A DNA stretch of 28,754 nucleotides from a virus. The notes beneath the pieces were generated by a model. The model was given only the letters and a program-made list of their open reading frames with translations. It made no database searches and was not told the origin of the DNA. The position numbers were made by a program, and so were the translations under genes. The stretch is from positions 1 through 28,754 of IMG/VR virus record IMGVR_UViG_3300024339_000061. One strand, 5' to 3'. Numbering within the stretch: the stretch's first letter is position 1; each line of letters begins with the position of its first letter. Positions 1 through 28,754 of this stretch are shown here, one piece after another.

Positions 1-101
1 TCATTTCCTTGTGTGAATGCGTCTGTATCACAAGGGTCGATGTGACTCATAGCAACTAATAGAGCATCAATCGCTTGTTTAATTGTTTGGTTGTGTTTCA
101 T
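1..101 (-). CDS. Small hypothetical protein, 3' end beyond the window
   Basis: Starts at ATG 101 and reads MKHNQTIKQAIDALLVAMSH..., open through 33 codons to the window edge. A GAGAG stretch a few bases upstream can serve as ribosome binding site. It is the last visible member of the leftward early operon and lies directly beyond the attC site at 141-209. The N-terminal part looks helical. I do not recognise a family, and the truncation hides its length. Confidence 0.5.
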   Translation of the reverse strand, partial: MKHNQTIKQAIDALLVAMSHIDPCDTDAFTQGN

Positions 102-140
102 AATAATTATCTCTCTATTAGCTTCATCCTCAAATTATTG

Positions 141-209
141 CTAACAATCACTTCAACTCGGACCTTCACTGCGCTGGCGCTCCGTTCAGTCCGGTTAAGT
201 GGGCGTTAG
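141..209 (+). mobile_element. attC: Integron attC recombination site (59-base-element type)
   Basis: The arms fold exactly as an attC site should. CTAAC (141-145) pairs with GTTAG (205-209). There is an unpaired spacer, AAT against GGC. CACTT (149-153) pairs with AAGTG (197-201), AAC (155-157) with GTT (194-196), and CGGAC (159-163) with GTCCG (189-193). Two bases on one arm only, C154 and T158, are left extrahelical. The 25-base centre contains GCGC-TG-GCGC. The R box runs on as GTTAGA. Outer stem, unpaired spacer and one-sided extrahelical bases are the structural hallmarks IntI uses on folded bottom-strand attC. The site lies between two small leftward genes. No integron integrase is in the window. 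Confidence 0.8.
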
Positions 210-215
210 AAGGCG

Positions 216-383
216 CTAATCGACTGTCCGTCTACGAATTTCATTTCTAAGAGCAGCACACTCAAACATCTTCAGGTCTTTTGTTACGCGCTCCCATTCT
301 TTTAGTGCGTCCTCCAGTCTGTCGTCATTAATCATTTCTGCAATATCATCAGCCAGCGTGTGGATTGGTGCTTTCATTTTCAT
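216..383 (-). CDS. Small hypothetical protein, 55 aa
   Basis: Reads from ATG 383 (or ATG 377, better spaced from the GGAGAAG just upstream) to TAG at 216-218. The product is charged and probably helical, with an acidic N-terminal half (ADDIAEMINDDRLEDAL) and a basic tail (RNEIRRRTVD). It is flanked on its 3' side by the attC at 141-209 and on its 5' side by the attC-like element at 404-429, so it sits like a small cassette. No family recognised. Confidence 0.6.
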   Translation of the reverse strand: MKMKAPIHTLADDIAEMINDDRLEDALKEWERVTKDLKMFECAALRNEIRRRTVD

Positions 384-403
384 TCTTCTCCATTATTTGC
401 CTT

Positions 404-429
404 CTAACTACACTTCAAGTGGACGTTAC
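404..429. repeat. Collapsed attC-like element
   Basis: The order is CTAAC, TA, CACTT, C, AAGTG, GAC, GTTAC. These are the outer two stem boxes of the attC at 141-209 in the same order and orientation, with the inner boxes and variable centre missing. Both elements are bordered by a GTTAGAAGGC word, on + at about 205-214 and on the complement just before the gene starting at 383. It could be a deletion product of an attC site or a chance hairpin. Confidence 0.4.
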
Positions 430-619
430 AGAAGGTCCGGCAGAGCCGCCCCCGAAGGGGCATTTTAATTTGTGTCGTTATGCCGTAATAGCCTTCCATG
501 CCGCGAAGCCGCTCTCTGTCATTCTCGGTATCTGGCGGGATAAGTATTGCCGCGCATTCTGCGGTAGCCCTTCTTATCAGCTCCAAATCTTCTTGTGATA
601 CTACTGCGTATTTACTCAT
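404..619 (-). CDS. Small hypothetical protein, 71 aa
   Basis: The preferred start is ATG 619 (MSKYAVVSQEDLELIRRATA...), because GGAGAAG lies 5-6 bases upstream. An in-frame ATG at 631 lies before that site. The N-terminal 30 residues look like a helical phage protein. The C-terminal residues (CNVHLKCS) are encoded inside the attC-like element at 404-429, so the original C-terminus may have been replaced. Function unknown. Confidence 0.55.
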   Translation of the reverse strand: MSKYAVVSQEDLELIRRATAECAAILIPPDTENDRERLRGMEGYYGITTQIKMPLRGRLCRTFCNVHLKCS

Positions 620-631
620 CTTCTTCTCCAT

Positions 632-862
632 TAATAAGGTGGCAGTGGCAGGGCGCTACTCCTGCTATGGTGGTGGGTTTCTTCGTGCTCTCCGATACCA
701 CTCTTCAAGCACCAGTTACTAGTTCAACATCTGCCCGACTGTGTTGGGTAATTACTCCCTTGCCGTGATGTGCTCTCTTTCAATCCGCGAGCTACTTTAA
801 TTGGATCATCTAGTCTGTCTTCCCCTGCGTGTCTGCTTTCCACGCCGCACTGCCATAAACTT
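632..862. other. Apparently noncoding gap with scattered coding-like fragments
   Basis: No convincing gene. The minus strand has a 39-codon frame from GTG 843 to TGA 724 (extendable to TTG 873), beginning MESRHAGEDRLDDPIK in start-codon form. The other two minus frames also contain short protein-like stretches (RADVELVTGA; LEEWYRRARRNPPP). That pattern could mean a small gene broken by frameshifts, or chance. No terminator or tRNA was seen. Confidence 0.25.
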
Positions 863-1270
863 TTACTCTTCAATCACCCCCGTCCTAATCTCCTCCTCGG
901 TTGCAGGTCGGCAGTGATCCCAAGGTATCTTTTGAATGCCACCCTGAGTGAAGGAGGTTCTACCGTCGGAGAATGCAGTTGGCTTACCAATGTTATCAAC
1001 TCCTGAAAAATAACGGCGCTCCTTGGGACTTAGCTTATTCCAAACAATCACCGGTTGATCTATTTCAAGATCGTCGTAGGGCGGGACCTCGATCAGGTAT
1101 GGTGTATTCTCCGTGGGGCGTTGGAGATCTGCCCTTAACATTTGCATGTTCTCTCCGCCATACTGATTTGTCACTAAAGCAAGGACAGGATAGTCCTTCT
1201 CCCCCTTTTTATCCGTACAAATAATCCGGGCTGCTCTTCCATCTCTTGTTTTGTATTTTTTATCTATCAT
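863..1270 (-). CDS. Conserved-type phage protein of unknown function, 135 aa
   Basis: ATG 1270 overlaps the TGA of the upstream gene (ATGA), which favours this start over the in-frame ATG at 1294. The N-terminus (KYKTRDGRAARIICTDKKG) and the C-terminus (WDHCRPATEEEI) resemble a widespread group of small phage proteins with an RDGR-AR-I-CTD opening; this is recalled similarity without an assigned function. The middle looks like mixed beta strand. It belongs to the leftward early operon and is likely translationally coupled to the gene before it. Confidence 0.7.
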   Translation of the reverse strand: MIDKKYKTRDGRAARIICTDKKGEKDYPVLALVTNQYGGENMQMLRADLQRPTENTPYLIEVPPYDDLEIDQPVIVWNKLSPKERRYFSGVDNIGKPTAFSDGRTSFTQGGIQKIPWDHCRPATEEEIRTGVIEE

Positions 1271-1725
1271 GCTGATACCTCTATTTTTGTCCACTCTGCT
1301 TTGCTTATGATTTCTCCCGCACCACAGTCTCTTCTAACTTCTTCTTCAGAAGGATAAAGACTTGATGTGATGTAGTATGTACCATCAAATTTCATGATCC
1401 ACTGCCATAGCTCGATGGTCTTGGGTTTAGGTTTAATTCTGTAATGTTCAGGAGGGTACACCCAATAAACGTCACTGGTTAAGAGAAGCCAAGGGGCATC
1501 GGGAGTAGTATGAAACTCGATCATTTCACCTCTCTCACGTGCTTCCTTGAACTCCCTCAATGGATCAATGCGGCGGTACTTATTATTCGGGAGCCATTTA
1601 GGATGAATACTAAGTGATCCCCAATCAACTTTTGCAAAACAGACCTCCCACCTCTCCCAAGGTTCATCAGTCTCAGCTGCATCCTCTGCGTACAACTTCA
1701 TTTCTGCTGCGTGTATATGACTCAT
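1267..1725 (-). CDS. Hypothetical phage protein, 152 aa
   Basis: Starts at ATG 1725, overlapping the stop of the preceding gene (ATGA), and ends in an ATGA overlap with the next. The opening MKLYAEDAAETDEPWERWE, after a short lead, matches a motif often seen in small phage early proteins (KLYAEDA-ETDEPW--WE). YRI repeats (KYRRIDP, HYRIKP) and a tryptophan-rich C-terminal half suggest one or two small repeated beta units. No enzymatic motif is visible. Confidence 0.7.
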   Translation of the reverse strand: MSHIHAAEMKLYAEDAAETDEPWERWEVCFAKVDWGSLSIHPKWLPNNKYRRIDPLREFKEARERGEMIEFHTTPDAPWLLLTSDVYWVYPPEHYRIKPKPKTIELWQWIMKFDGTYYITSSLYPSEEEVRRDCGAGEIISKAEWTKIEVSA

Positions 1726-1997
1726 TTATTTCTCTCCAATATTATCTGTAGTGCAACCATTCCCTGATCTACTGTCATGCCTTTACTTAGTAACTCGGGT
1801 CTGAACTTTTTCAGCTCGTCGTTCTTTGCAGATATTGCGCAAGCCTGCTGTCTCGTTAAAATGGGATCGTCTAGTGGGATGTTTTTAGCTATCCGGGTGC
1901 CGAGGACTCGTCGGCTCATTTTCAATTCCCTCGCCAACGCGGTACGTGAGGGGTATTCGACTCCATCGTGTACAGTTGGTTTTGCCCCGTATCTCAT
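1722..1997 (-). CDS. Small HTH-like protein, 91 aa
   Basis: Starts at ATG 1997 inside an ATGA overlap with the upstream gene. Residues about 9-40 (VHDGVEYPSRTALARELKMS followed by RRVLGTRI) read as a helix-turn-helix of the kind that follows NUMOD-like 'G-Y-S--ALAR-L--S---L--RI' segments, so DNA binding is plausible. The C-terminal half is helical. It may be a small regulator or DNA-structure protein of the early operon. The specific role is unknown. Confidence 0.65.
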   Translation of the reverse strand: MRYGAKPTVHDGVEYPSRTALARELKMSRRVLGTRIAKNIPLDDPILTRQQACAISAKNDELKKFRPELLSKGMTVDQGMVALQIILERNK

Positions 1998-2269
1998 CCC
2001 ATCTCCTCATAGAAAGGAGTATCGCTGGGCACATGGATAAATGATTTACGCAGCATGGTTTCTATTTGCACACCGTAGCGCCTTAGCTCATCGTCGCTGA
2101 TAGCGTGAGGGTTACGCTTCATCCGGTCAGCGAGTTCACGGAGTGTTTTAGCATCTTGGTTTGTGTCGAGTATTAACATTGGGGTACCTCCTATAAGTCC
2201 GTCTGTGTACTGAGTGTCTGCTCGGTTGGCTTCATAATCACGCTGCTCTTCTGGGTCGGGGGTTAACAT
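1994..2269 (-). CDS. Small hypothetical protein, 91 aa
   Basis: Starts at ATG 2269, overlapping the 3' end of the helicase gene by 7 bases, and ends in an ATGA overlap with the HTH-like gene. The N-terminus is acidic and hydrophilic (PDPEEQRDYEANRAD). A helical segment follows, about residues 38-75 (DAKTLRELADRMKRNPHAIS...). No recognised domain. Its place right after the helicase suggests a small accessory protein of replication or recombination. Confidence 0.6.
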   Translation of the reverse strand: MLTPDPEEQRDYEANRADTQYTDGLIGGTPMLILDTNQDAKTLRELADRMKRNPHAISDDELRRYGVQIETMLRKSFIHVPSDTPFYEEMG

Positions 2270-3606
2270 TGCGGTGCCTTCATTGCGTGGAGTAAGGCGT
2301 TTTGGGTTAATTCTTTCTCGCCTAAAACTCTTAGCACCTTTTCGTCTATCGAGTCAGCAGCTACCAAGTGATGAACTGTTGTTGTGCTTTTTTGCCCCTG
2401 GCGGTGGAGTCGCCCTATTGCCTGGAGGTAGAGCTCATTGCTCCAAGGGATGGAGTACATAACCATCACATTGCCTCCATGCTGGAGTGATAGACCGTGG
2501 CTCATTGAGGCAAAGTGGCCTATCAAGAGCGGTACTTCGCCACGGTTCCACGCCTCAATTACACCTTTTGCTTTGACATCTACGGCTTTTTTGAAGCGTG
2601 ACTTGATACGGGCGGCATCAGCTTTGAACTCGTAGAACACAAGTACCGGGCCACCAGACTCTCCAATGACCTCCTCCAAGGCATCCAGCTTGGCGGTGTG
2701 CAGGTCGTGAGTCTCTCCCTCTTCGTCGTATAAGAAACCGCTGGAGATTTGTCGGAGCTTCCCTGATAAAACCGCGCTGTTGGGGGCCATGATGTCGGTG
2801 CCTTTCTCAAGCGTAATGAGAAATTCCTTCTCAATCTCTTCATAAATTGCTCTCACGTTTGGGGGGAGATAGATTCGGATGTCGTTAGAGAGTAAATCTG
2901 GTAGTTCCAGATAATCCTCTGCCAGCATACTCACTGTGATGTCTCTAATGCGCTCGTGGATATGCTTCTCTGCTCCAGGGCGTAGTTCCCACTGCCACCC
3001 CATGCGGCTCACATCAACCCAGAAGCGATCACGGTATCGGGTGTAGGCTGTCCCCAGTCTCTCCCCTTGGTCACAGCAGATATATTGCCCCCATAATCCG
3101 AGCAGGCTGTTGGCTGATGGAGTACCCGATAGGCAGATGAACCGCTCAACTGCCTTGCGAATCTTGCGAATAGACTTCACTCGTCGGCTGTTGTGCCCTT
3201 TGAGCATGGAGGCTTCATCTGCCACGATCACATCAAAATCCCATGTGCGTTTAGCGTAGAGGGCAACCAGCCAGTGCATCAGGTCGTACGACATCGCGTA
3301 CGCTTGGTGGTTTTCGCGGAGTAGGGCGGTTCGCTTCTTCGGAGTACCGACCAGGGGCACCACCTCCAGATTAATATGAGTCCAGTTTTTAGTCTCTGTT
3401 GTCCAGACGTGCTCAACCACCCGTGGGGGAGCAAGAATGAGAACCTTCTTAATCTCTCCCGCGTCCAGCTGCTCTTGGAGCGCAGTGAGAACGGAAATTG
3501 TTTTCCCCATACCGCAGTCGATGGCCAGGTAAGCCACTGGATGCGACTTAATAAACGCAATCGCTCTGTGCTGGTAGGAGTGTAGATTTTCTCTGCTTAG
3601 TTTCAT
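2263..3606 (-). CDS. SNF2/SF2-family DNA helicase (ATPase), 447 aa
   Basis: All main superfamily 2 motifs are visible: Walker A DCGMGKT (residues 30-36), Walker B/DExx DEAS (130-133), motif III LSGTP (159-163), motif V SMSHGLSLQHG (about 367-377) and motif VI QAIGRLHRQGQ (395-405). The GRLHRQGQ box and ~450 aa length match the compact SNF2-type helicases found in phage replication clusters. It should translocate on dsDNA and help remodel or initiate replication or recombination intermediates. The ATG is preceded by GAGAACGAG. The gene follows a CCNNG repeat array and overlaps the small gene after it. Confidence 0.93.
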   Translation of the reverse strand: MKLSRENLHSYQHRAIAFIKSHPVAYLAIDCGMGKTISVLTALQEQLDAGEIKKVLILAPPRVVEHVWTTETKNWTHINLEVVPLVGTPKKRTALLRENHQAYAMSYDLMHWLVALYAKRTWDFDVIVADEASMLKGHNSRRVKSIRKIRKAVERFICLSGTPSANSLLGLWGQYICCDQGERLGTAYTRYRDRFWVDVSRMGWQWELRPGAEKHIHERIRDITVSMLAEDYLELPDLLSNDIRIYLPPNVRAIYEEIEKEFLITLEKGTDIMAPNSAVLSGKLRQISSGFLYDEEGETHDLHTAKLDALEEVIGESGGPVLVFYEFKADAARIKSRFKKAVDVKAKGVIEAWNRGEVPLLIGHFASMSHGLSLQHGGNVMVMYSIPWSNELYLQAIGRLHRQGQKSTTTVHHLVAADSIDEKVLRVLGEKELTQNALLHAMKAPQC

Positions 3607-3655
3607 TTCTCGTTCTCTAAAATTAGGTTGGTCAGTTTCTTGAGTTGACCAGCTC

Positions 3656-3832
3656 CCTTGCCTCGCCCCGCCGAGCCACGCCGCGCCTAGCCTGGCCGCG
3701 CCTTGCCTGCCTTGCTTTGCCTTGCCTAGCCGCGCCTGGCCCTGCCATGCCTAGCCTAGCCACGCCTGCCTTGCCTTGCCCAGCCACGCCTGGCCCTGCC
3801 ATGCCTCGCCTGCCTTGCCTTGCCCAGCCCAG
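3656..3832. repeat. CCNNG pentamer array 1
   Basis: About 35 near-continuous units of CCNNG (CCTTG, CCTCG, CCCCG, CCGAG, CCACG, CCGCG, CCTAG, CCTGG and so on). The outer CC..G stays fixed while the two inner bases vary. Occasional 4-base CCTG units break the phase. A block GCCACGCCTGGCCCTGCCATG-like appears in near-repeated form. On the transcribed minus strand the RNA reads CNNGG. The array lies between the 153-aa gene and the helicase gene. The plus-strand ORF across it is a low-complexity shadow. Confidence 0.95.
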
Positions 3833-3850
3833 CTTTGGTTTGCCGAGCTT

Positions 3851-4312
3851 TTAATGAACCCGCTGTATTGCGTCACTTGCAGTATTCAAACCTTTCATAG
3901 CTAGAGCGAGCAGAGTAGTTGTGGAGTCGTCATGGCCTTGGACTGCGGCTTCCAAGGCTTCAACTGACTTCTTAGCTGCGTTCAGTTTCTTTTGTGCCTC
4001 GTCCATCGCCCGTTCAAACTCACTGAGCACCTTTACAATCGCATGGGCTGGTTTGTATTGCCCTGGGCCAACAGACACATTAGGTATGTGTACCAGCTTC
4101 TCTTCTGGCTTCTCGATAACCACGTTGTACCGCTTGATTAAGTTACGAGCCTGAATCTGTCGATACTTAATCGCGGCTTTATCATCGTTCCACTGGAACT
4201 CAGAATGGAGGGGGGACTTCTCGTCTCCCGCCTCAGCCAGCACTTTCGCAGTTGTCAAATTTCCATCAGCCGACAACATGGCCTTCAACTTCTCTGCTAC
4301 GCTCTTTTTCAT
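3851..4312 (-). CDS. Phage protein of unknown function, 153 aa
   Basis: Begins at ATG 4312 just after the stop of the RAMP-like gene, with GGGAG as ribosome binding site. The N-terminal half contains SPLHSEFQWNDDKAA followed by YRQIQARNLIKRYNVVIE. This is a pattern I recall from a common phage family (SPLH-HFEW-D-KAA--YR--QAR-LI) of unknown function that is often next to the upstream gene. Residues about 95-150 form a predicted coiled coil (FERAMDEAQKKLNAAKKSVE). It likely acts together with its neighbour in the recombination/replication operon. Confidence 0.75.
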   Translation of the reverse strand: MKKSVAEKLKAMLSADGNLTTAKVLAEAGDEKSPLHSEFQWNDDKAAIKYRQIQARNLIKRYNVVIEKPEEKLVHIPNVSVGPGQYKPAHAIVKVLSEFERAMDEAQKKLNAAKKSVEALEAAVQGHDDSTTTLLALAMKGLNTASDAIQRVH

Positions 4313-4315
4313 CGT

Positions 4316-4963
4316 TTAACTCCCTTCTACAATTTCAAATGTTCCCCAGCCCATGCCGTGGGACTTCTTAGAATCTGGGCGGCCTTCACCAATCCCTACC
4401 TGTAGGCCTGCCCGTAGCAACAAATTGGCGACATCAGAAGGGGAGAATTGGTCTGCATCAAACCGAACCCTCAACTTGGCTGTCCACGTTTCCCACATAG
4501 GGCGTATCGCTATAGATGCAACACCAGACTCAAGTCGAACAGATGCTTGGTGCATCTTTGGTTTCCCTTCCAGGAATACCAGTGGCGTACCGTCATCACT
4601 ATCAAAACCATCGGGCTCTACAAATACAGAGAGCTTGGCCTTAGTCATCTGGAACCCAGCTACACGACACGCTGAAATCAGCGCACTACGGAATGCTGGG
4701 GCAGGGATGCCATGCTTACCTTCAGAGGTGAGGTGCATTGCTCCCTGGTAATCCGCTTCAATGTCGCGAGGGTCTCTAGCCTTCTTGTTCTTCGCTTTTG
4801 GGCCTTCAACCTGGGCGGACAACATCATTCGCTTGGCTTTGGCTGAGAACTTATGCTGCACGTAGGGTGCAGTGCCTATAATGTCGAACTGTGTTGTTTG
4901 AATATTTGGAGCCGCAATTACAATTGACTCGACTGCTTTTGTTTTTTTAGCTGTTGCCATCAT
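4316..4963 (-). CDS. Conserved phage protein with RAMP-like features, 215 aa
   Basis: Start ATG 4963 (or ATG 4960) follows AAAGG at normal spacing. The order of segments is a strand FDIIGTAPYVQHKFS (26-40), a basic linker (AKNKKARDPRDIEADYQ), the helix PAPAFRSALISACRVAG, and a glycine-rich C-terminal loop (VGIGEGRP...SHGMGWGTFEI, about 188-211). I recall this layout from a widespread phage family of unknown function. The C-terminal G-rich loop resembles RAMP/Cas5-Cas6 loops, which is an inference. The gene and its partner at 3851 lie between the two CCNNG arrays. Confidence 0.8.
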   Translation of the reverse strand: MMATAKKTKAVESIVIAAPNIQTTQFDIIGTAPYVQHKFSAKAKRMMLSAQVEGPKAKNKKARDPRDIEADYQGAMHLTSEGKHGIPAPAFRSALISACRVAGFQMTKAKLSVFVEPDGFDSDDGTPLVFLEGKPKMHQASVRLESGVASIAIRPMWETWTAKLRVRFDADQFSPSDVANLLLRAGLQVGIGEGRPDSKKSHGMGWGTFEIVEGS

Positions 4964-5054
4964 TAAGTACCTTTCATTTCAAATGAGCTTGTTGTACTGG
5001 TCACTGCTCGCTCGTTACAGTGCCAGGACAGTTTGTGGAACTGCCAATCCTTTG

Positions 5055-5331
5055 CCATGCCTGCCTTGCCCCGCCTTGCCCTGCCTGGCCGCGCCTCGCC
5101 TGCCTTGCTTTGCCTAGCCTAGCCATGCCTTGCCTCGCCGAGCCTAGCCTGGCCGCGCCTCGCCTGCCTTGCTTTGCCTAGCCTAGCCATGCCTTGCCAC
5201 GCCTTGCCTGCCTTGCCCCGCCTTGCCTAGCCTTGCCGCGCCGTGCTTTGGAGTGCCTTGCCTCGCCTGCCTTGCCTTGCCTTGCTTTGCCCTGCCTGGC
5301 CGCGCCTGGCCGCGCCTGGCCCTGCCCTGCC
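5055..5331. repeat. CCNNG pentamer array 2 with internal duplication
   Basis: About 55 units of the same CCNNG type as array 1, again with 4-base CCTG interruptions and a few CTTTG units. A 51-base block at 5084-5134 is repeated without mismatch at 5148-5198, a 64-base offset, showing recent expansion by recombination or slippage. The array lies between the polymerase terminator and the RAMP-like gene. It has no start codon with a ribosome binding site and no protein-like composition in the sense strand. Confidence 0.95.
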
Positions 5332-5343
5332 ATAAATCTTGTT

Positions 5344-5373
5344 AAAAAGCCCCTCCCTAAAATCGGGGAGGGG
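5344..5373 (-). terminator. Rho-independent terminator after the DNA polymerase gene
   Basis: Reading leftward, CCCCTCCC (complement of 5373-5366) pairs with GGGAGGGG (complement of 5357-5350), an 8-bp GC stem. A GC step and five T residues (complement of 5348-5344) follow. It should separate the polymerase/SSB/nuclease genes from the array and RAMP-like/helicase genes unless an antiterminator acts. Confidence 0.85.
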
Positions 5374-5422
5374 AGTGGCCAGGCGGAAGCTCATCAACGC
5401 CTGGCAGGAGGAAATTATTTAC

Positions 5423-7156
5423 TCACCAGCTTTGCTCCTCATAAGCGCAATCACGCATAGTTGATCGGGCCTCTTTGATGTACCAGTCGTAGTTAATGTC
5501 GGTTGGTAGTTCGGCAGGGAGATCCATCAGAGGACGAGCGCCGTCTGTGCGCGGCACCTTGTTACCGTTCTTCTTGTAATTAATAGTCCCCTCCACCTCA
5601 GTGGAGTAGTACCAACGGATCATCTTGCCGATCAGCTCATCATCCTTAACTGCTCCACCAGTCACTCTACGGATGGTTAGGAACTTGGTGATGTCGGTGC
5701 AATTACAGATGTAATCTTCAATAGGCTGATAGGTCAGCGCATTGTTGGTGATTGCCTCAAAGCAGATGCGGTTGGTAGGGTTCTTCATCAATCCTGGTGT
5801 GGCGAATATTCCCTTACCTTTGATCTCGCTCCCCTTCACAGCGAAGTAGTTATTCACATCACGGCTGTAGAGGGATTCATAACGTGTCTCCTCCATCTCA
5901 AAGCCGGTCTGCTTCTCCCAATCTGCTACAAGTTGATCCACTGCATTAGTCAAATCAGCACTGTGCTTAACTACAATGCCATCAGTGTTCCCACTCACTA
6001 CTGGCACTCCCATACCCTCCAATTGTTCAATGAGCATCAGGAGCGCGAGTTGACCGGTCAGTGTGACCTGGGTTAGCAGGGTGGGGGAGTAGAGGAATGA
6101 CCACTTGGAGCCAAATTTTCCAAACGATCCATTGATCGTGATCTTGAGCGAGTCAGCAACAACCTTGTTACCACTGCGCTTTGCTCTGATCCGCTCATTA
6201 ACTATTGACCCATACACATCCAGGAACTGCTCCCCTAACTGCTCTGGGTACAATCTTTGACCAAGAATCACTCCTGGGTAGTAGCTAGTCACATCGAAAT
6301 CGCGCAGCACGGTGTCATTATCGGAATGGTGGGCTGCACATTTTTCAGTAGAGTGGAGCCCGCCAATACCAAAACTGTAAACACTGTTACCGATTCCGAT
6401 ATGCTTCTTATCCAGCTTTGGGGCAATGACTTTGAGCTTATCGTTGAGGCTGAACTTGGCACCCTCAACAATGCCCCCATTGGTCATCCATTCAGGAGGC
6501 TGATACTGCCACTCCAGGCTCGCATCAATGGTTGGTTTGGGGGTGTTATCCAGCTTGTTGCGGAATACCGCTTCTGCAATCTGGGCATCTGACTTGCTCA
6601 TCAGATCGGTGTTGTACTCAGCGCTCATTCTCCTGCGAAGATCGAGCTGTGCCCCTAGTGAGCGATAGAGCTGTTCAGTTACGTCCACATCGTTATGGCA
6701 ATACTTAGTGATCAGCTCTTTCTGCTCATCAGTAAGCACTGTGTCTGGTTCAAGTGGGAGATCCTGCATCTTGGGGGAGTGCATCCTCCCGCCGTACTGC
6801 TTCAGTGATACCTGCACCCCTGGAGCGACTTCGTATAGATCGATGCTACTCATCTTGTGCATGGGTATCTGAGGGTTGTGCTGCCAATGCTTCATATTGC
6901 TATTGATGATCTTGTCATTGAGAGCTTTGATCTGTTCGTGGGTAGTGACCTTCCCATCCGCAATACGCCAGAGGATGGGAAGGTCATAGTTATTTGAGTT
7001 AAAGCCCACCATTGTTTTGGTAAGTAGGAGCTTTTTAATCTCCTGTGCATCCTCAAGGTAGTGCACACGATGCGCGCCAGTCTTGATTGAGCGGAATACC
7101 GCGACAAAGAAGTTTGGATAAACTTCGATGTCAACAATGATGGGCTGCTTGCTCAT
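5423..7156 (-). CDS. Compact family-B-like DNA polymerase with 3'-5' exonuclease, 577 aa
   Basis: Exonuclease motifs: DIE (residues 9-11), FNSNNYD (52-58) and YCHND (152-156). Polymerase motifs: DVTSYYP (288-294, motif A), K338 to G346 in the LKITINGSFG segment (motif B) and GNTDG (389-393, motif C). In motif C the first aspartate of the usual DTD is asparagine. At 577 aa it is far shorter than typical family B enzymes and resembles the compact polymerases of phages that also carry DUF2815 and DUF2800 genes. It replicates or repairs phage DNA together with the ssDNA-binding protein upstream, whose stop lies two bases before this ATG. A terminator follows. Confidence 0.9.
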   Translation of the reverse strand: MSKQPIIVDIEVYPNFFVAVFRSIKTGAHRVHYLEDAQEIKKLLLTKTMVGFNSNNYDLPILWRIADGKVTTHEQIKALNDKIINSNMKHWQHNPQIPMHKMSSIDLYEVAPGVQVSLKQYGGRMHSPKMQDLPLEPDTVLTDEQKELITKYCHNDVDVTEQLYRSLGAQLDLRRRMSAEYNTDLMSKSDAQIAEAVFRNKLDNTPKPTIDASLEWQYQPPEWMTNGGIVEGAKFSLNDKLKVIAPKLDKKHIGIGNSVYSFGIGGLHSTEKCAAHHSDNDTVLRDFDVTSYYPGVILGQRLYPEQLGEQFLDVYGSIVNERIRAKRSGNKVVADSLKITINGSFGKFGSKWSFLYSPTLLTQVTLTGQLALLMLIEQLEGMGVPVVSGNTDGIVVKHSADLTNAVDQLVADWEKQTGFEMEETRYESLYSRDVNNYFAVKGSEIKGKGIFATPGLMKNPTNRICFEAITNNALTYQPIEDYICNCTDITKFLTIRRVTGGAVKDDELIGKMIRWYYSTEVEGTINYKKNGNKVPRTDGARPLMDLPAELPTDINYDWYIKEARSTMRDCAYEEQSW

Positions 7157-7158
7157 GG

Positions 7159-7704
7159 TTAGAAGTCGGCTTCAGCTTCGTCAGCAGTCTCTACCGCACC
7201 GAAGTCATCAGTTGCCGCACTATGGCCACCGAGCGGGTCACCCTTGCGGAGTACCTGCACATTATTAAGACCAAAGCTAACGCCTTTCCTTTTGTTATCA
7301 TAGGCATAAGCGTTAAGAGAGACGCGGCAATAATCACCTGACTGGAATTCACCCTGGTCCATTACTGGCCGAACCTTTGTGTCAACAACGCCGGGTTGAT
7401 AATTGCTCTTTACATTGAGCACCCAGTGACCATGACACTCCTCGGTATACTCACCGCCATTTGGTTTCGACCCATCACCATCATGGATAGGCGACTGGAG
7501 ACCACTGGGGATCTTATTGCCAAACTTCTTCTCTTTGGCCGCTTCCATCGCAGCTTTGAGATCGGTAATAGTCTCCTTATCCTTCTTGGGGATGAGTGCA
7601 ACGAGGCTGTACTCCTCTTTCCCAGATAGGTCATTCAATCGTGGCTCAAAAACACTGACGTATGACGCACGAATTTCACCGGTTACAACTTTTGTATCAG
7701 ACAT
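7159..7704 (-). CDS. DUF2815 ssDNA-binding protein (T7 gp2.5-like), 181 aa
   Basis: The N-terminus TGEIRASYVSVFEPRL and the segments EEYSLVALIPK and SGDYCRVSLNAYAYDNK, with KGVSFGLNNVQVLRKG, are typical of the DUF2815 family, an OB-fold ssDNA-binding protein related to T7 gp2.5. The C-terminal 20 residues are strongly acidic and end in phenylalanine (TADEAEADF), as in gp2.5-type SSBs that contact polymerase through this tail. GGAGAACCCCTT precedes the ATG. It is coupled to the polymerase gene. Confidence 0.9.
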   Translation of the reverse strand: MSDTKVVTGEIRASYVSVFEPRLNDLSGKEEYSLVALIPKKDKETITDLKAAMEAAKEKKFGNKIPSGLQSPIHDGDGSKPNGGEYTEECHGHWVLNVKSNYQPGVVDTKVRPVMDQGEFQSGDYCRVSLNAYAYDNKRKGVSFGLNNVQVLRKGDPLGGHSAATDDFGAVETADEAEADF

Positions 7705-7727
7705 AAGGGGTTCTCCTGTTATGTCGG

Positions 7728-8147
7728 TTATTTAAAATCTGACTCAGCAGAGGAGGCGATTACGTCTCTCTTATCAGAGTCAGGAACAAGGGTTGGCTTG
7801 CCTTGCGGTTTGATCGTTAGCCGATTCATAATTGGAGCGGCGATCTTTTTGCCACCCAATAATTTCTCAACTGCCGTAACGCCAGCCAGTTTGGTTGCTA
7901 CGAATTGTTCGGCGTGTAGCCCATGCGCCATCAGTGTTTGTTTCACCTCATCCGGGTCTTGCCATCTGCGGACGGATCTACCAGCCACTAACTTGTAGCC
8001 CGGTACAGGTGTGCCATGCTCTGCCATTTGCAGGGCAAGGGTCTTTACGTCTTTGCACCAGCTCTCAACGAAGCCGATGTTCGGTAACAACTCTGCGACC
8101 TCTTCAGGAGAGAGGGTGGTTGCCGGTTTTAAATCTGGGTGTTTCAT
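7728..8147 (-). CDS. C-terminal part of a split DUF2800 protein, 139 aa
   Basis: Residues 12-100 (SPEEVAELLPNIGFVESWCK..., PGYKLVAGRSVRRW, AVEKLLGGKK) followed by IKPQGKPTLVPDSDKR correspond to the C-terminal third of DUF2800 proteins, normally continuous with the nuclease part encoded just upstream. Here it starts at its own ATG 8147, sharing ATGA with the stop of the upstream ORF. The two parts may be made by coupled re-initiation or, less likely, frameshifting, and may associate. No stand-alone catalytic motif is visible. Confidence 0.85.
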   Translation of the reverse strand: MKHPDLKPATTLSPEEVAELLPNIGFVESWCKDVKTLALQMAEHGTPVPGYKLVAGRSVRRWQDPDEVKQTLMAHGLHAEQFVATKLAGVTAVEKLLGGKKIAAPIMNRLTIKPQGKPTLVPDSDKRDVIASSAESDFK

Positions 8148-8890
8148 GCTGCGAACTCCATTTTTGCGATCTTCATTGCATACTCAGCGCGAGCTCTACA
8201 CCGGAGCTTCGCTCTGCACCACTGACACGCCTTCTCTGAAGGATTGAACGGCGGGTTGTCACTCAGGGCGAGCTCTGCTGCTGGCCGCAAAGTGTTGTCA
8301 GCCCAATCCAACAGATCATCAGTGCTGATATCCCACTCGGAGATGTGGTCGAGGCGGGGCTGGACAATCACCAGCTTCCACTGCTTGGTGCTGTGGATGA
8401 ACCCCAGGTCTTGGTGTGCTCCCAGGGCATATATCATCGCCTGGCTGTTCTCTTCGGCATCGACCCGAACACCTGTGCCCATTTTTAGGTCAATCGCATA
8501 ACCTTGGTCACCGTGGAAGATTATTGAGTCCGATGTACCGAACCCATCAGGAACCCACCGGCTGTAGCTGACCTTCACCTCAACCATCAGCGCCCCAGTG
8601 ATACCCCTGACATACTCCAGGTATACCTGAACAGCATCAGCCATCTCATCATCAACTGAAAACTCCTCCCCTTTGGCAGTGATGACCTGTCCCAGATGGG
8701 ATCGCGCATTGCTACCATCGTTGAGGCAGTTTTCAGCCAGGTGATGACCCGCCGTACCGTATGCTGCAAAAATAGACGGTTGATCAGGGTAGTTGGCAGA
8801 TGCTGCTACTGACCCAGCGCAACCCATCCACCGGGAGGAGCTTGAGGCTCCAAGAGGGGAGTGGGCTATCTCTTCAGCGACTTGGGTCAT
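8144..8890 (-). CDS. N-terminal part of a split DUF2800 protein: RecB/Cas4-like nuclease, 248 aa
   Basis: Contains the PD-(D/E)XK core: GTAGHH (45-50), D121 in FGTSDSIIF, DLK (134-136) in YAIDLKMGTG, and the RecB motif Q150-xxx-Y154. Cysteines C24, C222, C225 and C231 are spaced like the four Fe-S cysteines of AddB/Cas4 nucleases, with C24 in a WMGCAGS box near the N-terminus. DUF2800 proteins usually continue about 140 residues further; here the stop falls right after the cysteine cluster and the rest is the next ORF. Likely a DNA end-processing exonuclease of the phage recombination system. The start overlaps the previous gene by ATGA. Confidence 0.88.
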   Translation of the reverse strand: MTQVAEEIAHSPLGASSSSRWMGCAGSVAASANYPDQPSIFAAYGTAGHHLAENCLNDGSNARSHLGQVITAKGEEFSVDDEMADAVQVYLEYVRGITGALMVEVKVSYSRWVPDGFGTSDSIIFHGDQGYAIDLKMGTGVRVDAEENSQAMIYALGAHQDLGFIHSTKQWKLVIVQPRLDHISEWDISTDDLLDWADNTLRPAAELALSDNPPFNPSEKACQWCRAKLRCRARAEYAMKIAKMEFAA

Positions 8891-9219
8891 GCTGTCAATG
8901 CCTCAGCTTTGCTTACGATCTCTGTGAGCTGGGTGGCATCAAGCTGATCCAACTTTGTCGCATTGTGATCACCGAGTAGTGTCACGAGTTCCTCGCGCTT
9001 CCCCGATGCCGCAACCTTCGTGAAGATGACGCGAGCCTCTTCCAGAGTCACTGGGGTTGGTGATTCAGCTTCGGGTTCCAGGGGGAGATCATGCTGGTTA
9101 GGGTCAATGCTGACCTCTACTCCTTGGAGGATGGTTTTGGTCAGGTTGCCGATGCTTGCGGTGAGCAGATCAACAGAGACACGGAGCTCTTGCACTTCAA
9201 CTTCGAGGTCGCTGATCAT
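8887..9219 (-). CDS. Small coiled-coil phage protein, 110 aa
   Basis: Residues 1-35 form a heptad-like helix (ISDLEVEVQELRVSVDLLTA...). A proline/acidic linker follows, then a helical C-terminal domain from about residue 57 (VTLEEARVIFTKVAASGKRE ... LVTLLGDHNATKLDQL). That layout matches small proteins commonly placed before DUF2800 genes in phages; they have no assigned function. Its ATG overlaps the stop of the 29-residue peptide gene and its own stop overlaps the nuclease start. Confidence 0.7.
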   Translation of the reverse strand: MISDLEVEVQELRVSVDLLTASIGNLTKTILQGVEVSIDPNQHDLPLEPEAESPTPVTLEEARVIFTKVAASGKREELVTLLGDHNATKLDQLDATQLTEIVSKAEALTA

Positions 9220-9305
9220 AATCCGGCCCTCAGCTTAGCCACGCTCCAGGAGTAGCCGTAGCACCACTCGCTGATGGCGTAGAAATATTGAGCTGCTTTT
9301 TTCAT
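9216..9305 (-). CDS. First early-operon peptide, 29 aa
   Basis: ATG 9305 follows GAGGAAC at good spacing, 31 bases downstream of the leftward promoter's -10. The peptide begins MKKAAQYFYAISEWCYGYSW and ends AKLRAGL. It is basic at the N-terminus with an aromatic-rich centre. Its TGA overlaps the next ATG (ATGATC), so its translation would couple to the rest of the operon. It could act as a leader peptide or a small amphipathic effector. No family known to me. Confidence 0.6.
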   Translation of the reverse strand: MKKAAQYFYAISEWCYGYSWSVAKLRAGL

Positions 9306-9336
9306 TTATTGTTCCTCGGTTATTACGTTGAGGACA

Positions 9337-9366
9337 ATAATACGATAGGACTATTCCTGCTGTCAA
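9337..9366 (-). promoter_or_regulatory. Leftward early promoter (pL-like)
   Basis: Reading leftward, -35 TTGACA (9366-9361), an 18-base spacer and -10 TATTAT (9342-9337), a strong sigma70 match. It lies directly upstream of the early operon. One candidate repressor operator overlaps its -35 and another its -10. Confidence 0.85.
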
Positions 9367-9416
9367 TACAATAGTATTAATTTTAGGCAATAGATTCAAA
9401 TTAATACTAACGGACT
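9339..9416. promoter_or_regulatory. Left operator cluster, three sites
   Basis: Three 14-bp sites fit AATAC-N4-GTATT: 9339-9352 (AATAC GATA GGACT), 9365-9378 (AATAC AATA GTATT, perfect dyad) and 9403-9416 (AATAC TAAC GGACT). Their centres are 26 and 38 bp apart. The first two cover the -10 and -35 of the leftward promoter. A longer dyad, AGTATTAATTT (9373-9383) with AAATTAATACT (9398-9408), links the second and third sites. Likely bound by the CI-like and Cro-like proteins. Confidence 0.7.
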
Positions 9417-9432
9417 GTTTCGTAAAGGGGTG

Positions 9433-10122
9433 TTAGAGGATTTGATTCCTAGAAATTGCAGTACCAACTATGCGGATATTACTATTAACCTCAATGAATT
9501 GAGGGTTCGACGATGGATTAGATGCTTTTAGCAGCCTATCCCCATCTGTAGCGATAATGAGTTGCCTGATGGTGGCCTCGGTCATGTCATCTAGTTTGAC
9601 GACTACATAAGACTTGTTCTCTGCGTGCTTATCAGGGTCTATGAACACGACCTCATTCTCATAGAAGTCTGGCTCCATAGATCCCCCTTCAATGACCAAA
9701 GCGAAAGTATGCTCTCCCGCAGTCGTTACAGCACATGGTACCCATTCATCAGTGTACCCTGCGGCATGAGGGTCTACCGACTCATCCCAGTCCCCAGCCT
9801 GAGTCCAGGAGAGAAGTGGTACCATTTTAAAGTCACGCGATATTAATTCACCTAGACTAACGCCCACTATTGTAGTGAAGTCCTCAGCGGCCGATGGCAT
9901 ACCCATCGGGCCTTTCCCTGTGGCCAGCCAACTCTCCCTAACACCAAGGCGGTGTGCTAATTCTGACATATACGTGGTTCTATCCTGATCGCCACGTTCG
10001 ATTTTTGAGATCATACCTTGCGTAACATAGAGCAAATCGGCTAGTTCCTTTTGGGAGTAGCCAGCTTTTTTCCGTGCTAGCTTGAGTCGTAGCCCCAGTG
10101 ATGCGGGTACATCAGTCTTCAT
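9433..10122 (-). CDS. cI: CI-like phage repressor with S24 autopeptidase domain, 229 aa
   Basis: An N-terminal XRE helix-turn-helix spans about residues 10-65 (SQKELADLLYVTQGMISKIE). The C-terminal domain is a LexA/CI S24 peptidase: cleavage site A109-G110 in SWTQAGDW, catalytic S148 in EGGSMEPDF and K176 in VVVKLDD. This predicts RecA-stimulated self-cleavage and SOS induction. The start is set at ATG 10122, 6-9 bases after AAGGATAAG; an in-frame ATG at 10173 would run through the operator region without a good binding site. Divergent from the Cro-like gene and convergent with nothing, it lies between the two operator clusters. Confidence 0.93.
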   Translation of the reverse strand: MKTDVPASLGLRLKLARKKAGYSQKELADLLYVTQGMISKIERGDQDRTTYMSELAHRLGVRESWLATGKGPMGMPSAAEDFTTIVGVSLGELISRDFKMVPLLSWTQAGDWDESVDPHAAGYTDEWVPCAVTTAGEHTFALVIEGGSMEPDFYENEVVFIDPDKHAENKSYVVVKLDDMTEATIRQLIIATDGDRLLKASNPSSNPQFIEVNSNIRIVGTAISRNQIL

Positions 10123-10173
10123 GGACTTATCCTTTTTTGAAAAATTAAAATCTACCCATATTACACTAATCAT

Positions 10174-10252
10174 AATACAAATGTAGTAACTGTCTAGTGT
10201 AAAAGTCGGATAAATACATTAGTATTGACTGCGATAGTAGTACGGTAGTATT
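10174..10252. promoter_or_regulatory. Right operator cluster, three sites
   Basis: Three 14-bp sites of the same type: 10239-10252 (AGTAC GGTA GTATT), 10213-10226 (AATAC ATTA GTATT, perfect dyad) and 10174-10187 (AATAC AAAT GTAGT). The centres are 26 and 39 bp apart, almost the same as the left cluster. The first two overlap the -10 and -35 of the rightward promoter. The third lies toward the repressor gene, where it could control repressor synthesis as OR3 does in lambda. An ACACTA/TAGTGT pair (10163-10168, 10195-10200) flanks the third site. Confidence 0.7.
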
Positions 10253-10254
10253 AT
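10225..10254 (+). promoter_or_regulatory. Rightward early promoter (pR-like), predicted leaderless start
   Basis: -35 TTGACT (10225-10230), an 18-base spacer and -10 TATTAT (10249-10254). The ATG of the Cro-like gene begins at 10261, seven bases after the -10, which is where transcription should start. The 20 bases around the -35 match the leftward promoter at 16 of 20 positions. Confidence 0.85.
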
Positions 10255-10260
10255 CTGGGC

Positions 10261-10458
10261 ATGAATATACGAACTGAGATGCGAAAATTCCGTGAGGATA
10301 TGGAGATGACCCAGCAGCAGATGGCATCAGCGATTGGTGTTTCTCAGGGGATGATCCACCTAGTAGAAAAGGGTGAGCGTGAATTAGGCTCAAAGCCTAT
10401 CTACAAGCTACATCAGCTCGACCCACCGCGATTCCCCTTGGATCAGTTGCTCCAATGA
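10261..10458 (+). CDS. cro: Cro-like repressor, 65 aa
   Basis: A small single-domain XRE-type helix-turn-helix protein; residues 17-40 (TQQQMASAIGVSQGMIHLVE) give the recognition helices, similar to the CI-like repressor's own VTQGMISKIE. No ribosome binding site precedes the ATG, because the promoter -10 ends six bases before it, so it is probably translated from a leaderless message. Its size and divergent position to the repressor fit a lytic-switch Cro. Confidence 0.85.
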   Translation: MNIRTEMRKFREDMEMTQQQMASAIGVSQGMIHLVEKGERELGSKPIYKLHQLDPPRFPLDQLLQ

Positions 10459-10484
10459 CAGCCACACACTAAAACATCAGACGC

Positions 10485-10534
10485 AACCGTCTTAACCGTC
10501 TTAACCGTCTTAACCGTCTTAACCGTCTTAACCG
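10485..10534. repeat. Five tandem 9-bp repeats after cro
   Basis: Five exact copies of AACCGTCTT (10485-10529) plus a partial AACCG. The 9-base unit would encode Asn-Arg-Leu in one frame, but stops on both sides and the absence of a start argue against coding. It lies between the Cro-like gene and a strong hairpin and could be a protein-binding iteron or a processing or antitermination signal. Confidence 0.95.
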
Positions 10535-10576
10535 AGTCCATGCCCTAACAGGGGGATGGCTTTTCATACATAAAAC

Positions 10577-10617
10577 AAAACCCACATCGACCGTGGAAAG
10601 TCATTGATGTGGGTTTT
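10577..10617 (+). terminator. Long hairpin after cro, probable terminator
   Basis: AAAACCCACATC (10577-10588) pairs with GATGTGGGTTTT (10606-10617) in a 12-bp perfect stem with a 17-base loop. The descending arm ends in TTTT, and the complementary strand also has a T run, so it may stop transcription from both sides. It would limit rightward early transcripts after cro unless an antiterminator acts. Confidence 0.7.
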
Positions 10618-10646
10618 AGTCAATTAAAGACAGGAGTAATTATAGC

Positions 10647-12011
10647 ATGACGGATATGAAATTATCACACGATCAGCAACAGGCAGAGGATGACATCCTG
10701 CGCTTTATTAAGAGCAAAAACAGAGCTCACATCCTGCAAGGGCCAGCAGGTACAGGTAAGACTTACGCACTGAACCATATTGTTCCTCGGATTGAGGCTA
10801 CAGGGAGGTGTGAGGCGGTACTGTTAGCCAGTAGTACCAACAAGGCCGCTGAGGTTATGGGCAACGCGACAGGGCGGGAGGTGCGCACCGTGCATTCAAT
10901 GTTTGGTCTGAAGCCTGCGAACAATAAGGATGGTTTTGAGCAGGTCAGACCAGGGCATCTGCTACCAAACGCCCTGCTAATCATCGATGAATGTTCAATG
11001 ATTGGGGATAAGTTGCTAAATTTTATATCGCCAATCACAAAGCGATTGAATATAAAGGTCTTGTTTGTTGGTGATCGCTATCAGCTCCCACCAGTTAAAG
11101 ACAGGTGTTCGATTTTTAGTGGGGTAATCCCTGCAAGTAATCTCACTGAGGTTAAACGTCAGAGTGATGGGAGTCCCATCATCCCAGAGTCGCAAAAATT
11201 TGTAGACTATTTAGACGGGAAGATTCTCAAATTCCCCAAGATCAAGCATTGTGTACTTGATGATAGTAGAGACGGCATCCATGTGGTGGCTGATGCCAAG
11301 TTCAACTCAGTGGTGAAGCGGCTATTTAATGACAACAGTGTGGATAGTGCTCGCGTTGTGGTGTTCACAAATGAGGCCGCATTCCGATATAACGATATGA
11401 TCCGCCCGATGGTGTATGGGGCGGATGCCATACGGCAACCGTTCCTGGTTGGGGAGAAGATGGTTGCCAACTCTGCGGTGGTGGATGGTGATGAAGTACT
11501 TATCTCAAATAATGAGACCGTAGAAATATTCAGTGCCACACCAGTGCTTGGCCCTGAAGGTATTAAGGGCCACGATCTCAGGGTGATGCCAGAGAACGAT
11601 GTGATAGGACTGGGGCCGTACAAAGTGTTCGTTGCTGACGATTACAAAGAGGCTGAGGCGCTGAAGGGTAGGAAGGCGACAGAGGCTCGTAAGTCCGATG
11701 GCCTTCTGAAAGCAGAGGGTATCAACCCACTTAATCCTGATGACAAACATGAATATCGCGGCCACCCTTTAATGAAGGCTAGAAGTCAGGCATGGGTAGA
11801 CTTCTTCAAACTGCGTGATCAACTGGTGGACATTCGTGCTCCGTTTGCAGGCACTACCCATAAGGCTCAAGGTGCTACATTCAGTCGTGTAATGATTGAC
11901 CAGGTTGATATGTATCGGTGTCGCAACCCCAGGCAACGTGCTCAACTGATCTATACAGCGCTCACACGTGCTAGTAATAGGGTGATGGTGAACGGGGGTA
12001 TTGCAGCATGA
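10647..12011 (+). CDS. SF1 DNA helicase, Dda/RecD-like, 454 aa
   Basis: Motif I GPAGTGKT (about 32-39), motif Ia STNKAAEVM, motif II IIDECSM (111-117), motif III GDRYQLPPV (141-149), motif V THKAQGATF (about 403-411) and motif VI YTALTRASNRV near the C-terminus. The set and length match the 5'-3' SF1B helicases Dda/RecD2. It probably unwinds phage DNA at the fork or during initiation. ATG 10647 follows AGGAG at good spacing. Its stop overlaps the primase start by ATGA, so the two are coupled. Confidence 0.92.
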   Translation: MTDMKLSHDQQQAEDDILRFIKSKNRAHILQGPAGTGKTYALNHIVPRIEATGRCEAVLLASSTNKAAEVMGNATGREVRTVHSMFGLKPANNKDGFEQVRPGHLLPNALLIIDECSMIGDKLLNFISPITKRLNIKVLFVGDRYQLPPVKDRCSIFSGVIPASNLTEVKRQSDGSPIIPESQKFVDYLDGKILKFPKIKHCVLDDSRDGIHVVADAKFNSVVKRLFNDNSVDSARVVVFTNEAAFRYNDMIRPMVYGADAIRQPFLVGEKMVANSAVVDGDEVLISNNETVEIFSATPVLGPEGIKGHDLRVMPENDVIGLGPYKVFVADDYKEAEALKGRKATEARKSDGLLKAEGINPLNPDDKHEYRGHPLMKARSQAWVDFFKLRDQLVDIRAPFAGTTHKAQGATFSRVMIDQVDMYRCRNPRQRAQLIYTALTRASNRVMVNGGIAA

Positions 12012-14422
12012 GTGAAGTTGCGTATCAGTTTGTGAAGGATGTGTTTACGAAAGTTCCAGACGGTGCTCTCCCGGTGGTGTGTGGGTTTAAGACCGACCCC
12101 AATAAGGTTCGGCAGTGGCCAGCGCGACCTGTCAACGGACATTGGCCTGAGTTCCTGGATGATGAGATGAACCTCTACTTCCTAACCAGTAGCATCCGTC
12201 CCAATGGCGAGGGTAAGTACCGCGCTACTCGCAATCAAGTTGCGGCTACCCACTGTTTCATGCTGGATGATATTGGTGATGGTGAGGGGAGTAAGAGTGA
12301 CGGCGGGAAGATCCAGCTTGAGCCAACATGGGTAATCGAGACTTCACCGGGTAACCATCAATACATATATGTGCTGAATGAGCCTCTGACCGACTCTTGG
12401 ATGGCATCAAAGATTGCCAACCATCTAGCAGGTGAGGCTGGTACAGATGGTAGTACAAAGAACATCGTGCGCTGGGTGCGTATGCCGGGAGGTGTTAATA
12501 CCAAGCTCAAGTATCTCGTAGATGGTGTGCCCCCAAAGACCAGTGTGGTCGATGGTGAGAGCTGGATGCTCTACTCGGTGGAGGAGATTATAGAGGCGTT
12601 CAACGTACCACTAACGGATAAACCTGTTGCGGTGGATCGTGTTGTGGAGTCCGGCGATGACTATCTGCTCCAATGGCTTTATGAAGATAGTGGTCTGATG
12701 AATGGGCGTGTGAATGAGGAGGGGTGGCACTCTCTGACCTGTCCGTGGGTGGATGGTCACACTGATGGGTTCACCAACGGGCATGACACATATTATGTAA
12801 GTCGTGGGGAGGGTGATGGTAAGGCCGAGGATGGGGGTGATTATGAAACATCCGGGTTCAAGTGCCACCACGATCACTGTAGCGACAGGGGGGCGGGGGA
12901 TCTGCTCGGCTGGGCGAGAGGTAAGGGTTTCAACTCAGCTCTTGGTGACTTTGAGGAGTTGACCGATGATGGGGTTAAGTCATTGGTGGTAGCGTCAAGC
13001 GGTGGTGCTGGGAGCATTAGTGATGACGACCTTGACGCAATGATTAAGATGGAGTGCATGGGCTTAAAAGAGTTTTTGCGGCGATATTACTTCGTTGCGG
13101 ATGGGCCGTCTGTTGTGGATATGGATGCCCCTCGCGCTCATGCGTCATACAAAATGCCAGAGTGGAATGCTCTGACCGCACCATATATGACCAAAAAGAA
13201 AGGTAAAAGTAAAAAGGATGAAAAGCTGGTGCCCACCAACCTGCTTTGGAAGAACAGTGCGAAGCGTAAGAACCTTCGCGGTTTCGGCTATAAGCCAGGC
13301 GCGGATGCGGTCATAACCGACGAGAACGACCTGAAATGGTTCAATACCTATCATCCTGCTCAGTTCCCCACAGTAGAGGGGTGTGTGCATGATGAGGATG
13401 TGAGCGTGTTCCTGGAGCATATCGCGTTCCTGATTCCGAGCGAAGTTGAGAGGGAATGGTTTACAGACTGGGTGGCATACAACATCCAATACCCAGGTGA
13501 GAGGCCGAAGATATGTCCGCTATTGATAGCGCCATATCATGGTATGGGTAGAGGTTGGCTTGTAGAGCTCATGGGGGATCTGCTGGGGCATCGTAACTGT
13601 ACGACCACTAAGTTGAAAACAATGGTCGATGAGCATGGGGGCGGGTATCACGGCTATCTTCATAAAACTGTGTTCTGTGCCATACATGAGGTGCGTGAAG
13701 GTGGGAAGAATGCCTTTGCCATCTCGGAGCAGGTGCGTGATCTGCTTACTGAGCCACGCCTGAGAATTAACATCAAGTACGGTGCTGATGATACCCAGGA
13801 CGTTTACACATCCTTCCTACTGATGAGCAACGCATTGGATGCCCTGGTTCTCACACAGGAGGATCGGCGGGTGTGGGTCAGCACTAATATGAATCCCCCG
13901 ATGGAGCAGAGCTACTACAAGCGACTATATGACTGGAAGGATGGTGTTAATGGCTATCCAAATGGTGCGGTGGGTAAAGTCTATTGGTGGCTCATGGGGC
14001 GTGATCTGGCTCATTTTGATGCCAAGGGTAACGCACCAATGACACCTTCAAAGATGGAAATGATCGATGCTGGCATGACATCCACCAAAGGTGCGGTACT
14101 ACAACTCATCAATAACCCACCAGCCGAGCTCATGGTAATCGATGATATTTTGAATTATGTGAGGGAGATAGTGGGTGAGTTGGACGTAACCGAGGCACTG
14201 AATGTGAACAAAGCAGAGGTGATAAAAGTGTTAAAAACACACTGCTCTCAGCTCAGATCTGAGGATGGAACAGTGAAGCAATTACAGTGGAAATCCAATG
14301 GGAAAGTAAAAAATGTTAGGCCGTGGTGTCTCAAAAACAAGCAGATTTGGGGTAAGCGCGGAAATGCTTCTTGCAAGGCTGAATTGTGGAAAGTTCACCC
14401 ACAACATGACGATGAGTGGTAG
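12008..14422 (+). CDS. Primase-helicase, PrimPol-like N-terminus and D5/DUF5906-like ATPase, 804 aa
   Basis: The N-terminal part has primase-type signatures: CFMLDDIGD (83-91), WVIETSPGNHQYIYVL (108-123) and IVRWVRMPGGVN (153-164), as in RepB/PrimPol-type proteins. A Cys/His cluster (C245, then CHHDHC at 286-291) may bind zinc. The C-terminal part has LLWKNSAKR, an APYHGMGRGW loop (509-517) in the Walker A position, and HEV, sensor-like and LLMSN segments of the DUF5906 helicase family. The usual P-loop Lys is Arg here. It likely primes and unwinds at the origin with the helicase upstream; the candidate origin lies directly downstream. Confidence 0.85.
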   Translation: MSEVAYQFVKDVFTKVPDGALPVVCGFKTDPNKVRQWPARPVNGHWPEFLDDEMNLYFLTSSIRPNGEGKYRATRNQVAATHCFMLDDIGDGEGSKSDGGKIQLEPTWVIETSPGNHQYIYVLNEPLTDSWMASKIANHLAGEAGTDGSTKNIVRWVRMPGGVNTKLKYLVDGVPPKTSVVDGESWMLYSVEEIIEAFNVPLTDKPVAVDRVVESGDDYLLQWLYEDSGLMNGRVNEEGWHSLTCPWVDGHTDGFTNGHDTYYVSRGEGDGKAEDGGDYETSGFKCHHDHCSDRGAGDLLGWARGKGFNSALGDFEELTDDGVKSLVVASSGGAGSISDDDLDAMIKMECMGLKEFLRRYYFVADGPSVVDMDAPRAHASYKMPEWNALTAPYMTKKKGKSKKDEKLVPTNLLWKNSAKRKNLRGFGYKPGADAVITDENDLKWFNTYHPAQFPTVEGCVHDEDVSVFLEHIAFLIPSEVEREWFTDWVAYNIQYPGERPKICPLLIAPYHGMGRGWLVELMGDLLGHRNCTTTKLKTMVDEHGGGYHGYLHKTVFCAIHEVREGGKNAFAISEQVRDLLTEPRLRINIKYGADDTQDVYTSFLLMSNALDALVLTQEDRRVWVSTNMNPPMEQSYYKRLYDWKDGVNGYPNGAVGKVYWWLMGRDLAHFDAKGNAPMTPSKMEMIDAGMTSTKGAVLQLINNPPAELMVIDDILNYVREIVGELDVTEALNVNKAEVIKVLKTHCSQLRSEDGTVKQLQWKSNGKVKNVRPWCLKNKQIWGKRGNASCKAELWKVHPQHDDEW

Positions 14423-14707
14423 GTGAGCGGGAGAGTGGCACGAAGGGTAAGCGGGTAGGCGGGTGAGTAATCAGCAAGTAATCACTAAATGCAGGCTAAG
14501 TGCTTACCCTTTAAGTCATTGAATTGTAGTTATTTATTGGTTAAAAGTAAGCAGGTAAGCAGTATATATATAAATAATAGAAGTAAATAGTAAATAGTGG
14601 GTGAGTAGGTGGTTAATGGTTGTATTTATAACGTAAGAGTAAACAATGCAAAAAAGACGCTTACCCTGTTATAGCTGCGTACACTTCATCTGCCGGAGAT
14701 GGTCAAA
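14423..14707. other. Noncoding gap, candidate replication origin
   Basis: Five copies of the word GTAAGC or its complement: 14447-14452, 14502-14507 (inverted), 14547-14552, 14555-14560 and 14659-14664 (inverted). The pair at 14547-14562 is a tandem GTAAGCAG repeat. The outer sites extend to GGGTAAGC and GCTTACCC. Between them lies an AT-rich segment (about 14,562-14,600) with TATATATA and repeated GTAAATA-like words. No reading frame of interest crosses it. Spaced iteron-like words beside an AT-rich region and next to primase suggest an origin. Confidence 0.5.
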
Positions 14708-14989
14708 ATGAGAGAGTCAACAATCGAAAAGCACCTGGTCAAATCCATTAAGGCCATCGGTGGTGGTTGTTACAAGTGGAGTGGTCCAGGTGACCGTGGC
14801 AAGCCCGACCGCTTGATCTTGATGCCTGACGGCTTGACTGTATTCGTTGAGCTCAAAGCTCCGGGCAAAAGGCCGAGTAAATTGCAGAGGTATTGGTTGG
14901 AGAAGTTGAGCGCCCTTGGATTCGACGCGCGAGTGATCGATACCCTGGAGGGAGTGGACGAGTTGATAAAGGAGCTGGAGAAAAGATGA
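14708..14989 (+). CDS. VRR-NUC domain nuclease, 93 aa
   Basis: A minimal VRR-NUC protein: MRESTIEKHLV (helix with conserved E), GCYKWSGPGDRGKPDRLILM (catalytic D with GxPDR), and VFVELKAPGKRPSKLQ (E-x-K). C-terminal helices include QRYWLEKLSALGF and VIDT. The family cleaves branched or flapped DNA, often Holliday-junction-like structures, and is common in phages. ATG 14708 is preferred because GGAG is 9 bases upstream; the ATG at 14699 directly abuts GGAG. It ends in an ATGATG overlap with the next gene. Confidence 0.93.
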   Translation: MRESTIEKHLVKSIKAIGGGCYKWSGPGDRGKPDRLILMPDGLTVFVELKAPGKRPSKLQRYWLEKLSALGFDARVIDTLEGVDELIKELEKR

Positions 14990-15285
14990 TGCGGATGGGA
15001 ATGGGAATGGATGGGCTTGAAGGCATAGAGCTGGCTGAGGCATTAGTGGCTGAGGCATTAGTGGCTGAGGCCGACCAGATCCACAAGCTGGTGATGAACT
15101 TACTGGACAATGTTGGGGGGCGACCAGCACTGCAGGTGTTCTATGGGCTGGTGGGTACTGTGGCGATTATCGCTCAGACAGTAGCCGATAGCTCAGAGAG
15201 TGATGTTGAAGCCGTGGTTGAACTGTTTACCGACGAGGTGTTGAACGAGATAACGATGGCGAGAACGGCGCAGGTTAGGCATTGA
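14986..15285 (+). CDS. Hypothetical phage protein with internal repeats, 99 aa
   Basis: Begins at ATG 14986 (ATGATG, overlapping the nuclease stop), with GGAG five bases upstream. The opening is methionine-rich (MMRMGMGMDGLEG). LAEALVAEALVAEAD follows, from a 15-base tandem repeat. The rest is helical and acidic (LVMNLLDNVGGRPALQVFYG; ESDVEAVVELFTDEVLNEI). No family recognised. Its place suggests replication or late-switch support. Confidence 0.65.
   Translation: MMRMGMGMDGLEGIELAEALVAEALVAEADQIHKLVMNLLDNVGGRPALQVFYGLVGTVAIIAQTVADSSESDVEAVVELFTDEVLNEITMARTAQVRH
15034..15072 (+). repeat. 15-bp in-frame tandem repeat
   Basis: GGCTGAGGCATTAGT occurs at 15034-15048 and 15049-15063, followed by the first nine bases of a third copy. 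It adds five residues (AEALV) per unit within the 99-aa protein without breaking the frame. Confidence 0.9.
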
Positions 15286-15297
15286 GGAGCTGGAGAG

Positions 15298-15690
15298 ATG
15301 AGCGAGATGATGATGAGATTTGATCTGAAGATGTTGAGAGAGCTATCGGCGGCGTGGTTCGACTGGAAGTGTGAGTCGGCTGAGAGGATGGGCAAGAGCA
15401 ACCTGGGTTATCCGAAAGAGACAGCCGAGTCCAGGTACGAACGTGAGGGAGGAGCTCGGAGCTCAGGTGGAGGTTGCAGGAGCAGAGTCCCATGTGGTGC
15501 GCTGGATAACATCTGGCGGAGTCGAGAGGTTGAGAGAGCTGATCATGTGATCCGGTTGATGCCTGATCAGATGGTTGAGGTGTTGAGAGCTGAGTACCTG
15601 GGGGAAGTGGAGCACTCAAAGGGTAGACAGCACCGTGAACGGCTCAAGGAGATAGTGTTCTTCTGGGTGGGTGTAGAGGCGGGGCAGTAG
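15298..15690 (+). CDS. Candidate late-gene regulator (Q-like), 130 aa
   Basis: Starts at ATG 15298 with GGAG 6-8 bases upstream. It is basic, with a helical N-terminus (LRELSAAWFDWKCESAERMG), a GGGCRSRVPCG segment with two cysteines, and a C-terminal helix pair (MPDQMVEVLRAEYLGE; HSKGRQHRERLKEIVFFWVG). Small proteins of this type at the end of the replication block often act as Q-like antiterminators or late activators. The sequence does not prove it. It is the last gene before the late leader, with a minus-strand operon between. Confidence 0.45.
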   Translation: MSEMMMRFDLKMLRELSAAWFDWKCESAERMGKSNLGYPKETAESRYEREGGARSSGGGCRSRVPCGALDNIWRSREVERADHVIRLMPDQMVEVLRAEYLGEVEHSKGRQHRERLKEIVFFWVGVEAGQ

Positions 15691-15709
15691 GGTAGGTAGG
15701 GGTAAAGCG

Positions 15710-15970
15710 TTAAAACACGCTGAGAGGGCTTACAACAGCCTTAGAAGCAAGATGGATGGCGTAGGTCATAGGGATATAGTACCCGCAGAAAATGTCATCT
15801 TTGATGATCTCTCCATCCATCATTTGATATCCGTCTGCCTCGGCGGCTAGAGTCTCCCGACTCCCTTGTGCGACCGCTGCCAGTAAATCCTCAGCAGTCG
15901 TTACCCTGGCATCAGGGCTGATGCCTCGGCTGATCGCGATGTGTCCGTTATTTGCGTTGAAAAATGACAT
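15710..15970 (-). CDS. Small hypothetical protein, 86 aa, with multiple possible starts
   Basis: The core protein starts at ATG 15970 (MSFFNANNGHIAISRG...), 8 bases after AGGAG. Upstream are four more in-frame ATGs, at 15988, 16006, 16024 and 16042, each with its own AGGAG, supplied by five tandem 18-base repeats. Each earlier start would add the six residues MSGDNT. The body is mixed alpha/beta with no recognised motif (DLLAAVAQGSRETLAAEADG; DDIFCGYYIPMTYA). It is the last gene of the minus-strand operon and convergent with the Q-like gene. Confidence 0.6.
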   Translation of the reverse strand: MSFFNANNGHIAISRGISPDARVTTAEDLLAAVAQGSRETLAAEADGYQMMDGEIIKDDIFCGYYIPMTYAIHLASKAVVSPLSVF

Positions 15971-16055
15971 TGTGTTATCTCCTGACATTGTGTTATCTCC
16001 TGACATTGTGTTATCTCCTGACATTGTGTTATCTCCTGACATTGTGTTATCTCCT
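15966..16055 (-). repeat. Five tandem 18-bp repeats, each an SD plus ATG
   Basis: The coding-strand unit is AGGAGATAACACAATGTC, present in five exact copies. Each carries AGGAG, an 8-base spacer and ATG. The 18-base length keeps all starts in the same frame, so the locus offers five complete translation initiation sites in series for the 86-aa protein. Confidence 0.97.
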
Positions 16056-16064
16056 GTTGAGGGT

Positions 16065-16532
16065 TTAATTAATCCCGTAGTCGCTATCAATCTTGCTGTA
16101 CATCTCTGCATCAACCTCCGCACAAATTACTGTACCAGCTCCAAGGCTATCCAGTGACGTGTAGAACGTCTCCTGATCTAGTGTGGTGCAGGTATCGTCT
16201 ATTGAATCAGCGAGATACACGCCATTGTTGAGGGATGCCTTCAAGGTTATGCGGTGGTCAGGCTCGTCTGCGGTGTAGTTGGTGGGTGTGTCTTGAGTGT
16301 GCAGATGTTTATCACCGTGAAGGGTTTGGAGTTTGAGCTCTAACAGCTCAACACAGCATGGGCCGGGTGATCGTGCGGCGGCTGATTTATCGGGCAGGCT
16401 CCACGCCTTGACAGTATGTACGGACACACCAAGTATGGCAGCGATCTGGTTCCACGTTAGTTTATGCACCAGCTTGAGAGACTTTAGTCTGGCCTGTTCT
16501 TCCGTCATTGATGTATCATATATTAGGTTCAT
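16065..16532 (-). CDS. HTH-containing phage protein, 155 aa
   Basis: Residues 9-45 (TEEQARLKSLKLVHKLTWNQ followed by IAAILGVSVHTVKAWSLP) form a clear helix-turn-helix of the XRE/transposase-like type. A basic segment (KSAAARSPGPCCVELLELKL) follows, with an acidic, less defined C-terminal region. It is likely a DNA-binding regulator of this operon; the palindrome in the operon promoter (17,341-17,355) is a possible target. GGAA precedes the ATG. No integrase or nuclease motif is seen. Confidence 0.75.
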   Translation of the reverse strand: MNLIYDTSMTEEQARLKSLKLVHKLTWNQIAAILGVSVHTVKAWSLPDKSAAARSPGPCCVELLELKLQTLHGDKHLHTQDTPTNYTADEPDHRITLKASLNNGVYLADSIDDTCTTLDQETFYTSLDSLGAGTVICAEVDAEMYSKIDSDYGIN

Positions 16533-16560
16533 TGCTTGATTCCGTTTAAATTGAGCATTG

Positions 16561-16599
16561 AAAAGTGCCCCGGTTGCTGTTGGTGCAGTGCCGGGGGGC
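16561..16599 (-). terminator. Weak terminator after the clamp-like gene
   Basis: Reading leftward, CCCCGG pairs with CCGGGG across a 17-base loop, followed by CACTTTT. The stem is only 6 bp and the T run is short, so readthrough to the HTH gene is likely. Confidence 0.45.
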
Positions 16600-16605
16600 G
16601 TTTAA

Positions 16606-17274
16606 TTACTCCTCTGTTATTCTGACAGGCATAAGGATTGCCGTTGCAGCGTCTGTTTTGTAGATTGCAGCAGTCTCGTTATCTCTCACATACCAGATGC
16701 CTGACGGATCGAACGAGATCACTTTCTTATAGAATTCCAGGTTGACCCAGACGCTGGCTTGTTCGTATTGAGAGACCAGTTTGATAGCCGTAGCAGGCTT
16801 TTTGTTTAATTCAGTTGGTGCGGTTTCGATGGTTGACAGGTCAACAGGGGCGCAAACGCTCATTGTATCGATGTTTGGCACAACCCTCTGCCAATTTGGG
16901 TACTTCCAGTGATACGTATGGCCTGATGGTAGCGGGGCTAATGTTTTTGGGTCATACCATCCGTTCTCCCATTCTGTTGTGATAGTGGCTAGGTAATACC
17001 CACCAGAGGCAACCATGGTGCCATCTTCTACATAAATAGCGTTCAGGTAGTACCGTGGGTCTCTAACACCAGCGAATTTTGCTACCCATTGCTCGATGCT
17101 TTTGGGCTTGGCGGGCGTTGCAGGTGTGAAGAATTGAAACAGCCGGATTAAATCCTGCTCATGATCATCTGGCAGTTTGTCTGCCAGCTTACGCATGAGA
17201 TTAAAGGCTTCGTTTTTGGTTGGCTTCTTCTGTGTGGTAACGGCCGCGTGGCCTAATATTGTTGATGCGTTCAT
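16606..17274 (-). CDS. Possible sliding-clamp-like phage protein, 222 aa
   Basis: The middle of the protein (YLNAIYVEDGTMVASGGYYL, then GWYDPKTLAPLPSG, then KYPNWQRVVPN) resembles a family of phage proteins similar to parts of the DNA polymerase III beta clamp, where a 'YVEDG--VATDG--L' strand pair precedes 'G-Y-P' and 'YP--RVIP'. That is a recalled pattern. At 222 aa it is shorter than a full bacterial clamp (~370 aa). It could aid the phage polymerase. First gene of the minus operon, with GGAG 10 bases before the ATG. Confidence 0.5.
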   Translation of the reverse strand: MNASTILGHAAVTTQKKPTKNEAFNLMRKLADKLPDDHEQDLIRLFQFFTPATPAKPKSIEQWVAKFAGVRDPRYYLNAIYVEDGTMVASGGYYLATITTEWENGWYDPKTLAPLPSGHTYHWKYPNWQRVVPNIDTMSVCAPVDLSTIETAPTELNKKPATAIKLVSQYEQASVWVNLEFYKKVISFDPSGIWYVRDNETAAIYKTDAATAILMPVRITEE

Positions 17275-17334
17275 CGTCGTTTACTCCGTTTAAGTAATTA
17301 AAAAGTAGAGTTGTTGGTGCAACTCATGACCTGA

Positions 17335-17364
17335 ACTATAGTATACAATGTATACCAAAGTCAA
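17335..17364 (-). promoter_or_regulatory. Promoter of the clamp-like/HTH operon with palindromic operator
   Basis: Reading leftward, -35 TTGACT (17,364-17,359), an 18-base spacer and -10 TATAGT (17,340-17,335). The spacer contains the 15-bp palindrome GTATAC-ATT-GTATAC (17,341-17,355). A protein bound there would block RNA polymerase, so the operon is probably repressed, perhaps by its own HTH protein. Confidence 0.8.
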
Positions 17365-17414
17365 GCAAATAAACGAAAATAATCCCGACTCCCGATAAAA
17401 CAATGATTTACCTG

Positions 17415-17443
17415 TTGCACTTGGGCGTCAGGTATGTTAGTGT
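17415..17443 (+). promoter_or_regulatory. Candidate late promoter
   Basis: TTGCAC (17,415-17,420), 17 bases, then TAGTGT (17,438-17,443). The -10 is poor. Its place ahead of a short terminator and the structural genes resembles lambdoid pR'. Low certainty. Confidence 0.3.
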
Positions 17444-17478
17444 CGCGCGTAAATTGGCATCACTCGCCAAAATCATAG

Positions 17479-17503
17479 GCCACCTTCCCGGTGGTCTTTC
17501 TGT
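17479..17503 (+). terminator. Candidate early-late leader terminator (tR'-like)
   Basis: CCACC (17,480-17,484) pairs with GGTGG (17,490-17,494) around a TTCCC loop, followed by TCTTTCTGTTTCTG. A hairpin with a pyrimidine/T-rich tail a few dozen bases after a promoter candidate suggests a leader terminator to be overcome by a Q-like protein. Confidence 0.45.
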
Positions 17504-17593
17504 TTCTGTCTCTCTCCTGGGGAACCCTTCAGCTAAACCTTTATAGAGCTACGCCGTCAGCGTAGAGAGACGATTTATTTATAAGGTGTTGAT

Positions 17594-18094
17594 ATGCCAG
17601 CCGTTAAACTGACCGCTAAGCAATCGAACTTTGTTAAAGAGTACTTGATTGACCTTAACGCTACTCAAGCTGCCATTCGCGCTGGGTACTCCAAAAAGAC
17701 CGCTTTCACCATCGGGACCGAGAACCTTCACAAACCATTAATCGCTGCTGCTATCCAGAAAGTGATGGATAAACGGAGTAAAAAGACGGGCATTACCGCA
17801 AATGGTGTGCTGGCAGACATCAGATACCTGGCTGATATGTGTCTAGGGCGTAAACCGACCAAAAAAGCACAGCTTTTCGAGGGGGTGTACGTCGAGCGGG
17901 AGGTTCTGGAGGTCAATCAGCAAGGCGCGAAGGCTGCGCTTGAGCTCTTAGGCAAGCACCTCAAGCTGTTTGGGGCTGATACGACTGCTGCAAATAGCGG
18001 GTTGACCATCAACCTCAATATGTCCGCAGGTGCGCAACAATTGCAGATAGATCAAGGGGTTACAGTTGAGGGTGAGGTTCAAGCCCTACCTTGA
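17594..18094 (+). CDS. terS: Terminase small subunit, 166 aa
   Basis: The N-terminal segment (KLTAKQSNFVKEYLIDLNAT followed by QAAIRAGYSKKTAFTIGTEN) is the standard Terminase_2 DNA-binding region, with an HTH and the 'NATQAAIRAGYS' signature. The C-terminal part (NQQGAKAALELLGKHLKLFG) matches the family's oligomerisation segment. It binds the packaging site and recruits TerL. ATG 17594 follows AAGGTGTTG. TerL is next after a 288-bp gap. Confidence 0.93.
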   Translation: MPAVKLTAKQSNFVKEYLIDLNATQAAIRAGYSKKTAFTIGTENLHKPLIAAAIQKVMDKRSKKTGITANGVLADIRYLADMCLGRKPTKKAQLFEGVYVEREVLEVNQQGAKAALELLGKHLKLFGADTTAANSGLTINLNMSAGAQQLQIDQGVTVEGEVQALP

Positions 18095-18382
18095 ATGGCA
18101 CCAATGTGGCACCGCGTGCAGGTAACTCGTTGATATGTAAGCGAGACCATCGGGTTCCTTACCCGGTGCTGCGCGGGTTGCCTCGTTCATGTGTTGCGAG
18201 CATGTGACCCTGGTGAGGGTTGAGCGAAAAGGTACCCTATTCTGTGAGCTGGGCTGAGCAAATCGACCCCGGGGTACCAGGCGTACTCGAATCGGCGACC
18301 CGGGGGTGTGTATATATACACCCATACACGCAAAAAGTGCCTCTCCGATATATTTTTTAGCTAATTTTCACAAGGAACCCTT
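18095..18382. other. Structured noncoding gap between terS and terL
   Basis: Several hairpins lie in a row: CTCGTT...AGCGAG (18,126-18,145), CATCGGGT-TCCTT-ACCCGGTG (18,148-18,168, 8-bp stem), a second CTCGT...GCGAG version of the first (18,182-18,200), GGTACCC (18,231-18,237) with GGGTACC (18,272-18,278), and GGGTGT...ACACCC (18,304-18,323). No ORF with a ribosome binding site and no cloverleaf was found. It could be a packaging (pac/cos) recognition site or a structured RNA leader for terL. Confidence 0.6.
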
Positions 18383-19807
18383 TTGGCGAATCAGTCAATA
18401 GATTACGTAGCCACAGTCACAGGAGCTAAATTCCATGCTGACACTGCGTTCGTCAGAGGCATACTAGGGCCAGTAGGCTCAGGAAAATCAGTAGCTTGCA
18501 TCATGGATATGCTGTCCAAAGCTATGCAGCAAGTACCTCATAATGGTACAAGGAAGACAAGGTTTGCTCTGATCCGTAACAGTTACCCTGAGTTACGTAC
18601 TACGACCTTGCAGACGTTCATAGATTGGTTGCCGATGGCTAAGGTCAATCTGCAACCGCCGATCAGCGCAAGGCTCACTCTCCCGAATATTGGGGATGGT
18701 ACTGCATTGGATGCTGAGTTCTTGTTTTTGGCGCTTGACCGCCCAGAAGATAGTAAGAAGCTTCTCAGTTTAGAGCTGACGGGAGCGTTCCTAAATGAAA
18801 GCAGGGAGCTACCGCTACAGGTCTTGGAGGTATTGACTGGGCGTGTTGGTAGGTACCCATCGAAGCGAGCTGGCGGGGCCACATGGAGTGGGATTCTTAT
18901 TGATTCCAACCCACCTTCTACTGATTCATGGATGTACCGGCTGTTTGATGAGGAGAATCTGGAGGGTTACAGCCTGCATAAGCAACCTGGTGGGCTGATT
19001 CGCGAGGATAGCGGGGAGTACATTCCTAACCCACTAGCTGAGAACATAGAGAATCTACCTGGGGGACATGAGTATTACCTACGGCAGATTCCAGGCAAGC
19101 AGAGTAACTGGATAAAGAGTTATGTGCTTGGGGAATACAGCGATGTGATGGACGGCAAGCCGATATACCCTCAGTACAATGATGATTTGCATGTGGGCGA
19201 GTGCAAGCCGATCAACGGACTGCCGGTATATATTGGGTTGGACTTCGGTTTGAACCCATCTGCCACGTTTGTACAGTTATCACCACGGGGTGTGTTGAAC
19301 ATCTTGGATGAGTTGACGGTGGACGGGATGGGCATTAAGCAGTTCGCGGAGAGTTTGATGCTCCCTTTGCTCAAGACCAAGTATAAGGATTGTGCGTGGG
19401 AGATTTTTGGTGATCCTGCGGGTGTTGCGCGATCACCTACGGATGAGAAGACGGTGTTTGATGAGTTGAGGTTGTTGGGGTTGTTGGCGCATCCCACAGC
19501 ATCGAATGCTCCTCAAGCTCGGTTTGAGGCGGTGCGGTATTGGTTGAACCGTATGACGGACGGCAAGCCGTCTTTCATGTTGCACCCGAACTGCAAGATG
19601 CTCCGAAAGGGGTTCCTTGGTGGTTACAGGTTCAAGCGGTTGAGGGTAAGTGGTGAGAGGTACGCGGACAAAGCGGACAAGAATGAGTATAGCCATATTC
19701 ACGATAGTTTGCAGTACGCTTTACAAGGGCTTAACGCCGATGTAAGGTCAGAGCCGGTACCTGATATAAATGTCCGAACAGTGGCTGACACGGTGGTTGG
19801 TTACTGA
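18383..19807 (+). CDS. terL: Terminase large subunit, 474 aa
   Basis: The ATPase has Walker A GPVGSGKS (29-36) and, in the Walker B place, GAFLNESREL (134-143), where the DE pair is replaced by NE as in several podoviral/siphoviral TerL groups. The nuclease half has D287 (YIGLDFGLNPSA), D344 (EIFGDPAG) and D441 (HIHDSLQY). It powers DNA translocation and cuts genome ends. The start is TTG at 18,383, because AAGGA lies six bases upstream and the frame has no better ATG at its head. Confidence 0.95.
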   Translation: MANQSIDYVATVTGAKFHADTAFVRGILGPVGSGKSVACIMDMLSKAMQQVPHNGTRKTRFALIRNSYPELRTTTLQTFIDWLPMAKVNLQPPISARLTLPNIGDGTALDAEFLFLALDRPEDSKKLLSLELTGAFLNESRELPLQVLEVLTGRVGRYPSKRAGGATWSGILIDSNPPSTDSWMYRLFDEENLEGYSLHKQPGGLIREDSGEYIPNPLAENIENLPGGHEYYLRQIPGKQSNWIKSYVLGEYSDVMDGKPIYPQYNDDLHVGECKPINGLPVYIGLDFGLNPSATFVQLSPRGVLNILDELTVDGMGIKQFAESLMLPLLKTKYKDCAWEIFGDPAGVARSPTDEKTVFDELRLLGLLAHPTASNAPQARFEAVRYWLNRMTDGKPSFMLHPNCKMLRKGFLGGYRFKRLRVSGERYADKADKNEYSHIHDSLQYALQGLNADVRSEPVPDINVRTVADTVVGY

Positions 19808-19821
19808 CCCTACGAATAGAT

Positions 19822-19873
19822 GCCCCTCACGCTTGGGAGCAGGCGCTCCTACTCCCGGCGCACCCCGAGGGGC
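19822..19873 (+). terminator. Nested hairpin after terL
   Basis: GCCCCTC (19,822-19,828) pairs with GAGGGGC (19,867-19,873), enclosing further arms (GGGAG/CTCCC; GGAGC/GCTCC). There is no T run, so it may slow or process RNA rather than terminate. Confidence 0.45.
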
Positions 19874-19902
19874 CACTTTACACAAAAGAATGACTCCTTA
19901 TT

Positions 19903-19927
19903 GCCCAGCCTAGAGCTGGGCTTTTTT
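19903..19927 (+). terminator. Rho-independent terminator between terL and portal
   Basis: GCCCAGC (19,903-19,909), loop CTAGA, GCTGGGC (19,915-19,921), then six T. Strong. The portal ATG lies only 18 bases beyond, so late transcription probably reads through under an antiterminator or the portal has another promoter. Confidence 0.9.
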
Positions 19928-19944
19928 ATGTCTGAAAGAAACTT

Positions 19945-22104
19945 ATGCAAGAAATTGAAAACTCCCAGATGGCCGAGATGGTGGATGTAGAGGGGATGGC
20001 CGAGATGACTGAGGCTGAGATGCAGACTCTGATGGAAGAGGAGCAGCGCAAGCAGTCTGAGCGGTTACAGGCGTTCGGATCTAGGCTACAGGCGTTAGCT
20101 GTGGATCAGGTGGCGTTGAAGCGTGAGATTGAGGAGCGGTGGCTGGAGGATATGCGGCAGTATTCTGGTCATTACGACGAGAAGACGATGGCTGCGATCA
20201 AGGATGCCAAAGGTTCCCAGGCGTTTGTGAACATCAGTAGGGCGAAGACGAACACTGCAGAGGCGCGGTTGGGGGATATGTTGTTCCCGACTGATGACCG
20301 CAACTGGGGGATTCAGCCTACGCCTGTACCGGAGATGGCCAGTGCGGTGGGGGATCAGTCGCCAGCGATGACTGAGGATGGTCGCCCGGTGGTTGGGCCT
20401 GACGGTAAGGCGGTGCCATCGAACGATGTTGCTCAGGCGGTGATCCAGTCTGCCAAGAAGAAGGCAGACGCTATGCAGCTTGAGATGGATGATCAGCTCA
20501 ACGAGGCGCAGTACAACACCAAGTCACGGGAGGCGATCCGTGATGCTTGTATTTTAGGTACGAGCATTGTGAAGGGGCCGATAGTTATTGGGCGGGAGAA
20601 GAAGAGCTGGAAGACACTCGACGATGGCGTGGGTGGGACTATTCAGGTGTTGCAGATAGCGCAAGACATGAGGCCATCGGTGGAGAGGGTTGATCCGTGG
20701 GCGTTCTTCCCTGATATGAGTGCCTTGACGTTGGATGATGCTGAGTTTGTATTCCAGCGGCATCTGATGACACGTAAGGCGTTGCGTGGGCTGGCCAAGC
20801 AGGAAGGGTATTTGGTTGATCAGGTTGAGGAGGTGCTGCGGCAGAAAGAGCCGGTGAACGCTCCGACTGCAGCGTATGTGAACGAGATCAGGGCGATAAA
20901 CGGGGTGAGTGCTGCACGTAATGCCCGGTTCGAGGTGTGGGAGTACCACGGCCCGATAGACAAGGATGACTTGAGTGCGGCTGGTTGTGAGTGTGACGAC
21001 AACCCGCTGACTGAGGTGGAGGGGATCATTTGGTTCGTCGATGGTCGCGTGATCAAGGCGGCGATCAACCCGATGGAGACAGAGGAGCGCCCCTACTCAG
21101 TGTACAACTGGGAGAAGGATGATAGCTCGATATTCGGGTTTGGGATTCCGTACCTGATGCGTAATGCTCAGTCTGCGATCAACGGTGCCTGGCGCATGAC
21201 GTTGGACAATGGTGGGTTCTCTGTAGCCCCTCAAGTAGTGGCTAACCCTCATATTATTAAGCCTGCAGATGGGAACTGGAACTTGTCACCTAAGAAGCTG
21301 TGGCTGTTGACGGACAGGAACCGCAGTGTTCATGAGGCGTTTGGTGCGTTTGAGGTGAACAGTCATTTGGGTGAGTTGCAGTCGATCCTTGGTACGGCCA
21401 AACAGTTGGCTGATGAGGAGACGAATTTACCTGTAATAGCGCAGGGAGAGCAGGGTGGGGCTACTCGCACAGCCACTGGGATGAGTCTATTGATGAACTC
21501 GGCCAATGTGGTGACTCGGCGTTCGGTGAAGAACTGGGACGATGGGATTACTCGAACGCTGTTGACCCGTTGGTACAACTGGAATATGCAGAACAGCACC
21601 AAGGAAGAGATCAAGGGGGATTACTTTGTTGATGCGCGGGGATCGTCTGCGCTGTTAGCTAAGGAGACTCAGGCGCAGAACCTAATTCAGATGCTTCAGA
21701 TAGCGCCTACGTATGGCCAGTTGGTCAAGGTGCCAGAGCTATTGCGTAAGGCTGTGCAGAGTATGCAGCTTGACGCTGTTGCGTTGGTCAAGACAGACCA
21801 GGAGCTGCAGCAGGAGCAGGCCCAGGCTAAACAACAGCCCCCCTCACCCGAGCAGCAGAAGATTCAGGCTCAGATACAGATTGAGACGATGAAGGCGAAG
21901 GTAGCGCAGATGGAGATCAATGCTCGGATGGAGCAGGTCAAATCGGAGCGTGAGGTTGCGTTGGCTGGGCTGGCGCTAGACAAAGACATGAAGATATCGG
22001 AGTTGCGCACCAAGCTGGGGATTGAGGAGATGCGCATATCTACCAAGCAGGATCTGTTCGACAAAGAGGCGGAGTTGAAGTTGGTCACTGGAGCAGGGAT
22101 TTGA
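19945..22104 (+). CDS. Portal protein, 719 aa
   Basis: Size, place after terL and motifs suggest a podovirus-type portal: an acidic helical N-terminus (about 1-60), NISRAKTNTAEARLGDMLFP, DPWAFFPDMSA, RHLMTRKALRGLAKQEGY, then WGTP-like hub segments (DSSIFGFGIPYLMRNAQSAI; GGATRTATGMSLLMNSANVV) and a long C-terminal helical/coiled barrel (from about residue 610, QQPPSPEQQKIQAQIQIETM...). It forms the dodecameric vertex for packaging. The ATG has only a weak GAAAG site. Confidence 0.88.
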   Translation: MQEIENSQMAEMVDVEGMAEMTEAEMQTLMEEEQRKQSERLQAFGSRLQALAVDQVALKREIEERWLEDMRQYSGHYDEKTMAAIKDAKGSQAFVNISRAKTNTAEARLGDMLFPTDDRNWGIQPTPVPEMASAVGDQSPAMTEDGRPVVGPDGKAVPSNDVAQAVIQSAKKKADAMQLEMDDQLNEAQYNTKSREAIRDACILGTSIVKGPIVIGREKKSWKTLDDGVGGTIQVLQIAQDMRPSVERVDPWAFFPDMSALTLDDAEFVFQRHLMTRKALRGLAKQEGYLVDQVEEVLRQKEPVNAPTAAYVNEIRAINGVSAARNARFEVWEYHGPIDKDDLSAAGCECDDNPLTEVEGIIWFVDGRVIKAAINPMETEERPYSVYNWEKDDSSIFGFGIPYLMRNAQSAINGAWRMTLDNGGFSVAPQVVANPHIIKPADGNWNLSPKKLWLLTDRNRSVHEAFGAFEVNSHLGELQSILGTAKQLADEETNLPVIAQGEQGGATRTATGMSLLMNSANVVTRRSVKNWDDGITRTLLTRWYNWNMQNSTKEEIKGDYFVDARGSSALLAKETQAQNLIQMLQIAPTYGQLVKVPELLRKAVQSMQLDAVALVKTDQELQQEQAQAKQQPPSPEQQKIQAQIQIETMKAKVAQMEINARMEQVKSEREVALAGLALDKDMKISELRTKLGIEEMRISTKQDLFDKEAELKLVTGAGI

Positions 22105-22292
22105 TCGACAAGAGCTCTCCCACATGGGCGCACGTTCTGACCTGGGTCGAGGATGAGATAAACACACTGCATTTGGATCTTGAACGCCCCGGATCGGATG
22201 CGACTGAGTTTAATAGGGGCAAGATTGCGGCGTTACGTTCACTGATGGACATGGGCGGTGAGACCCCCTATGTCGATAGTCAGAGCTACTGA
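22101..22292 (+). CDS. Small head protein, 63 aa
   Basis: Starts at TTG 22,101, with GGAG seven bases upstream, overlapping the portal stop. Its sequence (MIDKSSPTWAHVLTWVEDEI in start-codon form, then FNRGKIAALRSLMDM) is a small helical protein of the type found between portal and scaffold in many phages. Likely virion assembly. The exact role is unknown. Confidence 0.7.
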   Translation: MIDKSSPTWAHVLTWVEDEINTLHLDLERPGSDATEFNRGKIAALRSLMDMGGETPYVDSQSY

Positions 22293-22310
22293 CCCCGTTG
22301 GAGAAGATGA

Positions 22311-23174
22311 ATGAGTAATGACTTTGCATCCGCTTTTAAGGAGGCTGTTTCGGGAGAGACCGCTGAAGAGAAAGCCGAAGAGACGACAGAGGTTGTTGAA
22401 GAGGTAGTAGCTGAGGAAGTAGTAGCTGAAAAGGCTGAAGAGGTTGCCCCCGAAGAGCCAGTGGCTGAGGCAGTGGAAGAGGCTCCGGCCACTCCTGCAA
22501 TGTCTGCAGATGACCTCAAAGAGTTTACCAGGCTTCAGCAGTATGAGAAGTCGAATGAAGGGCGGGTTGCGGCCTACCAGCGAAAGGTTACAGAGTTGCA
22601 ACACGCAGCACAGCAGACACCGAAGACTCCTGCCCCTGCAGAGATACCGGAGGCATCCAAGGAGAAGTGGGCTGCGTTTGAGAAAGAATACCCTGAGATT
22701 GCACAGGCGATGAATGCCAAGCTCACATCGATGCAATCTCAGTTAGACACGACTGTACAGCAGACCGTACAGCCCCTGCATAAAGCAGAACAGAACCGTT
22801 ACATCCAGGGTCAAGCAGACGCACTGGAGGCCGCGCATCCCGGTTGGAGGGATATCGCCGCTTCTGAGCAGTTTGGCGGATGGATGAAGCAACAGCCACC
22901 GGCTGTGCAGCAGATGCTCAGAAGCAGCACAGCTTCTGACGCTGCGTACTTAATTGGTGCTTACAAGAGCACCCTTACCCCTCAGACGCAGGATGTTGTG
23001 GAGGTTCCGAAAGAGGAGTCTGCACAAGAGAATGTTTCTGAAATCCAGGCTCAACGTGAAAAGCGTTTGAAAGAGTCACAGGGAATCAAATCGAAGCCGT
23101 CCCCGACCGCTTCAGGTGGAGTTCCCCAGGACTTTGAATCCGCTTTCAAATACTTCGCTGCACAAGGGAAGTAG
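22311..23174 (+). CDS. Scaffolding-like protein, 287 aa
   Basis: The N-terminal 60 residues are low-complexity acidic (EEKAEETTEVVEEVVAEE). Long helices with coiled-coil character follow (AAYQRKVTELQHAAQ; WAAFEKEYPEIAQAMNAKLT), with a C-terminal helix (PQDFESAFKYFAAQGK). Composition and place directly before the major capsid gene are typical of capsid scaffolding proteins. GGAGAAG precedes the ATG. Confidence 0.85.
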   Translation: MSNDFASAFKEAVSGETAEEKAEETTEVVEEVVAEEVVAEKAEEVAPEEPVAEAVEEAPATPAMSADDLKEFTRLQQYEKSNEGRVAAYQRKVTELQHAAQQTPKTPAPAEIPEASKEKWAAFEKEYPEIAQAMNAKLTSMQSQLDTTVQQTVQPLHKAEQNRYIQGQADALEAAHPGWRDIAASEQFGGWMKQQPPAVQQMLRSSTASDAAYLIGAYKSTLTPQTQDVVEVPKEESAQENVSEIQAQREKRLKESQGIKSKPSPTASGGVPQDFESAFKYFAAQGK

Positions 23175-23323
23175 GTCACAGAGTCTACCCACAAATACTT
23201 CAGACGAACGTGTTAGTAGCTGACCGCCGTAATTGGCCGTTGCGCTGTAATGATGTCCCTCTGTGAGTGTGGAATCTTATGTTCATTTGTTTTTAAGACC
23301 ATTCATATTCAAGGATAATTATT

Positions 23324-24319
23324 ATGGCTGATACCGCTTATGGGGATATTGCCCCACGTACCGCTGCGTTTGCGGCAAAAGAGTTGCTTGAGAGAGCAAC
23401 CCCCTACATGGTTATTGAGAAGTTTGGGCAGGCTCGCCCACTGGGTAAGAACCAGTCAGACACCATCAAGTTTCGCAAGTACACCTCTTTGTCAGTTGCG
23501 ACCACTCCTCTTACCGAGGGTGTGACTCCAACTGCCAAGCAGCTCAATTCGACTGATGTGACTGCCAGGCTGCAGCAGTATGGTGATCTGGTCACTATCA
23601 CTGACAAGGTGATGGACACTCACGAAGACCCCATTCTGACTGAGACTTCAGGCATTCTGGGTGAGCAGGCTGCGGAGACTCTTGAGACTCTGCGTTTCAA
23701 CATCATCAAAGGTGGCACCAACGTGGTCTACGCAAACGGTAGTGCGCGTACTGATGTCAACACTGTTGTCTCTCTCGATGATATCCGCCAGGCTGTGCGT
23801 ACCCTCAAGGGTAACAACTCCAAGCCTATCACTTCAGTTGTGAAGTCTACTCCCTCCTACGGTACTGAGCAGATTGCCCCGGCGTATATTGCGTTGTGCC
23901 ATCCCAATACTGAGGCGGATATTCGCGCATTGGCTGGGTTTGTTCCTACTGAGAAGTACGGCACTCTGAGCCCTTATCCATCGGAGATCGGTAAGGTTGA
24001 GGGAGTTCGCTTCATCACCTCTACGGTGTTCACTGCGTGGACTGATGTTGGTGCAACAGGTGGCACGAGTGTTGTTGAGACTACCAGCAGTAAGGCGGAT
24101 ATCTATCCGACTATCGTTGTTGGCCGTGACGCATTCGGTCTTGTCCCTCTGAAGGGTGAGAATAGCGTCACTCCTGCGGTTGTGAATCCTAAGCCTAGTG
24201 ATTCCGACCCAATGGCACAGCGTGGTCACGTCTCATGGAAGACGTACAACGCGACTGTGATTCTCAACGATTCGTACATGGTTCGTATTGAGTCTGCAAT
24301 CAGTGATCTGACTGACTAA
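23324..24319 (+). CDS. Major capsid protein, N4-gp56 family, 331 aa
   Basis: The N-terminus PRTAAFAAKELLERATPYMV, then FGQARPLGKNQSDTIKFRKY, LQQYGDLVTITDKVMDTHED and the C-terminal WKTYNATVILNDSYMVRIES match the N4-gp56-type HK97-fold capsid proteins. AAGGATAAT lies before the ATG. It builds the icosahedral head; a 149-bp gap before it holds nothing I can identify beyond the ribosome binding site. Confidence 0.93.
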   Translation: MADTAYGDIAPRTAAFAAKELLERATPYMVIEKFGQARPLGKNQSDTIKFRKYTSLSVATTPLTEGVTPTAKQLNSTDVTARLQQYGDLVTITDKVMDTHEDPILTETSGILGEQAAETLETLRFNIIKGGTNVVYANGSARTDVNTVVSLDDIRQAVRTLKGNNSKPITSVVKSTPSYGTEQIAPAYIALCHPNTEADIRALAGFVPTEKYGTLSPYPSEIGKVEGVRFITSTVFTAWTDVGATGGTSVVETTSSKADIYPTIVVGRDAFGLVPLKGENSVTPAVVNPKPSDSDPMAQRGHVSWKTYNATVILNDSYMVRIESAISDLTD

Positions 24320-24326
24320 CCTGACA

Positions 24327-24357
24327 GCCCCTCTTAATTGAGGGGCGTTTAATTTTT
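24327..24357 (+). terminator. Terminator after the major capsid gene
   Basis: GCCCCTC (24,327-24,333), loop TTAATT, GAGGGGC (24,340-24,346), then GTTTAATTTTT. The T run is interrupted, so efficiency may be moderate, allowing partial readthrough that keeps capsid message most abundant. Confidence 0.75.
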
Positions 24358-24368
24358 GGAGAAATATT

Positions 24369-24842
24369 ATGAGTAACAATATGACTGGTATGCGCGGAGG
24401 CAATATGTCCTTCGGCTCTGTTGGTCTTTCAGCGGGAACGACCACATCGAAACTTGACCTTAACGCTGCTGTGGACTTCAGCATTGACGGGGTTATGTAC
24501 ACAAGCGCGATAGCTGATGAGACCGTAATCACAAACAGTGATACTGGTGTGACCTTCGATACGCAGGCCGCTTTGACTACCTGTCTGTATTTGGTGGGGA
24601 TCGACTCGGCTAATGCGGTAACTGTGACCAAGGGTGCGGAAATCGTAACTGCGGATCTTGGTGAGAACGCGGCTCTGCATTGGCCTGAGTGCCCTGCAAA
24701 CGATGCGCCTGTTGGGGCGTTCCGTGTTCTTGCTGCTTCGGGTTATACCTTCATTGCTGGCACGACTGCGTTGGACGCTACGGGAATCACAACCACGTAT
24801 TATGACCTGTCAACGGTCCCAACCACTGCGCTGGTCGCGTAA
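24369..24842 (+). CDS. Virion-associated hypothetical protein, 157 aa
   Basis: Begins MSNNMTGMRGGNMSFGSVGL after GGAG and is threonine/alanine-rich with beta-prone segments (AVDFSIDGVMYTSAIADETV; ECPANDAPVGAFRVLAASGY). The first part ('GNMSFG') resembles small decoration or fibre-anchoring proteins encoded after N4-gp56 capsid genes. Probably a head-decoration protein. Not proven. Confidence 0.65.
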   Translation: MSNNMTGMRGGNMSFGSVGLSAGTTTSKLDLNAAVDFSIDGVMYTSAIADETVITNSDTGVTFDTQAALTTCLYLVGIDSANAVTVTKGAEIVTADLGENAALHWPECPANDAPVGAFRVLAASGYTFIAGTTALDATGITTTYYDLSTVPTTALVA

Positions 24843-24854
24843 AGGGAAATTGTC

Positions 24855-25052
24855 ATGGCTAATATCGACAATCATCTGAAAGCGTTTAACGTGCAGCAGC
24901 AAGCAGCTTTGACGGCTATCTTTGAGGCAATCATCACTGATCTCGGATCAATTGACACCTCTATCGATACGCTGATCACGAAGCTGAATAGCGATGCCGG
25001 TATCACTGATACTGACTACGCTAACGCGGCAAGCATCACGACCGTAACGTAA
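24855..25052 (+). CDS. Small hypothetical protein, 65 aa
   Basis: Helical first 40 residues (IDNHLKAFNVQQQAALTAIF) and a serine/threonine-rich tail. GGGAAA precedes the ATG, 12 bases after the previous stop. No family recognised. Two terminators follow it closely. Confidence 0.6.
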   Translation: MANIDNHLKAFNVQQQAALTAIFEAIITDLGSIDTSIDTLITKLNSDAGITDTDYANAASITTVT

Positions 25053-25075
25053 CCACAACCAACTAACCACATAAG

Positions 25076-25098
25076 CCCCTCTTCGTGAGGGGTTTTTT
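25076..25098 (+). terminator. Terminator, first of a pair
   Basis: CCCCTC (25,076-25,081), loop TTCGT, GAGGGG (25,087-25,092), then six T. It shares its stem with the terminator at 25,118. Confidence 0.9.
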
Positions 25099-25117
25099 GT
25101 GCGTGAGTGTTTTTAAC

Positions 25118-25143
25118 AGCCCCTCTTTTTGAGGGGCTTTTTT
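25118..25143 (+). terminator. Terminator, second of a pair, abutting a start codon
   Basis: AGCCCCTC (25,118-25,125), loop TTTTT, GAGGGGCT (25,131-25,138), then T to 25,143. The next base starts ATG 25,144. The GAGGGG in its 3' arm is placed like a ribosome binding site for that ATG. Confidence 0.9.
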
Positions 25144-25452
25144 ATGGGCGAAATAAAAATGCAAGCAACTCAACCTAAGAAAGTAGTAGGCGGCGGTGCC
25201 AACCAGAACACGAAGGCTGCGGCTGAACGGGTGAAGGTTCGTTTTCACAACCAGGAAGGTGTTATTGGCGGGACTGATGACATTGTGGCCGGAGTGAACG
25301 GCAAGATGTATCAAATCCAGCGTGAGCAGGATGTGAGTCTACCCCGCTTTGTGCTGGAGACTATCAAGAACGCGGTGATCACTACGTTTGAGAAGATAGA
25401 CGGCAAGGACGTTCAGCGTGATATTCAACGCTTTCCATACTCGCTCGTCTAA
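25144..25452 (+). CDS. Small hypothetical virion-region protein, 102 aa
   Basis: The preferred start is ATG 25,144 (MGEIKMQATQPKK); the frame is open further upstream through the terminator, and ATG 25,159 is an alternative. The body is FHNQEGVIGGTDDIVAGVNG, MYQIQREQDVSLPRFVLETI, KNAVIT. The pattern is known to me from small proteins between capsid and tail adaptor genes of podovirus-like phages, without a defined role. It overlaps the next ATG by one base. Confidence 0.6.
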   Translation: MGEIKMQATQPKKVVGGGANQNTKAAAERVKVRFHNQEGVIGGTDDIVAGVNGKMYQIQREQDVSLPRFVLETIKNAVITTFEKIDGKDVQRDIQRFPYSLV

Positions 25453-26117
25453 TGACTTTTCTCCAACTTGTTCAGAGGGTCTGTAGACACGCGAACTACA
25501 AGGTGGCTTCGGCTACTACCTCTCAAAGCGGGATGGCTGAGAAGGTGGTCGAGTGGGTCAATCTATCGTGGCTAGAGATCCAGGGGCTGAGGCAGTGGGA
25601 CTGGATGTACGCTGCTATGTCGTCTGCGACTACCAGTACAGATACCACTGACTATGCCGCACCAAGCGATATAGGCCATTGGGATCTGGACGCATTCAAG
25701 ATCTACGAGACGAGTCTAGGGGTGTCGGATCAGGGGTTCTTGAAGTTCAAACCCTGGGATGAGTTTGAGACTGCGCATGGTCTGGGGACTAGCGATAGCG
25801 GGAAGCCATCTGTTGTAACTATTGTCCCTTGGAACAAGTACATTCGACTGGAAGTACCACCTGATTCTAGCGGGTACACTATCGATGGGTACTACTGGAA
25901 AACTCCCACTGAGCTATCTGGGGACTCGGATGAGCCGGAAACCCCGGATGCGTTTGAGCAGTTGATTATCTACAAGACGATGATGCACGTAGCGGACTTT
26001 GAAGAGTCTGACCGCATGATGCGTTCTGCGATAACTAACTACGAGCGCATTATGGCGCAGGTCATGGGTAGTGAGCTGCCAGATATGCGGATAGGGGCAT
26101 CTCCACTAGGGGGGTAG
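25452..26117 (+). CDS. Head-tail adaptor / phage adaptor protein, 221 aa
   Basis: The pattern MTFLQLVQRVCRHAN, VEWVNLSWLEIQGLRQWDWM, DLDAFKIYE, FEQLIIYKTMMHVADFEESD matches the phage adaptor group (DUF6682-type) placed between head and tail. The N-terminal helix with LVQR and the W-rich turn are conserved features. It probably forms a ring below the portal. The start overlaps the previous stop. Confidence 0.75.
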   Translation: MTFLQLVQRVCRHANYKVASATTSQSGMAEKVVEWVNLSWLEIQGLRQWDWMYAAMSSATTSTDTTDYAAPSDIGHWDLDAFKIYETSLGVSDQGFLKFKPWDEFETAHGLGTSDSGKPSVVTIVPWNKYIRLEVPPDSSGYTIDGYYWKTPTELSGDSDEPETPDAFEQLIIYKTMMHVADFEESDRMMRSAITNYERIMAQVMGSELPDMRIGASPLGG

Positions 26118-26119
26118 GT

Positions 26120-27658
26120 ATGTCAGAGTATAAATATGCCCCCTTTGGTGGGGGACTGGATCTTCAGTCTCAAACCATGAACATGCCGGTAGGTAGGCTG
26201 CTCGTCGCAAAGAATGTGGAGCAGAAGCGCACCGGCGGGTATGCACGTGTTGAGGGTTACTTACAGGTCAACGCCGCTGAAATAACTGGCACTGGTGACG
26301 CACTGGGGCTACACGTATTCAACGGCAAGATTTACGTGTTCCGTAACAATACTTGCTTTGAGGGGGATCTCCCCACAGTGTCTGCGGATGATGCTACTTT
26401 CAGTACAGAGGCATTCACGGAAGAGAGCAGTAACATCCAGCCGAAGATAGGGTCATCGACTCCTGACTTTGTGCAGTGTGTGACCGCCAATATTGACGGC
26501 ACAATGAAGATGTACTGCACAACGGGTGTGGAGAAGGCGTTTTCCTGGGACGGTACAACCTGCACAGCGATTACAACCGGGATGGGGGATGACACCCCTG
26601 ACCATTGTATAGCGCATCACCAGCATCTGTTCTTGGCATTCAACACGGACACGGGGTCATCCCTTCAGTTCTCTCCGATTGGCGATCCCGAAGGCACTTG
26701 GACTCCAGTGACGGGCTCCGGGGAGATTCGGATTCCAGACAAAATCACAGGCTTCATGCCAACTCCTGGCGGTGATCTCGCCATATTCTCTCGTAACACC
26801 ATCCACATCTTGAGTGGCACATCGTCTGCTGACTTTGTGTTGGCCAACTTCCGTGAGTACGGTAATCGGTCAGGGGCTTTACGCCACACCACACAGCAGA
26901 TGGGTTCCCGCTTGTGGTTTCTGGACGACCGTGGTGTGACTGATTTATCCGCCTCCCAGAAGTACGGGGACTTTGAGGATGCTGTTATCTCTCACCTGAT
27001 CACTCCAAAGATTCTACAGTACAAGAGTAGCGCAATATCATCTTGTGTGATCAAGGAGAAGTCACAATACCGCTTGTTCTTTGAGAATGGTTGGGGACTG
27101 GTATTCACCTTTGAGAACAGTGAGCTACTCGGTGTTACTGAACTGAACTATCCACTCGACGTTGACAAGGTGTGGAGTGGTGAACGGGCAGATGGCAGCG
27201 AGATAATCCTGTTCGCATCCACGGTGGGTACGGGGGTGAACGTATATGAGATGGACGTGGGGAACAGCTTTGCCGGTGGGAGTATCGAGACGTATATGCT
27301 CACGGCGTACAACCACCTCGGCTCGCCCAGGCGTAGGAAGCGTTTTCGTGAGCTGGTGTTTGACTTCCAGGCGGAGGAGACAACGGTTGTGCGAGTGGCC
27401 CCTATCTACTCCCTGGAGGATGACGCTATTGCGGATTTAGTGACGGCCAACATCACTGGGGAGAGCGCGGGGTTAGGGGCTTTCGTCATAGGTACTGACA
27501 CCCTTGGCGGGGAGCTGATTGCAGAAGGCACCGTGTATATCGAGGGGGCGGGAGACTTTATTCAACTGCTGATCTATTCAGACAGCGCCTCTGATCCTGT
27601 ATGGGAGTTGGATGGTGTGGGCTATCACTACTTATACAGTGGACAACGAAGGAATTAA
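26120..27658 (+). CDS. Tail hub / tail tubular-like protein, 512 aa
   Basis: Repeating strand patterns (GLHVFNGKIYVFRN; SWDGTTCTAITTG; GFMPTPGGDLAIFSRNTIHI; RLWFLDDRGVTDL) suggest a beta-propeller like the P22 gp10 stabilisation protein and the podoviral tail tubular hubs. MPVGRLLVAKNVEQKRTGGY near the start is the typical opening of that group. It plugs the head-tail channel and carries tail fibres. Two bases after the adaptor stop, GGGGGG is upstream of ATG. Confidence 0.8.
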   Translation: MSEYKYAPFGGGLDLQSQTMNMPVGRLLVAKNVEQKRTGGYARVEGYLQVNAAEITGTGDALGLHVFNGKIYVFRNNTCFEGDLPTVSADDATFSTEAFTEESSNIQPKIGSSTPDFVQCVTANIDGTMKMYCTTGVEKAFSWDGTTCTAITTGMGDDTPDHCIAHHQHLFLAFNTDTGSSLQFSPIGDPEGTWTPVTGSGEIRIPDKITGFMPTPGGDLAIFSRNTIHILSGTSSADFVLANFREYGNRSGALRHTTQQMGSRLWFLDDRGVTDLSASQKYGDFEDAVISHLITPKILQYKSSAISSCVIKEKSQYRLFFENGWGLVFTFENSELLGVTELNYPLDVDKVWSGERADGSEIILFASTVGTGVNVYEMDVGNSFAGGSIETYMLTAYNHLGSPRRRKRFRELVFDFQAEETTVVRVAPIYSLEDDAIADLVTANITGESAGLGAFVIGTDTLGGELIAEGTVYIEGAGDFIQLLIYSDSASDPVWELDGVGYHYLYSGQRRN

Positions 27659-27660
27659 AT

Positions 27661-28754
27661 ATGGCGAGTCAATTTTACGACAACACCAAGACAGACGGGC
27701 AAACCTGGGGGGCTTCTGATGTTGATCTGATCGAGACAGGGATGGAGCTGGTTGAGGATCTAACAGCTACCGTACTCTCCAAGAGTGTAGCGGGTAACTC
27801 GGATGTAACCCTTACTACCACCGCCAAAACTGCAGATGAACAACGCAACGCAGTTCACGAATTCACAGGGGCATTGACTGGGGACATCAGTGTCATTGTT
27901 AGTACTGCGAACCAAGTCTATCGGATCTATAACAGCACCACTGGTGCATACACCCTAACCGTTAAGGTATCCGGCCAGACTGGTGTACCTGTACCGCAGG
28001 GTGAGAAGATGGTTCTCTACTGCAACGGTACGGATGTAGTGTCTGGGTTGACTGCAATGACAGCACTTAATGTGACAGGGGCTGTATCATTAGACAGTAC
28101 TGTTTCAGCTAGTAGTCTTCAGGTAACCGGTACTTTAGATACAGATGCTATTGTTATAGGAACCTCAACATCTGTTACAAGTGTAGATGAAGATATTACT
28201 ACTACATCAGCTAGTCATGATACTTTACCTAGTGCTCTGGCAGTTAAGACATATGTAGATGCTCAGCTAACAGCTTCAGACCTAGACTTCCAGGGAGATT
28301 CTGGTGGTGCTCTTAGTATTGACTTGGATGCAGATACTCTGGATATTGCTGGTGGTACAGGTATTGATACCTCAGGTGCTTCTACTACTTTGACAGTAGC
28401 TATTGATAGTACTGTAGCTACTCTTACAGGTTCTCAAGTACTTTCTAGCAAGACCCTAGATGCTTCTCTTAATACTCTAAGTAATATAGACGTAGCAGAT
28501 ATGGCAGCAGCAGCAGTAGTTACAGAAGTAGATGATATAGCTAGTAATGATAATGATACTACCCTACCCACTTCAGCAGCAGTTATAGATTACGTATTAA
28601 ACTATTCTCCTTCAGCTACTCTTAACGGTCTAACAGATACTACTATTACAGCTGTAGGTGATAATGATATTATTGCTTATGATACTACAGCAGGTAAGTA
28701 TATCAACCAGACAGCAGCAGAAGTAGGGTTAGCTACTGATAGCCATAACCATAG
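27661..28754 (+). CDS. Tail fibre or tailspike protein, 3' end beyond the window
   Basis: Starts at ATG 27,661 after AAGGA and stays open for 364 codons to the window edge. The N-terminal ~130 residues (FYDNTKTDGQTWGASDVDLI; AVHEFTGALTGDISVIVSTA) look like a virion-attachment domain. The rest is a serine/threonine/aspartate repeat-rich shaft (SALAVKTYVDAQL; TVATLTGSQVLSSKTLDASL; DNDTTLPTSAAVIDYV) ending near LATDSHNH, a pattern common in long phage fibres with trimeric beta shafts. The codon use changes at about 28,070. Confidence 0.88.
   Translation, partial: MASQFYDNTKTDGQTWGASDVDLIETGMELVEDLTATVLSKSVAGNSDVTLTTTAKTADEQRNAVHEFTGALTGDISVIVSTANQVYRIYNSTTGAYTLTVKVSGQTGVPVPQGEKMVLYCNGTDVVSGLTAMTALNVTGAVSLDSTVSASSLQVTGTLDTDAIVIGTSTSVTSVDEDITTTSASHDTLPSALAVKTYVDAQLTASDLDFQGDSGGALSIDLDADTLDIAGGTGIDTSGASTTLTVAIDSTVATLTGSQVLSSKTLDASLNTLSNIDVADMAAAAVVTEVDDIASNDNDTTLPTSAAVIDYVLNYSPSATLNGLTDTTITAVGDNDIIAYDTTAGKYINQTAAEVGLATDSHNH

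Follow-up and report, generated by a model that had tools for sequence, protein, structure and literature searches.

The window analysed here (the whole stretch of 28,754 bases, a linear tailed-phage record) carries at 139-211 what its sequence and predicted fold identify as a true, structurally intact integron attC site. The site lies in an early operon and faces against the genes around it. This reversed polarity of genes and attC sites recurs across scattered attC-bearing phages, a pattern that is new here. We think it probable that the attC site of this early operon is functional now or was so recently, that it is used in trans by a host IntI and that it belongs to a reversed-gene phage cassette.

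The inverted boxes R''/R' and L''/L', the TAAC...GTTA core and the conserved spacers are all present (Table 1). The preliminary description had placed the paired boxes, a spacer and two one-sided extra bases at 141-209, exactly where the sequence has them. The extrahelical bases C154 and T158 are confined to the L'' arm, like in known attC sites. Because both lie on this arm, the polarity of the site is plus, and the polarity score is unambiguous (44.0 forward vs -25.9 reversed). Most bases of the spacers AAT and GGC stay unpaired when the fold of the bottom-strand sequence is predicted. The bottom-strand pfold is 0.82, compared to 0.31-0.92 in ten bacterial sites. The crossover in the R' box is established integron biochemistry, 5'-G|TTRRRY-3' (as quoted in PMC9892861).

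Table 1. Coordinates of the attC element and of the features around it in the window.
Feature	Position	Strand	Basis or remark
attC site, R'' to R', 7-base outer boxes included	139-211	+	R1 39.1 bits full length, shuffle score, pfold
R'' box CTAAC	141-145	+	sequence; pairs with 205-209
spacer AAT	146-148	+	sequence
L'' box CACTT-C-AAC-T-CGGAC, extrahelical C154 and T158	149-163	+	sequence
attC loop	164-188	+	sequence
L' box GTCCG-GTT-AAGTG	189-201	+	sequence
spacer GGC	202-204	+	sequence
R' box GTTAG, expected crossover G|TT	205-209	+	sequence; crossover from integron biochemistry
start of next small gene, MKHNQTIKQAIDALL..., runs off the window	1-100	-	sequence
block of 99.2% identity to two phages with no other DNA-level relation	1-130		ends 8 bases short of attC
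55-aa ORF, antisense to attC; stop TAG just outside the inverted R' box	216-383	-	ORF list, polarity scoring
possible decayed attC, centre missing, TTCTAAC-TA-CACTT-C-AAGTG-GAC-GTTACAG	402-431	+	suggestive only
75-aa ORF (MSKYAVV...)	404-631	-	N-terminus resembles the ORF preceding the shared gene in G205

A covariance model built on bacterial sites recognizes the element without difficulty. The search for intI covered first four genomes and then 198 from the order to which a Paraglaciecola MAG belongs; of these 198, 98 were positive. The flanks of 40 intI genes were retrieved, and attC sites were located there by structural search. The model (R1) was built from 37 non-redundant attC sites of such IntI-flanking bacterial arrays, with zero phage sites in the training set. 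On the bacterial arrays R1 reports 166 sites at E up to 0.1 (training sites counted). On the window it reports a single match, 139-211(+), with 39.1 bits over all 49 model positions, which is within the bacterial range (E = 3.7e-9 for 1 kb and 1.1e-7 for the whole record). A separate position-plus-pair score is 44 for the site, against a maximum of 11 over 60 shuffled 28.7-kb windows, and it gives no second match elsewhere in the window. The site agrees with the training set in all 14 columns that are invariant or nearly so. The outcome of covariance-model detection, which the preliminary description had proposed as a check, is thus clearly on the side of an attC site. With filters off, R1 also gave a truncated local match of 19.7 bits; we regard this as a local-alignment artefact and used the default full-length alignment for the verdict.

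BLAST of the window site against plasmids and phages gave no match, and a joint BLAST search of phages with 18 phage attC sites gave only chance matches of 21-28 bases. An exact search for the L'-R' pattern in viral contigs found, besides the window, only matches that are not attC. Two attC-like sequences, one in a gammaproteobacterial MAG (L007:6469-6546) and one in a Paraglaciecola MAG (L009:1541-1598), have an L'-R' identical to that of the window site, and both genomes encode IntI.

The record encodes a CI-like repressor, a DNA polymerase, helicases, a primase, a terminase, a portal and a major head protein. Repressor, polymerase and a helicase are on the minus strand, in agreement with the early operon of the preliminary description. 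The attC site occupies the gap between two minus-strand ORFs (216-383 and the gene starting at 100). As had been noted before, it points opposite to its neighbours; canonical cassette polarity is not what we find here. For the 55-aa ORF, neither PHROGs and Pfam nor phages and viral contigs gave a homologue, and a search of viral contigs for relatives of the helicase and the small ORFs found none.

Only one intact attC site, together with a possible decayed one, is visible, and the record contains no IntI. The linear contig ends about 139 bp from the site, hence any array to the left is hidden. A complete integron (intI plus attI) was not found: this record, a fragment, has no TIGR02249 match. 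The likeness of the element at 402-431 to the intact site is reached by 8 of 1000 shuffles of the 1-kb region, yet by 17 of 60 whole-window shuffles, and its half-site score by 215 of 3000 shuffles for 1 kb and by 89 of 100 for the whole window. As a firm second attC it was rejected, since it is not significant over the full window, and we keep it as suggestive. Adjoining it, within the minus-strand ORF 404-631, is a strong hairpin of the type GCCCC-CGAA-GGGGC with a T-rich tail (448-461, +). Another intergenic gap holds a 56-aa ORF of low complexity (MAGPGVAGQGKAGVARLG...; 3632-3802, -), in which A, G, R and Q are abundant and which is probably non-coding.

To place the window site among other phage sites, about 2.9 million viral contigs were scanned with two gene-blind patterns and the matches rescored with R1. 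This yielded 33 loci with 60 sites that score 20 bits or more. The roughly 30 attC-bearing records bear out the earlier remark that phage attC sites are uncommon. The pattern describes short gammaproteobacterial-type sites, and R1 did not detect published phage sites of other types (TJE1, P12002L, MW202573), which the polarity counts leave out.

In viral contigs most genes run against their attC sites. Judged by the nearest upstream stop, 13 viral sites are sense, 35 antisense and 12 have none (n = 60). The same procedure on bacterial sites gives 89 sense, 3 antisense and 11 none (n = 103; p = 9e-19, with sites that are non-independent, some loci coming from one contig, as L179/L205 and L201/L208 do, or sharing sequence). 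Because a phage gene beside the sites can look like the gene of a cassette, we added a test on interior genes. The longest ORF between successive sites, used to call gene polarity without a gene finder, is sense in 10 cases, antisense in 19 and unclear in 7 in viral contigs, compared to 120, 5 and 7 in bacterial arrays (Fisher p = 6e-13). The polarity of the sites themselves is secure (score margin at least 25, median 54). Of the 35 antisense phage sites, 23 have the gene's stop codon, TAA, placed exactly within the inverted R' box, at the crossover point. We had taken each antisense stop as the mark of a cassette gene and corrected this: in the sister phages described below (L158/L165), the antisense stop belongs to a flanking phage gene.

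Two simple causes of the reversal do not apply. Bacterial short-site arrays (L121, L141, L144, L145) also carry sense genes, so site length is not the cause. Nor can the inversion of a whole captured array explain the pattern, because genes and sites turn together. The preliminary description had remarked in passing that cassettes around this site would be unusual, antisense ones. This is the important point, because reversed polarity holds in many attC-bearing phages. In one viral contig (L163:12853-13653) a DNA methyltransferase gene (217 aa) fits exactly between two reversed attC sites, and its stop TAA falls in the R' box. The C-terminal end of this enzyme is similar to that of a methyltransferase fragment (L162:15-236), which likewise ends in attC.

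Two sister phages differ by what looks like one cassette. L158 and L165 are identical over 6.1 kb and differ by one precise 449-bp R'-to-R' cassette (L158:6445-6504, L165:1230-1738). In L165, sites A and B are 449 bp apart. When A is joined at G|TT to the sequence beyond B, the predicted product agrees with L158 over 348 nt with 0 mismatches. Apart from GGCGTTA (7 bp), A and B are dissimilar, and homologous recombination or a repeat-induced misjoin is therefore unlikely at this junction. The other side of site A is a repeat of about 55 bases and is less safe. The difference is the one expected from attC x attC recombination, as a loss or a gain alike. Because at least one cassette gene at this locus is sense to its attC, the pair shows cassette dynamics and not the reversed type.

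The window itself shares its first 130 bases with the phages G205 and G209 and has DNA similarity to them nowhere else; their proteins are only distantly similar (portal 31%). The first 33 aa of the minus-strand gene that starts at 100 are identical in both. The block lies at the contig end, where assembly is least reliable. Where the identity to the window stops, G205 reads GCATAGTTAGGC, which may be the remnants of R' and R'' after loss of the hairpin. The related phages G205 (L222:1-670) and G209 (L225:1-670) each contain two intact reversed attC sites that flank a 94-aa gene near methyltransferase genes; in G205 these sites are further upstream than the GCATAGTTAGGC junction. The N-terminus of the window's 75-aa ORF resembles the G205 ORF listed in Table 1 by 47% over 17 aa (E = 2.6e-4 in a two-sequence comparison). 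The near-identical block and the excision match between L158 and L165 are both new here.

The exchange that we observe is at attC sites between or within phages. The preliminary description had gone further, to the capture of integron cassettes or exchange with host integrons. Of this, the intact phage attC opposed to its genes stands, and the exchange is seen only among and within phages.

The site could be a dead relic, a stray piece of a host integron brought in by illegitimate recombination. It would then be intact because it arrived recently, and inert, with its reversed polarity due to chance. A window with a single intact site and a possible second, decayed one, a record without IntI and a G205 that apparently has the same junction with the hairpin lost all fit such a history. 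Against it, reversed polarity recurs over unrelated phages with stop codons in frame in R', sister phages differ by an R'-to-R' cassette, and decay would not preserve a fully paired stem with a pfold in the bacterial range. We consider a dead relic unlikely.

We give much less credence to an intercistronic hairpin that acts at the RNA level (in processing, in protection or as a weak terminator), mimics attC and spreads by homologous recombination like the PeSL discussed below. Such a hairpin does not need the attC rules that are conserved here (AA after TAAC, GGC before GTTA, one-sided extra bases), and R1 was trained only on bacterial attC sites. The transcribed strand folds well as RNA (z -2.67), and sites of this kind sit between co-directional genes with a stop codon at the stem base, as an RNA element might. 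Yet the L158/L165 break falls inside 7 bp between otherwise dissimilar sites. An Rfam scan for known RNAs found none near the site, and neither strand of 139-211 has a terminator-like site (a G+C-rich hairpin followed by a T run). Viral loci with a related DNA polymerase (n = 76) all lack attC, hence the hairpin is not conserved within this phage group. The conserved terminator or RNA that the preliminary description had named as its alternative was thus not found. In addition, the isolated Pseudoalteromonas phage H101 has the same layout, with four attC sites on the plus strand and the genes of its deposited annotation on the minus strand, and two of its sites were in the panel tested with IntI1 (PMC9892861).

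Chance resemblance has a negligible probability: short palindromes are common in phage intergenic regions, but the shuffle maximum and the E-value for the record, given above, already refute it.

Among the 31 attC-bearing viral records none has an IntI above the curated cut-off (TIGR02249); weak matches in two are consistent with other tyrosine recombinases. We propose that IntI is supplied by the host because no attC-bearing viral record found encodes a full one. Five of six tested phage attC sites recombined with attI1 via IntI1, a P12002L site being the sole failure (PMC9892861). Together with its structure, these assays on other phage sites suggest that the window site would be active with IntI. 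A phage TerL (phrog_2) is present in 18 of the 31 records; L156 has Mu-type transposase/transposition genes, and L167 has a TerL of another family. The 30 proteins that end at antisense sites include two N6/N4 DNA methyltransferases and one match to a crAss-phage-related family; the rest are mostly unknown.

How might a reversed cassette arise? In coding-strand order it would consist of an inverted attC, a gene and a stop TAA at the R' crossover of the next site. IntI may join cassettes at a minimal G|TT. In a packed phage operon, harmless insertions would be those where G|TT complements the TAA|C at a gene's stop codon. Such an insertion would leave the upstream gene whole and orient the attC antisense to the operon. 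Two of them would convert the intervening phage gene into a mobile cassette. Reversed polarity means that the recombinogenic bottom strand of attC is the coding strand of the phage genes. This could raise recombination, and any lagging-strand effect would depend on the direction of phage replication. That IntI makes these joints, that insertion takes the stop-codon route and that phages benefit from exchanging small early genes, including DNA methyltransferases, are what we infer from the arrangement.

More tentatively, and with somewhat less than even confidence, we suggest that phages own a cassette type in which the gene is reversed to attC and its stop codon is part of the crossover box. 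Host integrases would be borrowed, stop-codon insertion would make ordinary genes exchangeable, and exchange would be favoured where transcription or lagging-strand synthesis exposes the recombinogenic, coding strand.

Phage genomes are mosaics of small early genes, whose movement is mostly credited to illegitimate or homologous recombination. If such genes are moved precisely by host integrases acting at attC sites, there is a gene pool common to integrons and phages. This pool would include methyltransferases that may counter host defence. Reversed polarity also provides a simple signature for finding such genes (TAACGCC at the gene end) and a testable rule for the origin of cassettes from ordinary genes.

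The PeSL of T4-type phages are mobile hairpins in intergenic positions, and they delimit small phage genes that can be exchanged. PeSL cassettes combine an early promoter with a terminator, move by homologous recombination and follow no attC rules. Like them, the window site is an intergenic hairpin beside small genes; only the window site follows the attC rules. PeSL are mentioned in PMC4503421.

Sedentary chromosomal integron arrays share with the window site the attC structure, the sequence rules and the short spacing. They differ in polarity: of the 125 bacterial cassettes that could be scored here, 120 have genes sense to attC. Large chromosomal integrons usually have the bottom strand on the leading-strand template, which limits excision; moving it to the lagging-strand template raises excision (PMC5371416, PMC11023631).

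Insertion at attG places cassettes outside integrons in bacterial genomes (Loot et al. 2024, as cited in PMC12901181). The entry route that we propose is alike, with IntI inserting a cassette into an ordinary genome where it meets a minimal site. The difference is that attG insertion is known for bacterial genomes, whereas insertion at phage stop codons is what we infer here.

The closest known system is phage-borne. Qi et al. (2023) found integron components in 21 phages in a screen of 10,705 genomes (PMC9892861), thus phage-borne attC sites are already known as a class. Shared with their phage-borne CALINs (attC clusters without an integrase) are intact attC sites in phage genomes that lack IntI, with small genes and DNA methyltransferases between sites. 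At least two sites were required there, so a lone visible site such as that of the window would be passed over. In the parts of that paper drawn on here, the arrays are described as typical or mosaic, and genes and sites facing opposite ways are not reported. Yet in H101, one of its phages, we find that genes and attC sites do face oppositely.

Follow-up and report, generated by a model that had tools for sequence, protein, structure and literature searches.

The window analyzed here is a virus record of 28,754 bases, and all positions refer to this whole stretch. Two arrays of NNGGC pentamers, each with a 3' tail, frame exactly two minus-strand genes (Table 1). An initial annotation had described this arrangement as two arrays with fixed CC and G, varying middle letters and periodic phase breaks around a gene pair, and both the pattern and the framing were confirmed in place. 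The plus strand of both arrays reads (GCCNN)n with GCCT phase breaks. Since all genes across 2263-7156 lie on the minus strand, transcripts of their strand read (NNGGC)n. Neither the reverse-complement motif as an array nor, outside the two arrays, a further run of six GCC at 5-base spacing was found in the window.

Table 1. Features of the locus, listed in minus-strand order (L-numbers are labels of fetched loci).
Feature	Position	Strand	Description	Basis
Terminator-like hairpin with T run	5350-5373	minus	follows the DNA polymerase gene and immediately precedes array 2	stem of 8 pairs
Array 2 (probable vrRNA array)	5052-5331	minus	~50 NNGGC pentamers in 6 blocks split by GGC-A-GGC phase breaks; upstream of vipr	sequence, published vrRNA motif, strand consistency over loci
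Tail of array 2 (3')	5026-5053	minus	AAAGGATTGGCAGTTCCACAAACTGTCC; possible hairpin ~5027-5045	similarity to tail 1, p 0.0125
Vipr (RAMP protein), 215 aa	4316-4963	minus	phrog_4652; glycine-rich loop GIGEGRPDSKKSHGMGWG near the C-terminus	profile, pairwise comparison, AF2 model
vap candidate, 153 aa	3851-4312	minus	after vipr; phrog_15946; motif SPLHxxFxWDDxxAAxxYRxxQAxxLI	homologues beside Vipr, AF2 pLDDT 87
Array 1 (probable vrRNA array)	3656-3836	minus	~34 NNGGC pentamers in 4 blocks; downstream of vap	sequence
Tail of array 1 (3')	3625-3659	minus	AAGGGAGCTGGTCAACTCAAGAAACTGACCAACC; 6-bp hairpin 3629-3651	related tails in L042, L013

Array 1 contains 34 GCC triplets, 29 of which are followed by the next GCC exactly 5 bases on, compared with a mean of 2.1 and a maximum of 7 such pairs in 1000 dinucleotide shuffles. 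The corresponding numbers for array 2 are 52 triplets and 42 pairs at exactly 5-base spacing (dinucleotide shuffles: mean 3.3, maximum 10). In both arrays, the 5-base spacing of GCC is far above chance. When 81 units were aligned in the minus-strand NNGGC register, the last G and the C were kept in all 81 and the first G was changed four times, with entropies of 1.89 and 1.54 bits in the two N columns. Each phase break is a unit of 4 bases (GCCT on the plus strand, GGC-A-GGC in the RNA); there are three in array 1 and five in array 2, and the dinucleotide directly before a break is AA every time. Between breaks the window arrays hold runs of 7-13 NN, so some blocks are shorter than nine repeats. 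Some blocks have halves in common; array 2 also contains a 64-base higher-order repeat and one block with the broken stretch ACTCCAAAGC. An Rfam search gave no match.

After the last GGC, both arrays continue with a related stretch, GGCAARGGA...AAACTGNCC (p 0.0125 vs shuffles), and relatives of the window tails are present in the two loci named in Table 1. An alignment of four tail sequences supports a 6-bp hairpin in which one pair is altered on both sides, from GC to UA; this two-sided change is suggestive of a conserved hairpin, at a level where shuffle controls were not beaten. Tail 2 taken alone folded no better than shuffles. Tails of the same locus were alike beyond the 95% level in 19 of 43 pairs, compared with 3 of 44 for the 5' flanks, and were less alike between loci. 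Overall hairpin content 3' of the arrays was not higher than in the 5' flanks, and the count of terminator-like sites with a T run was not above that of shuffles. The earlier suggestion of a structured RNA spacer was not upheld for the repeats, a structured appearance being confined to the 3' tails.

The framed genes and the VIPR system

VIPR was described in a 2026 preprint from the Doudna laboratory as a phage RAMP protein, Vipr, with an accessory gene, vap, and vrRNAs (PMC13142463). The vrRNA consists of 9-16 YNNGG repeats followed by a 3' tail, and the complex reads double-stranded DNA via the NN letters, with one skipped base between dinucleotides, and silences the genes of rival phages; Vipr is described as a RAMP homologue of ~20 kDa with a G-loop (PMC13142463). 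The initial annotation knew of no described function for the arrays; one is now available with VIPR (PMC13142463).

A profile of 47 relatives of the 4316-4963 protein, with SUSP1 not among its rows, matched PDB 36pp, 'SUSP1 Vipr protein', with an E value of 7.3e-41, the next match being at 0.42. Since SUSP1 was in the sequence set of the iterated HMM, the independent check is the pairwise comparison of the window protein with SUSP1 Vipr, which gave 21% identity at E 2e-9. The AlphaFold2 model (mean pLDDT 91.6) resembles Csm3 and type VII Cas7 (Z 10-11.5, ~150 residues aligned, ~7-16% identity) as well as other RAMPs, and glycines 185, 189 and 206 are invariant. By homology and predicted fold, the product is a Vipr protein, in agreement with the RAMP-like label given earlier. 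All 47 aligned relatives were assigned to phrog_4652, which is annotated as 'unknown function'. Among isolate phages, the closest records come from Cyanophage Cy-LDV1 (55%) and from Mycobacterium and Gordonia phages (~34%), and no close relatives were found in GTDB genomes.

The candidate Vap is predicted to have an N-terminal helical domain and long C-terminal helices. Besides the window, 26 array loci and Cy-LDV1 carry a homologue next to vipr, and 23 of 24 relatives were assigned to phrog_15946. No similarity to SUSP1 vap1, the gene by which type II is recognized, was found by HMM or hhalign, and Foldseek searches with the model returned weak, insignificant matches only, the best being a transcriptional regulator (E 0.18). 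As DNA binding is predicted for the vaps of types II, VI and VII (PMC13142463), the window Vap might by analogy bind DNA as well.

The window combines a Vipr-family RAMP with a G-loop, repeats with fixed GGY and variable NN, an adjacent vap and a phage genome, whose record encodes terminase, portal and capsid. It resembles the type II VIPR of Escherichia phage SUSP1 (KT454805, PDB 36pp) in the Vipr homologue, the order guides-vipr-vap-guides, the GGY/NN repeats, a putative 3' tail and the phage genome. In SUSP1, one vrRNA lies upstream and three lie downstream of the protein genes (PMC13142463), and we located GGTNN tracts in the gaps flanking these genes. In contrast to SUSP1, the window Vap belongs to another family and the repeat is GGC instead of mostly GGT. 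SUSP1 has separate vrRNAs with a tail each, whereas each window array strings several blocks together, with 1-base phase breaks between them and a single tail; most window blocks have no tail of their own. For VIPR, 'staggered arrays with overlapping vrRNAs' are mentioned (PMC13142463, fig. S18); going by this mention, several guides would share an array, which is probably the architecture of the window. Cy-LDV1 (BK059895) has a Vipr (g34) 55% identical, a vap of the same family (g33) and phase-broken GGC arrays, although its arrays follow vipr and vap and its repeat includes GGA variants. The window Vipr has the RAMP fold in common with Csm3 and Cas7, which form the backbone of CRISPR effectors of types III and VII; unlike those systems, the window has no CRISPR array, and no other cas genes were seen among the neighbours examined.

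Array-bearing loci in other phages

Scanning IMG/VR for nine GCC at 5-base spacing yielded at least 120 stretches, and 120 loci were searched for relatives with an iterated HMM that started from the protein at 4316-4963 of the window. A Vipr relative is encoded in 86 of the 120 listed loci, which had been picked by array pattern alone. With the window's own pair counted, 127 of 131 arrays have their GCC on the other strand from vipr, giving GGC in the RNA; some loci are duplicates (e.g. L058 and L108), so these counts are slightly inflated. As a control, 15 loci retrieved with unrelated patterns contained no Vipr. The association between CCNNG arrays and this gene family, a scan for which the initial annotation had proposed, is therefore real within the listed loci, and VIPR is findable by DNA pattern alone. 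The four arrays with reversed orientation relative to vipr are those of L028, L063, L073 and L077.

Among the 34 listed loci with no Vipr match, five consist of low-complexity repeats, and in 14 the array lies at most 1.2 kb from the end of the stretch. Complex GCCNN arrays deep in the stretch, with no detectable Vipr nearby, occur in L046 (10563-10865), L025 (10436-10592) and L007 (5129-5196); a divergent Vipr may be encoded there, or these may be guide arrays without a Vipr of their own.

The fixed triplet is common to the arrays of unrelated phages and the NN letters are not. Equal drift at GGC in relatives, which would have spoken against the proposed selection on the pattern, was not seen; the opposite was found, and the proposal is supported. 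Several arrays have phase breaks or longer separators, and A is the break base at 140 of the 156 breaks in Vipr loci. Block length between successive breaks clusters at 7-13 pentamers in these loci, approximately the published guide length, and 5-30 blocks are present in many other phages. A Vap of the phrog_15946 type was found in 21 of 34 loci with breaks and in 6 of 51 without (Fisher p 2e-6, relatedness ignored).

Some arrays deserve separate description. In L097, L070, L024 and L006, 6-base separators (ATCGCA, ACCGCA, GTTCAA) stand between guide blocks instead of phase breaks. The giant array of L053 (1963-3536) comprises ~211 units, and an internal element close to GGGAGCAGCAGCATCCGGCGYAAAGGGATGGAC recurs between its groups of blocks. 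Two consecutive guide blocks of L112 (3643-3973) differ in one NN (AT or CT), as if following a target variant.

Guide-RNA reading of the arrays and its alternatives

We are highly confident that the locus is a phage-carried VIPR system with two guide arrays, given the array pattern, its association with Vipr genes in strand and position across many phages, the Vipr homology and fold, the recurrence of the vap family and the relatedness of the tails. Both arrays are very probably guide-RNA genes of VIPR, and the window is a further example of a system already described in 2026. Transcription, Vipr loading, DNA binding and silencing would, by analogy with the published system, proceed as follows. 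Read on the minus strand from 5331 to 3625, the locus would comprise guide array 2, Vipr, Vap and guide array 1, each array giving an RNA of NNGGC repeats with a terminal tail. Vipr subunits would align along this RNA, probably one per pentamer, the protein holding GGC as a scaffold, so that both N letters could pair with DNA according to the 1-base-skip rule (NNx). Once bound, the complex would silence genes of rival phages or of satellites.

The GGC-A-GGC breaks would divide each array into guide-sized blocks, and one array therefore probably holds several guides; that the breaks delimit guides in a multi-guide array is the simplest reading. It is a more tentative thought, which we hold as possible but rather doubtful, that several Vipr filaments form on one single-tailed transcript, the 1-base shift marking the guide boundary and this Vap family perhaps being a dedicated partner. 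To our knowledge, guide-RNA punctuation by a 1-base shift has no counterpart in CRISPR. A variant compatible with the main reading is that only the block adjacent to the tail guides, the inner blocks decaying or serving as storage only. The single tail per array, the blocks with common halves and the broken stretch in array 2 would fit this variant, but GGC is constant in nearly all blocks and many other phages keep 5-30 of them, and we regard it as unlikely.

The remaining alternatives depart from VIPR altogether. The arrays could be double-stranded DNA sites of an operator, partition or iteron-like kind, bound by Vipr or Vap, as their position in non-coding DNA beside genes and the length of two units (10 bases, near one helical turn) would allow. 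However, a sequence-specific DNA site is hard to reconcile with 4-base phase breaks and with two of every five letters being free, the strand of the arrays is fixed relative to vipr in 127 of 131, as expected of RNA, and Vipr is an RNA-holding RAMP, which makes such a site very improbable. When the arrays were first noted, a binding array for the RAMP-like protein had been proposed; the link to the protein stands, while the DNA site gives way to a template of guide RNAs bound by Vipr. A recombination hot spot had been considered as well. Slippage and unit exchange in a neutral microsatellite would account for the higher-order repeat in array 2 and for shared sub-blocks, which indicate that units were duplicated within arrays, but slippage alone is not expected to keep GGC constant beside near-random NN. 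Since GGC is kept while NN diverges, and the arrays of unrelated phages follow Vipr and agree in motif but not in NN letters, we set the hot spot aside and give a neutral origin even less credence than a DNA site. Least credible of all is a standard repeat-spacer array of CRISPR-Cas or of another Class 1 RAMP system: the Csm3/Cas7-like fold of Vipr points that way, but the repeats are 5 bases long, CRISPR-type direct repeats are absent and no other cas gene was found among the neighbours examined.

VIPR, a compact and programmable system for recognizing DNA, has been proposed to predate CRISPR. The phase-broken arrays raise the question of how a single RNA would be cut into, or read as, several guides.

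Target search and other features of the record

NNx patterns derived from the window guides by the 1-base-skip rule were searched for in IMG/VR and in GTDB genomes. In IMG/VR, two 18-base patterns gave 0 matches, two others one match each and one 16-base pattern seven matches; in GTDB bacterial genomes, one guide pattern gave six. These numbers are about what chance would give, as estimated from collection size. The matches mostly failed to extend outside the pattern. An exception was L157, which matches all nine NN of one block with the skip at codon position 2; it was judged to be a chance match like the others. No self-target was found in the window. A comparison of skip rules with 423 guides against the fetched loci had no power, the extra skip-1 matches being mostly loci fetched by the same patterns. 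With matches at chance level, no natural target was assigned.

No DNA similarity of the window to isolate phages was found. Two perfect tandem repeats lie elsewhere in the record, one of 18 bases in 5.1 copies at 15965-16056 (TGACATTGTGTTATCTCC) and one of 9 bases, AACCGTCTT, in 5.6 copies at 10485-10534, between the repressor region and the helicase gene. A member of the DUF2800/phage exonuclease family (7728-8890) is split over two overlapping minus-strand ORFs, 8144-8890 encoding the N-terminal and 7728-8147 the C-terminal part.

Follow-up and report, generated by a model that had tools for sequence, protein, structure and literature searches.

Which proteins would read the palindromic repeats on both sides of the cI-like gene in this phage DNA, and what kind of switch would they form? 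The window analysed here is the whole 28,754-bp stretch of viral DNA, and from its sequence the six repeats very likely serve as the binding sites in a lambda-style lysis/lysogeny switch of the ordinary kind. We consider it highly probable that the proposed switch holds as a whole, that is, that the locus is a temperate-phage immunity region in which CI and Cro share operators at both early promoters.

Putative operators, promoters and repressor genes around cI

The features of the region are listed below. The palindromic sites carry no strand, mismatches are counted against AATAC-N4-GTATT, and the positions of site centres refer to promoter starts predicted from the -10 element.

9216..9305, minus strand: leading 29-aa ORF of the PL operon, with GAGGAA ahead of the ATG; the stop overlaps the next ORF's start at 9219
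9337..9366, minus strand: PL, TTGACA-18-TATTAT, 11/12 consensus bases (promoter scan)
9339..9352: O1L, AATACGATAGGACT, 2 mismatches; over the PL -10 region; centre -15.5 from the predicted PL start 9330
9365..9378: O2L, AATACAATAGTATT, 0 mismatches; runs into the PL -35; centre -41.5
9403..9416: O3L, AATACTAACGGACT, 2 mismatches; upstream, 38 bp from O2L; centre -79.5
9433..10122, minus strand: CI-like repressor, 229 aa; HTH_3 1.1e-10, Peptidase_S24 4.6e-21
10169..10196, minus strand: candidate PRM, TAGACA-16-TATGAT, 10/12 consensus bases, best predicted PRM in the promoter scan
10174..10187: O3R, AATACAAATGTAGT, 1 mismatch; on the predicted PRM -10/spacer; centre -80.5 from the PR start and -18.5 from the predicted PRM start
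10213..10226: O2R, AATACATTAGTATT, 0 mismatches; runs into the PR -35; centre -41.5
10225..10254, plus strand: PR, TTGACT-18-TATTAT (promoter scan); start 10261 predicted from the -10
10239..10252: O1R, AGTACGGTAGTATT, 1 mismatch; runs into the PR -10; centre -15.5
10261..10458, plus strand: Cro-like repressor, 65 aa; HTH_3 5.8e-7

The first-pass annotation had described six 14-bp sites fitting AATAC-N4-GTATT. All six are present where it placed them, with an exact fit in two of the six and one or two mismatches in the rest. The site centres, given there as 26 and then 38-39 bp apart, measure 26/38 bp in the left cluster and 39/26 bp in the right cluster, and the positions relative to predicted PL and PR bear out one site on each -10, one on each -35 and one upstream. 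The operators at PL, beyond cI, match those at PR, and a repeat finder, run independently, paired 9337-9381 with 10210-10254. The O2L and O2R centres are 848 bp apart, and only cI lies between the two clusters. The three related operators between cI and cro cover PR and PRM, both of which are predicted promoters.

The proteins resemble those of lambda/434-type regions. The CI-like protein combines an N-terminal HTH with a C-terminal S24 domain, whose residues we take to be the Ala-Gly in TQAGDW, the candidate Ser in EGGSMEP and the candidate Lys in VVVK; the Cro-like protein is a small HTH protein encoded divergently from cI. Rightward of cI, the Cro-like gene is followed by a Dda-like helicase gene and a primase gene; leftward lie the 29-aa ORF, a 110-aa ORF, a DUF2800 gene, and genes for an ssDNA-binding protein and a helicase. 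Replication and recombination genes thus open both early operons. Of the 14 window proteins put to Pfam or PHROGs, none was identified as an integrase, and the record, classed as linear, is likely a fragment.

The promoter scan gave 5 matches versus 3.2 (sd 1.9) in shuffles. The 16/20 identity noted earlier around the -35 of PL and PR is found in one 20-base frame, and neighbouring frames give 14-15. At both promoters, the GTATT half of O2 continues into the TTGAC of the -35, and the GTATT half of O1 continues into the -10 TATTAT. Most of the likeness between PL and PR follows from this overlap, which also fixes the O1-O2 spacing at 8 bp more than the promoter spacer (26 for a spacer of 18). 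In addition, the predicted PR start, 10261, coincides with the A of the cro ATG, and cro should thus be leaderless.

On the other hand, the geometry at PRM departs from that of lambda, where O2R sits near -42 of PRM. In the window, O2R is approximately -57.5 from the start of the best predicted PRM, this start being itself a prediction, and not at about -42 as for CI activation. With an O2-O3 distance of 38-39 bp, the middle right site falls at about -58 from predicted PRM, and lambda-type activation at about -42 is therefore not supported. Of the full lambda-like OL/OR layout first proposed, the anatomy stands (three OR sites between cI and cro, three OL sites beyond cI, and O3R on the best predicted PRM), but not the place of O2R. 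In general, the switch would work like those of lambda and 434, sharing the anatomical features of that family except for the PRM activation geometry; the 38-39 bp O2-O3 distance makes it a natural case where lambda-type PRM activation looks geometrically excluded.

Like lambda OL and OR, the window has three sites per cluster that flank cI and cover PL, PR and PRM. It differs from lambda in having only cI between the clusters, O2R off the -42 position of PRM and a cro predicted to be leaderless. In PY54 of the telomere phages, the cI and cro messages are reported to be leaderless (PMC4488713), and the leaderless cro message is the likeness to that predicted in the window; unlike the window, PY54 has one operator, a 16-bp palindrome.

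Chance and alternative readings of the six sites

A motif scan of the whole record found exact AATACN4GTATT twice in 28,754 bp, namely at the two middle sites, one per cluster. At two or fewer mismatches, 18 sites were found in the whole window versus 8.7 expected, so the two-mismatch left sites are weak on their own and are carried by the layout. When the two regions were dinucleotide-shuffled 1000 times, no shuffle reproduced this layout (a perfect site in each cluster, mirrored spacing and at most 6 mismatches in total), either for AATAC or for any of the 1024 5-4-5 palindromes. The six-site layout does not arise by chance.

ATAACN4GTTAT pairs in viral contigs were tried as a chance control. 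The control failed: at least 120 stretches matched, and the pair spacings pile up at 24-25 bp among 80 of the matches listed (L079-L158). These pairs, very common in viral contigs, are evidently the operator of another phage group. Consequently, the argument here rests on the shuffles, the spacing and the helix association, and not on hit counts.

Each promoter has both its -35 and its -10 overlapped by GTATT, and the resemblance between PL and PR could therefore reflect promoter sequence alone, with TATTGAC and GTATTAT repeated as parts of strong sigma-70 promoters and no repressor reading them. This is extremely improbable: the other half of each palindrome falls outside the promoter hexamers, the shuffles failed to match the layout (0/1000), and the operator word goes with the repressor helix type across phages. 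It is also unlikely that only O1 and O2 are real in each cluster, which would make a two-site-per-promoter switch with the outer sites due to chance. The left outer site, O3L, does have 2 mismatches, a level met elsewhere in the window by chance, and several relatives (L010, L017, L040, L043, L047) have just two good PL sites. However, O3R has 1 mismatch and lies on predicted PRM, O3L and O3R occupy matching places (-79.5 and -80.5), and a third OR site is located 34 bp from O2 in six relatives (L011, L037, L042, L051, L056, L008). Three sites per cluster remain the preferred reading.

The operator word and the recognition helix in other phages

Named phages gave no nucleotide match to the immunity region, and tblastn of CI in phages returned 297 records, all below 60% identity. 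The CI search of genome contigs gave one match (L019), and the Cro search of viral contigs gave none. Three overlapping scans of viral contigs collected 13 stretches with the operator-promoter combination, 53 with two exact sites and 14 with a PL-type pair. A spacing of 24 or 25 bp was seen in 20/68 pairs counted and a spacing of 33 bp in 23, the latter mostly tandem arrays (L025, L036, L058). Many of the 53 two-exact-site loci were rejected as switches, the 33-bp-spaced pairs being an example. The AATACN4GTATT arrays with a 33-bp period (L025 6641-6753, L058 1069-1313, L036 5590) have no adjoining HTH gene by the pattern used.

Many of the 24-25 bp pairs adjoin CI-like proteins with TQGLISKIERG, SQGTISKIERG or SQGTIGHLESG and Cro-like proteins with SQGAISHIETG. 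The same word, at like promoter positions, stands beside QG-helix CI/Cro in L010, L011, L017, L040, L043, L047, L052 and L061, all found by their sites, and beside QG-helix CI/Cro also in L008, L015, L037, L042, L046, L051 and L056; in the L210 record, QG is present in Cro and QS in CI. The operator word thus recurs in many uncultivated phages, beside repressors (CI, Cro or both) with a like Gln-Gly recognition helix. L003 is without any site at one mismatch or fewer. When 15 records chosen from the collected loci were searched for HTH_3, 10 matched, and four of the 5 without a match are short. AATAC-type sites lie beside CI/Cro in 8/10 matched records (G001, G003, G005, G006, G008, G009, G012, G015); the other two (G004, G007) showed no CI/Cro beside such sites.

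Among the loci compared, the 26/38-39 spacing is seen in the window only. In L043, the OR spacings are 24/24, and a PL pair 23 bp apart lies on the far side of cI. The nearest to the window's 26/39 are the six relatives with a distant third OR site, whose spacings are 22-23 and then 34; the unequal O1-O2 and O2-O3 spacing is thus a trait of part of the group. By eye, a cro leader of 0-3 nt is also predicted in L011, L017, L043, L046, L052 and L061 and not in L008, L010, L015, L037, L042, L047, L051, L056, L210, L199 or L200, with L040 in neither group.

Since these relatives had been selected on their sites, an independent test is provided by the protein-only search, which gave 11 loci, 4 of them query sources. 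L199-L202 (two kinds, with GQGSISKIERG and KQGTISKIERG), found by protein alone, have a PL-type pair with a spacing of 24 bp, together with one OR site. No site at one mismatch or fewer was found near the gene in L207 (SQGMISKI, with Gly29 and Lys33) or in L208 (SQGTISKI), most of whose upstream DNA is missing, and L209, which has no Gln-Gly pair in the same place, lacks the PL-type pair and OR site.

The structure nearest to the window CI is that of the 434 repressor, with TQGM aligned to 434 TQQS. The 434 immunity region likewise has 14-bp operators, three of them at OR, and the outer base A is kept in 12/12 window half-sites and in the readable 434 sites. Unlike 434, with its ACAA half-site, the window has ANTAC half-sites and an O2-O3 distance of 38-39 bp, and none of its half-sites shows the 434 specificity (ACAA...TTGT). 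Across the 12 half-sites of the window, A at position 1, T at position 3 and C at position 5 are invariant, while position 2 is A8 G3 C1 and position 4 is A10 C2. Eleven immunity regions, that of the window among them, contain 41 sites at one mismatch or fewer in 11.9 kb. Single mismatches in these regions fall at half-site position 2 in 12/14 cases versus 5/32 in the background (Fisher 1e-5, with a lower true weight because L199 and L200, which are related, contribute 6 of the 12). This shows a sequence motif nearer to ANTAC-N4-GTANT, which would fit the Gly found where the 434 repressor has Gln29.

In the 434 repressor, Gln28 reads base pair 1 and Gln29 reads base pair 2. In the 434 numbering that we assume for the window CI, Gly replaces Gln29 and Lys replaces Gln33, and Gly at 29 would leave base pair 2 unread. 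A parallel for losing one contact is the 933W repressor, in which S41A is reported to remove discrimination at pair 2 (PMC3317979).

Among 20 named phage or plasmid regions (12 + 8), exact AATACN4GTATT lies near cI in one, that of YP3. QG is present in the CI helix of three (Mcat13, YP3 and B. cenocepacia L240), and Lys or His at 33 is found in addition only in YP3. L240 (TQGLISQIENG, Gln at 33) and Mcat13 (Asp at 33) are without the operator word, so Lys or His at position 33 seems to be needed too. The cultured Yersinia phage YP3 resembles the window in its CI helix, SQGAIQKL (Gly29, Lys33), and in having AATACTATAGTATTGAC at PL with a poorer second site 25 bp on; it differs in that a single OR site at one mismatch or fewer was seen and the protein annotated next to cI is not evidently of the HTH type. 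Operators differ where the repressor helix differs (D3, 434, PhiR47_2 and Mcat13, the PhiR47_2 and Mcat13 repeats being read by eye). The Pseudomonas phages D3 and JBD44 also have CI/Cro with three putative 14-bp operators at 24-bp intervals, which are annotated in D3, and are unlike the window in their ATGGGAATACTCAT-type operator and DQTS helix.

The specificity that the first-pass annotation did not recognise is unfamiliar indeed, and the operator word was not found in the open-access literature searched, including with the six exact operator strings; it is not solitary, however, recurring in other phages and in YP3. The above results suggest that the operator word recurs in a little-described phage group under a simple repressor-site rule. 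There is about an even chance that this is a distinct, widespread class, ANTAC-N4-GTANT, read by Gln28-Gly29-Lys/His33 repressors, in which GTATT is part of both promoter hexamers, the O1-O2 spacing equals the spacer plus 8, and pair 2 goes unread for want of a side chain at position 29. Three points stand against the rule: L207 is without a site at one mismatch or fewer; upstream of the repressor gene of L239 (SQSS, no Gly) there is one exact match to ANTAC-N4-GTANT, in spite of the missing Gly29; and the window's Cro has Leu at 33. If the rule holds, the operators of many uncultivated temperate phages would be readable from the repressor helix, and immunity groups would be predictable. With this locus, the worked-out lambda-style specificities gain a well-defined candidate repressor/operator pair that has natural relatives.

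Proposed operation of the switch and neighbouring features

The recognition helices of CI (TQGMISKIERG) and Cro (SQGMIHLVEKG) have QGMI in common and differ after it. At the position equivalent to residue 33 of 434, CI has Lys and Cro has Leu, and the two proteins need not therefore read the sites alike. They may even divide the sites, with Cro using O3R only and CI the rest; PY54 Cro is reported to bind a single operator (PMC4488713), and the difference after QGMI points the same way. The shared QGMI and the one motif common to the six sites argue against such a division, which we regard as improbable, and sharing of the operators by CI and Cro is preferred.

We infer CI and Cro binding, relative affinities, cooperativity, OL-OR looping and SOS induction. 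At both PL and PR, one dimer, on O2, would cover the -35 and another, on O1, the -10, and occupancy of O1 and O2 would shut both replication-gene operons in the lysogen. O3R, on predicted PRM, would allow cI to be shut off by Cro or by excess CI, and O3L may help the two clusters to form a loop. Finally, DNA damage would lead to self-cleavage of the S24 domain and release of the switch.

Several other features lie near the immunity region. At 10485-10534, between cro and the helicase gene, AACCGTCTT is repeated 5.6 times with no mismatch and could represent iterons or a spacer array. After cro, at 10577-10617, there is a 12-nt perfect inverted repeat ending GGGTTTT (fold -19 kcal/mol, z -4.2); a tR1-like terminator here, if true, would imply antitermination. 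On the minus strand, an extended -10 promoter-like site at 10668-10639 faces back to cro and cI from the helicase start, and lambda PRE lies in roughly the same place. Elsewhere in the window, minisatellite-like tandem arrays are located at 3656-3824, 5052-5331, 15032-15071 and 15965-16056, two of which are of the GCCTT type.

Follow-up and report, generated by a model that had tools for sequence, protein, structure and literature searches.

The DNA analyzed here, referred to as the window, comprises 28,754 bases and corresponds to one virus record. It encodes a CI-like S24 repressor, a small HTH protein whose gene diverges from that of the repressor, replication genes, a terminase, a portal protein and capsid proteins, and this gene content indicates that the phage is probably temperate. 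The closest relatives of the terminase, portal and repressor were mostly from phages of Gram-negative bacteria. The best three matches to the capsid protein were also from phages of Gram-negative hosts, and Bacillus and Streptomyces phages made up much of the list. Judged from these sequence matches, a Gram-negative host is probable. The product of the gene at 5423-7156 (577 aa) gave weak matches to DNA polymerase B, far below the cut-off in NCBIfam (E 8e-11) and also below it in Pfam (DNA_pol_B_2), and may be a short, divergent polymerase of family B.

The feature studied is an array of tandem translation start sites at the head of the third and last gene of a minus-strand operon, in which genes for a 222-aa protein and a 155-aa HTH protein come first and second. 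The features of the region are as follows.

17335-17364, minus strand: promoter-like site, TTGACT-18-TATAGT, with which an imperfect palindrome (17335-17361) overlaps.
16606-17274, minus strand: first operon gene, 222 aa, no Pfam family and weak PHROG matches only.
16065-16532, minus strand: upstream gene, 155 aa, helix-turn-helix protein (HTH_23, E 9e-6).
16038-16055, minus strand: start-site copy 1 (5'-most), AGGAG at 16051-16055 and ATG at 16040-16042.
16020-16037, minus strand: start-site copy 2, identical, ATG at 16022-16024.
16002-16019, minus strand: start-site copy 3, identical, ATG at 16004-16006.
15984-16001, minus strand: start-site copy 4, identical, ATG at 15986-15988.
15966-15983, minus strand: start-site copy 5 (3'-most, presumed ancestral), AGGAG at 15979-15983 and ATG at 15968-15970.
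15710-15970, minus strand: array gene, 86 codons from the last ATG (15970) and 110 from the first (16042), predicted pI 4.6.

There were three promoter-like sites in the region compared to 5.3 in shuffled sequences, so the one listed is weak by itself. The 155-aa HTH protein is a possible autoregulator of the operon. Searches for relatives of the region using neighboring genes as bait recovered none with the 222-aa gene, none with the primase and, in phages, none with the HTH gene. The terminase recovered four loci, among them a sister viral contig (L121) that has 99.3% identity to the window from 17262 on and stops short of the array region. The minus-strand gene that replaces the 222-aa gene in L121 encodes ArdA, an antirestriction protein (E 2e-21), and the palindrome by the promoter-like site is GTATACAATGTATAC in the window versus GGGACAATGTCCC in L121. 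Across the swap region (17262-17361 compared to L121:1-490), the first codons (MNAS) are kept. This difference looks like the exchange of a self-regulated counter-defence cassette plus its operator, and the gene swap together with the change of palindrome places the array gene in a swappable accessory cassette. That the array gene itself serves in counter-defence is a guess based on its position.

The array (15966-16055) consists of five perfect 18-bp copies of AGGAGATAACACAATGTC, back to back, each made up of AGGAG, 8 nt, ATG and TC. A previous sequence-only reading of the window had noticed five unchanged in-frame units of AGGAG, spacer and ATG without giving a strand; our analysis confirmed them and placed them on the minus strand. 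Tandem repeat analysis (TRF) gave 15965-16056, a period of 18, 5.1 copies and 100% match. Matches to the unit expected in the shuffled window were zero, even with up to three mismatches allowed (100 dinucleotide shuffles). The SD of copy 1 starts 9 nt past the stop codon of the upstream HTH gene, and the five ATGs share one frame, giving 110, 104, 98, 92 and 86 codons, with no in-frame stops between copies. Predicted RNA structure over the sites was not beyond chance (z -1.1) and the unpaired probability of the SDs was 0.44-0.68. From the z value, the start sites are not hidden beyond chance.

The gene served by the array appears to be a real coding sequence. The 86-codon body had a coding score of 0.112 in the array frame, whereas the five remaining frames ranged from -0.09 to -0.38, on a scale where known genes of the window score -0.04 to 0.33 and wrong frames have a mean of -0.21 (sd 0.08). 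A plus-strand frame that runs across the array (15921-16157) has no obvious SD before its ATG, and outside the array it scored -0.05 versus 0.28 for the minus-strand frame. We found no relatives of the 86-aa protein among phages. Searches for its relatives, which detect short exact peptides or clear similarity and may miss distant relatives, returned 31 pattern stretches in viral contigs and 236 in prokaryote genome contigs, none of which was confirmed. The protein matched no Pfam, PHROG or PADLOC family, the only NCBIfam match was a UDP-glucose epimerase far below the cut-off (E 0.08), and a single-sequence AlphaFold prediction gave a mean pLDDT of 41.6 and no usable fold.

Translation from the first ATG would add four MSGDNT units, and the fifth ATG reads directly into MSFFNA. 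If N-terminal variants carry extra MSGDNT units, as suggested, the in-frame extension would thus amount to at most four units and not to five. The extension is acidic and shifts the predicted pI from 4.60 to 4.18. It could be that translation starts at the first ATG, that (MSGDNT)4 is a functional N-terminus and that repetition of the SD and ATG is incidental; the array is in frame, and most repetitive pattern matches elsewhere (see below) are coding repeats. However, the repeat unit is an SD and start at 8-nt spacing, and the units sit precisely where the gene begins, immediately behind the stop of the upstream gene. In addition, phage homologues of the gene behind a comparable viral array (L336) align only from residue 18 on, with numbering that begins at the last ATG, and the repeated N-terminus of that protein is thus not conserved. 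Because the SD, spacing and ATG are exactly at the gene start, the array is probably not a plain coding repeat, and we consider that explanation improbable.

Perfect direct repeats can also be iterons that bind protein, and there is a second perfect array in the window (10485-10534). Eighteen-bp spacing does not place sites on one face of the helix, though, and the presence of AGGAG plus an ATG in the coding frame in every copy argues against both a DNA-level element and an assembly error. The array is only 92 bp, a length that usual short reads exceed. An element acting at the DNA level or an error of assembly is even less probable than a coding repeat.

Arrays of this kind have been built as an expression tool. 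According to the available text of Zhang et al. 2022, when gfp in Bacillus licheniformis was preceded by 1-6 SD-start units in frame, output increased, reaching fivefold with six copies; each copy gave a protein band of its own, indicating that every copy was used, and mRNA level and stability were unchanged (PMC9723656). The best spacing was 8 nt, SD-SD distances of 15-21 nt were effective and start codons were required; output also increased in B. subtilis and C. glutamicum. Results differed in E. coli, where DH5alpha used the last start only and output fell, and BL21(DE3) used the first and last starts with output slightly down (PMC9723656). The same text describes multi-RBS genes as rarely reported. 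In a B. megaterium silk secretion system, the available part of the report gives no gain from three or six tandem sites (PMC10821235).

The phage array has the defining properties of the engineered type: at least two tandem SD-spacer-start copies, spacing of about 8 nt, an SD-SD distance of 15-21 nt and starts in frame. Its units are identical, and its values (spacing 8 nt, SD-SD period 18 nt, five copies) fall within the effective windows given in the text available to us (PMC9723656). The engineered arrays, as described there, are synthetic, hairpin-presented, start with GTG or ATG, and work in Gram-positives and not in E. coli, whereas the phage array is unstructured and belongs to a phage of a probable Gram-negative host. 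The sequence-only reading had proposed that ribosomes could load at any copy and that copy number may tune protein output. The first proposal is in keeping with the results in B. licheniformis and the second with those in all three Gram-positive species; the DH5alpha results run against both, and the relatives of this phage are mostly from Gram-negative hosts.

There is also a case from evolved E. coli, where a 10-nt duplication, GAGGATGAAA, that makes a tandem RBS was fixed and increased ascB expression 5-6-fold (PMC4488073). It resembles the array in being a short tandem duplication of an RBS, one that arose spontaneously and raised expression; unlike the array, it has two copies of 10 nt, and the available portion of that report gives the effect as the level of ascB expression and claims no in-frame N-terminal variants. 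Mycobacterial interspersed repetitive units (MIRU), such as those at senX3-regX3, as presented in the accessible parts of two reports (PMC12548453, PMC4213456), are similar in being variable-number start-codon repeats that keep the downstream gene translated, but they are 53-77 bp (at senX3-regX3), mobile, and coupled by an overlapping stop and start (-4 nt). Because there is no overlapping stop and start between copies, the array is not a MIRU.

Slippage had also been suggested to make the array phase-variable, and in the usual on/off sense this does not hold. In phase variation by tandem repeats, units not divisible by three shift the frame and turn expression on or off, and in the Haemophilus lic genes the number of CAAT repeats by the start codons alters expression. 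Unlike the CAAT repeats, the 18-bp unit keeps the frame, so the array lacks the on/off switch of frame or promoter that characterizes a phase-variable contingency locus. It is not an on/off locus; changes of copy number would alter dose or N-terminal length.

The sequence around the array bears on its origin. The dinucleotide CA flanks the unit at both breakpoints (aaCAGGAG...ATGTCAttt), as expected if duplication occurred via a 2-bp match and was followed by expansion, and the perfect identity of the copies indicates that expansion was recent. From these sequence features, one ordinary start seems to have expanded recently into the tandem array. A single start, CAGGAG-ATAACACA-ATGT-CA, at which a small accessory gene begins, would have been duplicated by slippage or short-homology duplication and then expanded.

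Tandem repeats are frequent in this lineage. There are three perfect tandem arrays in the 28.8 kb of the window compared to 11 in 1.06 Mb from 119 other viral loci, which were picked by an SD-ATG pattern that, if anything, raises their array count. By our own arithmetic, about 0.3 would be expected in the window (Poisson chance ~0.0035). Copy number has changed elsewhere in the lineage. Between 17557 and 24028 the window and L121 differ by nine substitutions and one indel. This is the sole indel outside the swap, and it corresponds exactly to a single 15-bp tandem unit, at 22404. The unit, GTAGTAGCTGAGGAA (22404-22418), is present in the window and missing from L121, and is in frame inside a 287-aa gene that precedes the capsid gene. 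The array at 10485-10534 is a perfect 9-bp repeat (AACCGTCTT, 5.6 copies) just 3' of a small cro-like HTH gene, and is followed, before the helicase gene, by a 12-bp perfect inverted repeat (10577-10617). A perfect 15-bp repeat of 2.7 copies (15032-15071) lies within an open frame reading EALVA repeats. Degenerate GCCTT/TTGCC pentanucleotide minisatellites, ~82% alike, are found between minus-strand genes at 3656-3824 and 5052-5331.

The start array could be a neutral by-product, in which copies made by slippage are tolerated in frame, only the 3'-most start, or just one start, matters, and there is neither tuning nor selection. This lineage forms tandem repeats without start sites too (10485-10534, 15032-15071 and 22404), and in the available text only the last engineered site was active in DH5alpha (PMC9723656). 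Natural arrays are also rare and scattered across unrelated genes, as described below. On the other hand, additional copies of a strong SD-ATG unit are not likely to be inert in all hosts: by the same text, Bacillus licheniformis used all engineered copies and BL21 used no fewer than two, the first and the last (PMC9723656), and the tandem RBS of ascB, with its 5-6-fold rise, became fixed during experimental evolution of E. coli, according to the part available (PMC4488073). We consider a neutral by-product quite possible, and nearly as likely as use of multiple starts with an effect on dose.

We searched for start arrays elsewhere. Viral contigs were scanned for sets of three SDs interspersed with two ATGs, yielding 75, 40 and 30 loci for spacers of 6, 7 and 8 nt, and most of these were chance matches or coding repeats (20-30 coding-repeat loci per scan). 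A script, which re-found 39 of the 40 loci of the spacer-7 set, labelled 15 viral loci as starts. We kept eight that, by our reading, are at the head of a real-looking gene (L163, L167, L173, L304, L318, L336, L338 and L355), representing seven distinct arrays. The other seven (L145, L161, L169, L179, L332, L342 and L344) were read as coding repeats and rejected, L332 being ambiguous. A scan of 84,980 prokaryote genomes, in which A/T was forced in three spacer positions against coding repeats and which therefore undercounts, gave 13 loci, four of which were judged to be start arrays. Together there were 11 further independent arrays with at least three SDs (seven viral and four bacterial; five in frame).

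L336, viral: 15 bp, five ATGs, in frame.
L338, viral: 15 bp, three ATGs, in frame.
L304 and L355 (same array), viral: 24 bp, two ATGs and a GTG, in frame.
L318, viral: 16 bp, out of frame.
L163, viral: 22 bp, out of frame.
L167, viral: 20 bp, four copies, out of frame.
L173, viral: 20 bp, out of frame.
L195, uncultured Lentisphaeria: 18 bp, seven in-frame ATGs, before a pilin-like protein.
L207, Clostridia: 24 bp, three in-frame ATGs.
L205, bacterial: 20 bp, out of frame, gene MoxR-like by our reading.
L206, Phormidium tenue: 16 bp, three copies, out of frame, gene GST-like by our reading.

A scan for two SD-ATG units gave, among the matches listed, mostly chance occurrences; two loci (L012 and L082), with two copies each, look real. 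The full-text literature searched, mostly without subscription papers, contained no description of a similar natural array of start sites in a phage. The sequence-only reading, too, gave no described phage case, but comparable arrays in viral contigs and bacteria make the array rare rather than unique.

The gene at L206 has a single SD-start in all four orthologues examined (same family, 66-73% identity), indicating that start arrays arise anew from single starts. In the family of L195, a spacer-8 array was present in one of 36 genomes, L195's own; a near orthologue of L195 was absent from its genus set, the next best having 37% identity. Searches for a close phage relative with another copy number found none for L336, L338, L318, L163 and L167. 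In the 20-bp arrays (L167, L173 and L205) the unit junction is ATGA, and a 7-codon mini-ORF ends on the next start; as a rule for all 20-bp arrays, such coupling is not significant with three cases. Ten viral contigs (L158, L164, L168, L171, L174, L178, L180, L182, L187 and L189) have a common 18-bp repeat in differing copy numbers that reads KEEVNV in one frame, and are perhaps an independent case of tandem copy change in phages.

The explanation that we put forward is that the starts of the phage array are used at more than one copy and that copy number has a modest effect on dose, to which we assign a probability of about 0.5. Because each 18-bp unit keeps AGGAG, spacer and ATG, the gene would be expressed at any copy number. 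Ribosomes would start at several copies, at least the 5'-most and the 3'-most, and would come to the 5'-most ATG once they had terminated on the upstream gene, 22 nt before it. The protein would be made as N-terminal variants and total output would follow copy number, modestly. An exclusion model with guessed parameters, which indicates a range only, gave approximately n-fold output at weak initiation, and about 1.4-fold output with the 5'-most start dominant at strong initiation. The analysis shows the array, its frame and geometry, the coding signal, a change of copy number in another tandem unit of the lineage and independent origins of such arrays elsewhere. Dose tuning by the array is plausible on this basis; which starts would be used, how large an effect on dose would be and whether it would be selected are matters of inference.

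More broadly, natural tandem start arrays could be a recurrent, slippage-made dial for dose, with which this phage adjusts a small, possibly counter-defence, protein. In-frame units would shift output and the length of the N-terminus by small increments, never to an off state, and 20-bp ATGA units would reach the same end via a coupled stop and start. We regard this broader proposal as doubtful. The rarity of natural arrays (four in 84,980 genomes with the A/T-restricted pattern, and 1 of 36 in the L195 family) does not look like that of a widely selected device, and it counts against the explanation by multiple starts and dose put forward above.

Multi-start leaders were a new engineered expression tool in 2022, and this phage has a natural version with five copies that falls within the optimum of the engineered ones, as far as the available text defines it (PMC9723656). 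Our survey indicates that nature makes start arrays repeatedly, and that the array is not an oddity of one phage. Natural arrays are ready constructs for determining whether Gram-negative hosts, in which the engineered version failed, use several starts on one mRNA, and they also bear on whether the copy number of starts sets protein dose reversibly.
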